Made by a program: the position numbers and the translations under genes
Shown: positions 1 through 64,000 of the stretch, one piece after another
Layout: every line of letters starts with the position of its first letter
Numbering within the stretch: the first letter of the stretch is position 1
Notes under the pieces: generated by a model
Database searches by the model: none
What the model saw: only the letters and a program-made list of their open reading frames with translations
Told to the model about the DNA's origin: nothing
Source: Limosilactobacillus sp.
GTDB taxonomy: Bacteria > Bacillota > Bacilli > Lactobacillales > Lactobacillaceae
Length of the DNA stretch: 64,000 nucleotides
Assembly (NCBI RefSeq): GCF_022482365.1
Contig: NZ_JAKVPE010000001.1
Span: forward strand, 1,612,001 to 1,676,000
Reading direction: 5' to 3'

Positions 1-481
1 TGAAGTTGGAGATCCCAATGGCCCGGATCTTGCCGGCTTCCTTGAGCTTTTGCAGGGCACCGACCGCTTCGGCCTTCGGAGTGTCGTGGTCTGGGAAGTG
101 GATGTAGTAGATGTCGATGTAGTCGGTCTGCAGCCGTTCCAGACTCTTGTTGACCTGGTCCGTCAAGAATTCAGGACTGTTGTCAATAACCTGTTCGCCG
201 GTAGAGAAGTCTTGGGCCCCCTTGGTAGCGAGGACAATCTTGCTCCGGTCGTATTCCTTCAAAACCTGACCGACCAACTCTTCGGAATGGCCGAGCCCGT
301 AAACAAAGGCGGTGTCCAGCAGAGTGATGCCACTGTCGAGACCGGCACGGACGAGCTCCCGACCGTCTTCATCCTTGAGGTTCGGGAAGAGGTTGTAGCC
401 GCCGACCGCGTTGGTTCCGAGGCCCAGTGGGGTTGCATAAACGTCAGAGTGACCAATTTGTACTAATTTTGACTTATCCAT
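1..481 (-). CDS. Aldo/keto reductase, 5' part (3' end outside window)
   Basis: The first 160 codons read as an NAD(P)H-dependent aldo/keto reductase (cytosolic carbonyl/alcohol oxidoreductase). The AKR catalytic tetrad is visible: Asp56 and Tyr61 in LLDTAFVYG, Lys87 in LATKG and His128 in YYIHFPD. Family members are about 310 residues, so roughly half is present. The ATG at 481 is preceded by AAAGGAGA at a good distance. Transcription leaves the window at its left edge. Substrate cannot be inferred; the family covers sugars, ketoacids and xenobiotic carbonyls. A cre-like site lies just upstream, which would fit carbon catabolite control. Confidence 0.9.
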   Translation of the reverse strand, partial: MDKSKLVQIGHSDVYATPLGLGTNAVGGYNLFPNLKDEDGRELVRAGLDSGITLLDTAFVYGLGHSEELVGQVLKEYDRSKIVLATKGAQDFSTGEQVIDNSPEFLTDQVNKSLERLQTDYIDIYYIHFPDHDTPKAEAVGALQKLKEAGKIRAIGISNF

Positions 482-496
482 CTTTTAGTCTCCTTT

Positions 497-528
497 CGTA
501 AGCGCTTTCTTGCCATATCTCTATTATA
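497..528 (-). promoter_or_regulatory. Promoter -10 and cre-like site of the aldo/keto reductase gene
   Basis: On the minus strand TATAAT lies at 528-523; no good -35 hexamer is seen. Between it and the ribosome binding site is AAGCGCTT inside a 14-mer (497-510) that matches the CcpA cre consensus TGNAANCGNWNNCW except at the first base. A site downstream of +1 would act as a roadblock. Confidence 0.5.
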
Positions 529-579
529 TCGTAGTCAGGGGAATGGGCGAAGCAATCTGGCCGATTCTTAAGAAATTTA

Positions 580-608
580 TTGATCCTGGCCGGTAGAGTT
601 ACTATAAT
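580..608 (+). promoter_or_regulatory. Strong promoter upstream of nupC
   Basis: TTGATC (580-585) and TATAAT (603-608) are separated by exactly 17 bases. Transcription would start near 615 and meet a terminator-like hairpin within about 50 nt. Confidence 0.65.
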
Positions 609-628
609 GAGGTTCCTTGGCAGGGGCG

Positions 629-673
629 GAGAAATTACTACCAACTTGGCGGCAATTTCTCTTCTTTTTTGTT
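629..673 (+). terminator. Terminator-like hairpin just after the first nupC promoter
   Basis: GAGAAATT (629-636) pairs with AATTTCTC (654-661) and is followed by a T-rich tract (662-672). A transcript from the 580-608 promoter would be only 50-60 nt long unless it reads through. It could be an attenuator or a small RNA. The remaining leader to 956 holds no gene. Confidence 0.6.
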
Positions 674-784
674 AACGACTGACACCGCTTACAAAAACTT
701 TTTGGCTTTTGTGAAATAGGACTTTTACTAGGATTAGTGCCAAAAAGTGCCGTAAGTAAAACGTTACAGCGATTTCAATTGCCT

Positions 785-819
785 TGTAAACGATCTCATT
801 TCACAAATGACGTTATAAT
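785..819 (+). promoter_or_regulatory. cre site and second promoter of nupC
   Basis: The 14-mer TGTAAACGATCTCA (785-798) matches the CcpA cre consensus TGNAANCGNWNNCA at every defined base. TATAAT follows at 814-819, so the cre covers the -35 region, which itself has no good hexamer. A weaker cre-like 14-mer with one mismatch is at 680-693. Glucose repression of nucleoside uptake is the natural reading. Confidence 0.6.
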
Positions 820-956
820 TTCTTCTTTACAGGGGGGAGTATTTAAGATATTCTAAAGATGTCGCAAATGTTGACCCGCAAAACAAAGCAATTATTTTTC
901 AATTCTGAGGAGCGGGATCAACAAAATTCTCTATCTTTTTTATAAGGGGTGTAAAC

Positions 957-2159
957 ATGTATCTCGCAATCAATATTCTGGGACTGATTGTGTTCCTCGC
1001 GATTGGCTGGCTCTTCTCCAAGGACCGCAAAGCCATCAACTGGAAGACGGTTGGTATTATGATTGTTATTAACCTTATCCTGGCATGGTTCCTGACTGGT
1101 TCTGCCGCAGGACGTGCCGGTGTTAAGGCTGCCGCTGACGGTTTCGTTTGGATCGTTGACGTATCCGCAAAGGGGACCGTCTTTGCACTGGGTGCTTGGT
1201 ACAACACTAAGAACCTGAACTTCATCTGTTCGGCACTGATGCCAATTCTGATGATTGTTCCATTGTTCGATATCTTGACTTACATTGGCTTCTTGCCATG
1301 GATCATCAAGTGGATCGGACGGGGACTTTCATTCATTACTGGTCAACCAAAGTTCGAATCATTCTTTGCCGTTGAAATGATGTTCTTAGGGAACACTGAA
1401 GTGCTGGCCGTTTCTGGTATGCAGATTCGGAAGATGAGCAAGGAACGTAACCTGACTCTGGCCATGATGTCAATGTCTTGTGTTACCGCCTCAATCCTTG
1501 GTTCATACATTCTGATGATGCCTGGTCAATACATTCTGACCGCCGTTCCAATCAACATCATGAACTCGCTGATTGCTACTAGTATGCTGAACCCAGTTAA
1601 GGTTGCTCCAGAAGACGACACCATCGAAAAGGTTGGTGCTACCGACAACGGTAAGAAGGAACCATTCTTCAGCTTCTTGGGTGACTCCATCCTGGGCGCT
1701 GGTAAGCTGATTCTGATCATCATCGCCAACGTTATTGCCTTCGTTGCCCTGGCTGCCCTGATCGACAAGATCCTGGGTCTGTTCTGGAAGCCACTGTCCC
1801 TGGAAAGCATCCTGGGTGTCATCATGTTCCCATTCTCCTGGCTGCTGGGTCTGCCAGTACACCAGGCATGGATGCTGTCTCAGGACATGGGGATGAAGCT
1901 GGTTACCAACGAATTCGTTGTTATGGGTAAGGTTACCGGTGCGATCAACCACTACCCAGAACACTTGAAGGCCGTTCTGACCGTCTTCGTTACCTCCTTC
2001 GCCAACTTCGGTACTCTTGGTATGATCATCGGTGCCTTCAAGGGTCTGGCAAACAAGGAAGATAACGACTACATCGCTACTAACATTGGTTACCTCTTAC
2101 TTTCCGGTATCCTGGTATCCCTGTTATCAGCAGCCTTTGTTGGTCTGTTCGTTTGGTAA
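957..2159 (+). CDS. nupC: Concentrative nucleoside transporter (CNT/NupC family)
   Basis: This 400-residue integral membrane protein is a cation-coupled nucleoside importer of the CNT family. About eight to ten hydrophobic segments are visible, and the family core around residues 130-165 (FFAVEMMFLGNTEVLAVSGMQ) carries the GNTE and VSGMQ signatures of the substrate site. Length equals the bacterial family norm. The ATG at 957 follows AAGGGG. The next gene encodes a nucleoside hydrolase, so imported nucleosides can be cleaved at once to base and ribose. A terminator separates the two genes, so they are probably separate transcripts with similar cre control. Specificity for purine versus pyrimidine nucleosides cannot be read from sequence. 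Confidence 0.93.
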   Translation: MYLAINILGLIVFLAIGWLFSKDRKAINWKTVGIMIVINLILAWFLTGSAAGRAGVKAAADGFVWIVDVSAKGTVFALGAWYNTKNLNFICSALMPILMIVPLFDILTYIGFLPWIIKWIGRGLSFITGQPKFESFFAVEMMFLGNTEVLAVSGMQIRKMSKERNLTLAMMSMSCVTASILGSYILMMPGQYILTAVPINIMNSLIATSMLNPVKVAPEDDTIEKVGATDNGKKEPFFSFLGDSILGAGKLILIIIANVIAFVALAALIDKILGLFWKPLSLESILGVIMFPFSWLLGLPVHQAWMLSQDMGMKLVTNEFVVMGKVTGAINHYPEHLKAVLTVFVTSFANFGTLGMIIGAFKGLANKEDNDYIATNIGYLLLSGILVSLLSAAFVGLFVW

Positions 2160-2164
2160 AAACT

Positions 2165-2193
2165 AAAAAGCAGCTATTAGGGCTGCTTTTTTT
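2165..2193 (+). terminator. Rho-independent terminator of nupC
   Basis: AAGCAGC and GCTGCTT form a short stem followed by seven T residues. Confidence 0.8.
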
Positions 2194-2204
2194 AACCAGC
2201 AATT

Positions 2205-2218
2205 CGTAAACGCTTGCA
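2205..2218 (+). promoter_or_regulatory. cre-like site upstream of the nucleoside hydrolase gene
   Basis: CGTAAACGCTTGCA matches the cre consensus except at the first base. It lies 21 bases before the start codon, just upstream of the AAGGAGG ribosome binding site, so bound CcpA would block initiation or elongation. Confidence 0.5.
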
Positions 2219-2239
2219 TTTTCTAAGGAGGAAATAATT

Positions 2240-3148
2240 ATGGCTACGAAGATTATTATGGATACTGACCCGGGAATTGATGACGCTGCCGCACTGACGA
2301 TGGCCATCAATGATCCCGCAATCGACTTGAAGCTGATCACCGCCGTTGCGGGGAACGTGACCGTCGACAAGACGACCGCTAACGCCTTAAAGATCGTTCA
2401 CTTCTTTGGCAAGGACATTCCGGTGGCCGCTGGTGCCGAGCAGCCACTGATCAAGCCGTTTGAGGACGCCGCCCGGATTCACGGTGAATCAGGGATGCCC
2501 GGCTACGACTTCGGCGACGATTACGGTAAGCCGCTCGACAAGACGGCCGTTGAAGCCCTGCACGACGCCATCATGGCCGAAGATGAGGTCATCCTGGTGC
2601 CAACCGGCTCCTACACCAACATTGCCCTGCTGTTCAGCCAGTACCCAGAAGTAAAGAGCCACATTAAGAAGATCGTGGCCATGGGTGGCTCCCTGTCCGG
2701 CGGAAACATGACCAGCGTTGCCGAATTTAACGTCTTCACTGACCCGGATGCTGCGCGGATCATGTACAATGCCGGCATTCCAATCGTTACGGTTGGCCTG
2801 GACGTGACCCTGAAGGCCCTGCTGACCAAGGACTCAATTGACAAGCTGGCCACGCTGAACAAGACCGGTGAAATGCTGCACGCTCTGATCACCCACTACA
2901 ACGATGGGACGGAAGCAGGACGGCCAATGCACGACGTTAACACCATCTTCTACCTGCTTCACCCAGAAGCCTTCACGACCAAGAAGATGTGGGTCGACGT
3001 TCAGACTGAGGGCCCAGCCATCGGTGCCCTGGTCGGTGACATCCGTGGTGCCTACCACGATGGCAAGACCAACGCCGAAGTTTGCGTAGACATTGACGCC
3101 GACTACTTCAACAAGTGGTTCTTAGAAGAAGTCAGCAAGATGAACTAA
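2240..3148 (+). CDS. iunH: Inosine/uridine-preferring nucleoside hydrolase
   Basis: The enzyme cleaves the N-glycosidic bond of ribonucleosides to give ribose and free base. The N-terminal Asp cluster MDTDPGIDDA (residues 7-16) is the calcium and ribose binding signature of the family. VAMGGSLSGGNMTSVAEFN around residue 150 and the MHDVNT segment near residue 230 complete the active site. The 302-residue length is typical. A strong AAGGAGG precedes the ATG. It follows the nucleoside transporter and shares cre-type control, so it most likely feeds ribose into heterofermentative catabolism under glucose limitation. RihA/B/C subtype is not resolved. Confidence 0.92.
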   Translation: MATKIIMDTDPGIDDAAALTMAINDPAIDLKLITAVAGNVTVDKTTANALKIVHFFGKDIPVAAGAEQPLIKPFEDAARIHGESGMPGYDFGDDYGKPLDKTAVEALHDAIMAEDEVILVPTGSYTNIALLFSQYPEVKSHIKKIVAMGGSLSGGNMTSVAEFNVFTDPDAARIMYNAGIPIVTVGLDVTLKALLTKDSIDKLATLNKTGEMLHALITHYNDGTEAGRPMHDVNTIFYLLHPEAFTTKKMWVDVQTEGPAIGALVGDIRGAYHDGKTNAEVCVDIDADYFNKWFLEEVSKMN

Positions 3149-3156
3149 ATTATTAA

Positions 3157-3194
3157 AGAGGAAATTTACTAATAGGTAGATTTCCTCTTTTTGA
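3157..3194 (+). terminator. Terminator after iunH
   Basis: AAAGAGGAAAT and ATTTCCTCTTT pair and are followed by T residues. Confidence 0.75.
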
Positions 3195-3217
3195 ATGCAT
3201 TTATTAGACAAATAAAA

Positions 3218-3249
3218 AAGGGACTGCAATCAAATTGCAATCCCTTTTT
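3218..3249 (-). terminator. Terminator of tRNA-Ser
   Basis: Read on the minus strand, AAAGGGATTGCAA pairs with TTGCAGTCCCTTT and a T-run follows, directly 3' of tRNA-Ser. The plus-strand reading also ends in T residues, so it may act in both directions. Confidence 0.75.
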
Positions 3250-3254
3250 ATCAA

Positions 3255-3342
3255 CGGAGAATGAGAGATTCGAACCCTCGCGCCGCTTTCGCGACCTACA
3301 CCCTTAGCAGGGGCGCCTCTTCAGCCACTTGAGTAATTCTCC
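3255..3342 (-). tRNA. tRNA-Ser (GCT)
   Basis: An 88-nt class II tRNA with a seven-base acceptor stem (GGAGAAT/ATTCTCC), a long variable arm (GTCGCGAAAGCGGC) and a GGTTCGAATC T-arm. The anticodon loop CTGCTAA gives anticodon GCT, which reads AGC and AGU serine codons. CCA is not encoded. The minus-strand -10 TATACT lies at 3386-3381. Confidence 0.95.
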
Positions 3343-3500
3343 AAAAGTATTGGCAGGCACTTGCTCGCCTCAACATTTATAGTATAACGCATTTGTCATA
3401 AAAATACTAATTTTTTAAATATGTATTGAAAGAACGGAAAAATAGCCAGCGCTTGCTCAATTTAAGATGAAGAAAAACGCCTTCCCGCCCGGCATGGAGG

Positions 3501-3529
3501 TTGAAACGGGGACCAATTTACGGTACAGT
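3501..3529 (+). promoter_or_regulatory. Promoter of the rsmG-noc-parA-parB cluster
   Basis: TTGAAA (3501-3506), 17 bases, TACAGT (3524-3529). The predicted start near 3536 lies upstream of the ATG at 3578 and downstream of a possible earlier in-frame start at 3467. This supports the shorter RsmG. Confidence 0.6.
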
Positions 3530-3539
3530 AGTGGGGTAC

Positions 3540-3560
3540 GTGAAACAATCGTTGTTTCAC
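3540..3560 (+). promoter_or_regulatory. Perfect 9-bp-arm palindrome in the rsmG leader
   Basis: GTGAAACAA and TTGTTTCAC flank three bases (TCG). The arms equal the two halves of a parS-type site (TGTTTCAC and GTGAAACA) but in swapped order and orientation. It sits at the predicted transcript start of the operon that encodes Noc, ParA and ParB. Confidence 0.55.
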
Positions 3561-3577
3561 GAAAGGAGCAAAGATTA

Positions 3578-4303
3578 ATGAACCCTGAACAATTTCAGCA
3601 CCGACTGGCGGATCACGGGATTGAGCTAACTGCTAAGCAAATGGAGCAGTTCGCTACCTATTACCGGATGCTGGTCGAGAGCAATCAACACGTTAACCTA
3701 ACGCGGATCACCGCCGAAAATGATGTCTACCTTAAGCACTTTTACGACTCCATCATTGGTGCCCTGGCTGAACCACGCCTGCAGACCGAATCACTGACGC
3801 TGTGCGACATTGGCGCCGGCGCCGGCTTTCCGTCACTGCCGTTGAAAATCGCCTTTCCACAACTGAAGGTCACCATTGTTGATTCGCTAAATAAGCGGAT
3901 TAACTTCTTGGATGACCTGGTGACAACCCTGGGACTGACCGAGGTCCAGCTGATTCACGATCGCGCGGAGACCTTCAGCGCCAAGAAGAGCCCGCACCGG
4001 GAGCAGTTCGACCTGGTGACGGCCCGGGCGGTGGCTCGTTTAGCGGTCCTCAGTGAGCTCTGTCTACCGGCAGTCAAGGTTGGTGGGGAGTTCGTAGCCT
4101 ACAAGGCCCTGGCGGCACCAGAGGAGTTGGCTCAGGCCCAAGCGGCGATCAAGAAGCTGGGTGGTCAGGTGCGGCAGACGGTTAAGCTGACCCTGCCGGA
4201 GATTGACGAGGAACGCAACGTGATCCTGATCGACAAGGTTGCACCGACGCCGGGCAAGTACCCGCGGCGTCCAGGGCTGCCGAACAAAAAGCCAATTCAA
4301 TAG
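3578..4303 (+). CDS. rsmG: 16S rRNA (guanine-N7) methyltransferase RsmG (GidB)
   Basis: RsmG methylates G527 of 16S rRNA using S-adenosylmethionine. The SAM-binding motif CDIGAGAGFPSLPLKI lies near residues 75-90, followed by the acidic loop IVDSLNKR and the DLVTARAVA segment, all typical of the family. The 241-residue length from the ATG at 3578 matches homologues. The reading frame stays open upstream to 3467, but AAAGGAG sits correctly before 3578 and the predicted promoter lies inside the upstream stretch. It is the first gene of a cluster with noc and parAB, an arrangement seen near the origin in Firmicutes. Confidence 0.95.
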   Translation: MNPEQFQHRLADHGIELTAKQMEQFATYYRMLVESNQHVNLTRITAENDVYLKHFYDSIIGALAEPRLQTESLTLCDIGAGAGFPSLPLKIAFPQLKVTIVDSLNKRINFLDDLVTTLGLTEVQLIHDRAETFSAKKSPHREQFDLVTARAVARLAVLSELCLPAVKVGGEFVAYKALAAPEELAQAQAAIKKLGGQVRQTVKLTLPEIDEERNVILIDKVAPTPGKYPRRPGLPNKKPIQ

Positions 4304-4319
4304 GTGAGGGGGAGAAAAT

Positions 4320-5276
4320 ATGGCATTTTCGCTGTTTAACTTTGGTAAGAATGAATCGACTAACGGAAAAAACAAGGTAGTGGACATCAAGCTGGACCAG
4401 ATCGTGCCCAACCGCTACCAGCCCCGGAAGGTCTTTGACCAGGAGGACCTGCAGGAACTGGCCCACACGATTGACGAGCACGGGCTCCTGCAGCCGATTG
4501 TTCTCCGGGAGTATGAACCGGCAAAGTACGAAATCATCGCGGGTGAGCGGCGCTACCGGGCAATGAAGCTCTTAAACTGGGACACCGCTCCAGCAATCAT
4601 CAAGAAGATGACGGATGAGGAGTCCGCTTCCCTGGCCCTGGTGGAAAATCTGCAACGGGCGCAGCTGAGCTCGGTTGAAGAGGCCCAGGCCTACCGTCAA
4701 TTGATGGATCTCAACCACCTGACCCAGGCGGCCCTCGCCAAGGGGATGGGCAAGAGCCAGTCTTTCGTGGCCAACAAACTCCGGCTCCTGAAGCTGATCA
4801 CTCCGGTTCAGACCGCCATTTTGGACCACCGGATTTCCGAACGCCACGGTCGGGCCCTGCTGGACTTGGATGAGGATCAGCAACGGACGATGCTGATGCG
4901 GATCGTCAACGAACGCCTGACCGTCCGGCAAACCGAGGACGAGGTGGCCAAGGTACTGGGCCGGCCCCTGCCATCCGTGGTGGCCAAACAAAAGGCCGCG
5001 GCCCGGGAGGAAGCTCAACAGCAGGCCACCGCTCCGGCACTAACCGAACCAGCACCGGAACCGAAAGCAACCAAGCCGGCCAAGAAGGCTCACCGCAAGC
5101 GAACCAGCAAAAAGCCAGCCAAGACCACCCCGAAGGCCAGCGACGGTCGGATTGCCTTGAATACGATCAAGAAATCCATTAAGATGGCCACCGAAAACGG
5201 CTTTACGGTCACTACCCACGAGAGCAGCACCAAGGATAGCTACCGGATTACCATTGAGATTCCAAAGGAGCAGTAA
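4320..5276 (+). CDS. noc: Nucleoid occlusion protein Noc (ParB-like CTPase)
   Basis: Noc is a ParB paralogue that binds DNA sites on the chromosome and keeps FtsZ from assembling over the nucleoid. Residues 1-12 (MAFSLFNFGKNE) resemble the amphipathic membrane-targeting helix of Noc. The CTP-binding ParB core includes NRYQPRK (about 30) and GERRYRAMK (about 80), and a helix-turn-helix TQAALAKGMGKSQSFV follows near 135-155. Between residues about 220 and 265 is a Pro/Ala/Lys-rich linker, then a C-terminal dimerisation-like segment. Thus 318 residues is somewhat longer than Bacillus Noc (283). It lies directly upstream of parA and parB, which supports Noc rather than a plasmid ParB. Confidence 0.88.
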   Translation: MAFSLFNFGKNESTNGKNKVVDIKLDQIVPNRYQPRKVFDQEDLQELAHTIDEHGLLQPIVLREYEPAKYEIIAGERRYRAMKLLNWDTAPAIIKKMTDEESASLALVENLQRAQLSSVEEAQAYRQLMDLNHLTQAALAKGMGKSQSFVANKLRLLKLITPVQTAILDHRISERHGRALLDLDEDQQRTMLMRIVNERLTVRQTEDEVAKVLGRPLPSVVAKQKAAAREEAQQQATAPALTEPAPEPKATKPAKKAHRKRTSKKPAKTTPKASDGRIALNTIKKSIKMATENGFTVTTHESSTKDSYRITIEIPKEQ

Positions 5277-5287
5277 GGAGGAGTAGT

Positions 5288-6058
5288 ATGGCTGCAGTAA
5301 TTGCCTTAGCCAACCAAAAAGGTGGCGTCGGGAAGACTACCACGAGTATTAACCTGGGGGCGTGCCTGGCCGATCTCAAGCAGCGGGTCTTATTGATTGA
5401 CCTGGATCCGCAGGGAAACGCCACCAGTGGTTTAGGAATTGAAAAGCGTGACATTGAAAAAAGTGTCTACGATGTGCTGATTAATGAGGTCCCGTTGAAG
5501 GAGGTCATTCAGCCGTCTAGTCATCCGGGGCTCGACATTGCGCCGACCACGATTGCCCTCTCGGGGGCCGAGGTGGAATTGACCAATCTGATGGCCCGCG
5601 AAACGCGGCTGAAGGATGCCTTTGGCGACGTGCGTGATCAGTATGACTTTATCCTTATTGACTGCCCGCCATCGTTAGGATTATTGACAATCAACGCCTT
5701 CACGGCGGCCGACTCGATCCTGATTCCGGTTCAAAGCGAGTACTACGCGCTGGAAGGCTTGAGCCAGCTGCAAAACACGATTAACCTGGTAAGGAAGCAC
5801 TTCAACCCGAACATGAAGATCGAAGGGGTGCTGCTGACCATGTACGACAAGCGGACCAACCTGGGTCAGCAAGTTAACGCCGAGGTGCGCAAGGCCTTTG
5901 GCGACCGGGTCTACCAAACGGTGATTCCGCGCAACGTCCGCCTGTCCGAAGCCCCCAGTCACGGCATGGCAATCGTTGATTACGACAAGCGGTCGACCGG
6001 AGCCACAGTCTATAAAGAGTTAGCAAAGGAAGTGTTGGCAAAACATGGCAAAGCGTAA
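5288..6058 (+). CDS. parA: Chromosome partitioning ATPase ParA (Soj)
   Basis: A Walker-type ATPase that, with ParB bound at parS, drives origin segregation and affects DnaA activity. The deviant Walker A motif KGGVGKTT is at residues 10-17, Walker A' IDLDPQGNAT at about 36-45 and Walker B ILIDCPPSLG at about 120. The 256-residue length and lack of an N-terminal HTH place it with chromosomal Soj rather than with plasmid type Ia ParA. The start follows AAGGAGGAG, and the gene overlaps parB by 14 bases, implying translational coupling. Confidence 0.95.
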   Translation: MAAVIALANQKGGVGKTTTSINLGACLADLKQRVLLIDLDPQGNATSGLGIEKRDIEKSVYDVLINEVPLKEVIQPSSHPGLDIAPTTIALSGAEVELTNLMARETRLKDAFGDVRDQYDFILIDCPPSLGLLTINAFTAADSILIPVQSEYYALEGLSQLQNTINLVRKHFNPNMKIEGVLLTMYDKRTNLGQQVNAEVRKAFGDRVYQTVIPRNVRLSEAPSHGMAIVDYDKRSTGATVYKELAKEVLAKHGKA

Positions 6059-6932
6059 AACAAGTGCCCTCGGCCGGGGAATCGAGGCCCTCTTTGAAGA
6101 AAATTCCGTTGACGAGTCTAATGCCAGTGAAAGCGTCCAGGACGTTTCCCTGAGTGCAATCCGGGCCAATCCCTACCAGCCACGGCGGACCTTTGATCAG
6201 GCCGGTCTTAAGGAACTGGCGGACTCAATCAAGAAGTCAGGGGTCTTCCAGCCAATCATCCTGCGCCAACCGGATCCCCAGGTGGAGCGTTACGAGCTGG
6301 TAGCCGGTGAACGGCGCTTCCGGGCGTCCAAGCTGGCTAAGCAGAAGACGATCCCGGCGATTGTCCGGGTGATGAGCGACGAGCAGATGATGGAAATCGC
6401 CGTCCTGGAAAACCTTCAGCGTGAGGACCTGACGCCACTGGAAGAGGCCCAGGCCTACCAGACGCTCATGACCAAGCTCTCCCTGACTCAGGCCCAGGTG
6501 GCCACCAAGCTGGGGAAGAGCCGTCCCTACATTGCTAACTACCTGCGGCTGCTGGGTTTGCCGGAGCCAATCAAGAAGGCCCTAAACGCCGGCGACCTTT
6601 CCATGGGTCAGGCCCGGACGATTCTGGGACTCAAGGACAAGCGCCAGTTGACCAAGCTTGCCAAGCGTGCCGTCGATCAAAATCTGACGGTTCGCCAGTT
6701 GGAGAAATTGGTTGCCGAGATGAACGGGACGGCGGTGAAAAAGAGCCGCCACAAGAGTCAGCGCAAGCCGGTCTACATTCGGGAGGCCGAAAGCCAGCTG
6801 CAGAGCAAGTTTGGCACCAAGGTGGCCCTTGCCCAGAGCCGGAAGAAGGGCAGCGGCAAGATTGAAATTCCATACTCATCGACGGACGACTTGACGCGGA
6901 TCCTCGAATTGCTGAACATTTCATTGGACTAG
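6045..6932 (+). CDS. parB: Chromosome partitioning protein ParB (Spo0J)
   Basis: ParB binds parS sites near the origin and spreads as a CTP-dependent clamp. NPYQPRRTFD (about 39-48) and GERRFRASK (about 87) form the nucleotide box. The helix-turn-helix TQAQVATKLGKSRPYIANYL lies near 145-165, and a C-terminal dimerisation domain follows a basic linker. The 295 residues are normal. It overlaps parA and is followed after 11 bases by a DUF951 gene. Two ParB-fold genes flank parA, as in many Firmicutes. Confidence 0.95.
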   Translation: MAKRKTSALGRGIEALFEENSVDESNASESVQDVSLSAIRANPYQPRRTFDQAGLKELADSIKKSGVFQPIILRQPDPQVERYELVAGERRFRASKLAKQKTIPAIVRVMSDEQMMEIAVLENLQREDLTPLEEAQAYQTLMTKLSLTQAQVATKLGKSRPYIANYLRLLGLPEPIKKALNAGDLSMGQARTILGLKDKRQLTKLAKRAVDQNLTVRQLEKLVAEMNGTAVKKSRHKSQRKPVYIREAESQLQSKFGTKVALAQSRKKGSGKIEIPYSSTDDLTRILELLNISLD

Positions 6933-6943
6933 GAGGGATTACT

Positions 6944-7144
6944 ATGGCAACTTACGATAAGGGTGACATTGTGATGATGAAGAAGCCCCACCCGTGCGGC
7001 ACCAACCGTTGGCAGATTACCCGGGTTGGCGCGGACATTAAGATTCAATGCACGGGCTGCGGCCACCTGGTAATGATGACCCGCCAGAAGTTCGATAAGG
7101 GCCTCAAGAAGGTTTTGGAGCACGCTGATTCGGCGGACGAATAA
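6944..7144 (+). CDS. DUF951 family small protein (YyzM-like)
   Basis: A 66-residue protein with paired cysteines, PCGTNRW near residue 18 and CTGCGHLVMM near 35, suggesting a small metal-binding or OB-like fold. It matches the DUF951 family that sits between parB and ychF in many Firmicutes. AGGAGG precedes the ATG. Function is unknown; a role with nucleic acid is only a guess from its basic character. Confidence 0.88.
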   Translation: MATYDKGDIVMMKKPHPCGTNRWQITRVGADIKIQCTGCGHLVMMTRQKFDKGLKKVLEHADSADE

Positions 7145-7226
7145 ATTTCAAATTGGTGCCCACAAAACCGTTGAGATAGCTTAAAATAAAAATTATTGAT
7201 TAATTGAAAAGGAAAGTGAATTATTC

Positions 7227-8324
7227 ATGTCATTAACTGCAGGAATCGTCGGCTTGCCAAACGTCGGTAAGTCAACGCTGTTTAACGCAATTACCAAGGC
7301 GGGAGCCGAGATGGCCAACTACCCGTTCGCAACCATCGACCCGAACGTGGGGATGGTGGAAGTGCCTGATTCCCGGCTGGACCGGATTCAGGAGCTGATT
7401 CCCGCCAAGAAGATTGTGCCAACCACCTTTGAATTTACCGACATTGCCGGGATTGTTAAGGGTGCCAGCAAGGGTGAAGGGCTTGGTAACAAGTTCCTGG
7501 AAAATATTCGGCAGACTGACGCGATTGTCCACGTGGTCCGGGCCTTCGATGACGACGACATCACCACGGTTTCCGGCAAGGTGGACCCGATCGAAGACAT
7601 TGACACGATCAACCTGGAACTGATCATGGCTGACCTGGACGCCGTAAACAAGCGCCTGAGCAAGGTTCAGCGGGCTGCCAAGGGCCGGGACAAGGACGCC
7701 CTGGCCGAATTAGCGGTCTTAAACAAGATCAAACCGGTCTTGGAAGACGGCAAGAGCGTCCGGTCAATTGACTTCTCCGACGACGAAAAGAAGATCGTCA
7801 AGGGGCTCTTCCTGCTGACCAGCAAGCCGGTCCTCTACGTTGCCAACATTTCCGAGGATGACATGGCCGATCCCGACAACAGCAAGTACATGGCAGCCAT
7901 CAAGGAACACGTCAAGGGTGACGGCGAGGTCATCGGGATTGCTGCCGCTGCCGAAGAACAGATCGCCGAGATGGACGACGCCGACAAGGCCGACTTCCTG
8001 GAAATGGAAGGGGTCAAGGAACCCGGCTTGAACCGGCTGATTCGGGCCGCTTACAAGCTGCTCGGCCTGGAAACCTTCTTCACGGCTGGTGGACCGGAAA
8101 CCCGGGCCTGGACCTTCAAGAAGGGCACCAAGGCTCCACAGGCCGCCGGGATCATTCACTCCGACTTTGAACGGGGCTTCATCCGGGCCGAAGTCATGAG
8201 CTTCGACGACCTGGACAAGCTGGGTTCCGCGGCCGCCGTGAAGGAAGCCGGGAAGCTGCGCCTGGAAGGTAAGGACTACGTAATGCAGGACGGCGATATC
8301 GTCGAATTCCGCTTCAACGTCTGA
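7227..8324 (+). CDS. ychF: Redox-regulated ATPase YchF (Obg family)
   Basis: A P-loop NTPase of the Obg-HflX superfamily that prefers ATP over GTP and associates with ribosomes. G1 GLPNVGKST is at residues 8-16, DIAGIVKGASKGEG (switch II) at about 70, and the NKIKP-type position replaces a canonical NKxD, as known for YchF. A helical insert follows, then a C-terminal TGS domain ending in DGDIVEFRFNV. The 365 residues are typical. The AAAAGGAAAG ribosome binding site precedes the ATG. Confidence 0.95.
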   Translation: MSLTAGIVGLPNVGKSTLFNAITKAGAEMANYPFATIDPNVGMVEVPDSRLDRIQELIPAKKIVPTTFEFTDIAGIVKGASKGEGLGNKFLENIRQTDAIVHVVRAFDDDDITTVSGKVDPIEDIDTINLELIMADLDAVNKRLSKVQRAAKGRDKDALAELAVLNKIKPVLEDGKSVRSIDFSDDEKKIVKGLFLLTSKPVLYVANISEDDMADPDNSKYMAAIKEHVKGDGEVIGIAAAAEEQIAEMDDADKADFLEMEGVKEPGLNRLIRAAYKLLGLETFFTAGGPETRAWTFKKGTKAPQAAGIIHSDFERGFIRAEVMSFDDLDKLGSAAAVKEAGKLRLEGKDYVMQDGDIVEFRFNV

Positions 8325-8361
8325 TTTTGAACGCGACTAAGGGAACGAGAGGAGTTTATTT

Positions 8362-9126
8362 GTGAGCGAAGAGAAAGCACGCAATGCTGCGGCCGGCCAA
8401 CGGCAAAAGCAGCATGTTAAGGCTCAACGTCAGGCCCAGGACAATGCCTACAGCAAGTACCACCTGACGCGCAAGAACGAGGAATTTATGTACCAGCTGA
8501 ATAAACAACTGGATCGGATCGGAGTGGCCAGCGCCGACAAGCCGGCCATGCTGGAGGAGACCGCTCAGCAGCTGGTTGCGGGGCAAAAGCAGGGGAAGAC
8601 TGCCAAGGCCCTCTTCGGTACCCCGACAGAACAGGCTAAGGAACTGAAGAACCCTAAGAAGACTCCGGAGCACATCTCGAAGGAGTCAATCTGGCTGATG
8701 GCAATTGACAATATGCTGATTTTCCTGAGCATCTTCACCTTCATGTTCGGACTGATGTACTGGATGACTCCGGCGGCAATGCACAGTCAGCGGGCCGGGA
8801 GCAGTGGTATCACTGCCATCCTGCTGGTCGCCGGACTCGGTGGCCTCCTGTTCGTCTACGTGGCTCGGCAATTGCAGCCAACCAAGAACAAGGAGGGCAA
8901 GTGGGTTCAGACCAAGCCAATGTGGTTCCGGGTGCTGACCGTTGCCTTCGGGTTAGTGGTTTGGCTGGCGGTCTACATGCTGGCCTCCCTGCTGCCAAAC
9001 GTGGTTAACCCACGGCTGAACCAGTGGGCTTACCTGATCATTGCTGTTGTGACCTTTGTCGGCGACATTGTCTACCGGCGCCGCTACCACATTACCGGTG
9101 GCTTCTATGGCAACCGGCGGAAGTAA
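8362..9126 (+). CDS. DUF1129 family membrane protein
   Basis: A 254-residue protein beginning with GTG after GAGAGGAG. Residues 1-100 are hydrophilic and highly charged, and about four membrane segments follow (roughly 112-135, 148-168, 190-212, 222-240). The layout matches DUF1129, which is common in lactobacilli, often in this place after ychF. No catalytic motif is recognised and function is unknown. It ends with a basic tail facing one side of the membrane. Confidence 0.8.
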   Translation: MSEEKARNAAAGQRQKQHVKAQRQAQDNAYSKYHLTRKNEEFMYQLNKQLDRIGVASADKPAMLEETAQQLVAGQKQGKTAKALFGTPTEQAKELKNPKKTPEHISKESIWLMAIDNMLIFLSIFTFMFGLMYWMTPAAMHSQRAGSSGITAILLVAGLGGLLFVYVARQLQPTKNKEGKWVQTKPMWFRVLTVAFGLVVWLAVYMLASLLPNVVNPRLNQWAYLIIAVVTFVGDIVYRRRYHITGGFYGNRRK

Positions 9127-9137
9127 AATTATTAAGG

Positions 9138-9175
9138 AACAGTTCATTGCAGAACATGCGATGAGCTGTTTTTTT
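9138..9175 (+). terminator. Terminator after the DUF1129 gene
   Basis: AACAGTTCATTGC pairs with GCGATGAGCTGTT, followed by seven T residues. Confidence 0.85.
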
Positions 9176-9291
9176 AATATGCTAAATTCAGGAATTCACA
9201 ATCTTCCGGGCTTTGACTATTAAAAAATTAGTTAAATTGATTAGCAAAAAGTAACCGTTCCTAACAAATGTAAAAATGTTCAAGAAAACTG

Positions 9292-9349
9292 TGGACAATT
9301 GTTCAAAGAATTGTTACACTGTAAACGTAATCAAATGAAAGCGTATTCA
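9292..9349 (+). promoter_or_regulatory. deo operon promoter with two tandem cre sites
   Basis: TGGACA (9292-9297), 17 bases, TACACT (9315-9320). Two 14-mers, 9320-9333 (TGTAAACGTAATCA) and 9336-9349 (TGAAAGCGTATTCA), each match every defined base of the cre consensus and cover the start site. An imperfect repeat (ATTGTTCAAAGAATTG) over the spacer could be the DeoR operator. Confidence 0.75.
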
Positions 9350-9365
9350 AAAAGGAGACATCACG

Positions 9366-10043
9366 ATGAAGTTAACACAAGCACAATTAGCTAAGTACAT
9401 GGACCACACGATGCTGAAGCCAGAGGCCACCGCCGAAATGATCGACAAGACCGTTGCCGAGGCACGCAAGTACAACACCGCCTCCGTCTGCATCAACCCG
9501 TACTGGGTTAAGCGGGTTCACGAAGGACTTGCCGGAACCGACATCAACACCTGCACCGTCATCGGTTTCCCTCTGGGGGCAACTTCCACGGCCAGCAAGG
9601 TCTTTGAGACCAAGCAGGCAATTGAAGACGGTGCCGACGAGATTGACATGGTTATCAATATCGGTGAACTGAAGGGCGGCCACGACCAAGCGGTTGAGGA
9701 CGACATCCGGGCCGTTGCCGAAGCAACTCACGAAAAGGGCAAGCTCCTCAAGGTCATCATCGAGAACTGCCTGCTGACGGACGACGAGAAGAAGCGGGCC
9801 TGCGAATTAACCGTCAAGGGCGGGGCCGACTTCGTTAAGACTTCCACCGGCTTCTCCACTTCCGGTGCCAAGGTCGAAGACGTCAAATTAATGCGGGAAA
9901 CCGTTGGCCCAGACTTCAAGATCAAGGCTGCCGGTGGTATCCACAGCCTGGCCGAAGCTTACGGCATGATCGAAGCCGGCGCCAACCGGCTCGGGGTCTC
10001 CGCTTCCGTTCAAATTCTTGAAGAGGCTGCCAAGCAGGACTAG
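9366..10043 (+). CDS. deoC: Deoxyribose-phosphate aldolase
   Basis: Cleaves 2-deoxyribose 5-phosphate to acetaldehyde and glyceraldehyde 3-phosphate, the last step of deoxynucleoside catabolism. The Schiff-base lysine lies in [13 protein letters not shown] (about residue 156), and the proton-relay lysine in FKIKAAGGI (about 185). The 225 residues fit the bacterial class I DERA family. It is the first gene of deoC-deoB-pdp-deoD, downstream of a promoter carrying two strong cre sites. Confidence 0.96.
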
Positions 10044-10092
10044 TTCGCCACTAATTTTTTAGCTAACAAGTATTCCAGATGGAGGGGTAAAA

Positions 10093-11286
10093 ATGGCTTA
10101 TAAACGTGTATTTGTAATTGTAATGGATTCCGTTGGGACGGGTGCCGCTGCCGACGCCGCCAAGTTCGATGATGTTGGTTCCGACACCCTGGGCCACGTT
10201 GGTGAATTCTACAAGGGCGACCTGAAATTGCCAAACCTGGGCAAGATGGGGATCAGCAACCTGCGTGATACCCCAATCGAAGGGGTTCCGCTGGCTGACC
10301 CGGCTATCGGTGACTACGGCAAAATGGAAGAAATCTCCGCTGGTAAGGACAGCATGGACGGTCACTGGGAAATGATGGGCCTGCCGGTAATGAAACCACT
10401 GTCGACCTTCCCAAACGGCTTCCCGCAGGAAATCGTTGACAAGCTGGAGAAGTTCTCCGGCCGCAAGGTGATCGTTAACAAGCCATACTCCGGAACCGAG
10501 GTCATTCACGACTACGGTGAGCGCCAGATGAAGACCGGCGAGCTGATTCTCTACACGTCCGGTGACTCCGTAATGCAGATTGCGGCTCACGAAGACGTAA
10601 TTCCGGTCAAGGAACTCTACAAGATCTGTGAATACGCCCGGACTCTGGTCAACGGTCCTGAATACACGGTTGGTCGGATCATCGCCCGGCCATACGTTGG
10701 TCCTGACAAGGATCACTTCACCCGGACCGCCAACCGGCACGACTTCAGCCTGAAGCCAATCGGCACGACCGACATGGACCGGCTGCGTGAGGCCGGCTAC
10801 GAAGTGATCGGTGTCGGCAAGATCAACGACATCTTCTCCGGCCAGGGGATTGATCGTGGCTACCACAACGAAAGCAACATGGACGGGATGGACCACGTGG
10901 ACGAAGTAATGAAGCAGGACTTCACGGGCTTCTGCTTCACCAACCTGGTTGACTTTGACGCCATGTACGGTCACCGCCGGAATCCTAAGGGCTTCGGTCA
11001 GGCCCTGATGGACTTTGACCGGCGCCTGGGCACCGTCTTAGACGAGATGAAGCCGGACGACCTGCTGATGATCACCGCCGACCACGGAAACGACCCTGGC
11101 TTCCGCGGCACCGACCACACCCGGGAAAATGTTCCACTGCTGGTTTACTCACCATCAATGAAGAAGTCCAACCAGTCATTGGGACTGCGGAAGACCTTCT
11201 CCGACCTCGGGGCCACGATTCTGGAAAACTTCAACGTGGACTCCGTTCGGGGAACCAGCTTCTACAAGGAAATCAGCAACGACTAA
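10093..11286 (+). CDS. deoB: Phosphopentomutase
   Basis: Interconverts (deoxy)ribose 1-phosphate and 5-phosphate, linking the phosphorylases to DeoC. It is an alkaline-phosphatase-superfamily enzyme with metal ligands in [15 protein letters not shown] (residues 7-20) and near the C terminus in [27 protein letters not shown]. The 397-residue length is usual. A GGAGGGG site precedes the ATG 49 bases after deoC. Confidence 0.96.
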
Positions 11287-11305
11287 TTAGAGAGGAGCAG
11301 TTGCA

Positions 11306-12604
11306 ATGCGAATGGTCGACATCATCGACGCCAAGCGGAACGGTAAGACGCTGACGGACGAGCAACTCCAATTCTTTATCGACGGGGTAGTGAACGGGAC
11401 GATTCCCGACTACCAGACCAGTGCCCTCTTGATGGCCATCTTCTTCCAGGGGATGACTAGCGAAGAGCAGACCAGCCTGACGATGAAGATGATGCATTCC
11501 GGCGAACGGCTGGACCTGAGCAAAATTCCTGGAATTAAGGTTGACAAGCACTCGACCGGGGGTGTCGGGGACAAGGTCAGCCTGCCACTGGCGGCCATGG
11601 TCGCAGCTACCGGCATTCCGGTTCCGATGATCTCGGGCCGGGGCCTCGGCCACACCGGCGGCACCCTGGACAAGCTGGAAGCCATTCCGGGCTTCAAAGT
11701 CGAACTGTCCGAGGAAGACTTCATCGCCCAGGTAGCCAAGGAAGGTCTGGCAATCGTTGGGGCCACTGGGGAGGTGGCCCCGGCCGACAAGAAGATTTAT
11801 GGCCTGCGTGACGTCACCGACACTGTGGACTCGATTCCACTGATCGCCAGCTCGATCATGAGCAAGAAGATTGCCTCGGGGACCGACGCCCTGGTGATCG
11901 ACGTCAAGACCGGAGCTGGGGCCTTCATGAAGACCCTCGACCAGTCCCGGGCGCTGGCCCATGCCCTGGTCGACATCGGCAAGCAGGCCGGCCTGCAGTG
12001 CATGGCGGTGATTTCCGACATGAACCAGCCGCTAGGCAACAAAATTGGTAACTCCCTGGAAATCGAAGAATCGATCGATGTCCTCAAGGGGAAGGGCCCA
12101 GCCGATCTGACCGAACTGGTCCTGACGCTGGGCAGCTACATGGTGGTCATGGGTGGCAAGGCCGCTTCACCTGAGGAGGCCCGTCAGCTGCTGGAACAGA
12201 CAATCACCGACGGCAGCGCCTACGACCGCTTCAAAGCGATGGTAATTGCTCAGGGCGGCGACCCGCGGGTCATGGACGACTACACGGTCATGCCCCAGGC
12301 CAAGTACAAGCTGCCGTACCGGGCCAAGCAGGATGGTGTCCTGACCAAGCTGACCGCTGACGAGATTGGGACCGCCAGCATGCTGCTCGGTGGTGGCCGG
12401 CAAAAGGCCGACGACCAGCTGGACTACAGCGTGGGGATCGAGCTCCACCACAAGCTGGGCGACCGGGTCGCGGCCGGTGATGAACTGCTGACCATTTACA
12501 GCAACCGCGAAGATGTTTCAGATGTAGAAAAGCTCTTAGACGAAAGCATTGAAATCGGTGCGCAGGGTGAAAAGCCAACGCTGATTCATGAAATTATTGA
12601 ATAA
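11306..12604 (+). CDS. pdp: Pyrimidine-nucleoside phosphorylase
   Basis: Phosphorolysis of (deoxy)uridine and thymidine to base and (deoxy)ribose 1-phosphate. The phosphate site KHSTGGVGDKVSL (about 80-92) and the base-binding motif SSIMSKKIASG with KTGAGAFMKT are clear. The 432 residues match Bacillus Pdp and E. coli DeoA. GAGAGGAG precedes the ATG. It is translationally close to deoB and deoD. Confidence 0.94.
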   Translation: MRMVDIIDAKRNGKTLTDEQLQFFIDGVVNGTIPDYQTSALLMAIFFQGMTSEEQTSLTMKMMHSGERLDLSKIPGIKVDKHSTGGVGDKVSLPLAAMVAATGIPVPMISGRGLGHTGGTLDKLEAIPGFKVELSEEDFIAQVAKEGLAIVGATGEVAPADKKIYGLRDVTDTVDSIPLIASSIMSKKIASGTDALVIDVKTGAGAFMKTLDQSRALAHALVDIGKQAGLQCMAVISDMNQPLGNKIGNSLEIEESIDVLKGKGPADLTELVLTLGSYMVVMGGKAASPEEARQLLEQTITDGSAYDRFKAMVIAQGGDPRVMDDYTVMPQAKYKLPYRAKQDGVLTKLTADEIGTASMLLGGGRQKADDQLDYSVGIELHHKLGDRVAAGDELLTIYSNREDVSDVEKLLDESIEIGAQGEKPTLIHEIIE

Positions 12605-12622
12605 TTTGAGGAGGAACAGATT

Positions 12623-13333
12623 ATGAGTACACACATTGGCGCCAAGATGGGCGATTACGCAGACGTTGTTTTACTGCCAGGGGACCCGCTGCGGGCAAAG
12701 TACATTGCCGAAAACTTCCTGGAGAACGTTAAGCAGGTTAACTCCGTGCGGAACGCCTTTGGTTACACCGGTGAATACAAGGGACACCGGGTATCCGTTC
12801 AGGGCTCCGGAATGGGGATCCCATCAATGTCCATCTACATCAACGAACTGGTGAAATTCTTTGGTGTTAAGACGATCATCCGGGTGGGATCCTGTGGGGG
12901 AATCGCTCCAGATGTTCACCTGCGTGACGTCATCCTGGCCCAAGGTTCCTCAACGGACTCAGCCGTGACGATGAATACCTTCGGCGCCGGCTTCCATTAC
13001 GCACCGCTGGCCGACTTCAAGCTGCTGGACACGGCCTACCACGTTGCAGAAAAGCTCGGCATCGATACCAAGGTAGGGGACATCTTCGCCGCCGATCGTT
13101 TCTACAACGACGAGTTGGACATGAAGAAGCTGCGTGACTATGGCATCCTCGGCACCGAGATGGAATCTGCCGGTCTGTACCTGCTGGGGGCTAAGCTTCA
13201 CTTCCGCGCCCTGTCCGTGCTGACCGTCAGTGACCTGATCTTCGGTGAAGAAAAGACCACCGCTGAGGAGCGGGAACGGACCTTCAACGACATGATCAAC
13301 ATCTCACTGGAGACCGCCATTGCCGGGAAGTAA
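12623..13333 (+). CDS. deoD: Purine-nucleoside phosphorylase, DeoD type
   Basis: Hexameric trimer-of-dimers type phosphorylase for purine (deoxy)nucleosides. Visible motifs are the phosphate loop [13 protein letters not shown] (about 19-31), [19 protein letters not shown] (about 177-187) and the catalytic Asp in [10 protein letters not shown] near 204. The 236-residue length is standard. It is the last structural gene of the deo operon before a terminator. Confidence 0.96.
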
Positions 13334-13379
13334 CAGTTGAATATTGATTCCCCGTTCGCTATATTGAATGGGGAAAGTG

Positions 13380-13421
13380 AACAAGGGCCTGCTGTTTTGC
13401 TTTACAGCTCCCTTGTTTTTG
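13380..13421 (+). terminator. Terminator between deoD and deoR
   Basis: AACAAGGG pairs with CCCTTGTT around an inner hairpin (CTGCTGTTTTGCTTTACAG), and T residues follow. A second small stem (TTCCCCGTTC/GAATGGGGAA) precedes it. Some read-through into deoR is possible. Confidence 0.7.
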
Positions 13422-13438
13422 TTTAGGAGGAGATCAAA

Positions 13439-14380
13439 ATGGATGGTGAGGATAAAAAAATTGCCCTGGCGTTGAAGGTTGCCACGCTTTACTACCGGGA
13501 CGGCTTTAACCAGCAGGATATCGCGGCGGAACTCAATATTTCCCGGGCGACGGTCTCGCGCCTGCTCCAGTACGGTCGGGATCAGGGCCTGGTGACCTTC
13601 AAGATTCATAACCCCCTGGCCCCCCTTCACCAGCTGGAGACGGGCCTACTCGAAAAGTACCCGAGCCTTAAAAAGGCCATCATTGTGCCGGGCAAGGACA
13701 ACCCACTGGAGGAGGTTGGGATTGCCGGGGCCCACTACCTCGAACAGATCGTCAAGGACAATGATATTCTCGGCCTCGGCTGGGGGAAGACGGTCTATCA
13801 GGTGGCGCTTCACATCGATGCCAAGGACGTCTCCGGAGTCAAGGTGGTCCAGATGAAGGGCAGCATGGCCAACACTGAGACCCGCAACTACGCCTTCGAA
13901 ACGGTCAATGCCTTCGCTAGCGCCTTTCACACCCTTCCGCAATACCTGCCCGTCCCGGTCATCTTCGACCACGCTAAGACCAAGGAGCTGGTGGCCAACG
14001 ATACCCACATCAAGTACATCCTGAAGCTGGGGCAGGAGGCCGACATTGCCATGTTCACGGTGGGAACCGTTCGGGATTCGGCCCTGCTCTTTCGGATGGG
14101 CTACTTCACCGCCGCCGAGCAAAAGGCCCTGCAGCAGGAGGCCGTCGGGGATATCTTCTCCCGCTTCATCGATGCCAGGGGCCACATCGTCAATCACGAC
14201 ATCAATGAGCGGACGATCGGGATTCGCCTGGACGAACTGAAAAAGAAGAAACACAGCATCCTGGTGGCGGCCAACGTAGCCAAGGTGCCGGCCATCCACG
14301 GTTCACTGGTGGCCGGATACGCCAATACCTTGGTGATTGACCAGGAAAGTGCGAACAATTTATTAGAGTATTCTAATTAA
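13439..14380 (+). CDS. deoR: Deoxyribonucleoside regulator, SorC/DeoR type
   Basis: A 313-residue transcriptional regulator with an N-terminal helix-turn-helix (FNQQDIAAELNISRATVSRLL, about 21-41) and a C-terminal SorC-type sugar-phosphate-binding domain (residues 60-310). This matches the Bacillus DeoR class, which senses deoxyribose 5-phosphate. Its place directly after deoCB-pdp-deoD makes it the likely repressor of that operon. AGGAGG precedes the ATG. Its own promoter was not identified between the terminator and the start. Confidence 0.88.
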   Translation: MDGEDKKIALALKVATLYYRDGFNQQDIAAELNISRATVSRLLQYGRDQGLVTFKIHNPLAPLHQLETGLLEKYPSLKKAIIVPGKDNPLEEVGIAGAHYLEQIVKDNDILGLGWGKTVYQVALHIDAKDVSGVKVVQMKGSMANTETRNYAFETVNAFASAFHTLPQYLPVPVIFDHAKTKELVANDTHIKYILKLGQEADIAMFTVGTVRDSALLFRMGYFTAAEQKALQQEAVGDIFSRFIDARGHIVNHDINERTIGIRLDELKKKKHSILVAANVAKVPAIHGSLVAGYANTLVIDQESANNLLEYSN

Positions 14381-14397
14381 TTTTCGGTATTTTATCC

Positions 14398-14426
14398 TTG
14401 ACCTCGGGCGAGATTCCTAGTAAAGT
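14398..14426 (+). promoter_or_regulatory. guaB promoter
   Basis: TTGACC (14398-14403), 17 bases, TAAAGT (14421-14426). A PurBox-like AAAGTGCGAACAAT (14346-14359) lies 39 bases before the -35 inside the end of deoR; it may be chance. Confidence 0.6.
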
Positions 14427-14457
14427 TGACCTAATCAAAATTAAGGAGCGTGTTTGA

Positions 14458-15603
<1,146 letters not shown>

Positions 15604-15625
15604 TCGTTAATCATCATTGATGTTT

Positions 15626-15664
15626 AAGCTGACCGTGACTTTGCCGTCCGGTCGGCTTTTTTTG
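15626..15664 (+). terminator. guaB terminator
   Basis: AAGCTGACCG pairs with CGGTCGGCTT, followed by a run of T residues. Confidence 0.85.
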
Positions 15665-15752
15665 TTCGCTTTGCTTGAGAACCTGGTACAATTAAGATTA
15701 GAATCCAAAACTATGGAAATCTTTACCCATTCGGGGGAGGGGGAATAATCCA

Positions 15753-16343
15753 ATGAGTGGTCACCAAACAATCCTAATCGGCGTCCTGCTGATCAGCATC
15801 CTCTTGTTTATTGTTCAGTGGTTTCGTCAATCACGCCACATCTTCCGGGGCGGACGGCAGCCCCTGGCCGTGACGAACGTCTTCATTAACTGGGGCCTGT
15901 TGATTTTGGCCATCTTTGCTGGAGTGAGCCTTTCGACTTCCGGTTTCCATGCTGAAGCCGAATCGGGGACGGGTCAGCAGCAGACGGCATCTTCGCAGAA
16001 GAAGATTGTTAAAAAGACGTCTGCGGCGAGTGCCAAGGCCAGCAGCAGTTCCGCCAGCAGCACGACTACGCAGCAGGGGAAACAGCTGGCGGCCGATCAG
16101 GCGGCGCCAGCTAAGCAGATTGTTAGCCTGGATGACGGAAAGGCCGCAATGAACTTTAACGTTCCAGCCCAGACCCAGTTCCAAATTGTGGACGCCGGGA
16201 CCGGCAACGTTTTACATACCTTTGCTCCGCAGCAAGGGGTCACAACGGTCAGCTACACCTTTACCAAAGCAGGGAACTACTACCTGATCGTTACCAAAGG
16301 CCAGCAGGCGAAGACAATGACCGTCACGGTTAACAACCAGTAG
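15753..16343 (+). CDS. Hypothetical membrane-anchored extracellular protein
   Basis: A 196-residue protein of unknown function. Two membrane segments (about 5-24 and 43-63) are followed by a Ser/Ala/Thr/Gln-rich linker (75-125). The C-terminal domain of about 75 residues has a beta-sandwich look (FNVPAQTQFQIVDAGTGNV...TVSYTFTKAGNYYLIVTKG), like an Ig/PKD-type cell-surface domain. GGGGGAGGGGG precedes the ATG. A possible -10 TACAAT lies near 15687. It sits upstream of a two-component system, but a link is only positional. Confidence 0.7.
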   Translation: MSGHQTILIGVLLISILLFIVQWFRQSRHIFRGGRQPLAVTNVFINWGLLILAIFAGVSLSTSGFHAEAESGTGQQQTASSQKKIVKKTSAASAKASSSSASSTTTQQGKQLAADQAAPAKQIVSLDDGKAAMNFNVPAQTQFQIVDAGTGNVLHTFAPQQGVTTVSYTFTKAGNYYLIVTKGQQAKTMTVTVNNQ

Positions 16344-16439
16344 GTTAAGTCTTTTTAAAAGTCGTTCCGGGAAAACAGTCGAACGTGGTGGATTCGTTAT
16401 AATGATGCAAGAAGAGATCGATGCAAAGGAGTGCCGGGT

Positions 16440-17129
16440 ATGAAGATTTTAGTTGTTGATGACGACAAGGAAATCGTCCAATTGTTGGAAATTTACATTC
16501 GAAACGAGGGCTATGAGCCAGTCGCGGCCTATAACGGCAAGGAGGCCCTTACGAAACTGAATACCAACCCCGATATCGCCTTGATCATCCTGGACCTGAT
16601 GATGCCCGAGATGGACGGGATGGAGGTCATTAAGCAGGTACGCAAGGATTCCGACATTCCGATCCTGGTCCTGTCCGCCAAGACCGCGGACATGGATAAG
16701 ATCCAAGGCCTGATTACCGGGGCCGACGATTACGTCACCAAGCCGTTTAACCCGCTGGAAGTTATGGCCCGGGTCAAGTCCCTCTTGCGGCGGAGCCAGG
16801 GTGAAGTCACCAACGACCAGCCTGACGTCTTAAACGTAGGTCCACTGATCATCAATAAGGATTCCCACGAGGTCAAGACCATCCAAGGCGACAAGATTCA
16901 ATTGACCGCCCTGGAATTCGGGATTCTCTACCTGCTGGCCAGCCACCCGAACCGGGTCTTCTCCGCGGACGACATCTTCGAACGGGTTTGGCAACAGGAG
17001 AGCGTCGTCTCGGCCAAGACCGTCATGGTCCACGTCAGCCACCTGCGGGACAAGATCGAAGAAGCCACCAATGGTGAAAAAGTCATTCAGACCGTCTGGG
17101 GCGTTGGCTACAAGATTGAGAATCATTAA
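16440..17129 (+). CDS. OmpR/PhoB-family response regulator
   Basis: A 229-residue regulator. The receiver domain (1-118) has the acidic pocket VVDDD, the phospho-acceptor Asp in LIILDLMMPEMDG (about 53) and the Lys in TKPF. A winged-helix DNA-binding domain (about 130-228) ends in VWGVGYKIE. ATG 16440 is chosen because AAAGGAG lies 8 bases upstream; a GTG at 16431 overlaps that site. The histidine kinase gene follows after 18 bases. The pair resembles VanRS/PhoPR-like systems, and the stimulus is unknown. Confidence 0.93.
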   Translation: MKILVVDDDKEIVQLLEIYIRNEGYEPVAAYNGKEALTKLNTNPDIALIILDLMMPEMDGMEVIKQVRKDSDIPILVLSAKTADMDKIQGLITGADDYVTKPFNPLEVMARVKSLLRRSQGEVTNDQPDVLNVGPLIINKDSHEVKTIQGDKIQLTALEFGILYLLASHPNRVFSADDIFERVWQQESVVSAKTVMVHVSHLRDKIEEATNGEKVIQTVWGVGYKIENH

Positions 17130-17147
17130 TAATTAGGAGGATCACGC

Positions 17148-18287
17148 GTGAAGCTAACTGGCCGTGAAAAAAGTTCACTGATTTTTGAAGGGGTCCTAAC
17201 CGTCATTCTATTGGTCCTCTTGAATATCGCCATCTTAGACATCATCCAGGACGTTATCCAGTCCAACCCGGGGGTCAACAACGGCATCTTCATGATCAAA
17301 CAGTCAATGAAGATTGGCCCGATGCAGGCGCAGATCTGGAGCTACCAGCGCATCCTGATTGCCATCTTTGTCATGATTGACGTCTGGGTCGTCTGGTGGC
17401 GGCTCAGGCGCCGGTACCGCCTTTACCAGATGGATCACATCATCGGCGAACTTCACTACATTGCCCAGGGACACCTTGATCACCGGATTCCCTTCCGTCT
17501 CAAGGGCAACGAGCAGCACGTGATCACCAGTGTCAACGCCCTGGTGGACAGCGTGGTCCAGTCGATGAATGACGAGCGCAAGATTGAGAAGTCCAAGGAT
17601 GAGCTGATCACTAACGTCAGCCACGACCTGCGGACCCCACTGACCAGCATCATCGGCTACCTCGGGCTGGTCGAAGATAAGCAGTACCGGAGCGAGGAGG
17701 ACATCCTCAAGTACACCCACATCGCTTACGAGAAGGCCAAGCAGATGAAGAACCTGGTGGAGGACCTCTTCGAATACACCAAGGTTCAGCAGCATGGTGC
17801 GCCGGTCAACATCATGCGGGTCGATCTCAACCAGCTGCTGGAGCAATTGACCGCCAGCTTCGCCCTGGAGGCCGAGAAGCGGGGAATCGAGATCTCCTCG
17901 AAGGTCGTGCCGAACCCGCTGATGATTGAGGCCGATCCGGAAAAGCTGGGCCGGGTCTTCAACAACCTGGTTACCAACGCCTTCAAGTACGGCAACGGGG
18001 CCAGCTATGTTCGGATCAATGCCCACCAGGAAAATACCAACGTGGTCGTCACGGTGGCTAATGACGGGACACCGATTCCGGAAAAGTCGCTCAACCACCT
18101 CTTTGAGCGGTTCTACCGCGCGGAGGCCTCCCGTTCCCGGGCAACCGGGGGAACCGGATTGGGGCTGGCGATCGTCAAGAGCATTGTCGACCTGCACCAT
18201 GGCCAGGTCAGCGTTACCTCAGATGAGAACGAAACGGCCTTTCGGGTGACCCTGCCGCTGAAGCAGGAGAACCAGGGTACCAAGTAA
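17148..18287 (+). CDS. Sensor histidine kinase
   Basis: A 379-residue kinase starting with GTG after TAGGAGG. Two membrane helices (about 12-32 and 65-86) bracket a short extracellular loop of about 30 residues. HAMP-like sequence leads to the HisKA domain with the phospho-acceptor in ITNVSHDLRTPLTSIIGYL (about 160-178). The ATPase domain has N box NLVTNAFKYG and G boxes ANDGTPIP and RATGGTGLGLAIV. The short sensor loop suggests it senses the membrane or a partner protein. It forms an operon with the upstream regulator and ends at a strong terminator. Confidence 0.94.
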   Translation: MKLTGREKSSLIFEGVLTVILLVLLNIAILDIIQDVIQSNPGVNNGIFMIKQSMKIGPMQAQIWSYQRILIAIFVMIDVWVVWWRLRRRYRLYQMDHIIGELHYIAQGHLDHRIPFRLKGNEQHVITSVNALVDSVVQSMNDERKIEKSKDELITNVSHDLRTPLTSIIGYLGLVEDKQYRSEEDILKYTHIAYEKAKQMKNLVEDLFEYTKVQQHGAPVNIMRVDLNQLLEQLTASFALEAEKRGIEISSKVVPNPLMIEADPEKLGRVFNNLVTNAFKYGNGASYVRINAHQENTNVVVTVANDGTPIPEKSLNHLFERFYRAEASRSRATGGTGLGLAIVKSIVDLHHGQVSVTSDENETAFRVTLPLKQENQGTK

Positions 18288-18327
18288 AAGAATGGCGAAT
18301 TTCAAACGAAATTCGCCATTCTTTTTT
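18287..18327 (+). terminator. Terminator after the two-component system
   Basis: A perfect 14-bp stem (GAATGGCGAATTTC/GAAATTCGCCATTC) with a four-base loop is followed by six T residues. Confidence 0.92.
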
Positions 18328-18424
18328 GCTCTGCTATATTCAACAAATTTAGAGTGTGTTAAACTGTAAGGGCATTGTGTCACCTTAAAATTTGAATAAG
18401 ATGATAATAATTGGAGGAAATTCT

Positions 18425-19288
18425 GTGGCTAAAGCGCAAATAAATCCAGAAAAAGCACGATGGCTTGAAGTTTTGGGCATTGCCATGCCGCTCTGCCTTA
18501 GCTATATTCCAATCGGATTAGCTTGTGGAATTTTATTACACGCAGCGGGCTTTAATTTTATAATGACCCTCGTGGTGTCGATCGTGGTTTTCTCTGGCGG
18601 GGCCCAGTTTATTTTAGCCTCGTTATTGACTATTCACGCACCCCTGTCGTCAATTTTTATGACCCTGTTCTTCCTGGAACTGCGGTACGCACTTCTGGGC
18701 TCGAGTCTTTCAAAGTACATTAAAAATGAATCCCAGCACTTCATCTGGCTCTTTGCCGTTTCGATGAACGACGAAAACTACGCGGTCAACTACCTCAAGT
18801 TTGCGACCGACAAGAAATGGTCACCCCAAGATGGGCTGCTGGTGGAACACTATTCACTAATTTCATGGTCGGTGGCCAACATGGTCGGTGGCCTGATCGG
18901 CAGTGCGGTCTCAATCGACCTGGAAGTCGTGGACTTTGCCCTGACGGCGCTTTTCCTGTACATGATTGTCATGCAGGTGCGGAGTCACTTGACCCTGCTC
19001 ATCTGCTTGCTGTCGGCGGTCTTAGCGGTCTGCTTCCTGGTCCTGACTAAGAACACCCTGGGGATCGTGATTGCGACCCTGATCGCGTCCTTTGTTGGTT
19101 TCATGATCGAAAACGCGGTTCGCAAGCACAGCAAGAATCCAGAGGAGAATTGGTTCTTGACCAAGGTCTTCCGGCCGATTGCGACCCGGACAACGATCGA
19201 GGACCAAAAGGAGAAGAAGGAACTCAAAAAAGCTGAGGAAGAGTTGGTTGCCGAAAAGAGCAGTAACCCACCGAAGCGGGATAATTAG
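18425..19288 (+). CDS. azlC: AzlC-family branched-chain amino acid exporter, large subunit
   Basis: The larger partner of the AzlCD exporter, which removes branched-chain amino acids or analogues. About seven hydrophobic segments are seen, with the family motif LSYIPIGLACGILLHAAGF near the N terminus and FSGGAQF, LELRYALLGSSL after it. A frame-open stretch begins at 18392, but GGAGGAAA six bases before GTG 18425 decides the start (287 residues). The C-terminal 45 residues are a charged Lys/Glu tail that many homologues lack. azlD follows after 13 bases. Confidence 0.88.
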   Translation: MAKAQINPEKARWLEVLGIAMPLCLSYIPIGLACGILLHAAGFNFIMTLVVSIVVFSGGAQFILASLLTIHAPLSSIFMTLFFLELRYALLGSSLSKYIKNESQHFIWLFAVSMNDENYAVNYLKFATDKKWSPQDGLLVEHYSLISWSVANMVGGLIGSAVSIDLEVVDFALTALFLYMIVMQVRSHLTLLICLLSAVLAVCFLVLTKNTLGIVIATLIASFVGFMIENAVRKHSKNPEENWFLTKVFRPIATRTTIEDQKEKKELKKAEEELVAEKSSNPPKRDN

Positions 19289-19301
19289 TGGAGACTAGCT
19301 T

Positions 19302-19682
19302 ATGGCACATCTATTTAGTAATTTACCCTTATTAATTTCTGACACGGGCAACAACAAGATTTTGTACCACATTATCGTGATTATCTTTGCGGGTTTTGCG
19401 GCCTTCATTCCGCGCTACTTCCCAATCCTCTTCTTCTCCACCCGGAAGATCCCGGAATGGTTCAATGAGTGGATGAAGTACGTTCCGGTCAGCCTGTTTA
19501 CCGCCCTGGTGGTTAAAAACATGTTTGTCACTACCGCCGGCTACCACTTCGTTCCGTTCGGCCACGTCGATCAGATCATCGCGGCTCTGATCGTGATGGT
19601 GATTGCCTACTTCACCCGGTCGATGTCGATCTCCGTGGTGACGGGGCTGATTGCCGTCTGGCTGTTAAGTTTAGTTCTCTAA
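19302..19682 (+). CDS. azlD: AzlD-family transport protein, small subunit
   Basis: A 126-residue protein with four hydrophobic segments and the AzlD hallmarks FIPRYFPILFF and WMKYVPVSLFTALV near residues 35-70. It works with AzlC. The ribosome binding site is weak (GGAGAC), so translation may be coupled to azlC. It ends at a terminator. Confidence 0.88.
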   Translation: MAHLFSNLPLLISDTGNNKILYHIIVIIFAGFAAFIPRYFPILFFSTRKIPEWFNEWMKYVPVSLFTALVVKNMFVTTAGYHFVPFGHVDQIIAALIVMVIAYFTRSMSISVVTGLIAVWLLSLVL

Positions 19683-19684
19683 CC

Positions 19685-19713
19685 AAAAAGCACTCCAGCA
19701 GTGGGGTGCTTTT
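19685..19713 (+). terminator. azlCD terminator
   Basis: AAAAGCACTCC pairs with GGGGTGCTTTT. Confidence 0.8.
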
Positions 19714-19762
19714 AATTTTTTATCAAAAACTGGAATTTTTTCATCGGCTGCTCACGGGGACT

Positions 19763-19860
19763 TTGTTCGTATTTAAATAATATTTAAAATTATGTAACCG
19801 TTATTGTTCGTGTTTTAAAGAATATAACCCGTTGACATCAGGAATAATGTTCAGTAAGAT
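19763..19860 (+). promoter_or_regulatory. ribB promoter with PurBox-like sites
   Basis: A near-consensus promoter, TTGACA (19832-19837), 17 bases, TAAGAT (19855-19860). Upstream, two reverse-oriented sites contain TTCGTATTTA (near 19767) and ATTGTTCGTGTTTTA (near 19804), which on the minus strand read TAAATACGAACAAAG and TAAAACACGAACAAT, close to the PurR box (A..CCGAACAAT). No FMN riboswitch is seen between 19861 and 19926. Confidence 0.6.
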
Positions 19861-19926
19861 AGAGCCACGTTCGAACGAGAGATTGATTAGTAACTTCAGG
19901 CATGAGAAGAAAGAGGAATTCGAATA

Positions 19927-20592
19927 ATGGCAATTCAATTCGCAACGGTCGAAGAAGCTTTGGAACAATTACGCAAGGGTGGCTTTATCATCCTGGCCGA
20001 TAACGAGGATCGGGAAAACGAGGGGGATCTGGTGGCGCTGGGCGAAAACATCCAGCCGGCCACGGTCCACACGATGCTCAAGGAGGCCAATGGACTGATG
20101 TGCGTTCCGGTCAGCGAGGAGATCGCGGCCCAACTGAACTTCAAGCCGATGGTCAAGCACAGTACTGACCCGAACCAGACGCCCTTCATGGTAACGGTTG
20201 ACGGGACTAAGGCGGCTACCGGGGTCACCACCGGGGTTTCCGCCTACGACCGGGCAGCCACGATTCACCAGATCGCCAAACCGGAAGCCACGGCCAGCGA
20301 CTTTAACCATCCGGGCCACATTCAGCCGCTTTACTCCCAGGCGCGTGGGCTGCGCGACCGGATCGGCCACACCGAAGCCTCCGTTGACCTGGCCTACCTG
20401 GCGGGTGCCCGGCCCGTTTCGGTAATCATTGAAGTGCTCAAGGATGACGGCAAGATGGCCCGGCGTGACGATTTAGCGGCGCTGGCCGACCGCTTAACCG
20501 TACCGTTTTTGACCATCCAGGAAATCATTGATTACATGGATAAGAACGACATTGAATACGCGGCCCAGCTGGAAGAGACTGTCCACGCCTAA
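19927..20592 (+). CDS. ribB: 3,4-dihydroxy-2-butanone 4-phosphate synthase
   Basis: Converts ribulose 5-phosphate to the four-carbon riboflavin precursor plus formate. The acidic metal loop DNEDRENEGDL (residues 25-35) and the catalytic GHTEASVDLAYLAGARP segment (about 147-163) are intact. The protein is the stand-alone type of 221 residues, not the ribBA fusion. No ribG, ribE, ribA or ribH neighbours occur, and the leader lacks an FMN riboswitch. The product might serve an incomplete riboflavin pathway or genes elsewhere. Confidence 0.94.
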   Translation: MAIQFATVEEALEQLRKGGFIILADNEDRENEGDLVALGENIQPATVHTMLKEANGLMCVPVSEEIAAQLNFKPMVKHSTDPNQTPFMVTVDGTKAATGVTTGVSAYDRAATIHQIAKPEATASDFNHPGHIQPLYSQARGLRDRIGHTEASVDLAYLAGARPVSVIIEVLKDDGKMARRDDLAALADRLTVPFLTIQEIIDYMDKNDIEYAAQLEETVHA

Positions 20593-20611
20593 GTAATTTT
20601 TCAAAATAGTG

Positions 20612-20640
20612 TTGACATTCACGAGGGAACCGACTAGTAT
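20612..20640 (+). promoter_or_regulatory. pyr operon promoter
   Basis: TTGACA (20612-20617), 17 bases, TAGTAT (20635-20640), 28 bases before the first PyrR-type box. Confidence 0.75.
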
Positions 20641-20667
20641 TATTGACAAGCAAAATACCTTTAACTT

Positions 20668-20748
20668 AGTCCAGCGAGGCTAGGAAGGATTTATCTGAGC
20701 GTTAGAATATCTCGACCTTCTTAGCCTAGTGCTGAGGAGGTCTTTTTT
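20668..20748 (+). promoter_or_regulatory. PyrR-binding attenuator 1 of the pyr operon
   Basis: The RNA box AGTCCAGCGAGGCT followed by GGAAGGAT (20668-20690) matches the PyrR binding-loop consensus (AGUCCNGNGAGGCU..AAGGAU). GCTAGGAAGG can pair with CCTTCTTAGC (20716-20725) as antiterminator. The terminator is GACCTTCTTAGC/GCTGAGGAGGTC plus six T (20714-20748). UMP-loaded PyrR would favour termination. Confidence 0.85.
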
Positions 20749-20836
20749 AACAGAATTTCCTCGACCCCCAGTGCTAGGCAAGATGAACGCCCACCTCGAT
20801 CAAATAGGTATTTTCGAAGAACTGAGCCTTTTAATT

Positions 20837-20952
20837 GCGTCCTGTGAGAGCAAAAACGGTGCAGTGTTTTCGGCCTATCCTTTAACATAAGCAAAAAACA
20901 CCCAAGCAGCGCAAACTCGACCAGAACCAGGCCAAGTTCCCGCTGCTTTTGT
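20837..20952 (+). promoter_or_regulatory. Probable second PyrR-type attenuator before pyrB
   Basis: GCGTCCTGTGAGAGC (20837-20851) resembles a PyrR loop (UCCNGNGAG core). It is followed by a terminator stem AAGCAGCG (20904-20911)/CGCTGCTT (20941-20948) with T residues. About 90 nt of non-coding sequence separate it from attenuator 1. No pyrR gene lies between. Confidence 0.6.
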
Positions 20953-20982
20953 TGTATCTAGGTTAAAAAGGAGATCTATTTG

Positions 20983-21912
20983 ATGATTAGTACTGAACGC
21001 ATTCAACCAAACGTTGTCACTGTTGCCGACATGGACGCTGCCGATGCCCTCGACCTGATTAGCGAGGCCGAAGACTACAAGCACGGCAAGCAGCCGCACT
21101 TGAACCGGCCGGCCTTCGCAGCCAACCTCTTCTTCGAAAACTCCACCCGGACCAAGACCAGTTTCCAAATGGCCGAAATGAAGCTCGGCATGCACGTGAT
21201 GCAGTTTGAAGCGGGCACCAGTTCCGTTAAGAAGGGTGAGAGCCTCTACGACACCGTTAAGACGATGGAATCCATCGGGGTTAACATCGCGGTAATCCGC
21301 CACCCCGAAAACGAATACTACAAGTCCTTGATTGCCCACCCCGGTCTGAAGATTGGGATTGCCAACGGTGGGGACGGTTCCGGCCAGCACCCATCCCAGT
21401 GCCTGCTGGACATGATGACCATCCACGAAGAATTCAACGACTTCAACGGCCTCAAGGTACTGATTATCGGCGACCTGTCGCACTCCCGGGTTGCCCACTC
21501 CAACGCCATGATGCTCAACCGCCTCGGTGCTAAGGTTTACTTCGCCGGCCCACAGGAATGGTACGATGAAGAACTGGCCAAGTACGGAACCTTTGGCGAC
21601 TTCGACGAACTGCTGCCGGAGATGGACGTCGTTAACCTCTTACGGGTCCAAAACGAACGGCTGTCCGGTGCCGAAAACGGGGCCTTTGACGCCGAAGCAT
21701 ACCACCAGCAATACGGTCTGACCCGCGAACGCTACAACAAGATGAAGAAGGGTGCCATCATCATGCACCCGGCACCGGTTAACCGCGGTGTCGAAATCGA
21801 CAGCGACCTGGTTGAAGCACCAAACGCCCGGATCTTCCGTCAGATGCAAAACGGGGTCTTCGTGCGGATGGCCATCTTAAGCCGGATCCTCCGTTACCAA
21901 GGCATTATGTAA
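20983..21912 (+). CDS. pyrB: Aspartate carbamoyltransferase catalytic chain
   Basis: Condenses carbamoyl phosphate with aspartate. The carbamoyl-phosphate motif [15 protein letters not shown] (about 51-65), the [12 protein letters not shown] segment (about 135) and [11 protein letters not shown] (about 263) are intact. The 309 residues match the Bacillus-type enzyme without a PyrI regulatory chain. ATG 20983 follows AAAGGAG by 9 bases; the TTG directly before it (20980) is an alternative. It is the first structural gene of pyrB-pyrC-pyrD-pyrF-pyrE. Confidence 0.95.
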
Positions 21913-21927
21913 TCGCGGGTGAGTGCA

Positions 21928-23217
21928 ATGACACAAACCCTATTAAAACACGGCCGGCACCTGGTCGGTTCGGAACTGGTTCCCTGCGACGTTTTGATCG
22001 AGGACGGCAAGATTAAGGCAATCGGCGCCGATCTGAACGCAGCAGAAGACGCCACGGTGATCGACCTCAATAACAACCTGATCACTCCCGGCCTGATCGA
22101 CATCCACGTTCACCTACGCGAGCCGGGCTACACCAACAAGGAAACGATCGTCACTGGCAGCCGGGCCGCAGCCCACGGTGGCTTTACCACCATCGCCGCC
22201 ATGGCCAACCTCAAGCCAACCTGCGACACGCCGGAACGCTTCAAGAAGCAGGTGGAACGCAACGAAAAGGACGGCGCCATCAAGATCATCCAGTACTCGC
22301 CGGTTACCAAGGACCGGGCGGGGAAGGAACCGGTCGACGTGGCCGCCCAATACGCGGCGGGCGCCCGGCTCTTCAGTGATGATGGTGCCGGCATTCAGGA
22401 CGCCGGGGTGGTCTACCGGGCCATGCAGCAATTAGCGGCTCACGACCTGGTAATGTGTGACCACGCCCAGGACAACCAGCTGGCTAACGGCGGGGTCATC
22501 AACGACGGTCCCGTGGCCCAAAAGCTGGGACTGCCGGGGATGCCGAAGATCAGCGAAACGGCGCAGATCGCCCGCAACATCGTGATCGCCCAGGCCACCG
22601 GTGCCCACTACCACGTTTGCCACGTTTCGACCAAGGAAAGCATCGAGCTGGTCCGCCACGCCAAGCAACTGGGGATCAACGTGACCTGCGAAGTGACGCC
22701 GCACCACCTGCTGCTCGCGGACGCCGACATTCCGGGCGACGACGCCGAGTTCAAGATGAACCCGCCGCTGCGGAGCCGGCAGGACCAGGAGGCTTGCCTG
22801 GCCGGCCTCTTGGACGGGACGATCGACTGCATTGCCACCGACCACGCGCCGCACACCGACGCCGAAAAGCACCAAGGCTTCTTGGCCTCGCCAAACGGCA
22901 TCGTCGGCAGCGAGACCGCCTTTGCCCTGCTCTACACCCGCTACGTCAAGAACGGGATCTTCACCCTCGGCCAGCTGATCAACTGGCTGACCGGGAACGT
23001 CAAGAAGGTCTTCAAGCTGGACAACGTCGGCCTGCTCAAGGTTGGCGACCCAGCGGACATCGCGGTCTTTGACATCGACCATCAGGACACGGTCAAGGCC
23101 GATCAGTTCTTCTCAAAGGGTCACAACACGCCCTTCATTGGTGACCAGGTTTACGGCATGACCGATAAGACCTTTGTTGATGGCAAGCTCGTCTACGATC
23201 GGGAGGAAGAGAAATGA
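21928..23217 (+). CDS. pyrC: Dihydroorotase, class I
   Basis: Cyclises carbamoyl aspartate to dihydroorotate. Zinc ligands are visible in DIHVHLREPGYTNKE (about 57-71), the histidines of CHVSTKES (about 230) and the Asp of ATDHAPHTDAEK (about 303). Length of 429 residues is normal for the class I (PyrC/allantoinase-like) enzyme. ATG 21928 is preferred because GGGTGAG lies before it; GTG 21919 has no site. The stop overlaps pyrD by four bases. Confidence 0.94.
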   Translation: MTQTLLKHGRHLVGSELVPCDVLIEDGKIKAIGADLNAAEDATVIDLNNNLITPGLIDIHVHLREPGYTNKETIVTGSRAAAHGGFTTIAAMANLKPTCDTPERFKKQVERNEKDGAIKIIQYSPVTKDRAGKEPVDVAAQYAAGARLFSDDGAGIQDAGVVYRAMQQLAAHDLVMCDHAQDNQLANGGVINDGPVAQKLGLPGMPKISETAQIARNIVIAQATGAHYHVCHVSTKESIELVRHAKQLGINVTCEVTPHHLLLADADIPGDDAEFKMNPPLRSRQDQEACLAGLLDGTIDCIATDHAPHTDAEKHQGFLASPNGIVGSETAFALLYTRYVKNGIFTLGQLINWLTGNVKKVFKLDNVGLLKVGDPADIAVFDIDHQDTVKADQFFSKGHNTPFIGDQVYGMTDKTFVDGKLVYDREEEK

Positions 23218-24140
23218 AGAAGGAAGAACGACTCCACGTGGAGCTGCCCGGCCTGTCACTGAAAAACCCGGTGATCGCGGCCAGCGGCACCTGCGGCTAC
23301 GGCCAAGAGATCGCCAAAAACTATGACATCAACCAGCTGGGCTCGCTGGTCCTAAAGTCCACCACCAAGAACCCGCGCTCGGGCAATCCCCGGCCCCGGG
23401 TCTGCCAGACCACGGCCGGCTGGCTGAACGCCAACGGCCTGCAAAACGTCGGCGTTCAACGGGTGGTTGACGAAAAGCTGCCCTGGCTCCAGGTCAACTA
23501 CCCGAAGCTGCCGGTGATCGCCAGCGCGGCCGGTTTCTCCACCAGCGAATACGTTGAGGTGGTCGACCGCTTGACGAACGCGGCCGGGGTGAACGCCCTG
23601 GAACTAAACGTTTCCTGCCCAAACGTCAAGCATGGCGGCCTGGCGATGGGGACCGATCCCGCAGTCTTGGAGGACCTGGTCCACAAGGTGGTCAAGGTGG
23701 CCCATGGGGTGCCGGTTTACGTCAAGCTGACGCCTAACGTCACCAACATTGTGCCCCTGGCCCAGGCGGCCGAGCGCGGCGGGGCCAACGGTCTGACGAT
23801 GATCAACACCCTGACCGGGCTCAGCATTAACCTCAAGACGCGCCGGCCGGTCCTGGCCAACGTCACCGGCGGACTGTCCGGCCCGGCCCTGAAGCCAATG
23901 GCCCTGCGGATGATTCACCAGGTCCGCAGCGTCTCGAAGATTCCAATCATCGGTGTGGGCGGCATTGAAAGTGCCGAGGATGTTTTGGAATTCATGATGG
24001 CCGGGGCCAATGCGGTGGAGGTTGGCGCGGCCAGCTTCCACGACTCCTTGGCACTGCCAAAGATTGTGGCAGAACTACCAATGACGATGGATAAATACGG
24101 AATTGAAAAATTAACGGATCTCTGGGAGGTGAAGTTTTGA
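23214..24140 (+). CDS. pyrD: Dihydroorotate dehydrogenase, class 1B-like catalytic subunit
   Basis: Oxidises dihydroorotate to orotate with FMN. The catalytic Cys is in ALELNVSCPNVKHGGLAMG (about residue 130). GVGGIESAEDVLEFMMAGANAVEVG (about 245-270) is the FMN phosphate site. NVSCPNVK.GG is the form seen in class 1B enzymes, which use NAD through a PyrK partner. No pyrK is present in this operon, so either PyrK is elsewhere or another electron acceptor is used. The gene is coupled to pyrC (ATGA overlap) and overlaps the pyrF start. Confidence 0.93.
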   Translation: MKKEERLHVELPGLSLKNPVIAASGTCGYGQEIAKNYDINQLGSLVLKSTTKNPRSGNPRPRVCQTTAGWLNANGLQNVGVQRVVDEKLPWLQVNYPKLPVIASAAGFSTSEYVEVVDRLTNAAGVNALELNVSCPNVKHGGLAMGTDPAVLEDLVHKVVKVAHGVPVYVKLTPNVTNIVPLAQAAERGGANGLTMINTLTGLSINLKTRRPVLANVTGGLSGPALKPMALRMIHQVRSVSKIPIIGVGGIESAEDVLEFMMAGANAVEVGAASFHDSLALPKIVAELPMTMDKYGIEKLTDLWEVKF

Positions 24141-24859
24141 AACGCTACGTACCAATGGTGGCAATTGATGTTGCCACGAAGGCCGAGGCCGTCGAACTGT
24201 TTGACGAACTCGTCGACGTAACTCCGAAGCCGATTGTTAAGATCGGAATGGAAATGTACTACGGCCTGGGTCAGGAAATCGTTAAGGAAGCCCAGAAACG
24301 CGGCTTCAAGATTTTCCTCGACCTCAAGCTCTACGACATTCCCAACACGGTGCACCGGGCAATGGCTGCGATCGGCCGGCTCGGCATCGACTTCACGACC
24401 ATCCACGCGGCTGGCGGCACTGAGATGCTGACGGCCGGGCTGGCGGGCCTGGAAGAAGGGGCCGTCGAGGCGGGGGTGCGGCCAGCCAAATTGCTGGCGA
24501 TCACCCAGCTGACCTCGATTGACGACCAGATCCTGCACGAACAGCAGCACGTCGACCTCTCCCTGATTGAGTCCGTTCAAAACTACGCTCAATTGGCCGA
24601 GGGTGTCGGCCTGGCCGGGGTAATTTGCTCGGCCCGGGAACTGCCGGCCATCCGGCAGGTTACCCGTCCAGATTTTCTCTGCATCACTCCCGGTATCCGG
24701 CCATCCTTGAAGGTTCATGATGACCAGAAGCGGGTTGTGACCCCAGCCCAAGCCCGGGAGCTGGGCAGCAACGGGATCGTTGTTGGGCGACCAATCACCC
24801 AGAGCGACGATCCGGTCGCAGCCTACCAGCAGATTCAGCAAGCATTTTTAGCAGATTAG
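24137..24859 (+). CDS. pyrF: Orotidine 5'-phosphate decarboxylase
   Basis: Makes UMP from OMP. The catalytic motif DLKLYDIPNTV (about 60-70) holds the Asp-Lys-Asp triad, and GSNGIVVGRPITQSDDP near residue 215 binds phosphate. The 240 residues are normal. The start is the TTG at 24137, inside the end of pyrD and 7 bases after GGGAGGTG; no better ATG or GTG exists before the conserved N terminus. Confidence 0.94.
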   Translation: MKRYVPMVAIDVATKAEAVELFDELVDVTPKPIVKIGMEMYYGLGQEIVKEAQKRGFKIFLDLKLYDIPNTVHRAMAAIGRLGIDFTTIHAAGGTEMLTAGLAGLEEGAVEAGVRPAKLLAITQLTSIDDQILHEQQHVDLSLIESVQNYAQLAEGVGLAGVICSARELPAIRQVTRPDFLCITPGIRPSLKVHDDQKRVVTPAQARELGSNGIVVGRPITQSDDPVAAYQQIQQAFLAD

Positions 24860-24872
24860 GAGGAAGATTACT

Positions 24873-25514
24873 ATGACTTATTCACAAAGAGTTGCTAAGG
24901 CATTGTTAGACATTCACGCGGTTACCCTGTCCCCAGAAAAGCCTTACACCTGGGCTAGTGGCCTCAAGGCACCGATCTACACGGACAACCGCCTGACCAT
25001 TTCCTATCCTGACGTTCGGCAGGCCATTTACAACGGCATGGAAGAACAGATCAACCTCCACTTTGCGGATGCTGATGTGATTGCCGGGACCGCCACTGCC
25101 GGGATTCCGCACGCAGCCTGGGTTGCGCAGGAAATGGGCTTGCCAATGGTTTACGTCCGGACTAAGCCGAAGGACCATGGCCAGGGACACCAAGTCGAGG
25201 GTGTTCTCAAGCCGGGTCAAAAGGTCGTAGTGATCGATGACCTGATCTCCACTGGCGGCAGTGTCCTGAACGCTGTCCGGGCAATCAACAACACCGGTGC
25301 CCAGGTAATTGGCGTCGTGGCCGTCTTCACCTACCAACTCCAGGCGGCGGAACAGAACTTCCTGGCTAATGACCTGAAGTACTACGCCGTTACGGACTAC
25401 ACGACCCTGATCAAGGAGGCCGAAGCAACCGACCAAATCAGTGCCGACCACCTGAAGTCTCTCCAACAGTGGCGTGAAGACCCAATCAAGTGGAGCAACG
25501 ACCACAAGGATTAA
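24873..25514 (+). CDS. pyrE: Orotate phosphoribosyltransferase
   Basis: Transfers phosphoribose from PRPP to orotate. The PRPP motif VVVIDDLISTGGSVLNAV lies near residues 118-135 and the flexible loop KPKDHGQGHQVEG near 100. The 213-residue length and AGGAGG site are normal. It is the last gene of the operon and ends at a strong terminator. Confidence 0.95.
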   Translation: MTYSQRVAKALLDIHAVTLSPEKPYTWASGLKAPIYTDNRLTISYPDVRQAIYNGMEEQINLHFADADVIAGTATAGIPHAAWVAQEMGLPMVYVRTKPKDHGQGHQVEGVLKPGQKVVVIDDLISTGGSVLNAVRAINNTGAQVIGVVAVFTYQLQAAEQNFLANDLKYYAVTDYTTLIKEAEATDQISADHLKSLQQWREDPIKWSNDHKD

Positions 25515-25551
25515 GCAGCGGCTGAAAATACCGCAACCAATCTAGATCTCC

Positions 25552-25586
25552 AAAAAGAGGCATGCAGAAATTTGCATGCCTCTTTT
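25552..25586 (+). terminator. pyr operon terminator
   Basis: AAAGAGGCATGCA pairs with TGCATGCCTCTTT and T residues follow. Confidence 0.9.
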
Positions 25587-25616
25587 GTGGTTTGTTGACT
25601 GTTAAGAAAATTGCAT

Positions 25617-25656
25617 GTGATATGTTACTTGTGATAAATCACATGTAACATATCAC
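25617..25656. repeat. 40-bp near-perfect palindrome
   Basis: Arms of 19 bp (25617-25635 and 25638-25656) with one mismatch enclose AA. Each arm itself holds GTGATATGTTAC and a TGTGAT core. It sits 30 bases after the pyrE terminator in AT-rich DNA. Confidence 0.8.
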
Positions 25657-25699
25657 ATTATTCATTATGTATTATGAATATAACACTTTCGGGGACTTT

Positions 25700-25900
25700 T
25701 AATTTTTGTAATGCAAATATTGCTGATTAGGCATATTGTGCAAGTAATGCCAATATTGCTAATAATGCTAATAATGCAGTGCATACTAATAATACAGATA
25801 ATACAATGCATACTGATATTACACGTTGACTAGTAATACGGATAATACATGTATACAGATTCATACATTGATACATACACATACACTAATACTAATGAGT
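25700..25900. repeat. Degenerate AT-rich short tandem repeats
   Basis: A stretch built from drifting copies of TAATGC/TAATAC and ATACAT words. It has no open reading frame and its composition differs sharply from the GC-rich genes on both sides. Confidence 0.55.
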
Positions 25901-25934
25901 TGATTGCTGCCGAAAACCTTATTTTTGCTTATAA

Positions 25935-25973
25935 AAAGGCCCTCAACAGATAGAATTTCTGCTGAGGGCCTTT
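25935..25973. terminator. Bidirectional terminator-like hairpin
   Basis: AAAGGCCCTCA pairs with TGAGGGCCTTT around a mostly unpaired loop. It has A/T tracts on both sides and so could end cfa transcripts on the minus strand as well as read-through from pyrE. Confidence 0.65.
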
Positions 25974-26009
25974 AATGTGCTGATCGTTAATTGCACTCGG
26001 ATTGATAAC

Positions 26010-26118
26010 GTGGAAACAAGCGAGTCCCTAGCATCTAGCTACGGACGAGAGCCGGCGCCTTCAGCGCCAACTCCCGCCCTAGGCTAGCTGTACGGGACTC
26101 CGAGGAGCTTGTTTCCAC
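26010..26118. repeat. Hairpin element A
   Basis: A 109-bp long-range inverted repeat. Outer arms GTGGAAACAAGC and GCTTGTTTCCAC are perfect, then AGTCCC/GGGACT, then TAGCT-type arms. A central GC-rich hairpin GGCGC-CTTCA-GCGCC lies at 26054-26068. It is closely related in core and architecture to element B, but its outer arms have a different sequence. It lies 3' of both pyrE (+) and cfa (-). Confidence 0.75.
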
Positions 26119-26130
26119 TCACTAGATAAC

Positions 26131-26237
26131 GTGCAATTAACTGCGGGCCTAGTGTCTAACTACTGACGAAAGCCGACGCCTTCAGCGCCAACTTCCGTCC
26201 GCAGTTAGCCATACGGCCCGCTGATCGTTAATTGCAC
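26131..26237. repeat. Hairpin element B
   Basis: A 107-bp inverted repeat with outer arms GTGCAATTAAC/GTTAATTGCAC, then GCGGGCC/GGCCCGC. Its core (GCCGACGCCTTCAGCGCCAA region, 26172-26191) is nearly the same as in element A. Both elements are preceded by GATAAC and followed by TCACT. Twenty bases of its right end recur at 25979-25998, which looks like the end of a third copy. Confidence 0.75.
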
Positions 26238-26241
26238 TCAC

Positions 26242-27417
26242 TTATTTAATCATATAATCCCGCGTCATCGGCAGGTTCTTGCCGGATGCACCCTTGGTGA
26301 TCAGGTATTGAATAACGTCGATGTTGCCGGACTCAAACGATGCGGCGCAGGCCTGCAGGTAGAGGTCCCACATCCGGGTGAAGCGTTCGCCCATCATGTC
26401 CTGGATCTGAGTGCGATGGGCGTTGAAGTTGGCGTCCCAGATCTCCAGGGTCCGTTGGTAGTGCCGCCGCAGCATTTCGATGTCGGCGATCTGCATTTGG
26501 TTTTCCTCGATGTGCTGGATCATTTCGACCAGGCCGGGAACGTAGCCACCCGGGAAGATGTACTTGTTGATCCAACCGTTGTAGGCACCGCCCTGTTGCC
26601 GGGTGATTCCGTGGATCAGGGCGACCCCGTCATCCTTTAAGTAGCGGTAGATGTCCTTGAAGTAGAGGCCAAGGTTTTCCTTGCCGACGTGTTCGAACAT
26701 GCCGACGGAGGTGATGTAGTCCCACTGCTGGTTGCCCAGTTCCCGGTAGTCAATCAGCTTGACTTCGGCAACGTCTTCTAAGCCGTCCTTCTTGATCTGA
26801 TCTTGGACGAAGCGGTATTGCTCCTCGCTCAGGGTCACCCCGGTTACCTTAAGCTTGTACTCCTTGGCCGCCGTCAGCATCAGGGTTCCCCAGCCGCAGC
26901 CGATGTCTAAGAAGGTCTTGCCGGGCTGTGGGTCGAGCTTCTTTAAGATGTGGTGGACCTTATCCTCCTGGGCCTTGGTCAGATCATCGCGGTTACCACC
27001 GGTGAAGTAGGCACAGGAGTAGGTCATCGTGTCGTCCAGCCAGAGCCGGTAGAAGTCGTTGCCGACGTCGTAGTGGCTCTGCACGTCCGATTCGCTTTCC
27101 TTTTCGGAGTGTCCCTGCTTGGGCATGAATTTACGGAACTTGGAATTGCGCATGAAGCTGCCGGCACTCTCGTAGGCGGATTCAATCAATGCTTGGATGC
27201 TGCCCTGAATTTCGATCTTACCATCCATGTATGCTTCCCCAAGTGCAATTGAGGCGTTCTTGGTGACGTCACGAATCGGAATCTTCTCCTTGAACGTGAT
27301 GGTAACCTCTGGTTCGCCGTCGCCGTAAACCACGCTGGAACCGTCCCAGAAGATGATCTTCACGGGAATGTTGAAAGAGTGGCTTAAGAGTGACTTGTAG
27401 AACGTCTTTTCTAACAT
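26242..27417 (-). CDS. cfa: Cyclopropane-fatty-acyl-phospholipid synthase
   Basis: A SAM-dependent enzyme that adds a methylene bridge to unsaturated acyl chains of membrane phospholipids, important for acid and freezing tolerance. The SAM site [13 protein letters not shown] lies near residues 168-180, preceded by [33 protein letters not shown] and the C-terminal lipid-binding part follow. The 391 residues are usual. An extended -10 (TGTTATAAT) lies about 35 bases upstream (27458-27453). Downstream are the paired hairpin elements. Confidence 0.95.
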
Positions 27418-27452
27418 TTAAAAGCATCCTTCTTTCTCCAAATAATGACATT

Positions 27453-27461
27453 ATTATAACA
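27453..27461 (-). promoter_or_regulatory. Extended -10 promoter of cfa
   Basis: TGTTATAAT on the minus strand; the -35 region has no good hexamer, as is common for extended -10 promoters. Confidence 0.5.
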
Positions 27462-27589
27462 CTCTGGCCTTGAATGACTAGGAAGAAGGCGTCCGATGGG
27501 ACAAACACTGGCAATTGTTGCCGGAATGTGGGACCGGTATTAAAATTAGATTAGTATCTTTTTAAACTATTCGAAAGGTGATGGTTAAC

Positions 27590-28639
27590 GTGACGGATGC
27601 CTGGCACCGTTTTATCAAAAATGTCGAGCTGCGCCGCTTTGTTGTCTTATTTCTCGTAATCTTCTTGTTGTGGCTGATGCGGTCGATGATGAACATGATC
27701 CTCTTTACCTTTATCCTGACCTTCATCGTGGTCACCTGGGTCAACTTCGTCCGCCGCTGGCTGCCGAAGCTCTCGATTAAGCTGCTGGTGGTTCTGACCT
27801 ACCTGGTCTTAGTCTTGTTGCTCTACTTCGGGATTACCAAGTACCTGCCCGTCCTGGTGCACCAGGTCATCAAGATGGTCAACTCGGTCATCAAGTTCTA
27901 CAGCAGCCGGGACGCGACGGCACTTTACCACTACGTCAGCCGCTACGTCAGCTGGTCGACGATCATGGCCCAGGTCAAGCACGGCCTGACCTTTGCCGTC
28001 AGCACCCTGACGAGCATCGGGGCGATCACCGTGACCTTCTTCCTCTCCCTCATCCTGAGCTTTTTCTTCGCCCTCGACCTGCAGGAGACGGCCGCCTTCT
28101 CCAAGCTGTTTTTAAACAGCACCTTTGGCTGGTTCTTCCAGGACCTGGCCTACTTTGGCAAGAAGTTCGTCAATACCTTCGGGGTGGTGCTGGAGGCCCA
28201 ATTCTTCATCGCCATCTGCAACACCGCGATCACGACGGTGTGCCTGCTCTTCATGAAGATGCCGCAGATCCTCGCCTTGGCCCTGATCGTCTTCGTCTTT
28301 TCCTTGGTCCCGGTGGCCGGGGTGATCATCTCGACGATCCCGCTCAGCCTGGTGGCCTACTCGGTCGGCGGGATTCGAGACGTCATCTACATCATCATCA
28401 TGGTGATCGTCATCCACGCCCTCGAAGCCTACGTTCTCAATCCAAAGTTTATGTCGAGCCAGACCGACCTGCCGATCTTCTACACCTTCATTATCCTGCT
28501 GGTCAGCGAGCATTTCTGGGGCACCTGGGGCCTGATCGTCGGCGTGCCGATCTTTACCTTCCTGCTCGACATCCTCGGGGTGAAATCAATTCGCCAGAAG
28601 AAAAAGAAGGGTCGGGCGGATCGGGCCGTCAAAGGCTGA
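27590..28639 (+). CDS. AI-2E family permease (PF01594-type membrane protein)
   Basis: A 349-residue protein with about seven to eight membrane helices in the AI-2E layout: paired N-terminal helices, a soluble insert (about 95-145) and C-terminal helices with the conserved LALALIVFVFSLVPVAGVIIS and FWGTWGLIVGVPIF motifs. Members export or exchange varied substrates, and naming by autoinducer 2 is not justified here. The start is GTG 27590, 9 bases after AAAGGTG; earlier in-frame starts overlap that site. Confidence 0.85.
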   Translation: MTDAWHRFIKNVELRRFVVLFLVIFLLWLMRSMMNMILFTFILTFIVVTWVNFVRRWLPKLSIKLLVVLTYLVLVLLLYFGITKYLPVLVHQVIKMVNSVIKFYSSRDATALYHYVSRYVSWSTIMAQVKHGLTFAVSTLTSIGAITVTFFLSLILSFFFALDLQETAAFSKLFLNSTFGWFFQDLAYFGKKFVNTFGVVLEAQFFIAICNTAITTVCLLFMKMPQILALALIVFVFSLVPVAGVIISTIPLSLVAYSVGGIRDVIYIIIMVIVIHALEAYVLNPKFMSSQTDLPIFYTFIILLVSEHFWGTWGLIVGVPIFTFLLDILGVKSIRQKKKKGRADRAVKG

Positions 28640-28730
28640 AAATTGATTAAATTCATAATTTACCCTTTACGATTAGCTGATTAGCGAGTATTGTTATGAT
28701 ATAAGTTAACTATATTTCTTTTCTACGCAT

Positions 28731-28750
28731 AATCGTTCGTATTTTATGGA
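28731..28750 (+). promoter_or_regulatory. PurBox-like site before fhs
   Basis: AATCGTTCGTATTTTA reads on the minus strand as TAAAATACGAACGATT, close to the PurR box. It lies just upstream of the GGAGGG ribosome binding site. A clear promoter was not picked out; TATGAT/TATAAG words occur near 28695-28706. Confidence 0.5.
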
Positions 28751-28761
28751 GGGAAACCATT

Positions 28762-30423
28762 ATGATGACTGACATTGAAATCGCAGACCAAGCGGAAATG
28801 AAACCGATCAAGGAAATCGCCGAACAGATCGGCCTGGGCGAGGACGACATCGAGCAGTACGGCAAGTACAAGGCCAAGATCAGCCTGCCCGTCGCTGCCC
28901 ACCCGGACAAGAAGCACAAGCTGGTTCTAGTCACCTCGATCAACCCGACGCCGGCCGGCGAAGGGAAGTCCACCATCCTGGTCGGCCTGGGGGATGCAAT
29001 GAACCAACTCGGTCACCAGACGATCATCGCGATGCGTGAACCATCCATGGGTCCCGTCTTCGGGATCAAGGGTGGCGCGACTGGCGGTGGCTACAGCCAG
29101 GTGGTTCCAATGGAAGACATCAACCTCCACTTCACCGGCGACCTCCACGCCCTGACCAGTGCCAATAACACCCTGGCAGCCCTGATTGACAATTACATCA
29201 TGCGGGGCAACGAACTGGGGCTCGACCCACGCCGGGTGATCTGGAAGCGGGTCGAGGACGTCAACGACCGCGCACTGCGGAACGTGGTCACCGGACTGGG
29301 CGGCCTGATGCAGGGAGTCCCACGCCAAACCGGCTTTGACATCACGGCGGCCTCCGAACTGATGGCGATCCTCTGCCTGTCCACCGACCTGATGGACTTA
29401 AAAAAGCGGGTTGGCCAGATTGTGGTCGGCTACACCTACGACAAGCAGCCGGTCACGGTCAAGGAGCTGCACTTCGCCGACGCGATCACGATCCTGCTCA
29501 AGGACGCGATCAAGCCGAACCTGGTTCAGACCTTGGACCACACCCCAACGATCATTCACGGGGGCCCATTTGCCAACATCGCCCACGGCTGCAACAGTGT
29601 CCTGGCAACCAAGACCGCGCTGCAGCTGGCTGACTACACAGTCACGGAATCCGGCTTCGGTGCCGATCTCGGAGCGGAGAAGTTCATGGACATCAAGCGC
29701 CGCGTCCTGGGCAAGAACCCCGATGCTGTCGTAATCGTCGCCACCGTGCGGGCCCTGGAATACAACGGGGGCGCCAAACTGGCTGACTTGAAGGGTGAAA
29801 ACCTGCCGGAACTGAAGAAGGGGATGGCCAACCTCAACCGCCACATCAAGAACATGCAGCGCTACGGGGTTCCGCTGGTTGTGGCAATCAACCACTTCGC
29901 CACCGACACTGAGGCTGAGATCAAGATGATCGCGGACAACTGCAAGCAGCTTGGGGTCAACGTTGTCGAGGCCGATGCCTGGGCCAAGGGCGGCGCCGGG
30001 ACGCATGCGCTGGCCGAAGAGGTGGTCCGCCTGACCGAACAGCCGAGCGACTTCCACGAGCTCTACAGCCTGGACGCCACGCCGGAGGAAAAGGTCCGGA
30101 CCGTCGCCACGAAGATCTACGGTGCCAAGGACGTTGAGTTCAGCCGCAAGGCTCAGCGCCAGCTTAAGCAATACGCTGAATTGGGCTGGAACAAGCTGCC
30201 GGTCTGCATCGCCAAGACCCAGTACTCCTTCACCGATGACCAGACCCAGCTGGGGGCACCGGAAGGCTTTACCTTCCACATCCGGGGCTTCGTGCCAAAG
30301 CTGGGGGCCGGCTTCATTGTCGCCCTCGCCGGCAACATGATGACCATGCCGGGCCTGTCCAAGGTGCCAGCGGCCGTTAACATGACGATTGATAAGGATG
30401 GCAAGATTACTGGATTGTTCTAA
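28762..30423 (+). CDS. fhs: Formate-tetrahydrofolate ligase
   Basis: Makes 10-formyl-tetrahydrofolate from formate, ATP and THF, supplying one-carbon units for PurN and PurH. The ATP site [18 protein letters not shown] lies at about 66-83, [22 protein letters not shown] at about 95-116, and the C-terminal glycine-rich [23 protein letters not shown] is conserved. At 553 residues it is full length. The PurBox upstream and the purEKB genes downstream fit a role in purine synthesis. Two adjacent ATGs (28762, 28765) are possible starts. Confidence 0.96.
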
Positions 30424-30434
30424 AAAGATTATTT

Positions 30435-30472
30435 AAGCTGGGGAAAGCCATTCGTCCTTCCCCGGCTTTTTT
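30435..30472 (+). terminator. fhs terminator
   Basis: AAGCTGGGGAA (30435-30445) pairs with TTCCCCGGCTT (30458-30468), followed by T residues. Confidence 0.88.
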
Positions 30473-30483
30473 AACTCCAGCAA

Positions 30484-30530
30484 ATAATCCGAACATTAAA
30501 ATTTAATATAAGAAGAAAGTTCGATAAAAC
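30484..30530 (+). promoter_or_regulatory. PurBox pair upstream of purE
   Basis: ATAATCCGAACATT (30484-30497) and, in the opposite orientation, AAAGTTCGATAAAAC (30516-30530) both carry the PurR core CGAAC. An imperfect stem (AAAACC...GGTTTT) follows in the leader. Confidence 0.65.
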
Positions 30531-30585
30531 CATTGAATTTACCTGGCGGTTTTGTTATCTTTAAAGCAGATTTAAGGAGGGACCA

Positions 30586-31074
30586 ATGATGAGTGAAATC
30601 AGTGTTGTGATGGGTAGTAAGTCCGACTGGCCAACGGTTAAGGAGGCCTGCATGATCCTGGATCAGTTCGGGGTCGACTACAGTAAGCAGGTTATTTCCG
30701 CCCACCGGATGCCAGATGAAATGTTCGCCTTTGCCAAGGGTGCCGTTGCCAACGGGACGAAGGTCATCATCGCCTGTGCCGGTGGGGCCGCCCACCTGCC
30801 GGGGATGATTGCGGCGAACACGCCCCTGCCGGTGATCGGGATTCCGGGCCAAACCCACGCCCTCGGTGGGATGGATTCACTGCTGTCGATCGTTCAGATG
30901 CCGGCCGGGATTCCGGTTGCCACCACGGCGATCGGGGTGGCCGGGGCCAAGAACGCAGCCCTGTTGGCCCTCCAGATTCTCGGCATTAATGATGCCAAGA
31001 TCCAGCAGCAGATTGTCGACTACCGCAAGCAGATGCACGACCAAGCCGCAGAAAGCAGTGCGCACCTTGACTAA
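30586..31074 (+). CDS. purE: N5-carboxyaminoimidazole ribonucleotide mutase
   Basis: Class I PurE converts N5-CAIR to CAIR. The signature VVMGSKSDWPTVKEA (residues 6-20) and SAHRMPDEM (about 42-50) hold the substrate and catalytic residues. The 162-residue length is typical, and the adjacent purK supplies its substrate, confirming class I. AAGGAGG precedes two adjacent ATGs (30586, 30589). Confidence 0.96.
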   Translation: MMSEISVVMGSKSDWPTVKEACMILDQFGVDYSKQVISAHRMPDEMFAFAKGAVANGTKVIIACAGGAAHLPGMIAANTPLPVIGIPGQTHALGGMDSLLSIVQMPAGIPVATTAIGVAGAKNAALLALQILGINDAKIQQQIVDYRKQMHDQAAESSAHLD

Positions 31075-31075
31075 G

Positions 31076-32191
31076 ATGATTCAACAGGGACAGACAATCG
31101 GTATTATCGGCGGTGGCCAGCTCGGCCAAATGATGGCCCTGGACGCCAAACAGACGGGGATGAAGGTCATCGTCCTCGATCCAACCCCGGCGTGCCCGGC
31201 CGGCCAGGTGGCGGACAACCAGATCGTGGCGCCCTATGCCGACGTCAAGGCAATTGAGGAACTCGCCCGCCGTTCGGACGTTTTGACCTACGAATTTGAA
31301 AATGTTGACCTGAAGGCCCTGGAAGACGTTGCCGACAAGGTCTACGTGCCCCAAGGAACCCACCTGCTTTACACCACCAAGAACCGGATCCGCGAGAAGA
31401 CCTTCCTGCGCGATGCCGGGCTGAAGACGGCGCCGTTCATGGCCGTCAAGAATGTCGCTGACCTGAAGGCAGCTGTTGAAAAGATTGGCTACCCCTGCGT
31501 CCTTAAGACCTGCGAGGGCGGCTACGATGGACACGGTCAGGAGGTCCTGCACAGCGATGCCGACCTAGCCAAGTGTGACGGGATCCTGTCGACCAAAGAC
31601 GCCATCCTGGAAGGTTGGGTACCGTTTGAGCTGGAATGTTCGGTAATGGTGGGCCGCAACGAAAATGGCGAAGTAACGGTCTTCCCCGTTTCTGAAAACA
31701 TCCACCACGATGAGATCCTGCACCTGAGCATCGTCCCGGCGCGGATTTCCCCGGCCCTTCAGGAAAAGGCTCAGCAGATGGCGGTCAAGATTGCCCACGC
31801 CATTGACCTCCGGGGGATCCTGGGCGTCGAAATGTTCGTTGGCAAGGATGGCCAAATCTACATCAACGAACTGGCGCCACGGCCGCACAACTCCGGTCAC
31901 TACACGATCGAGGCCTGCAACTTCTCCCAGTTTGCGATCCACAACCGGGCGATCTGCAACTGGCCGCTGCCCAAGATTGAGCTCTTAAAGCCGGTCGTAA
32001 TGGTCAACGTCCTTGGCCAGCACGTCGCCGGGGTCCGGGAACAAATCGCCCACAAGCCGAACTGGCACTTCCACGACTACGGCAAGGCGGAAATTCGTCA
32101 CAACCGGAAGATGGGCCACGTCACGATCTTAACCGACGACATTGAACAAACACTGAAAGAAATTGACGAAACCGGCATCTGGGAGAAGTAA
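31076..32191 (+). CDS. purK: N5-carboxyaminoimidazole ribonucleotide synthetase
   Basis: ATP-grasp enzyme that makes N5-CAIR from AIR, bicarbonate and ATP. Visible are the N-terminal GIIGGGQLGQMM (about 9-20), the ATP-grasp loop KTCEGGYDGHGQ (about 143) and NELAPRPHNSGHYTIEAC (about 265). The 371-residue length from ATG 31076 matches homologues. The frame stays open upstream but overlaps purE. The start lies one base after the purE stop without its own strong ribosome binding site, implying coupling. Confidence 0.95.
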   Translation: MIQQGQTIGIIGGGQLGQMMALDAKQTGMKVIVLDPTPACPAGQVADNQIVAPYADVKAIEELARRSDVLTYEFENVDLKALEDVADKVYVPQGTHLLYTTKNRIREKTFLRDAGLKTAPFMAVKNVADLKAAVEKIGYPCVLKTCEGGYDGHGQEVLHSDADLAKCDGILSTKDAILEGWVPFELECSVMVGRNENGEVTVFPVSENIHHDEILHLSIVPARISPALQEKAQQMAVKIAHAIDLRGILGVEMFVGKDGQIYINELAPRPHNSGHYTIEACNFSQFAIHNRAICNWPLPKIELLKPVVMVNVLGQHVAGVREQIAHKPNWHFHDYGKAEIRHNRKMGHVTILTDDIEQTLKEIDETGIWEK

Positions 32192-32265
32192 AGTTCGGCT
32201 TTACGGCAAAGCGGTGCCTGTGCGATAATGATGGCAGAACGAAGAATAGAGAGGAATTTTAACTG

Positions 32266-33561
32266 ATGATTGATCGCTATACTAGTCCTGAAATGAAGAA
32301 GATTTGGAGCCTGGAAACCCAGTACCAGTGCTGGCTGGAGGTTGAAATTGCCGCCGACGAAGCCTGGAGCAAGCTCGGTCACATCCCGGCCGAAGACGTT
32401 GAAAAGATCCGCAAGAATGCCAAGTTCAGCGTCGAAGGGATTGCCGAAATCGAAGCCGTCACCCACCATGACGTGATCGCCTTCACCCGTGACGTCTCCA
32501 AGTCCCTCGGTCCCGAACGGAAGTGGGTCCACTACGGAATGACCAGTACCGACGTTGTTGATACCGCCCAGGGCCTGCGGCTGAAGCACGCCAACGACAT
32601 CATTCGCAAGGACATCGACGACTTCATGGAGGTCTTGAAGAACCTGGCCGAAAAGTACAAGTACACGGTCTGCATGGGCCGGACCCACGGGATCCACGCG
32701 GAACCAACCACCTTTGGCCTCAAGGCGGCTCGCTGGTACTCCGAGATGAAGCGGAACAAGGAACGCTTCGAACACGCGGCCCGCGGCGTTGAAGCCGGTA
32801 AGATCTCCGGTGCGGTAGGGACCTTCGCCGAAATCGATCCCTTCGTTGAAAAGTACGTTTGCGACAAGCTCGGTCTGCGGGCTCAGGAAATCTCCACGCA
32901 GGTGCTGCCACGGGATCTGCACGCCGAGTACATCGCATCGATTGCCCTGATCGGGACCAGTATGGAAGAGATGGCAACCGAAATTCGTTCCCTTCAGCGG
33001 ACGGAAATCCACGAAGTCGAGGAGCACTTCGCCAAGGGGCAAAAGGGTTCCTCCGCGATGCCACACAAGCGGAACCCAATTGGCTCAGAAAACATCTGCG
33101 GCTGTGCCCGGGTTCTGCGGGGCTTCATGGTTCCGGCCTACGAGGACGTTCCGCTCTGGCACGAACGGGACATCTCCCACTCCAGTGCTGAACGGATGAT
33201 CCTGCCGGACGCCACCTCGCTGATCGACTACATGCTGAAGCGCTTCGGTCGGATCCTGAAGAACCTCGACGTCTTCCCAGAGACGATGAAGAAGAACATG
33301 GACAAGACGCTGGGCCTGATCTACTCCGGCCGGGTTCTGCTCAAGCTGGTCAACTCCGGCATGACCCGGGAAGCGGCTTACGACCTGATCCAGCCATACA
33401 CCGCCAAGTGCTGGGCCGAACAGATTCCGTTCCGGCCACTGCTGGAGGATGATCCAACCATCCAAAAGCAACTGAGCAAGGAAGACCTGGACGATGCCTT
33501 CGATTACCACTGGCACCTCCGCAATGTCGACACGATCTTTAAGCGGGTCGGCCTGGACTAA
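32266..33561 (+). CDS. purB: Adenylosuccinate lyase
   Basis: Cleaves SAICAR and adenylosuccinate with release of fumarate. The superfamily signature [16 protein letters not shown] is at about residues 262-277, the catalytic His lies in [14 protein letters not shown], and [12 protein letters not shown] is near residue 88. At 431 residues it is of the Bacillus type. It is the third gene of purE-purK-purB and ends at a strong terminator shared with the opposing acetyltransferase gene. Confidence 0.96.
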
Positions 33562-33576
33562 TTGAATTAAAATGAC

Positions 33577-33618
33577 AAACGCCACCCGATAAATTTGCAG
33601 ATTTATCGGGTGGCGTTT
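33577..33618. terminator. Bidirectional terminator between purB and the acetyltransferase gene
   Basis: AAACGCCACCCGATAAAT pairs perfectly with ATTTATCGGGTGGCGTTT, with T-rich flanks on both strands. Confidence 0.92.
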
Positions 33619-33624
33619 TTGTCT

Positions 33625-34143
33625 TTATGGGTGATTGGGAAAATTCTTGCCATAGATCTTAAGCTCGCGGTACCGACCGCCGACCTTGGAAATGTCTGGC
33701 AGCTGGCCCCAGTGTTCGTAGCCGCAGCTGGTGAAGAGCCCCTGGCTCGGCAGGTTTTCGGCGTAGATGTAGGCAATCACGGTCTTGAAGTGGAGATGTT
33801 CACGAATCTGCTGGTCGGCAAAGTTCAATAGCATCCGGCCAAGTCCGTGTCGGTGGGCCTGTCGATGAACGTAGATGGCGATCTCCGCCGAATCGGCGTA
33901 GGCGGGGTGGGGGTAAAAGTGCTCGAGGGCACACCATCCACGGACCGTGCCGTCGACCGTGACGACCCAAAGTGGGTGGCGGGCGTCAAACTGGGCGAAC
34001 CAGTCCGCACGCTCCGCCACCGTGATGGGCATGCTTTCGTCGGTTGCGATCCCGCTGGCGACGGCTTCGTTGAAGATCGCGATGATTGCCTGCCGGTCGG
34101 TGGGCTGAGCGCGGCGAATTTTGATGGTGCTCTTGCACGTCAT
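33625..34143 (-). CDS. GNAT-family N-acetyltransferase
   Basis: A 172-residue acetyltransferase of the phosphinothricin-acetyltransferase-like (PAT) subgroup of GNATs. KIRRAQPTDRQAIIAIFNEAVASG opens the domain, the acetyl-CoA loop is HRQAHRHGLGRMLLN near residue 100, and AENLPSQGLFTSCGYEHWG closes it. The start at 34143 is chosen because GGAG lies 9 bases upstream; an earlier in-frame ATG (34158) lacks a site. The substrate is unknown. The start region (GTTGATTCAAATGAC) is identical to that of metA, perhaps by chance. Confidence 0.88.
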   Translation of the reverse strand: MTCKSTIKIRRAQPTDRQAIIAIFNEAVASGIATDESMPITVAERADWFAQFDARHPLWVVTVDGTVRGWCALEHFYPHPAYADSAEIAIYVHRQAHRHGLGRMLLNFADQQIREHLHFKTVIAYIYAENLPSQGLFTSCGYEHWGQLPDISKVGGRYRELKIYGKNFPNHP

Positions 34144-34186
34144 TTGAATCAACTCCATAAATGAAATTACTATTATTATTGTAACC

Positions 34187-34220
34187 GAAAAACGCGTCTC
34201 CCCAAATCAGGAAGGCGCGT
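34187..34220 (-). terminator. Terminator of the met operon
   Basis: On the minus strand AAACGCGCCTTCC pairs with GGGGAGACGCGTTT after hom, followed by T residues. Confidence 0.8.
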
Positions 34221-34225
34221 TTCTT

Positions 34226-35506
34226 TTATACGGTCACCGGAGCCGGCGTGGTCTGCCAGCTATTCGCCAGTGGCAAGGCCGCCACTTGCTGGTGACTCTT
34301 TTGGAGTTTCTTCATTAAAGCAGTTAATTGTGCTTGCGTGATTACAGGGGTCAGGCCGCTCCAGTAGTGGTTGCCGGTTACCTGGCGCTTCCACTGCGCG
34401 GTGGGAACGCTGGAAGCGATGGAAAGCAGGTTGCCCGTTCCCGCGATCGTGATGAGGTAACGCTGGGGCACTGCCGCCAGCGACCGGGCACGGGCCGGCC
34501 GCCGGTAGCTGTTGAACTCGCGGCCGCAGTTACCCTTGACGATGTCGTCACCGGTGGCCAGCAGGTCGCTGAGAATGCTGTTGGCGGTTGGGGCGGCCCC
34601 GGCACCCGGCCCGGTATAGGTTGTTTCGCCCAGTGCATCGCTTTGGATGGCAATCGCGTTTTGAACACCGTTGACGTGGGCCAAGGGTTCAGCCGCGGGA
34701 AGTGCCGCCGGACCGACGAAGGAGAAGAGCTGGTGGTTAAACTCCTTGGCAACAGCCAGGAGTTTGATCTTCAATCCCAGTTGGTCGGCGCTCTGGAGCT
34801 GGGCCGGTGTGATGGTAGTGATTCCCTGGGAAGGAACGTCAGCGCAGCGTAGCGACTGCCCGAAGGCAAAACGGCTCAGGATGATCAGCTTGTAGGTGGC
34901 GTCGATCCCCTGAACGTCGTTGGTCGGGTCGGCCTCGGCATAGCCCAGCTTTTGGGCCGCCTGGAGTGCCGTGGCGTAATCCTGCTTTTCCCGGTCCATG
35001 GCGGTCAGGACGTAGTTGGCGGTGCCGTTGATGATGCCCGTGATCTGGGTGATCTGGTCCGTTTCAAGACTGCTGGAGAGAATCCGCAAGATCGGGATGC
35101 CCCCGGCGACGCTGGCCTCGTAGAAGAAGTCCACCTTGGCCGTCTTTGCCAGGTCCAGCAGTTCCGGTCCCGCCGTGGCCAGCAAGTCCTTGTTGGCGCT
35201 GATGATCGACTTGCCGTTTAGGATCGCCTGGCAGATGGCGACCTTAGCCGGTTCAATCGTACCCATGGCTTCAATCACGATCTGGATTTCCGGGTCATCG
35301 ACCACCGTGGCGACCTTGTCCGTTAAAATCGTGCCCGCGGGCAGGTCGTCATTTTGGTGCCGGGCGAGGTTGTGCACCGCCACGCTCTTGAGCTTAAATT
35401 GAAAATCCTGCGTCCGCGAGATCTTCGGGGCTTGTTTTTGCAGGAGGGCAACGACGCCCTTGCCGACGGTGCCGAGGCCTAATAATCCAATCGTGATTGT
35501 TCTCAT
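34226..35506 (-). CDS. hom: Homoserine dehydrogenase
   Basis: Reduces aspartate semialdehyde to homoserine. The Rossmann motif GLLGLGTVGKGVV is at residues 7-19. The catalytic segment with SANKDLLA (about 100) and the conserved GIINGTANYVLT and YAEADPTNDVQGIDATYKL follow. A C-terminal ACT-like domain is indicated by length (426 residues) and YLITIAGTGNLLSIAS. AAGGAG precedes the ATG. It is the last gene of metA-metY-hom behind a T-box, so it feeds homoserine into methionine synthesis. Confidence 0.93.
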   Translation of the reverse strand: MRTITIGLLGLGTVGKGVVALLQKQAPKISRTQDFQFKLKSVAVHNLARHQNDDLPAGTILTDKVATVVDDPEIQIVIEAMGTIEPAKVAICQAILNGKSIISANKDLLATAGPELLDLAKTAKVDFFYEASVAGGIPILRILSSSLETDQITQITGIINGTANYVLTAMDREKQDYATALQAAQKLGYAEADPTNDVQGIDATYKLIILSRFAFGQSLRCADVPSQGITTITPAQLQSADQLGLKIKLLAVAKEFNHQLFSFVGPAALPAAEPLAHVNGVQNAIAIQSDALGETTYTGPGAGAAPTANSILSDLLATGDDIVKGNCGREFNSYRRPARARSLAAVPQRYLITIAGTGNLLSIASSVPTAQWKRQVTGNHYWSGLTPVITQAQLTALMKKLQKSHQQVAALPLANSWQTTPAPVTV

Positions 35507-35521
35507 TGTGGGTACTCCTTT

Positions 35522-37669
<2,148 letters not shown>

Positions 37670-37689
37670 TTGAATCAACCCCTTTCTGA

Positions 37690-37985
37690 AAAATAAAAAG
37701 CCTTCGTCGCCGGTCCTATTGCTAGGATTCCGGGACGAAGGCTTTCGCGGTACCACCCTGATTCGCTGTCGGCTCACACCGACAGCCTTAATAAGTACTC
37801 ACCCAATGATATTGAGTGAAGACCCGACATGATACCGGTTGTCAACCGTTTCCCCAGCCCTGCGACCGGGAGAAAAAACTCGGAGCTCATCTTCGTGCGG
37901 CTGACAATTACCCTTCTCATCATTCGGGATTCTCTGTGAAAAGTCATTGGCACTACTCTTCTCTTCAACGTCTAATCATTTTCTA
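37690..37985 (-). promoter_or_regulatory. T-box riboswitch, probably methionine, controlling metA-metY-hom
   Basis: On the minus strand the T-box sequence AGGGTGGTACCGCG (37759-37746) is perfect. It is followed by a long terminator (AAAGCCTTCGTC.../...GACGAAGGCTTT, 37745-37697) with a T-run. Stem I and specifier region lie between about 37985 and 37860. ATG triplets are present in the specifier area, and the genes controlled point to tRNA-Met. Confidence 0.88.
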
Positions 37986-37995
37986 ATTGTTTTGT

Positions 37996-38023
37996 AGTTT
38001 AACACCACTTTTGTGAAAGTCAA
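37996..38023 (-). promoter_or_regulatory. Promoter of the T-box met operon
   Basis: On the minus strand TTGACT (38023-38018), 16 bases, TAAACT (38001-37996). Confidence 0.6.
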
Positions 38024-38175
38024 GAAAATATTTCGGGCGATGATGCCTATCAGCTGGGCTCTATATGGTAAGGAAATTAATCAAAAAGATTTTTTGACGA
38101 TCGGCCAGCAATCCATTTCTTGCAGCAAACGCGAACTTTATAGCTGGATTTGCGCAACTATGTTTGTAAATAGTG

Positions 38176-38257
38176 TTGACATCATCAGATGCAAATAGTA
38201 TATTGATGGCATAAAGAGCGAATAAACGTCGCTTACTAACTGATATAGTTCGTGTTT
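38176..38257 (+). promoter_or_regulatory. pur operon promoter and PurBox pair
   Basis: TTGACA (38176-38181), 17 bases, TATATT (38199-38204). Downstream of the start, AAGAGCGAATAAAC (38214-38227) and, in opposite orientation, TATAGTTCGTGTTTTA (38244-38259) resemble PurBoxes. The gene-free stretch 38024-38175 shows nothing else I can support. Confidence 0.7.
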
Positions 38258-38279
38258 TATAAAAGGAGCCAGCAAGACA

Positions 38280-38999
38280 ATGGATAAGTTACTGTATACC
38301 GGAAAAGCTAAGCAGATGTGGCAGACGGATGATCCCGAGGTGCTGCGGGTCGTCTACATGGACCAGGCAACCGCGCTGAACGGCAAGAAGAAGGACCACT
38401 TCGCCGGTAAGGGGGCCGCTGCCAAGGCCATCTCTGATCTGGTATTTAACTACCTGATTGAACACGGGATTCCGACCCACTTCATCAAGCAGCTTTCCGC
38501 CACCGAGGACCTGGTCAAGAAGTGCCAGATGTTCCCACTGGAATTCGTTACCCGCAACGTCATTGCTGGCCACTTCGCCAGCCGCTACGGCCTCGACGAA
38601 GGAAAGGTGCTGCCGGAACCGGTTGAGGAAACCTTCTTCAAGAGCGACAAGCTGGACGACCCGTTCATCAACGAATCGGCCGCCATTGCCCTCGGCATTG
38701 CCAGCCATGAGGACCTCGAAAAGATGTGGGGCCTCTGCCGCGAAGTCAACGGCCTGCTCAAGCCACTCTTTGAAAAGGCGGGGATGCAGCTTGTCGACTT
38801 CAAGCTGGAATTTGGTCGCCTGACGAACGGCGACATTGTCCTGGCCGACGAATTCTCACCTGACAACTGCCGGCTGTGGGACCTCAAGACCGACGAACAC
38901 CTGGACAAGGATGTTTACCGGCGCAAGCTTGCGAATCTCACCCAAACCTATGACGAAGTATTATCACGCCTGCAAAACGTATTAGCGGAGGAGAACTAA
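38280..38999 (+). CDS. purC: SAICAR synthetase
   Basis: Joins CAIR and aspartate with ATP. LYTGKAKQMWQTDDPEVLRVVYMDQATALNGKKKD (residues 4-38) and VDFKLEFGRLTNGDIVLADEFSPDNCRLWD (about 165-195) are the family signatures. The 239 residues are typical. AAAGGAG precedes the ATG at 11 bases. It is the first gene of purCSQLFMNHD. Confidence 0.96.
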   Translation: MDKLLYTGKAKQMWQTDDPEVLRVVYMDQATALNGKKKDHFAGKGAAAKAISDLVFNYLIEHGIPTHFIKQLSATEDLVKKCQMFPLEFVTRNVIAGHFASRYGLDEGKVLPEPVEETFFKSDKLDDPFINESAAIALGIASHEDLEKMWGLCREVNGLLKPLFEKAGMQLVDFKLEFGRLTNGDIVLADEFSPDNCRLWDLKTDEHLDKDVYRRKLANLTQTYDEVLSRLQNVLAEEN

Positions 39000-39001
39000 T
39001 C

Positions 39002-39250
39002 ATGACTAATGTTCGGATTTTCGTAACCTACAAGCAATCAGTTTTTGACCCCCAGGGTGACACGATCAAGGAAGCCATCCACACCTTGGGCCACGACGAA
39101 GTAACGGACGTTCACGTCGGCAAGTTCTTCGACGTCACGATCAAGGGCACCGGGGATGCAGTTGACAAGGCCGTCAAGGAAATCGCCGACCAGCTGCTGG
39201 TGAACTTCAACATGGAGACTTATCACTACCAGGTATTGGAGGAAGCATAA
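39002..39250 (+). CDS. purS: FGAM synthase subunit PurS
   Basis: The 82-residue subunit that bridges PurQ and small PurL in the three-part FGAM synthase. [27 protein letters not shown] (residues 4-30) and [12 protein letters not shown] are diagnostic. The stop shares a base with the purQ start. Confidence 0.95.
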
Positions 39251-39930
39251 TGAAGATTGCGGTAATTGTTTTCCCAGGCTCCAACTGTGATGTTGACCTG
39301 TACGAAGCCCTGGGCACCGTCTGCGGGGCGGATGTCGACTACGTTTCCCACCACGAGAGCAGCCTGGACGGCTACGACGCCGTCATGCTGCCGGGGGGCT
39401 TTTCCTACGGTGACTACCTGCGCGCGGGTGCGATTGCCCGCTTCACCAACATCATGCCGGCAATCATCAAGATGGCCAACGAAGGCAAGCCCGTCTTCGG
39501 GACCTGCAACGGTTTCCAGATCCTGACGGAGGCCGGTCTCTTGCCGGGGGCCCTCAAGCGGAATGACTCCCAGAAGTTCGTCTGCAAGACCGTGCCGCTG
39601 GAAGTCGTCAACAACCAGACCCTCTTTACCACCCAGTATCAGGAGCACGAGCGGATCGCCCTGCCGATCGCTCACGCCGACGGCAGCTTTTACGCTGACG
39701 AAGAAACACTGAACGAACTCGAAGCCAATCACCAGGTCGTCTTTCGGTACGCAGAGGAGAATCCAAATGGTAGTTTGCGAAATATTGCTGGAATTACTAA
39801 CAAGCGTGGCAACGTTTTGGGAATGATGCCCCATCCGGAACGGGCAGTCGAAGCCATCCTCGGTAACACGGACGGCTTACGGTTATTCAAGTCCCTGTTG
39901 GCGAACGGACGCGTGAAAGTGGGGGAATAA
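39250..39930 (+). CDS. purQ: FGAM synthase glutaminase subunit PurQ
   Basis: Class I glutamine amidotransferase supplying ammonia to PurL. The nucleophilic Cys is in [10 protein letters not shown] (about residue 86), and the His/Glu pair is in [10 protein letters not shown] (about 200). PGSNCDVD marks the N terminus. The 226 residues match Bacillus PurQ. AATGGAGGAA precedes the ATG within purS. Confidence 0.96.
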
Positions 39931-39931
39931 A

Positions 39932-42160
39932 ATGGAACAAGCAATGACGCCGGAAGAGATCAAAGAAAAGAAGCCCTACCTGGACTGGAGCCTGAGTGAG
40001 GACGAGTACAACTACATCAGCGAAAAGCTCCTGGGCAGACTGCCAAACTACACGGAAACCGGCCTCTTCTCCGCAATGTGGAGTGAGCACTGCTCCTACA
40101 AGAAGTCCAAGCCCGTCCTGCGGCTCTTCCCGAACAAGAACAGCCGCGTGCTGCAGGGTCCCGGTGAAGGTGCCGGGGTCGTTGACATTGACGATGGCCA
40201 GGCGGTCGTCTTCAAGGCCGAAAGCCACAACCACCCAACGACGGTTGAACCTTACCAGGGGGCTGCAACTGGGGTCGGCGGCATCCTGCGGGACATCTTC
40301 AGCATGGGTGCCCGCCCGGTTGCTTCCCTCGACTCCCTGCACTTCGGCGAGCTCGACAACGCGACGACCCGGATGAAGGTCGACGGCACGGTGCGCGGGA
40401 TCGGTGACTACGGCAACTGCATGGGGATCCCAACCATTGCCGGTGAAACCACCTTTGATCCCTGCTACCAGGGGAACGTCCTTTGCAACGCCATGAGCGT
40501 CGGGCTGATGGACCAAAAGGACATTCAAAAAGGGAAGGCCGCCGGGATCGGCAATGCCGTCATGTACGTCGGTGCCAAGACCGGTCGTGACGGGATTCAC
40601 GGTGCCACCTTTGCCTCCGCTGACTTCAGCGACGAAAACGCCACCCAGCGTTCCGCCGTCCAGGTCGGCAACCCATTCATGGAAAAGCTTTTGCTGGAGG
40701 CCTGCCTGGAACTGATTACCAAGCACCCCGACTGGCTGGTCGGCATCCAGGACATGGGGGCCGCCGGAATCGTCTCCTCCAGTGCCGAAATGGCTTCGGA
40801 AGGGAAGTCCGGCATGGACCTCGACCTCGACCTGGTTCCACAGCGGGAAACCAACATGTCCGCTTACGAGATCATGCTGAGTGAATCCCAGGAACGGATG
40901 CTTCTCTGTGTCAACAAGGGCCACGAGGAAGACGTCAAGAAGATCTTTGACTTCTACGACCTCGATGCCGTCACGATCGGCCGGATCACGGAAGGTCACC
41001 AGTACGTCCTGCACCACGATGGTCAGGTCGTCTGCGACATTCCGGTTTCCACCCTGACCGATGACGTCTTGGAAGAAGCCAGCGACGAAAAAAAGCCAGC
41101 TCGAATCACTGCGGCTGAGCAGGAAGCAGCATGGCAGCCAGAAATTAAGGATGCCGAACAAACGCTCCGTGACCTGCTGGCCCAGTCGACGATTGCCGAC
41201 AAGAGCAGCTTCTACCAGCAATACGATTCCCAGGTGCGGACCTCGACGGTTGTCGGCCCCGGCAGTGATGCCGGCGTGCTTCGCGTTCGCGGGACGCACA
41301 AGGGCCTGTCGATGACGACGGACGGCAACGGTCGCTTCGTCTACCTCAGTCCCGAGGTTGGGGGCCAAATTGCCCTGACCGAGGCCGCCGCCAACATCAT
41401 TGCCAGCGGCGCCGAACCACTGGCGATCACCGACTGCCTGAACTACGGTGATCCGAACGATCCCGAGATTTTCTGGGAACTCCACCAGTCCGTCAAGGGG
41501 ATGGCGGATGCCTGCCGGGTCTTTGATACGCCGGTAATCTCCGGGAACGTTTCCCTTTACAACGAAAATAACGGCCAGGCCATTCACCCGACGCCGATGG
41601 TCGGCATGGTGGGCCTGGTTAAGAACATTGACCGCGTCGTGCCAAGTTTTGTCCAGCACGCTGGCGACCGGGTCTACCTGGTCGGCTCGACCCGCGACGA
41701 CTACGCCGGTTCCGAATTGCAGAAGATGCTGACCGGCGACATCAGCGGGGTTGTCCAGGAATTTGACCTCGACCACGTTCACGACTACATGCAGCGCCTG
41801 CTTCACACGATGGAGAACGGCCACGTCCAGAGCGCCCACGACCTGAGCGAGGGTGGCCTGGGGGTTGCCCTGGCCGAAACCCTCTTCAAGACCGACCGGG
41901 GGCTGAACCTGGACCTCCGCCACCTGACGAGTGCCCAGCTCTTCAGTGAAACGCCGGGCCGCTTCGTCGTCACCGTTGCGCCGGACCACGTTGCCGCCTT
42001 TGAACAGGACCTGGGGGATGACGCCCAATTTGTCGGGACGGTTACCAACACCCACTGGCTGGAAGCCCACCTGGCCGACGCCGAGATTAACCAAAACGTA
42101 ACGGAACTACAAAAGATTTGGGAGGAGGCAATTCCGTGCCAAATGAAATCAAAGGATTAA
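39932..42160 (+). CDS. purL: FGAM synthase large subunit PurL (small type)
   Basis: The ATP-dependent synthetase of the PurSQL complex, 742 residues, the short form lacking the fused glutaminase. [13 protein letters not shown] (about 48-60), [25 protein letters not shown] (about 92-116) and the repeated PurM-like halves are clear. The start region has weak GGGGG spacing, and translation is likely coupled to purQ. The 3' end overlaps the purF start by 25 bases. Confidence 0.96.
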
Positions 42161-43599
42161 ATGAAGAATGTGGAGTCTTCGGGGTCTTTGGCGCACCTGA
42201 CGCCGCCCAGCTGACCTACTTCGGCCTCCACACCCTCCAGCACCGTGGCCAGGAGGGGGCCGGGATCGTCTCCAGCGACGGCACCACCCTCTACCAGCAC
42301 CGCGACCGGGGACTGCTGGCCCACGTCTTCGCCGATCCGGCCGAGCTCAAGCGGCTGGTCGGGGATTCGGCCATCGGTCACGTTCGCTACGGGACCAGCG
42401 GCCACAATTCGATTGCCAACGTCCAGCCGTTCCTCTTCCGCTTCCACGACGGTGACATTGCCCTCGCCCACAACGGGAACCTGACCAATGCGGTCACCTT
42501 GCGGCGGGAGCTGGAGGATGACGGGGCGGTCTTCCAATCCGATTCTGACACCGAGATCCTGATCCACCTGATCCGCAAGCACATCAAGGAGGGCTTTATC
42601 CCCGCCCTGAAGAAGAGCCTCAACCAGGTTCACGGCGGCTTTGCCTTCCTGCTCCTCCAAAAGGACCGGCTGGTTGCAGCCCTCGACCCAAACGGAATTC
42701 GCCCGCTGTGCATCGGTCAGTTGGACAACGGCGCCTACGTGGTGGCCAGTGAAACCTGTGCCCTCGATATCGTTAACGCCCAGTTCGTCCGTGACGTCCA
42801 GCCGGGTGAATTGATCGTGATCGACCGCGATGGCCTGCACATTGATCACTACACCACCGACACCCAGCTGGCGATCTGCTCGATGGAATACATCTACTTT
42901 GCCCGGCCGGATTCGATCATCCACGGGGTGACCGTCCACAACGCCCGCAAACAGATGGGCCGCCTGCTGGCCCGCGAGCACCCGGTCGACGCTGACATGG
43001 TGATCGGGGTGCCGAACTCCTCCCTGTCCGCCGCCAGTGGCTACGCCGAGGAATCAGGCCTACCGTACGAAATGGGGCTGATCAAGAGCCAGTACATTGC
43101 CCGGACCTTTATCCAGCCAACCCAGGCCCTGCGTGAACAGGGCGTCCACATGAAGCTCTCCGCCGTGCGCGGGGTGGTCAACGGCAAGAAGGTCGCGGTC
43201 GTCGACGACTCGATCGTGCGGGGGACGACCTCCAAGCAGATTGTCCAGATGCTGAAGGACGCCGGGGCCAAGGAGGTCCACCTCCTGATTTCCTCGCCAC
43301 CGTTCCGCTTCCCGTGCTTCTACGGGATCGACGTTTCGACCCGGTCCGAACTGATGGCCGCGCACTACTCCGTTGAGGAAATGCGCCAGCTGATCGGGGC
43401 CGACACCCTGGGCTTCTTGAGCGTTGACAGCCTGGTCAAGGCGATCAGCGTTCCCAATGCCGGGGATGCCCCGTACGGCGGACTGACGGTGGCCTACTTC
43501 AACGGTGACTACCCGACGCCGCTCTACGACTATGAGGCCGGCTACCTGAAGTCACTGAATGAACAGGAACGACGCGCACGAAAGGAACGATTATCATGA
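42136..43599 (+). CDS. purF: Amidophosphoribosyltransferase PurF
   Basis: First committed step of purine synthesis: PRPP plus glutamine to phosphoribosylamine. The N-terminal nucleophile Cys is in [10 protein letters not shown] after an 11-residue propeptide of the Bacillus type. The PRPP motif [17 protein letters not shown] lies near residue 350. GTG 42136 is chosen because GGAGGAGG lies 7 bases upstream, inside purL. The 487 residues fit. The stop overlaps purM (ATGA). Confidence 0.95.
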
Positions 43600-44633
43600 A
43601 CCGATACCAAGAAGCCGGCGTTGACGTCAACGCGGGGTACGAACTCGTTCGCCGAATCAAAAACGCCGTCAAGTCCACCGACCGGCCCGGCGTCATGTCC
43701 GGGATCGGCAGTTTCGGCGGGATGTTCGACCTGGGTGAATTAAAGGTCAAGCACCCGATCCTGGTTTCCGGGACCGATGGCGTAGGGACCAAGCTCCTGA
43801 TCGCCCAGAAGATGAACAAGCACGACACGATCGGGATCGACGTCGTGGCAATGTGCGTCAACGACGTCCTGGCCCAGGGTGCCGAGCCGCTCTTCTTCCT
43901 TGACTACATCGCCACCGGTCACAACGAACCAGCAAAGATGGCCGACATCGTTTCCGGCGTGGCAGCTGGCTGCCGGGACGCTCACACGGCCCTGGTCGGC
44001 GGGGAGACCGCCGAGATGCCGGACATGTACGCCAAGGAAGAATACGACCTGGCCGGGACCGTCACCGGGGTCGTCGAGAAGGATCAATTGCTGACCGCGG
44101 ATCTGCCCCAGGAGGGCGACGTCCTGCTGGGCCTGCCGTCCAGCGGCCTTCACTCCAACGGCTTTTCCCTGGTTCGGCAGATCCTCTTCAAGGACCACGA
44201 CGTTCAGCTGACCGACAAGCCGGAGCTGCTGCAAGGACAGACGGTTGGTGAAGCCCTGCTGACGCCGACCCGGATTTATGTCCGCCAGCTCCTGCCACTG
44301 ATTCGTGCCGGCCTGCTCCACGGGATCAGCCATATCACCGGTGGCGGATTGATTGAGAACGTGCCGCGGATGTTTAGCGATGAGCTCCAGGCCGTGATTG
44401 ACCACACCGCCTGGCCGACCCTACCGATCTTCGACTACCTAAAGGAACTGGGTCAGCTGCCGACTGCCGACTGCTTCCAGACCTTCAACATGGGGATCGG
44501 GATCGTCCTGGCGGTGGCACCAGCTCAGGTGGCCGCGGTTCAAGAACGGCTGCAGGACGCGGGGATGGTCAGCTACCAGCTCGGCCAGCTACAATCCCGG
44601 CCGGCGGATGAAGAAAAGATTGTAATTAAGTGA
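43596..44633 (+). CDS. purM: AIR synthetase PurM
   Basis: Closes the imidazole ring of AIR. GIGSFGGMFDL (about 34-44), the SGTDGVGTKLLIAQ motif (about 54-67) and the GGETAEMPDMY segment (about 133) are intact. The 345-residue length is normal. It is translationally coupled to purF and purN by short overlaps. Confidence 0.96.
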   Translation: MNRYQEAGVDVNAGYELVRRIKNAVKSTDRPGVMSGIGSFGGMFDLGELKVKHPILVSGTDGVGTKLLIAQKMNKHDTIGIDVVAMCVNDVLAQGAEPLFFLDYIATGHNEPAKMADIVSGVAAGCRDAHTALVGGETAEMPDMYAKEEYDLAGTVTGVVEKDQLLTADLPQEGDVLLGLPSSGLHSNGFSLVRQILFKDHDVQLTDKPELLQGQTVGEALLTPTRIYVRQLLPLIRAGLLHGISHITGGGLIENVPRMFSDELQAVIDHTAWPTLPIFDYLKELGQLPTADCFQTFNMGIGIVLAVAPAQVAAVQERLQDAGMVSYQLGQLQSRPADEEKIVIK

Positions 44634-44644
44634 GGCGTAATCAA

Positions 44645-45226
44645 ATGAAAACCGCAATTTTGGCTTCGGGAAACGGAACGAACTTCGAAGTCCTGGCTAA
44701 GCACTTTCAAGCCGGTGACCTGCCAGGCGAACTGGCGCTGCTGTTTTGCAACCACCCGGACGCACCGGTGATGGATCGTGCAAAGCGACTCGGCATCCCG
44801 GCGGTCAGTTTTACCGTCAAGTCCTGTGGTGGCAAGGAGGCCTACGAAGAGAAGCTCCTGGGCGTCCTGCAGGAATACGGGATTGACTTCATCGCCCTGG
44901 CCGGCTACCTGCGGGTGGTCGGGCCAACGATCCTGAACCACTACGACCACCGGATCATCAACTTGCATCCGGCCTGGCTGCCCGAATACCCCGGCCTGCA
45001 CTCCATCGAGCGGGCCTTTGCCGACCATCGCTCCCAAACCGGGGTCACGGTCCACTACATTGATGCCGGCCTGGATTCCGGCCCCATCATCGCCCAGTGC
45101 CATGTGCCGATCCTGACCACGGACACCGAAGAGACGCTGGAGACCCGGGTCCACGCAACCGAGCACCAGCTTTACCCATTAGCATTGAAGCAAGCATTAA
45201 CCGCATTGAATGAAAAGGAGAATTAA
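44645..45226 (+). CDS. purN: GAR transformylase PurN
   Basis: Transfers formyl from 10-formyl-THF to GAR. Catalytic residues are in INLHPAWLPEYPG (Asn-x-His, about 105) and the Asp of HYIDAGLDSGPI (about 140). ILASGNGTNFEVL opens the protein. ATG 44645 is preferred over GTG 44630 because GAGG lies 9 bases upstream and the family N terminus begins there. 193 residues. Confidence 0.94.
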   Translation: MKTAILASGNGTNFEVLAKHFQAGDLPGELALLFCNHPDAPVMDRAKRLGIPAVSFTVKSCGGKEAYEEKLLGVLQEYGIDFIALAGYLRVVGPTILNHYDHRIINLHPAWLPEYPGLHSIERAFADHRSQTGVTVHYIDAGLDSGPIIAQCHVPILTTDTEETLETRVHATEHQLYPLALKQALTALNEKEN

Positions 45227-45229
45227 TCC

Positions 45230-46768
45230 ATGAAACGTGCATTGGTAAGTGTATCTGATAAGAACGACCTGGTTCCTTTCGTTAAGGGCCTGGAAGAAAA
45301 CGGCTACGAAATTGTTTCCACCGGTGGTACCAAGAAGGTCCTCGATGAAGCAGGGGTCAAGACGATCAGCATCGAAGACGTTACCCACTTTCCAGAAATC
45401 CTGGACGGCCGGGTCAAGACCCTGAACCCATACGTCCACGGCGGGCTGCTGGCCCGGCGTGAGCTGCCAGAACATATGGCAACGCTGAAGAAGCTCAACA
45501 TCACGCCAATCGACCTGGTGTGCGTCAACCTCTACCCGTTCAAGGAAACGATCGAGAAGCCGGACGTTAAGCTTGCCGATGCAATCGAAAACATTGATAT
45601 TGGTGGCCCATCAATGGTCCGGTCCGCTGCCAAAAACTACCGCGACGTCACGATCGTCGTGGACAAGGCGGACTACAATCAGGTATTGGATGAAATTAAG
45701 GAAAACGGCGACACCACCCTGGACACCCGGGCCAAGTTGGCTGCCAAGGCCTTCCGCCACACTGCCGCTTACGACGCCCTGATTTCCCAGTACCTGACCA
45801 AGCAGACCGGCCTGGAAGACCCAGAACAGCTGACCCTGACCTGGAACCTGAAAGAAACGATGCGCTACGGCGAAAACTCCCACCAGAAGGCATGGCTGTA
45901 CGAAGACGCCCTGCCAAAGGACTTCTCGATTCTCCAGGCCAAGCAATTGCACGGTAAGAAGCTGTCCTACAACAACATCAAGGACGCCGACGAAGCCCTG
46001 CGTTGCATCCGCGAATTCGACGAACCAACCGTTGTTGCCATGAAGCACATGAACCCGTGTGGCATTGGCCGCGGTGAAACTCTGGAACAGGCCTGGGACC
46101 GCGCCTACACCGCCGACTCCGTTTCGATTTTCGGTGGGGTGATTGCCCTCAACCGGAAAGTCGACCTGGCCACCGCCGAAAAGATGCACAAGATCTTCCT
46201 GGAAATCGTCATCGCCCCCGGCTTTGACGACGATGCCTACGCCGTTTTGGCCAAGAAGAAAAACATCCGGCTGCTCAGCTTGGACTTCTCCAAGAAGGAC
46301 GAACCAACCAAGCACGAGGTTGTCTCCGTCATGGGTGGGATGCTGATGCAGGAACAAGACACTTTGCAGGAAGACTACCACGACTGGAAGTGCGTCACTG
46401 ACGTTCAGCCAACCGAACAACAGCTCAAGAACCTGATGTTTGCCTGGAAGGCCGTTAAGCACGCCAAGTCCAACGCCATCGTCCTGGCTAACGACGAGCG
46501 GACCCTGGGTGTCGGCGAAGGTCAGCCGAACCGGATCGACTCCCTGAAGATCGCCGTCAAGCATGCCGGCGACGACATCGACGACCGGACCGTGATGGCC
46601 TCCGACGCCTTCTTCCCGTTTGGCGACTGCGTGGAATACGCCGGCCAACACGGCATCAAGGCCGTTGTTCAACCGGGTGGCTCCATCCGTGACCAGGAAT
46701 CCATCGACATGGCCAACAAGTACGGCATCGCCATGGTCACCACCGGCATCCGCCACTTCCGGCACTAA
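45230..46768 (+). CDS. purH: Bifunctional AICAR transformylase/IMP cyclohydrolase
   Basis: Last two steps to IMP. The N-terminal cyclohydrolase (residues 1-195; [27 protein letters not shown]) and the C-terminal transformylase ([41 protein letters not shown]) are both complete. 512 residues. It uses 10-formyl-THF that Fhs can supply. Confidence 0.96.
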
Positions 46769-46827
46769 AATCGTAGCTGCCGATCGTATCGTTGCGGTCA
46801 GATTTCAAGAAAAAGGGGAAAGCATCG

Positions 46828-48084
46828 ATGACTGAACAAGTGAACGTATTAGTAGTTGGTGAAGGGGGCCGCGAATTCGCGATCGCCCATAAACTCCAGC
46901 AGAGCCCTAAGGTCAAGCAGGTTTACTGCGCACCCGGCAACGTGGGGATGAAGACGGTCGGCGTCGTGCCGGTTGCCATTCCGGAAACCGACTTTGCGGG
47001 CCTGATCCGCTTTGCCAAGGAGCACCAGGTGGCTTGGACCTTCGTGGGCCCCGAGGACTGCCTGGTCGACGGGATCGTGGACGACTTCCGTGCGGCGGGG
47101 CTAAAGGCCTTTGGACCGAGTGCCCGGGCCGCCCAGCTGGAAGGATCGAAGGACTACGCCTTGAACTTCATGAACAACTATGGCGTTCCCACTGCGCGTC
47201 ACGCCTCCTACCGCGACCAGACGGCGGCAATTCGCGACGTTGACCAGTTTGGCTTCCCGGTCGTGATTAAGGAAAACGGCCTGGCCGGCGGGAAGGGGGT
47301 TGTGATTGCCCCCGACCGTGACACCGCGGTCCAGACGATCAAAGAGATGTTTGGCCAGGGTCAGGCCCGGCTGGTGCTGGAGGAATGCCTGCAGGGGCAG
47401 GAGTACTCCATGTTCGTTCTCCTGAGCAACGACCACTACCGGATCCTGCCGATGGCCCAAGACCACAAGCGGGCCTACGACGGTGACAAGGGCCCCAACA
47501 CCGGTGGCATGGGCGCCTACAGCCCGCTGCCGCAGTTGAGTACGGCTGACTACCAGCGGATGGTCGACGAGGTAGTGACGCCAACCGTCAACGGTTTGGT
47601 GGCCGGTGACTACGACTACCACGGCATTCTCTACATCGGGCTGATCCTGACCGCGGACGGGCCCAAGGTAATCGAATACAACGTGCGGCTTGGGGATCCG
47701 GAGACCCAGGTGATCCTGCCGCGGCTTGCGACCGACCTCTTTGACCTGGTCGACGCTGCCCTAAACGACCAGCCGCTGCCGGAGGTCAAAGAGGATCCGG
47801 CGGCCTGTCTGGGGGTTGTCCTGGCTTCAAAGGGCTACCCGACTAAGCCGGTCCACGGTCAGTCCCTGGGTGAATTTCCCCAGGAGGACGGTATTGAGAT
47901 CGCCTATGCCAACGTCGCCGGTGACCTGGGTGATCTGCGCGGGAATGGTGGCCGCCTGCTGATGGTCCTGGCCAAGGACGCCAGTCTGAAGCAGGCCCAC
48001 GACCGGGTCTACCGCTACCTGGACGGCCTGGATGAGCCGGAATGCTTCTACCGTCACGACATCGGTGCCAAGGCCGGTTTATAG
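46828..48084 (+). CDS. purD: GAR synthetase PurD
   Basis: ATP-grasp ligase joining phosphoribosylamine and glycine. VVGEGGREFAIAHKL (about 9-23), the ATP loop VIKENGLAGGKGVVIA (about 140-155) and NTGGMGAYSP (about 222) are typical. The N-terminal GEGGRE replaces the more common GxGGRE without effect. Start ATG 46828 follows AAAAGGGGAAA; an in-frame earlier codon lies in the purH-purD gap. 418 residues; last gene of the operon. Confidence 0.95.
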   Translation: MTEQVNVLVVGEGGREFAIAHKLQQSPKVKQVYCAPGNVGMKTVGVVPVAIPETDFAGLIRFAKEHQVAWTFVGPEDCLVDGIVDDFRAAGLKAFGPSARAAQLEGSKDYALNFMNNYGVPTARHASYRDQTAAIRDVDQFGFPVVIKENGLAGGKGVVIAPDRDTAVQTIKEMFGQGQARLVLEECLQGQEYSMFVLLSNDHYRILPMAQDHKRAYDGDKGPNTGGMGAYSPLPQLSTADYQRMVDEVVTPTVNGLVAGDYDYHGILYIGLILTADGPKVIEYNVRLGDPETQVILPRLATDLFDLVDAALNDQPLPEVKEDPAACLGVVLASKGYPTKPVHGQSLGEFPQEDGIEIAYANVAGDLGDLRGNGGRLLMVLAKDASLKQAHDRVYRYLDGLDEPECFYRHDIGAKAGL

Positions 48085-48096
48085 TAATTAATATAG

Positions 48097-48130
48097 AAAA
48101 AGCGTCTCCCACAATTGGTGAGGCGCTTTT
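48097..48130 (+). terminator. pur operon terminator
   Basis: AAAAGCGTCTCCC pairs imperfectly with GGTGAGGCGCTTTT. Confidence 0.8.
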
Positions 48131-48201
48131 GTAATGGGAATCCCGTTAGCAAGGCCGTGTGACGAGCTTCACAAAAAGCCGACATTTTAAGAGGCTTGCT
48201 A

Positions 48202-48230
48202 TTGGAATTTATCCGGGATTGGATTAAAAT
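48202..48230 (+). promoter_or_regulatory. gpmA promoter
   Basis: TTGGAA (48202-48207), 17 bases, TAAAAT (48225-48230). Confidence 0.6.
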
Positions 48231-48283
48231 GGTATGGAAATGCAACTGCATGGTATTTTAAGAAGAAAGAGGTCAAAAACAAT

Positions 48284-48970
48284 ATGGCTAAATTAGTACT
48301 GATTCGTCACGGCCAAAGTGAATGGAACCTTGCCAACAAGTTCACCGGCTGGATCGATGTTGACTTGAGCGAAAAGGGTGTTGAACAAGCTAAGGAAGCT
48401 GGTAAGGCCCTGAAGGAACACGGCATTGAATTCGACTATGCCTACACTTCCGTTCTGAAGCGTGCCATCAAGACGCTGCACTACGCTCTGGAAGAATGCG
48501 ACCAGCTCTGGATCCCAGAATTCAAGACTTGGCGCTTGAACGAACGTCACTACGGCGCTCTGCAGGGCCTGAACAAGAAGGCTACTGCTGAAAAGTACGG
48601 GGACGAACAGGTTCACATCTGGCGTCGTTCATACGACGTTCTGCCACCACTGCTGAAGGCCAGCGACGAAGGTTCTGCTCTGCACGACCGTCGTTACGCA
48701 AACCTGGACCCACGGACTGTTCCGGGTGGTGAAAACCTGAAGGTCACCCTGGAACGGGTTATTCCGCTTTGGCAAGACGAAATCGCACCAAAGTTGCTGG
48801 ATGGCAAGAACGTTATCATTGCTGCCCACGGTAACTCCCTGCGTGCCCTTTCCAAGTACATCGAAAACATCTCTGACGAAGACATCATGAACCTGGAAAT
48901 GGCTACTGGCCAGCCAGTTGTTTACGACTTCGATGACAAGCTGAACGTTCTCAGCAAGGAAAAGTACTAA
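48284..48970 (+). CDS. gpmA: 2,3-bisphosphoglycerate-dependent phosphoglycerate mutase
   Basis: Interconverts 3- and 2-phosphoglycerate in glycolysis. The phosphohistidine is in [27 protein letters not shown] (residues 6-32), the second His in [10 protein letters not shown] (about 182), and RRSYDVLPP near 115. The 228 residues match the dPGM class. Codon use is strongly biased to a few codons (GTT, CTG, GCT, GAA, AAG), as expected for a highly expressed gene. Confidence 0.95.
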
Positions 48971-49023
48971 AATAATTGATTGGTGGTTTGTTTGCCCAAC
49001 CCGCAGCCACCGGTTAAGCAAAA

Positions 49024-49054
49024 ATTCCCGGTCGCACCTGATCGGGAATTTTTA
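49024..49054 (+). terminator. gpmA terminator
   Basis: AATTCCCG pairs with CGGGAATT around a 12-base loop, followed by T residues. Confidence 0.8.
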
Positions 49055-49092
49055 ATTTTTTTGAAAAATACTGGAAGAATTGGGCGAATGAA

Positions 49093-49120
49093 TTGTGACC
49101 ACCATCAGTTGTGTTATGAT
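49093..49120 (+). promoter_or_regulatory. Promoter of the DUF975-like membrane protein gene
   Basis: TTGTGA (49093-49098), 16 bases, TATGAT (49115-49120). Confidence 0.55.
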
Positions 49121-49159
49121 GGACAATAAATCAATTTTAGATGGAGTCGAGTATCGAAT

Positions 49160-50203
49160 ATGAAAAAACAACACAAGCTATCATTAAAGGACTTTATCAA
49201 GGACTTGAAGGCCCTGGTAAAGCCTAATTATCTGAAGGCAATGTGGCCGGTCGGTGGGATCACCATCATCTTCATTGCCCTGACCTGCATCCTGGCCTTT
49301 TTGGCAACCAGCGTGATGTCATCAATGATGATGAGCGTCATGATGATCATGTACGGGATGGCCTCAGCATCTGCCCTGGGGATGGGCCTGCTGGAGATCC
49401 TGGCAGCGGCCGGCATCGCCATTGCCCTCTCGTTCTTCTTCAACTTCTACACGGTGGCGGTCCAGTACACCTACCAGGATCGCCTGAAGCATCCTGAACA
49501 GCCGGTCAGCGCCGGCTCCATCTGGATGCACTTCAAGCACCTGCGGAAGAACCAGGTTTGGCGGATCATCCTCTACATCGGCCTCTTCACCTTCTTGTGG
49601 AGCCTGCCATTGGACATTGTTGGTGGCCTGGTCGGCGGCATGACCAAGAACGCGGTTTGGCCACTGTTGATCCGGATCGCAAACGACGTGGTAATCCTGT
49701 GGAAGTCAATTGAATATTCCCAATCTTACTTCCTGTACCGGGAAAAGCAGCCCCAGTTCCTCGGCCAGTCGATGCGGCACGCCTTGACTGCCAGCCGGCG
49801 GTTCATGGGTGGTCGCAAGTGGAACTACTTGCTGATCAACATCGTGGTGGAAGTTCTGCCAATCCTGGTTTGGACGCTGATCTTCGGTGGCCTGGCATAC
49901 TACGGCAATTACACCGCCACCTACGTGCTGACCTACGTCGGGATTGCCCTGGTTATCATTGGGATTGCCTGCTTCCTGCCGGTTGTCTTGGCTGCCGGGA
50001 CCCTCTACTTCACGAAGAGCAAGGAAGAACCGGACGGGGTTGACCTGGATGAAATCTTCAAGGATACCTTCAAGCCGGTTGCTGAACTGACGGGTGAGGC
50101 TTACGTTCACGAAATTTACGTGCCAAAGAAACCTAAGAAACAGCCGGAACCGGTTGCCAAGAAGGAAGAAAAGCCGAAGCGCGAGGCAAAGAAAGACGAA
50201 TAA
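49160..50203 (+). CDS. DUF975-like integral membrane protein
   Basis: A 347-residue protein with about six membrane segments (roughly 29-50, 75-100, 135-158, 165-185, 222-245, 250-275) and a charged Lys/Glu/Pro-rich cytoplasmic tail after residue 310. A Met-rich stretch (MSSMMMSVMMIMYGMASA) lies between the first two segments. The layout resembles DUF975 proteins, but I cannot make a firm assignment and propose no function. It is monocistronic between terminators. Confidence 0.6.
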   Translation: MKKQHKLSLKDFIKDLKALVKPNYLKAMWPVGGITIIFIALTCILAFLATSVMSSMMMSVMMIMYGMASASALGMGLLEILAAAGIAIALSFFFNFYTVAVQYTYQDRLKHPEQPVSAGSIWMHFKHLRKNQVWRIILYIGLFTFLWSLPLDIVGGLVGGMTKNAVWPLLIRIANDVVILWKSIEYSQSYFLYREKQPQFLGQSMRHALTASRRFMGGRKWNYLLINIVVEVLPILVWTLIFGGLAYYGNYTATYVLTYVGIALVIIGIACFLPVVLAAGTLYFTKSKEEPDGVDLDEIFKDTFKPVAELTGEAYVHEIYVPKKPKKQPEPVAKKEEKPKREAKKDE

Positions 50204-50208
50204 TTTGA

Positions 50209-50247
50209 ATGAGGATGGGGCATTGGACGGTGCCTCATTTTTTTTGC
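50209..50247 (+). terminator. Terminator after the DUF975-like gene
   Basis: ATGAGG pairs with CCTCAT around GGGGCA/TGCC-type inner pairing, followed by eight T residues. Confidence 0.75.
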
Positions 50248-50260
50248 ACTCTTAAGAACC

Positions 50261-50290
50261 TTGACAGTGTGGCCCGGCAGCGGGTACAAT
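50261..50290 (+). promoter_or_regulatory. tyrS promoter
   Basis: TTGACA (50261-50266), 18 bases, TACAAT (50285-50290). Confidence 0.75.
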
Positions 50291-50299
50291 AACGGCAAT

Positions 50300-50528
50300 A
50301 ATCAAAGGCAATTCGCCAGGCAGAGTAGCTGGCGGGGTGGACATGCAGAGAGCTCGCGGCAATTGAGAGCGGACCAATCCCCGTGGCAAATTACACTTGG
50401 CGGGCCTTTCAAACTTGAACGGATCGTCCCGTTATCGACGAAGAGCGGTAGCCCACGCGTGGGTTGCAATTCAAGGTGGTAACGCGGTAAATCGTCCCTG
50501 ACTTCAGTTGAAGTCGGGGTCTTTTTTG
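50300..50528 (+). promoter_or_regulatory. T-box riboswitch of tyrS
   Basis: The T-box sequence AAGGTGGTAACGCGG lies at 50473-50487, and the terminator CCCTGACTTC/GAAGTCGGGG with a T-run follows (50496-50527). A TAC triplet in AAATTACACTTGG (about 50390) fits a tyrosine specifier. Uncharged tRNA-Tyr would turn on synthesis of its synthetase. Confidence 0.9.
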
Positions 50529-50561
50529 TATCCGGGACCTTTTAGGATGGAGGAATAGCAG

Positions 50562-51812
50562 ATGAACATTATTGATGATTTGAAGTGGCGGGGTGCAATC
50601 AACCAGGCCACGGACCTCGACGGCTTGAAGAAGCTGACCGAAGACAAGCAGATTGCCCTCTACTGTGGGACCGACCCGACTGGCGATAGCCTGCACATCG
50701 GTCACCTGATCCCATTCATGATTCTGAAGAGATTCCAGCTGGCGGGCCACCACCCAGTGATCATTATCGGTGGTGGGACCGGCGCGATCGGTGACCCGTC
50801 CGGCCGGAAGACTGAACGGACGCTGAAGACCGAATCCCAGCTGGAGCACAACACCACGGCCCTGACCAACCAGATGAAGAAGCTCTTCGGGACCGAGAAC
50901 TTCACGATCGTCAACAACTACGACTGGCTGAGCAAGCTCAACATGATCGAGTTCCTGCGTGACTACGGGAAGCTGTTCAACCTGAACACGATGCTGAACA
51001 AGGAGGTTGTGGCTAGCCGTCTGGAAGCCGGGATCTCCTTTACCGAGTTTACCTACCAGATTCTGCAGGCGATCGACTTCCTGCACCTCTACCGCAACAA
51101 CGACGTTCAGCTGCAAATCGGTGGCTCCGACCAGTGGGGGAACATCACGTCTGGAATCGACCTGATCCATAAGATCGAAGGTTCCGACACCGAGGTTTAC
51201 GGTCTGACGATCCCACTGATGCTCAAGTCTGACGGAACCAAGTTCGGGAAGACTGCCGGCGGGGCGGTTTGGCTCGACCCGAAGAAGACCTCACCGTACG
51301 AGTTCTACCAATTCTGGATTAACCAGGATGACCGTGACGTGGTGAAATACCTCAAGTACTTCACCTTCCTTTCCAAGGACGAGATTGACGATCTGGCAGA
51401 AAAGGTCAAGACCGAACCGTGGAAGCGGGAAGCACAGCGCCGCCTGGCCGAAGAAGTGACGAAGTTCGTTCACGGCGAAGAAGCCGTCAAGGAAGCGGAA
51501 CGGATCAGTAAGGCCCTCTTCTCCGGGGATGTTGCTGACCTGTCCGTTGATGAAATTGAACAGGGCTTCAAGAACATGCCATCGGTTGACGTAGAAAATA
51601 AGAAGGAAAACATCGTGATCTGGCTAACGGACAATGGGATCGAACCATCCCGTCGGCAGGCACGCCAGGATGTTTCCAACGGTGCCATCCGGATTAACGG
51701 TGAAAAGGTTGACGATGTTGACGCGGAGATCGACCCAAGCAGTCACTTTGACGGCAAGTTTGTCATCGTCCGGAAAGGAAAGAAGCACTACTTCCTGGCC
51801 CGGGTAAAATAA
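50562..51812 (+). CDS. tyrS: Tyrosyl-tRNA synthetase
   Basis: Class I synthetase. The HIGH motif is in CGTDPTGDSLHIGHLIP (about 37-53), the KMSKS equivalent is KFGKT (about 228), and a C-terminal S4-like RNA-binding domain (DNGIEPSRRQARQDVSNGAIRINGEKV, about 350-376) follows. 416 residues, typical of the Bacillus TyrS1 type. A T-box upstream controls it. Confidence 0.96.
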   Translation: MNIIDDLKWRGAINQATDLDGLKKLTEDKQIALYCGTDPTGDSLHIGHLIPFMILKRFQLAGHHPVIIIGGGTGAIGDPSGRKTERTLKTESQLEHNTTALTNQMKKLFGTENFTIVNNYDWLSKLNMIEFLRDYGKLFNLNTMLNKEVVASRLEAGISFTEFTYQILQAIDFLHLYRNNDVQLQIGGSDQWGNITSGIDLIHKIEGSDTEVYGLTIPLMLKSDGTKFGKTAGGAVWLDPKKTSPYEFYQFWINQDDRDVVKYLKYFTFLSKDEIDDLAEKVKTEPWKREAQRRLAEEVTKFVHGEEAVKEAERISKALFSGDVADLSVDEIEQGFKNMPSVDVENKKENIVIWLTDNGIEPSRRQARQDVSNGAIRINGEKVDDVDAEIDPSSHFDGKFVIVRKGKKHYFLARVK

Positions 51813-51832
51813 TTTGAAATTTAATTGTTAGT

Positions 51833-51879
51833 AAACGGCTATTTTGAGCGGCGCATTCCGCTTGAAATAGCCGTTTTAT
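51833..51879 (+). terminator. tyrS terminator
   Basis: AAACGGCTATTT pairs with AAATAGCCGTTT, with an inner GAGCGG/CCGCTT stem. Confidence 0.88.
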
Positions 51880-51964
51880 TTTCGCAATTCCTAACATTTG
51901 AATTTATGAACATCGGTAAAATACAGGAATGACAAAAAAGTCCAGTCTGTCTATAAAATGGTGG

Positions 51965-52151
51965 TTGACGTCGGGGGAGTTTCACGGTATAGTAATTAAC
52001 GTTGTCAAAGGGAACAGCAATGTTTCCTCAAACTTGTCAAATTAATTGTTGACAGTGATTTGGTGACATGATATATTATTTAAGTCGCTTGCGTTAAACA
52101 AGTTTGATTGATAAAATTAGTTCTTGACATTTAACCGCAATGTGATATAAT
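51965..52151 (+). promoter_or_regulatory. Three tandem rRNA promoters
   Basis: P1: TTGACG (51965-51970), 17 bases, TATAGT (51988-51993). P2: TTGACA (52049-52054), 17 bases, TATATT (52072-52077). P3: TTGACA (52124-52129), 16 bases, TATAAT (52146-52151). The rest of the 52152-52324 leader holds the usual processing sequences. Confidence 0.85.
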
Positions 52152-52324
52152 TAGTTCGTTAACTGTTTGCGGTTAACGAACGGTAGACCTTTGAAAACTG
52201 AACAAAGTTTCGACGAATCAAATGTGTAGGGTCTTCAATCACTTCGGTGATTTGAAGCAAAACATTTGCGAAGTCAATTCGCTTAATAACTTTTAATTTG
52301 AGAGCTATCTCAAATTCTTATATT

Positions 52325-53907
<1,583 letters not shown>

Positions 53908-53987
53908 ATAAAACGGAACCTACACATAGTTGAAACTTTGTTTAGTTTTGAGGGGTTTACCTTCAAAACTTACTGAGACGCTTATTT

Positions 53988-54062
<75 letters not shown>

Positions 54063-54066
54063 TTAT

Positions 54067-54139
54067 GGGGAATTAGCTCAGCTGGGAGAGCACCTGCTTT
54101 GCAAGCAGGAGGTCATCGGTTCGATTCCGTTATTCTCCA
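54067..54139 (+). tRNA. tRNA-Ala (TGC)
   Basis: Acceptor GGGGAAT/ATTCTCC with one G-U pair; anticodon loop TTTGCAA gives TGC. Second spacer tRNA, four bases after tRNA-Ile. Confidence 0.96.
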
Positions 54140-54306
54140 TTGCTAACCGTGAGGTTGGCACGAGTTTGTACTTTGAAAACTAAATAATATCTATTTTCTT
54201 ATTTATTAACTTAAAACAATAAACCGAGAACACCGCGTTATTTGAGTTTTATTAACGAAATAATCGCTAACTCAATTAATCAAGGTGATCACGACGTGAT
54301 CATCAA

Positions 54307-57229
<2,923 letters not shown>

Positions 57230-57305
57230 GAAGAGCGGTTAGGTTTATTGAAGGGAATAGATATTGTTTAGTTTTGAGAGCATAAGCTCTCACCCGAGAG
57301 GGTAG

Positions 57306-57422
57306 TGTGGTGATGATGGCTTGAAGGATACACCTGTTCCCATGCCGAACACAGCAGTTAAGCTTCAACACGCCGAAAGTAGTTGGGGGATCGCTCCCTG
57401 CGAGGATAGGACGTTGCCACGC
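57306..57422 (+). rRNA. rrf: 5S ribosomal RNA
   Basis: TGTGGTGATG and CGTTGCCACGC form helix I, and CCATGCCGAACACAG is the universal loop. About 117 nt. Confidence 0.95.
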
Positions 57423-57426
57423 TAAT

Positions 57427-57499
57427 GCTGACTTAGCTCAGTTGGCAGAGCACCTCACTAGTAATGAGGAGGTCGGAGGTTCGAGCCCTCTAGTCAGCA
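57427..57499 (+). tRNA. tRNA-Thr with anticodon AGT
   Basis: Acceptor GCTGACT/AGTCAGC, D arm GCTCAGTTGGCAGAGC, anticodon stem CCTCA/TGAGG with loop CTAGTAA and T arm GGAGGTTCGAGCCCTC. The anticodon at 57460-57462 is AGT. Its first base should be edited to inosine for full use. Other features fit tRNA-Thr. Confidence 0.93.
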
Positions 57500-57526
57500 T
57501 AAGTTACACTTTATAAGTGTTCAGAA

Positions 57527-57569
57527 GTCTTCATGTCAGGTTGTTAAAAGCTTGATATGAAGGCTTTTT
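57527..57569 (+). terminator. Terminator of the rRNA operon
   Basis: AGTCTTCATGTCA pairs with TGATATGAAGGCT, followed by six T residues. Confidence 0.85.
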
Positions 57570-57629
57570 TGATACTTCTGATATTAAAATGAATTCTTTT
57601 TATATTGATCTAAATTACACCTCAGACAC

Positions 57630-57760
57630 AATATCAGACACACTGGACGAGAAGAACAAAAGTTGTGTGTCTGAAAAATTAGAAGGGGCCTCGACACCTG
57701 ATATATCAGCATTTATAAGCTAATTGTCAGTGTGTCTGGTGTGTTGAAAATCAATATTAC
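57630..57760. repeat. Cluster of CAGACACA repeats in both orientations
   Basis: TCAGACACAATATCAGACACAC lies near 57632-57653 in two direct copies of TCAGACACA. Inverted copies are GTGTGTCTGA near 57665 and GTGTGTCTGG near 57730. No coding region. Iteron-like or recombination sites are possible. Confidence 0.5.
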
Positions 57761-57775
57761 GATATGATTGACTGT

Positions 57776-57813
57776 TGGCTACCTTATCGTCATTTGATAA
57801 GGTAGTCATTTTT
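57776..57813 (+). terminator. Hairpin with T-run
   Basis: GGCTACCTTATC pairs with GATAAGGTAGTC, followed by ATTTTTT. No gene upstream in the interval, so it may end read-through from the rRNA operon. Confidence 0.7.
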
Positions 57814-57907
57814 TGTTTCTTTTTGATGATGCAAAAAGAAATGCTGAAATCCAAACAGAGCAGTCAGTTTGGTCGTTGTTGTTACTTATGGCGAAATCAT
57901 AAGTAAA

Positions 57908-57978
57908 TCAGATATGAAATCTCAAAAATGACCTTGAATGTCAATCTCGAGGTACTCATTTTTGAATGTAATATCTGA
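57908..57978. repeat. Nested inverted repeat upstream of the mob genes, possible oriT part
   Basis: Outer arms TCAGATAT (57908-57915)/ATATCTGA (57971-57978), inner arms CAAAAATGA (57923-57931)/TCATTTTTG (57956-57964). It is followed by GC-rich GCCTCGCAGGCTCCTCGCC and a second inverted repeat around ATTCGTATTA/ATATTACGAAT (about 58027-58061). Position upstream of mobC fits an origin of transfer, but no known nic sequence is recognised. Confidence 0.45.
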
Positions 57979-58068
57979 TCGCTCGACAGGGTGCAGGGAA
58001 GCCTCGCAGGCTCCTCGCCAAGCTATAATTCGTATTACAAACTTGTTTGATATTACGAATTTAATTGC

Positions 58069-58125
58069 TTGCAAGTTCGTTTGTTCTTGTATTATAATAT
58101 AGTTGAATAATTGGTCTAGACCAAT
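58069..58125 (+). promoter_or_regulatory. mob operon promoter and palindromic operator
   Basis: TTGCAA (58069-58074), 18 bases, TATAAT (58093-58098). A perfect 16-bp palindrome ATTGGTCTAGACCAAT (58110-58125) lies at the expected transcript start, typical of an autoregulatory operator. Confidence 0.65.
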
Positions 58126-58237
58126 ACAAAAAACAAACGAACCCGACGAAATGAGGAATTTAGTCAGTCGTTGTCACGAGCACGTGAAGACTGAAAATTT
58201 CTTTTGCCGTCAGGCAAACTGAGGAGGTCAAGAACGA

Positions 58238-58828
58238 ATGAAGCCATTGAAAAATAAATTGATTCAAACTCGCCTAAGTGAAGATGAACTTGCGGATTTT
58301 GAAGCAGTGAAGCATGAGCTAGAAATTGCTGGAAGTTCCAAGGCGATGCGGCAGATGATTCGAGATGAGAAGCTATTAATGCAAGCTAAGAATAACTGGC
58401 AAAAGGGCAAGTATGACGCGGTAACGATTTTAGTTCAGCAACTGAATGATCAAGGGCGGTTGCCATTAGTCGAAGCGTTATACGGCTTGACAAATACTAG
58501 TACATCAACCGAATTGAACCTTGTACGGGATCAATATACTGACATTCAACAGCAACTCGAATCAATCATGTATGCCGTGACCAAGAGTGGAAATAATCTG
58601 AATCAAATTGCCCATGTATTAAATGCCGCTAAGCAACAGGCAGAACAAGAAGATGATGACTTAGCTGACGATGATTTGTGGCAGTGGGTCGCTAAGCAGT
58701 TGGTTGAAAATAGCCAAATTTTGACTGACCTGCGATTAGAAATTAATAACCTTAAACATGATACTAGACGTGACAAACAGGAGGGCGGTGGTGAAGTTGT
58801 CAGTCCTGGAAACACACTCGTGTCGTAG
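58238..58828 (+). CDS. mobC: MobC-like mobilisation accessory protein
   Basis: A 196-residue relaxosome protein. The N terminus (NKLIQTRLSEDELADFEAVKHELEIAGSSKAMRQMIRDE) looks like a ribbon-helix-helix DNA-binding domain. Residues about 115-130 carry SGNNLNQIAHVLN, the MobC motif. A typical role is to bind oriT and help the relaxase open DNA. GAGGAGG precedes the ATG, after a small TTTGCC/GGCAAA stem. GC content is clearly lower than in the housekeeping genes. It overlaps the relaxase gene. Confidence 0.85.
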   Translation: MKPLKNKLIQTRLSEDELADFEAVKHELEIAGSSKAMRQMIRDEKLLMQAKNNWQKGKYDAVTILVQQLNDQGRLPLVEALYGLTNTSTSTELNLVRDQYTDIQQQLESIMYAVTKSGNNLNQIAHVLNAAKQQAEQEDDDLADDDLWQWVAKQLVENSQILTDLRLEINNLKHDTRRDKQEGGGEVVSPGNTLVS

Positions 58829-59990
58829 TAGCTATAGAAGATTACAATACCTATTTCAGGAGCCACCACATAGCTACCGGAAGACATCACGAAGGGTACT
58901 TGCCTGCACTGGATTTAATATAAAGCTACTACATGATCCGGATGGCAATATTTCAACGACCCAAAATGGTGGATACCTAGAAAAGCAATTCAAGGATAAC
59001 TTAAAGAAAGCTCACAATCCCAAACGAACCTACCAAGCACAAACATTGATTGTCTCATTTTCACCTGACGAGTTTGATACGAAAGACCTTAACCTACAAG
59101 CCAAACAAGCCTTAACGCTAGTCCAACACTTTGTCCACCAACATTTTTCTGACGCCCAATCCGTAATTGCAGTTCAGGCGGACGGTCAGGGCGGCAAGCT
59201 TCATGCTCATGTTGTTTTCAATACAGTCAAGCCAAATGGCAAAACCATTTCTACCAGCCGCTTTAACATACATCAACTACGAACCAACTTTGACCATGAA
59301 ATGAGTCAGAACTACCAACGAGTAACTTGTCATAGTTGGACCAACCCCATACATAACCAACAAAAGCGGCAAGACGCTAACAATTTAACCACACGATCTG
59401 AATGGCAACAGAACTTAAAACAGATCATCACCCAAGTTAAGAGCGAAGTAGCTTCACTTAAAGCCTTTATTCAGCGATTAGGCGAACAAGGAATAACTGT
59501 GACTGACCGTAAAAAGAAAACGTCTTGGACCTACCATCAAATGGTCGATGGTAAAGAGTACAAAGTCCGAGATTTTTATCAACGGGTGAATAAGCAAACC
59601 GGTGAAGTACTGTCTACTCGTGGCCTGGGCCAGGAATTTACGAAGAGTTATTTAACAAGTTACTTTAAACAGAAAGAAAATGAAGAGGAGGAAGATACCA
59701 ATGACAGAAAAGAAAACGACAGACTCGAAAAAGTCCGAACAATGGCAAGAGATGCTAAGATTAGGATTGCTAGACAACAACGCCTCAATCAGCTCAACCG
59801 ACAGCGAAGTGAATCCGCTCAAGCTCGGGAGCAGAAACAAAGATCTATCAAAGAAGCTCGACTATCTGATCGACGAGACAGCAAAGCAAAACGACGTCAA
59901 TCAAGTGTCGAAGAACGTCGACAACTTGAGCAACAAGCTCGACGAAAAAGGGCAGAAACTCAAAGATCAGCTGACGGACCAGAACTCTAA
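58791..59990 (+). CDS. mobA: MobP-type relaxase (relaxase/mobilisation nuclease)
   Basis: About 399 residues. Nicks oriT and leads the strand in conjugal mobilisation. The histidine triad motif is QGGKLHAHVVFNTVKPNGKTIS near residue 140, with ADGQGG before it, and candidate catalytic tyrosines are in SSYRRLQYLF near the N terminus. The last 90 residues are a highly charged Arg/Gln/Glu helix. Start is GTG 58791 (or GTG 58788) after AGGAGGG; upstream frame-open sequence overlaps mobC. Its 3' third overlaps a second gene in another frame. Confidence 0.88.
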   Translation: MKLSVLETHSCRSSYRRLQYLFQEPPHSYRKTSRRVLACTGFNIKLLHDPDGNISTTQNGGYLEKQFKDNLKKAHNPKRTYQAQTLIVSFSPDEFDTKDLNLQAKQALTLVQHFVHQHFSDAQSVIAVQADGQGGKLHAHVVFNTVKPNGKTISTSRFNIHQLRTNFDHEMSQNYQRVTCHSWTNPIHNQQKRQDANNLTTRSEWQQNLKQIITQVKSEVASLKAFIQRLGEQGITVTDRKKKTSWTYHQMVDGKEYKVRDFYQRVNKQTGEVLSTRGLGQEFTKSYLTSYFKQKENEEEEDTNDRKENDRLEKVRTMARDAKIRIARQQRLNQLNRQRSESAQAREQKQRSIKEARLSDRRDSKAKRRQSSVEERRQLEQQARRKRAETQRSADGPEL

Positions 59991-60624
59991 AGTCGTGAAG
60001 GCAGTGGCAGACGCCCGGGCGATTGGGTATGCTGATGGTATAGTTGACCGGGTTGACGCAATAGATCAGAAAATGCAAGGCTTAGAGGCTGACATTAACT
60101 TGCGAGAACAAAACTTGGACCAAAAAACTCAAGAATGTGTTGCTAAAGTGGCAGACCTTAACCAAGTTGGAAAGTACCTGGAACGATATACACAAGTCGT
60201 TAATAATCGCTTAGTGCCAACAATGCGTAATTTGATTTTGGCAATGAAAAATGGCATCACGCACCACACGGAAGACGTGGCTAAAGATGTTTATGAGCAG
60301 TTTAAGATGGATACTAATTTAACAGTTCAAGAGGTTATCAAACAAGCTGTAAGTCAGAATTTTGACAAAGAACGCAAAAAGACTGAGGGAGCGAGTGCCA
60401 GTGCCAAACTTAGTGCTAAAGCAAGTCAACAAGCAGTAAGGCAAGTCTCAGCAATGCTTAACGAGTTTATAAAATTTTTAGTTCTGTTTGGTATTGAGCT
60501 TGTTATCTTAGGGGCAATCGTAGCAGTAACCCCCGGCTGGCCAAAATTGTTAGCAGCACCAATTGGGCTGCTGTTAGGCGGCGTTATTGATTGGAAGATT
60601 TATAAGAACGGGGGCTGGGGCTAA
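59701..60624 (+). CDS. MobB-like membrane protein, nested in the relaxase gene
   Basis: A 307-residue protein whose first 290 bases overlap the relaxase gene in another frame. GAGGAGGAA precedes ATG 59701. Long heptad-like coiled-coil stretches (about 40-150) are followed by two C-terminal membrane helices (about 245-268 and 272-295: FLVLFGIELVILGAIVAV, LAAPIGLLLGGVI). This matches the overlapping mobA/mobB design of small mobilisable plasmids, where MobB is membrane-bound and aids transfer. No enzymatic motif seen. Confidence 0.78.
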   Translation: MTEKKTTDSKKSEQWQEMLRLGLLDNNASISSTDSEVNPLKLGSRNKDLSKKLDYLIDETAKQNDVNQVSKNVDNLSNKLDEKGQKLKDQLTDQNSKVVKAVADARAIGYADGIVDRVDAIDQKMQGLEADINLREQNLDQKTQECVAKVADLNQVGKYLERYTQVVNNRLVPTMRNLILAMKNGITHHTEDVAKDVYEQFKMDTNLTVQEVIKQAVSQNFDKERKKTEGASASAKLSAKASQQAVRQVSAMLNEFIKFLVLFGIELVILGAIVAVTPGWPKLLAAPIGLLLGGVIDWKIYKNGGWG

Positions 60625-60923
60625 TGTCTTTCGATGTTGAGGTAATGAGTGACCAACAATTGGATGAATTGCTCTTAAAGCCAAAGAAGATTCCAACTTG
60701 GCGACTTGTCAATACGCAAAGTGAACGCGAGAAGAAGCGTATTCGGCAAATGGAGCGGCATAATAAGCAATTGGAAGCTGCTAGGTTGTATCAAAAGAAG
60801 AAGCAACGAGCACGATTATTGGCGACTAAACGTAAACAGGAAATGCAACGGCAAGAGCATCAAGAACGAATGAAACATAAGAAAAAGCCGTCAAATGAAA
60901 AGGATGACGGCTTGGAATTATAG
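60624..60923 (+). CDS. Small basic protein of the mobilisation module
   Basis: A 99-residue protein that shares its first base with the preceding stop (TAATG). It is very rich in Lys, Arg, Gln and Glu (residues 35-90), predicted as one long charged helix. I do not recognise the family. Genes in this position in mob operons are often small accessory proteins; function is unknown. Confidence 0.65.
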   Translation: MSFDVEVMSDQQLDELLLKPKKIPTWRLVNTQSEREKKRIRQMERHNKQLEAARLYQKKKQRARLLATKRKQEMQRQEHQERMKHKKKPSNEKDDGLEL

Positions 60924-60987
60924 TCATATAAACAGAAAGGCCGCCCAGCCTGCGAAGGCCAGACGGTCGCCAAAGTTGCTAACTCAT

Positions 60988-61172
60988 GCTATAATATAGC
61001 TGTACTAAAGAAATATTATATTCAATAGTTGGGCTGATAAGTTTAGCAAGAGCGCTTCTATTCTGGTGTACTGCAATACACCACCAGCCAAGCGCAACAG
61101 AGTACACCCTCAAGGGGATCAGCTCCTAAGTTGACATCTTGTGCATTGGTGGTCGCCAGTGCACATTTTTTA
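60988..61172 (+). ncRNA. Candidate structured small RNA of the accessory region
   Basis: An extended -10 (TGCTATAAT, 60987-60995) would start transcription near 61002, and a terminator (GTGCATTGG/CCAGTGCAC plus T-run, 61141-61172) ends it after about 170 nt with no reading frame of note. Within it GCGCTT...AAGCGC (61052-61095) encloses CTGGTGTA/TACACCACCAG, a long hairpin. No -35 is evident. The rest of 61173-61372 is AT-rich with small hairpins only. Confidence 0.5.
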
Positions 61173-61372
61173 TTTTACCATGATTTAACAACTGGTGTTG
61201 TATCCGATTTTTTACGCAGGATTTAATTATTGCGTAGTTTGCGTTTTAATAAAAAGTCTCGTCAGTGGGGAATTATCTATGTAATTAAAAAACGGCCCTA
61301 TTGGGGAAGACCCCAATTATACCAGTTTATGTAATTTATCATTATAGAAATGAAACGGCAAGCAACATTTTG

Positions 61373-61732
61373 TTACTTGTCGTTTTTGTTATTTATATCA
61401 GTTGTTGATGCTGTTTTGATTATTTCAATAAATAATTTTGACAATTGTTCACTCGTACTATCTTCGAGCATATCTAGTAAGTTGAAAAGCTTTTGTTGGT
61501 AAGGGTTTAGTTTTATTGCTTTGTTTTTATAACTGCCACTAATAAGTTCATCAATACTAACCTTTAAAGCATTTGCAATTTTAAGAAGATTAATTGCACT
61601 AAAATTTTTAACTTCACCACGCTCTATTCGTGCCATATAGTTCGAAGACACCCCAGCTAATTCTGCTAACTGTTCTTGACTTAAGTTTAATTTTCTTCGT
61701 TTTGCGGCTATATTTGTGCCAATTTTATGTAT
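61373..61732 (-). pseudogene. XRE-family regulator missing its start codon
   Basis: The helix-turn-helix reads IGTNIAAKRRKLNLSQ, then EQLAELAGVSSNYMARIERG and continues for about 85 residues in the same frame. Codons run back in frame to about 61732 (IHKIGTNIAA...), where the end of the IS30 element begins. No ATG, GTG or TTG precedes the helix in frame; a GTG inside it (61651) would delete half the DNA-binding domain. The most likely reading is that the insertion separated the gene from its start and promoter. Confidence 0.7.
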
Positions 61733-61734
61733 AT

Positions 61735-62788
61735 GGCAGATTGCAAGAAATAACTTGAACGAATTTAATGACGTAAATTAAGCAGGAAGATCTCGATTGG
61801 TGTGCGCCAGTTAAGACATTTAAGTGGCCGGGAATTCAGATACCAATTGATTTGAACCAGCTGGCGATCGCTCAGCTCTTCAATAGCTTGTCCCTTGGGA
61901 ATAAATCGTCGCAAAACTCGGTTACGGTTCTCATTACTACCGCGTTCATGTGGTGAATAAGCATGGGCAAAATAAACCGGAGTACCAGTTTGCCGTTCAA
62001 TTGTCTGATAGTTAGCGAACTCTTTCCCATGATCCACGGTCAGCGTCTTGAGCTTGTCTTGAAGTTGACTAGCTAGTTCAAGTACGGCTTGAGTCATAGA
62101 CTGACTGTCGCGGCCATGGAGCCGTTTAACAATTGTCAGGCGACTCTTACGCTCCACAAAAGTAGCCACAGCTTGACCTTTACGTTTGCCAGAAAGTACG
62201 GTATCAGCTTCAAAGTGGCCGAACTCCTGGCGAGTTTCGACTTTATGAGGACGCTCCTCAATGGAGCGGCCGTGACTGAACGTACCACGCTTTTCTTTAG
62301 CACGATGACGACGAATTCCATGATCAGGCAAATCGGGTAGCTGTACATCAAGCCAGCCTTGATCAATCCAGTTATAGACCGTCTTGTAGGCAATCCCAAC
62401 CACATGGGCAACTTGTTCAGGGGACCACTTCTGGACTTGAATCTTTTCCTCGACCAAGTGTTTAAGGTTTTTAGTGAGCGAAGACTTCCGCCCCCGTTGA
62501 CTAACCTTTTGTTCAAAGTCAGTTTGCGCTAGCTCAGCCTGGTACTCACTATTTAGCCGGTGAAGTTCGTTAAAGATGGTGGTCTTACTAAAGCCTAAGT
62601 AGTTAGCGATGTATCGCAAGGAACGTCCTTCATTATGAAGTGTTTCAATGACAACACGGTTCTGGAATGATAAAATAGTGGTGCTCATCAAGGCCCTTCT
62701 TTCTAATGGATTGTACGGTAACACCATTAAAGACCTTGATGGGTTTTTCTGTCCACTTAAATGTTCAACTTAAATTTTACAATCTACC
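61735..62788. mobile_element. IS30-family insertion sequence
   Basis: About 1.05 kb. Imperfect terminal inverted repeats read inward from each end as ATGGCAGATTGCAAGAAATA then ACTTGAAC on the left, and ATGGTAGATTGTAAAATTTA then AGTTGAAC on the right. One transposase gene fills the element. Target duplication was not clear by eye. The exact ends are uncertain by a few bases. Confidence 0.8.
61765..62688 (-). CDS. IS30-family transposase
   Basis: A DDE transposase of 307 residues. The N-terminal helix-turn-helix is RSLRYIANYLGFSKTTIFNEL (about 20-40). The catalytic residues lie in GHFEADTVLSG (Asp), LTVDHGKEF (Asp) and SNENRNRVLRRFIPKG (Glu), the last being the IS30 signature. ATG 62688 is chosen; the frame is open to 62727, but AGAAGGG sits before 62688. 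The protein appears intact, so the element may still be active. Confidence 0.93.
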   Translation of the reverse strand: MSTTILSFQNRVVIETLHNEGRSLRYIANYLGFSKTTIFNELHRLNSEYQAELAQTDFEQKVSQRGRKSSLTKNLKHLVEEKIQVQKWSPEQVAHVVGIAYKTVYNWIDQGWLDVQLPDLPDHGIRRHRAKEKRGTFSHGRSIEERPHKVETRQEFGHFEADTVLSGKRKGQAVATFVERKSRLTIVKRLHGRDSQSMTQAVLELASQLQDKLKTLTVDHGKEFANYQTIERQTGTPVYFAHAYSPHERGSNENRNRVLRRFIPKGQAIEELSDRQLVQINWYLNSRPLKCLNWRTPIEIFLLNLRH

Positions 62789-62809
62789 ATAATGATAAAT
62801 TTGGGGTGG

Positions 62810-62838
62810 TTGTATTAGTCGGTAATAACACGTATAAT
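62810..62838 (+). promoter_or_regulatory. Promoter of the surface protein gene
   Basis: TTGTAT (62810-62815), 17 bases, TATAAT (62833-62838), beginning about 20 bases from the IS30 end. A 12-base direct repeat (ATCGGACATAAT) occurs twice in the leader near 62866-62890. Confidence 0.7.
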
Positions 62839-62947
62839 GAATGTGATTCAGGGAGAGCTATTATTATCGGACATAATTTATCGGACATAATCACATCTCT
62901 GGGTTAATTTACTAAATTTAGTTTGTTATTTTTAGGAGGAATTTTCC

Positions 62948-64000
62948 ATGAAGAATAATGTAATGCATTATAAGATGTACAAGGCTAAGAAGAACATCGT
63001 CTTCGCTGGTCTTGCTACCACTGCTGTTTTGGCAGGCCTGACCCTTTCTAACGTTAACAATACTGCTTCTGCTGCTACTACTTCTGCAGCTCCAGCTAGT
63101 GCACAAGTAACTAGTGACTCCACTGCATCATCATCAGCTGCTACTACTTCATCAGCTACTAGTGACTCCACTGCATCATCATCAGCTGCTACTACTTCAT
63201 CAGCTACTAGTGACTCCACTGCATCATCATCAGCTGCTGCTAGTTCCGCTGTTGCTTCAAACGCTGTTTCCGCAGCTAACGCTAAGGTTACTAGTAACAA
63301 CGCTGCTAACTCCAGCGCTATTGCTACTAACTCCGCTGCTGTTAAGAGCGACGCTGAAAACCCTGTTCCTGCTTCCAGCAACACTACTGACCCTAAGGCT
63401 GCGGTTTCCGAAGCTAACCAACTGACTAGCCAAGCTAAGCAAATCACTGACAACACCGCTACTGCTTCTCAAAACTTGAGCAACGCTAACGCTACCCTTG
63501 CCAGTGCTTCCGCTAACGTTACTAGCGCTACTGCTGCTTACTCCGCTGCTAAGAAGGCTGCTGACGCTGCTTCCTCTAACGCTAACGCCGCTGATGCTGC
63601 TTACACTGCTGCTAAGAGCGCTGCTGAAGCTGCTAACTCCGCTGCCGTTGTTGCTCAACAAAAGGCTAACGCTGCTGGCCAAACCTACACCACTGCTTCT
63701 GACGCTCTGGTAAAGGCTAACAAGGCTGCTTCTGACGCCCAAGCTGCTGCTAACGCTGCTGGTGAAAAGCTTGAAGAAGCTAAGGCTGCCCAAACTAAGG
63801 CTGAAGCTGACTTAGCTACTGCTCACGACGCAAACATTACTGCTATTGACAACTACAAGGCTGCTTCAAATGCTGCTAGTGACGCACAAGTTGCTTACAA
63901 CAACAATGCTTCTGTTCAAAACTACACTGCTGCCCAAAACGCTTACAGTGACGCAGCCGTTGCTGAGAGCACTGCAGCTGCAACTTACAAGAAGGCACTC
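62948..64000 (+). CDS. Ala/Ser-rich surface protein, 5' part (continues beyond window)
   Basis: The first 351 codons of a secreted adhesin-like protein. ATG 62948 follows AGGAGGA by 7 bases. MKNNVMHYKMYKAKKNIVFAG starts a signal peptide of the KxYKxGKxW type in degenerate form, with a hydrophobic stretch (FAGLATTAVLAGLTL) and a likely cleavage after ASA near residue 43. Residues about 45-100 are Ser/Ala/Thr with 16-residue repeats (SDSTASSSAATTSSAT). After about 150 an Ala-rich, Lys/Asn/Asp-dotted helix, likely a coiled-coil stalk, runs to the edge. Strong bias to GCT and AAC codons suggests high expression. Serine-rich repeat adhesins of lactobacilli use such signals. Confidence 0.85.
   Translation, partial: MKNNVMHYKMYKAKKNIVFAGLATTAVLAGLTLSNVNNTASAATTSAAPASAQVTSDSTASSSAATTSSATSDSTASSSAATTSSATSDSTASSSAAASSAVASNAVSAANAKVTSNNAANSSAIATNSAAVKSDAENPVPASSNTTDPKAAVSEANQLTSQAKQITDNTATASQNLSNANATLASASANVTSATAAYSAAKKAADAASSNANAADAAYTAAKSAAEAANSAAVVAQQKANAAGQTYTTASDALVKANKAASDAQAAANAAGEKLEEAKAAQTKAEADLATAHDANITAIDNYKAASNAASDAQVAYNNNASVQNYTAAQNAYSDAAVAESTAAATYKKAL
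63110..63240 (+). repeat. 48-bp in-frame tandem repeats
   Basis: Units begin at 63110, 63158 and 63206; the first two are full 48-bp copies and the third is partial. Each unit codes for 16 residues, so copy changes would keep the frame. Confidence 0.9.

What the first reader, a model, noticed from the sequence alone, without database searches (positions are those of the whole stretch)
25979..26237. Two ~107-bp hairpin elements with a conserved core and rewritten but still paired arms
Elements A (26010-26118) and B (26131-26237) share a core around GCGCCTTCAGCGCCAACT and the flanks GATAAC and TCACT. Their outer arms differ completely: GTGGAAACAAGC/GCTTGTTTCCAC against GTGCAATTAAC/GTTAATTGCAC, and AGTCCC/GGGACT against GCGGGCC/GGCCCGC. 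In both, complementarity is perfect. That is covariation, which argues for selection on a folded RNA or cruciform rather than simple repeat copying. The right end of B recurs at 25979-25998, so a third copy may have been lost. They lie where pyrE and cfa transcripts converge. They could be a family of mobile palindromic elements that enter terminator hairpins, or a tandem structured RNA in the cfa 3' region.
Basis: partly seen in the sequence, partly recalled or inferred. Interest (0 to 1): 0.72.

Follow-up and report, generated by a model that had tools for sequence, protein, structure and literature searches.

The report
Mobile hairpin cassette in mRNA tails
Two tandem hairpins behind a gene of a lactic acid bacterium belong to a large, uncatalogued family of RNA-folding repeats that mostly sit in one orientation between the end of a gene and its transcription terminator, and that come and go at such places between related species.

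Summary
Rods B (26126-26241) and A (26005-26122) lie tandem in the 3' UTR of a cfa-like gene (minus strand); B begins directly after the stop codon. The own genome holds at least 26 rods; 33 of 50 Limosilactobacillus genomes, own included, have matches, and 11 of 40 genera sampled in the family, own included. No Rfam 15 family fits. On 42 diverse copies 32 of 39 pairs change on both sides and 97.6% of cells stay paired. Non-Watson-Crick cells are G-U on the gene-sense strand 413 times, A-C 23 times, so the sense RNA is what is kept. 76 of 130 rods start within 25 nt of a sense stop codon; the mirror test gives 3 of 130. In three relatives, 6 of 11 distinct rod sites have a clean empty allele elsewhere, each holding a plain hairpin that the cassette replaces. 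No target duplication was evident, and Y1 transposases do not track with rods. Best reading: a mobile, cis-acting 3' UTR cassette. Its effect on mRNA ends is inferred, not shown. A new variant of small structured repeats such as ERIC, SPRITE and REP.

The parts
26126..26241 (-). Rod B: first rod after the cfa stop codon (5' end at 26241)
   Evidence: R1 match G000:C1:1638126-1638241, E 1.1e-26; fold -67.9 kcal/mol, z -11.15
26005..26122 (-). Rod A: second rod, different arm class, separated from B by 3 nt
   Evidence: R1 match G000:C1:1638005-1638122, E 4.1e-31; fold -74.0 kcal/mol, z -8.26
25979..26000 (-). Remnant: copy of the 5' arm of B, truncated before the core
   Evidence: 20 nt (25979-25998) identical to 26220-26239; a similar remnant follows the rod at cfa in G057; pairs with the 3' arm of B in the predicted fold of the whole UTR
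25935..25973 (-). Intrinsic terminator of the cfa transcript (16-bp stem, then T-run)
   Evidence: inverted repeat 25935-25950/25958-25973, 94% complementary; T-run read from the sequence
26242..27417 (-). Upstream gene whose 3' UTR holds the rods: cyclopropane-fatty-acid-synthase-like protein
   Evidence: ORF; PF02353 E 1.1e-96; NCBIfam cfa models match below their cut-offs

Best explanation
A and B are members of a mobile, structured 3' UTR cassette. SHOWN by sequence: (1) the core is a rod-like hairpin of about 115-120 nt with conserved internal loops, followed in many copies of the relatives by a short A/T-rich linker and a GAGGCTG..CAGCCTC-type terminator hairpin (a GAGGCTG-like word lies within 90 nt downstream of 74 of 130 rods, but of only 5 of 25 in the own genome). 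(2) It mostly lies in gene-sense orientation directly after a stop codon. (3) Pairing of the sense RNA is conserved while arm sequences change. (4) Presence differs between close relatives; where absent, a plain hairpin occupies the place. INFERRED: the rod acts in cis on the mRNA. Transcribed between stop codon and terminator, it forms a rigid duplex that shields the 3' end from 3'-to-5' exonucleases, or offers a double-strand-specific (RNase III-type) or linker cleavage site, setting mRNA half-life or releasing a terminator fragment. INFERRED: it spreads because a copy landing in a terminator brings or keeps a working terminator, so the insertion is nearly neutral. The enzyme is unknown; junctions without evident target duplication fit copying or recombination between hairpins better than classical cut-and-paste. 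Tandem copies such as B-A arise at a site and recombine through their shared core, giving hybrids and remnants.
For: At least 26 rods in the own genome behind unrelated genes: of 10 upstream proteins scanned, 9 had Pfam matches, to a Clp-type ATPase, alanyl- and histidyl-tRNA synthetases, peptide deformylase, EamA transporter, phosphoribosyltransferase, solute-binding protein, AraC-type regulator and DeoC-like aldolase, besides cfa. 33 of 50 same-genus genomes, own included, have R1 matches (29 of 41 good ones; match counts include both strands of one rod). R2: 28 of 301 genomes and 11 of 40 genera of the family sample, own included. Covariation: 32 of 39 pairs with both-side changes, 97.6% of cells paired, score 0.638 against 0.246 in shuffles and at most 0.157 when slid. 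RNA strand: G-U 413 and A-C 23 among 99 distinct sense rows; 19 pair positions with 3 or more G-U, none with 3 or more A-C; G-U exceeds A-C in 20 of 20 genomes, 113 to 1 in 18 own-genome copies. Placement: 76 of 130 within 25 nt of a sense stop, 3 of 130 in the mirror test; in 54 with both stops under 300 nt, medians 6.5 and 76 nt. Empty alleles at 6 of 11 distinct sites.
Against: No expression data: transcription, half-life and cleavage are untested. 52 of 130 rods have no called sense stop within 40 nt upstream; these include second copies of tandems and perhaps ORFs missed by a mechanical caller, but some may be real exceptions. The flanking-arm test was negative (92 of 122 elements had a usable hairpin; observed 5.61, permuted 5.50 with sd 0.11, 47 of 300 permutations as high). 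Hybrid rods with poorly paired arms persist (L017; cfa 3' UTR of G057), so pairing is not needed everywhere. Middle-helix asymmetry is weak (G-U 14, A-C 4), so the RNA argument rests mainly on the apical helix (299 to 7). 17 of 50 genus genomes (12 of 41 good ones) have no match, so the cassette is dispensable. In one of the six empty sites (L165) the native hairpin has no T-run.
Confidence: 0.55

Rival explanations
1. Selfish miniature transposable element (REP- or MITE-like). The hairpin is kept because a transposase recognises it as single-stranded DNA; 3' UTRs and terminators are merely where insertions are tolerated.
For: Many dispersed copies, presence/absence between relatives, patchy distribution, nearly identical small inserts (one difference) at the same place in rods at different loci (L015 and L018), and a bias to 3' ends like other repeats (pneumococcal SPRITE, RUP, BOX; passages of PMC3049150).
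Against: A DNA hairpin needs no G-U on one strand, yet G-U exceeds A-C about 18 to 1. Orientation to the upstream gene is strongly biased, 76 against 3 of 130. No target duplication at 5 of 6 empty sites; the sixth shows only AAAA in an A-run. Y1 transposase presence is not linked to rods (22/11/9/8, Fisher p 0.37); other transposase families were not tested.
Confidence: 0.2
2. A vertically inherited host regulatory RNA (protein-binding 3' UTR element or source of a 3'-UTR-derived small RNA) that multiplied by ordinary duplication, with no dedicated mobility.
For: Strong sense placement, conserved internal loops and RNA-level covariation; some sites are shared between species (L179/L224, L182/L226, L184/L164).
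Against: Clean presence/absence at 6 distinct sites among close relatives; about two dozen loci in the own genome; no match in 17 of 50 genomes, including G001, G002, G024 and G067, whose cfa 3' part is 86-88% identical to the window's.
Confidence: 0.15
3. The paired arm rewriting comes from template switching at imperfect palindromes (one arm copied onto the other during replication), so covariation reflects a mutational process more than selection.
For: Middle arms are almost purely Watson-Crick (670 of 693 cells) and outer arms differ between copies as whole words. Hybrids with poorly paired arms exist as possible intermediates (L017).
Against: Correction would remove G-U pairs and act alike on both strands; the apical helix keeps 299 G-U against 7 A-C. 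Internal-loop mismatches are kept across species although correction would erase them.
Confidence: 0.08
4. The cassette moves through an RNA copy: the transcript tail (rod, linker, terminator) is reverse-transcribed and inserted at terminators, for example with a group II intron reverse transcriptase.
For: RNA-strand selection, sense orientation, and unit boundaries that match a transcript tail. RVT_1 occurs in 14 of 33 rod-bearing and 2 of 17 rod-free genomes (Fisher p 0.053).
Against: No RVT_1 match in the own genome, G057 or G008, which hold many rods. The association is weak and not corrected for kinship or assembly quality.
Confidence: 0.07

Closest known systems
ERIC / IRU (enterobacteria)
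   Same: 127-bp repeat, dispersed, transcribed with its neighbours; orientation-dependent effect on stability of the upstream transcript (passages of PMC2229807).
   Different: The table in PMC2229807 gives ERIC 7-bp inverted ends, TA at the termini and target duplication. Here no target duplication was evident, placement is biased to gene 3' ends in sense, and many copies bring a terminator.
[quoted passage not shown]
   Same: Repeat resembling a terminator, enriched close to gene 3' ends and between convergent genes, perhaps co-opted as terminator (passages of PMC3049150).
   Different: SPRITE is one 18-bp duplex plus a long U-rich tract, in S. pneumoniae, less in S. mitis and very rarely in other streptococci. 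Here a 115-120-nt rod with conserved internal loops precedes linker and terminator, and matches span 11 of 40 genera sampled.
REP elements with RAYT transposases
   Same: Palindromic, high copy, intergenic, also in arrays; a role in mRNA stabilisation has been hypothesised (abstract and passages of PMC3733652).
   Different: REPs are 20-40 bp with a GTAG or CGTC tag; here the unit is several times longer and Y1 transposases do not track with it.
bcr1 of the Bacillus cereus group
   Same: Dispersed structured repeat of about 155 nt in Firmicutes (recalled, not tested here).
   Different: Sequence and structure were not compared; no Rfam model fits the rods.

Membership tests
MITE (miniature inverted-repeat transposable element) | target-site duplication at the insertion | tested here: not met
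   No direct repeat at the junctions of 5 of 6 empty sites; the sixth shows only AAAA in an A-run. Junctions are those of the alignments; at L165 the right junction lies beyond the terminator hairpin
MITE (miniature inverted-repeat transposable element) | terminal inverted repeats shared with an autonomous element | tested here: inconclusive
   The rod ends are complementary, but the variable unit also includes linker and terminator hairpin; no autonomous relative was searched for
REP/RAYT elements | association with Y1 (IS200/IS605-type) tyrosine transposase | tested here: not met
   PF01797 in 22 of 33 rod-bearing and 9 of 17 rod-free genomes, p 0.37
Any described RNA family (Rfam 15) | covariance-model match over the rods | tested here: not met
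   Own locus at E up to 5: over the rods one chance-level microRNA match (16.3 bits, gathering 110, E 4.9). 10 loci from 9 genomes: no match at gathering score
SPRITE-like mobile terminators | unit contains an intrinsic terminator and lies at gene 3' ends | tested here: inconclusive
   Position met for 76 of 130; in the empty-site examples the unit includes a hairpin, but only 5 of 25 own-genome rods have a GAGGCTG-like word downstream, and termination itself cannot be tested
Conserved structured RNA | compensatory changes above shuffled controls and strand-specific G-U use | tested here: met

The most novel reading that the evidence does not exclude
A class of RNA-selected mobile terminator cassettes: the transcript tail itself (rod, linker, terminator) is the mobile unit, copied into other genes' terminators in sense orientation, perhaps through RNA, so that a genome's 3' UTRs are repeatedly replaced by a shared post-transcriptional control module across a whole bacterial family.
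Probability: 0.2. Interest if true: 0.85.

Novelty: new variant of a known kind. Interest (0 to 1): 0.64.

Why it matters
Bacterial 3' UTRs are seen mostly as gene-specific. Here one large structured module, with no match in Rfam 15, stands behind unrelated genes in many lactic acid bacteria, with pairing conserved at the RNA level. If it sets mRNA stability or processing, gain and loss of a single cassette would rewire post-transcriptional control of many genes, in a genus with probiotic and food species. The six filled/empty site pairs are natural experiments that can be measured directly.

Tried and rejected
Ordinary terminator or chance palindrome: rejected by fold z-scores, copy number and the separate cfa terminator. 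Known RNA family: no real match in Rfam 15 over the rods. Phage or plasmid element: no match of 25900-26300 in the phage collection, one weak match (E 8e-3) in one L. fermentum record among the plasmids. Y1 transposase as mover: no association. Reverse transcriptase as mover: weak association, absent from several rod-rich genomes. General rule that native terminator arms flank the cassette: suggested by L203, L165 and L063, but a within-genome permutation over 92 elements was negative, so it is claimed only for 3 empty-site examples. Conserved switch between rod B and the remnant: the fold of the window UTR shows it, but in G057 the corresponding 3' arm differs, so it is not put forward.

Literature: searches listed nothing on such elements in Limosilactobacillus, judged from titles and starts of abstracts (two returned no paper; 67 and 71 were cut lists of broader searches). 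Passages only were read of PMC2267715 ('Lactobacillus' occurs once, L. johnsonii), PMC2229807, PMC3733652, PMC3049150 and PMC10969869. The library holds open-licence papers only, so absence there is not absence from print.

Limits of counts: match numbers count a rod twice when both strands match, and its list of matches is cut. One search used strict filters and scored 12 candidates per genome, so its counts are lower bounds. Searches used 99 distinct sense rows out of 150 aligned (of 152 matches); 44 rows on the strand opposite to a locus's best match and 7 duplicate rows were dropped. The 105 rods outside the own genome came from the best-scoring listed matches, not from a random sample, and include orthologues (such as G032/G061). 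The structures were defined on the sense strand. One search covered 30 of the 46 cfa loci.

Full report
OBSERVATION. The two elements are real and were described accurately. On the plus strand they fold at -61.9 (A) and -49.3 (B) kcal/mol; on the minus strand, where G-U pairs close the core, at -74.0 and -67.9, with z-scores of -8.26 and -11.15 against 200 shuffles each. The minus strand is the sense strand of the neighbouring gene, a cyclopropane-fatty-acid-synthase-like protein (PF02353, E 1.1e-96; NCBIfam cfa models match below cut-off). Reading that gene's transcript: stop codon (26244-26242), rod B (26241-26126), 3 nt, rod A (26122-26005), a truncated copy of B's 5' arm (26000-25979), then an intrinsic terminator (25973-25935). 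PyrE is convergent; its stop codon lies about 420 bp beyond that terminator.

FAMILY. A DNA search of the own genome gave 27 matches that resolve to 25 rods (one is the opposite strand of A, one a second piece of another rod). A covariance model (R1, from 21 copies) added at least one more, at 1227405-1227522. In the genus, 33 of 50 genomes (own included) match R1 at E <= 0.01, 29 of 41 good-quality ones; match counts reach 71 in G008 but count both strands of a rod. A second model (R2, 42 diverse copies) matches 28 of 301 genomes sampled from the family, in 11 of 40 genera, own included. Several distant copies keep core words such as TAGCCTAG..GTAGCTA, and some stand in tandem: three in L245 (G329), two in L253 (G336), three in L257 (G244). 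No Rfam 15 family fits.

RNA-LEVEL SELECTION. On 42 diverse copies, 97.6% of 1631 cells are standard pairs, 32 of 39 pairs show changes on both sides, and the covariation score is 0.638 against 0.246 in shuffles; sliding partners by 1-3 columns drops it to 0.157 or less. A further test asks on which strand imperfect pairs are tolerated: a decayed Watson-Crick pair should become G-U or A-C on the sense strand about equally if only DNA pairing mattered. Among 99 distinct sense rows there are 413 G-U and 23 A-C cells; 19 pair positions have at least 3 G-U and none has 3 A-C. Restricting to positions whose commonest pair is Watson-Crick gives 244 to 21, and the bias holds in each of 20 genomes; 18 own-genome copies give 113 to 1. 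By helix the ratio is 69:9 (outer), 14:4 (middle), 31:3 (inner) and 299:7 (apical). The apical helix is thus clearly kept as sense RNA, while the middle arms are almost purely Watson-Crick and leave room for DNA-level arm correction. The structure was defined on the sense strand and a strand-biased mutation rate could add to the asymmetry; neither seems able to give ratios of this size (inference).

PLACEMENT. With ORFs of at least 100 codons called mechanically, 76 of 130 rods (25 own-genome, 105 from relatives) start within 25 nt after a stop codon of a sense gene; only 3 of 130 end within 25 nt of an antisense stop (mirror control). In the 54 with both stops within 300 nt, median distances are 6.5 and 76 nt, and the sense stop is nearer in 50. 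52 of 130 have no called sense stop within 40 nt. Ten upstream proteins of own-genome copies were scanned: 9 had Pfam matches, to different families. Downstream, a GAGGCTG-like word of the typical terminator lies within 90 nt of 74 of 130 rods, but of only 5 of 25 own-genome rods, which use varied terminators.

MOBILITY. Three syntenic stretches of 400 kb from G066, G065 and G063 hold 14 rods at 11 distinct sites. Six sites have a clean empty allele in at least one other genome: L165, L172, L179 (the same site as the first rod of L224), L203, L184 and L225. The remaining five were shared, rearranged or not alignable. The empty allele carries a hairpin of -17.8 to -24.0 kcal/mol at 6 of 6 sites, followed by four or more T in at least one empty genome at 5 of 6 (not L165). 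The filled allele has rod, linker and another hairpin instead. In L203, L165 and L179 lower arms of the native hairpin remain on both sides (for example GAAGGT..CCACCTTC in L203, by eye). That pattern is not general: left and right flanks of 92 elements are no more complementary than permuted ones. No target duplication is evident. At the cfa gene, R2 finds a rod next to it in 4 of 30 genomes examined: G000, G057, G008 and G022. G001, G002, G024 and G067 have a plain terminator there (by eye) and no R1 match anywhere.

TANDEMS AND HYBRIDS. A B-A pair recurs at 880508-880744 of the own genome. L017 joins the 5' half of a B-type rod to the 3' half of an A-type rod, with poorly paired outer arms, and G057 has another such hybrid behind cfa followed by the same remnant. 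Recombination between tandem copies through the shared core is the simplest explanation. In the predicted fold of the whole cfa UTR (-178.1 kcal/mol, z -13.35) the remnant pairs with B's 3' arm around A.

MECHANISM. Shown: mobile distribution, sense placement and RNA-level pairing. Inferred: a cis effect on the mRNA end (exonuclease block or processing by a double-strand-specific nuclease) and spread made nearly neutral because termination is kept. The mover is unknown: Y1 transposases do not track with rods, and reverse transcriptases do so only weakly (14 of 33 against 2 of 17, p 0.053) and are missing from the own genome. Other transposase families were not tested.

COMPARISON. It works most like ERIC (structured, transcribed, orientation-dependent; PMC2229807, passages) and SPRITE (terminator-like repeat at 3' ends; PMC3049150, passages), but is not filed as a member of either: size, ends, target duplication and taxonomic range differ. 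I file it as a new variant of small structured bacterial repeats.

Noticed in passing
own genome rods L015, L018, L021, L025; also L161 (G010), L165 and L172 (G066), L224 (G063): A tiny insert around CGACGCGAAGCTAG sits at different positions inside rods. The 16-mer CGACGCGAAGCTAGCC has 16 matches with up to 2 mismatches in the own genome (7 exact) against 3 for the reversed pattern; some of the 16 look like chance hits in genes. At one orthologous site the rod has it in G063 and not in G066. It contains GCGAAGC, recalled as an exceptionally stable DNA mini-hairpin; a second insert type (L024, L025, L162) contains its complement GCTTCGC.
   Followed up: partly
own genome C1 near 249814, 331578, 618125, 1082618, 1544491, 2236756 (L038, L039, L045, L042, L046, L044): A second dispersed family of large hairpin elements (GGTGGGACAGAACTCGCTTGCGAGTTC...) carries the same tiny inserts, in L044 and L046 on both arms as complementary pairs.
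   Followed up: no
window 25616-25657: Between the pyrE-side and cfa-side terminators lies an A/T-rich stretch with a near-perfect palindrome (TGTGATATGTTACTTGTGATAAATCACATGTAACATATCACA) and short AATGC/AATAC-type repeats after it (by eye).
   Followed up: no
L253 (G336), L257 (G244), L245 (G329): In other genera of the family, related rods (G+C-rich in G336 and G244) form head-to-tail arrays of two or three matched copies.
   Followed up: no
L164 (G066), terminator after the rod at 3397-3516: An insertion of about 1.5 kb, by eye an insertion sequence, sits inside the terminator hairpin that follows a rod; G065 has the uninterrupted site.
   Followed up: no
L263 (G010), behind cfa: By eye a deletion remnant: only the outermost arms of a rod remain, joined by part of the tiny insert.
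   Followed up: no
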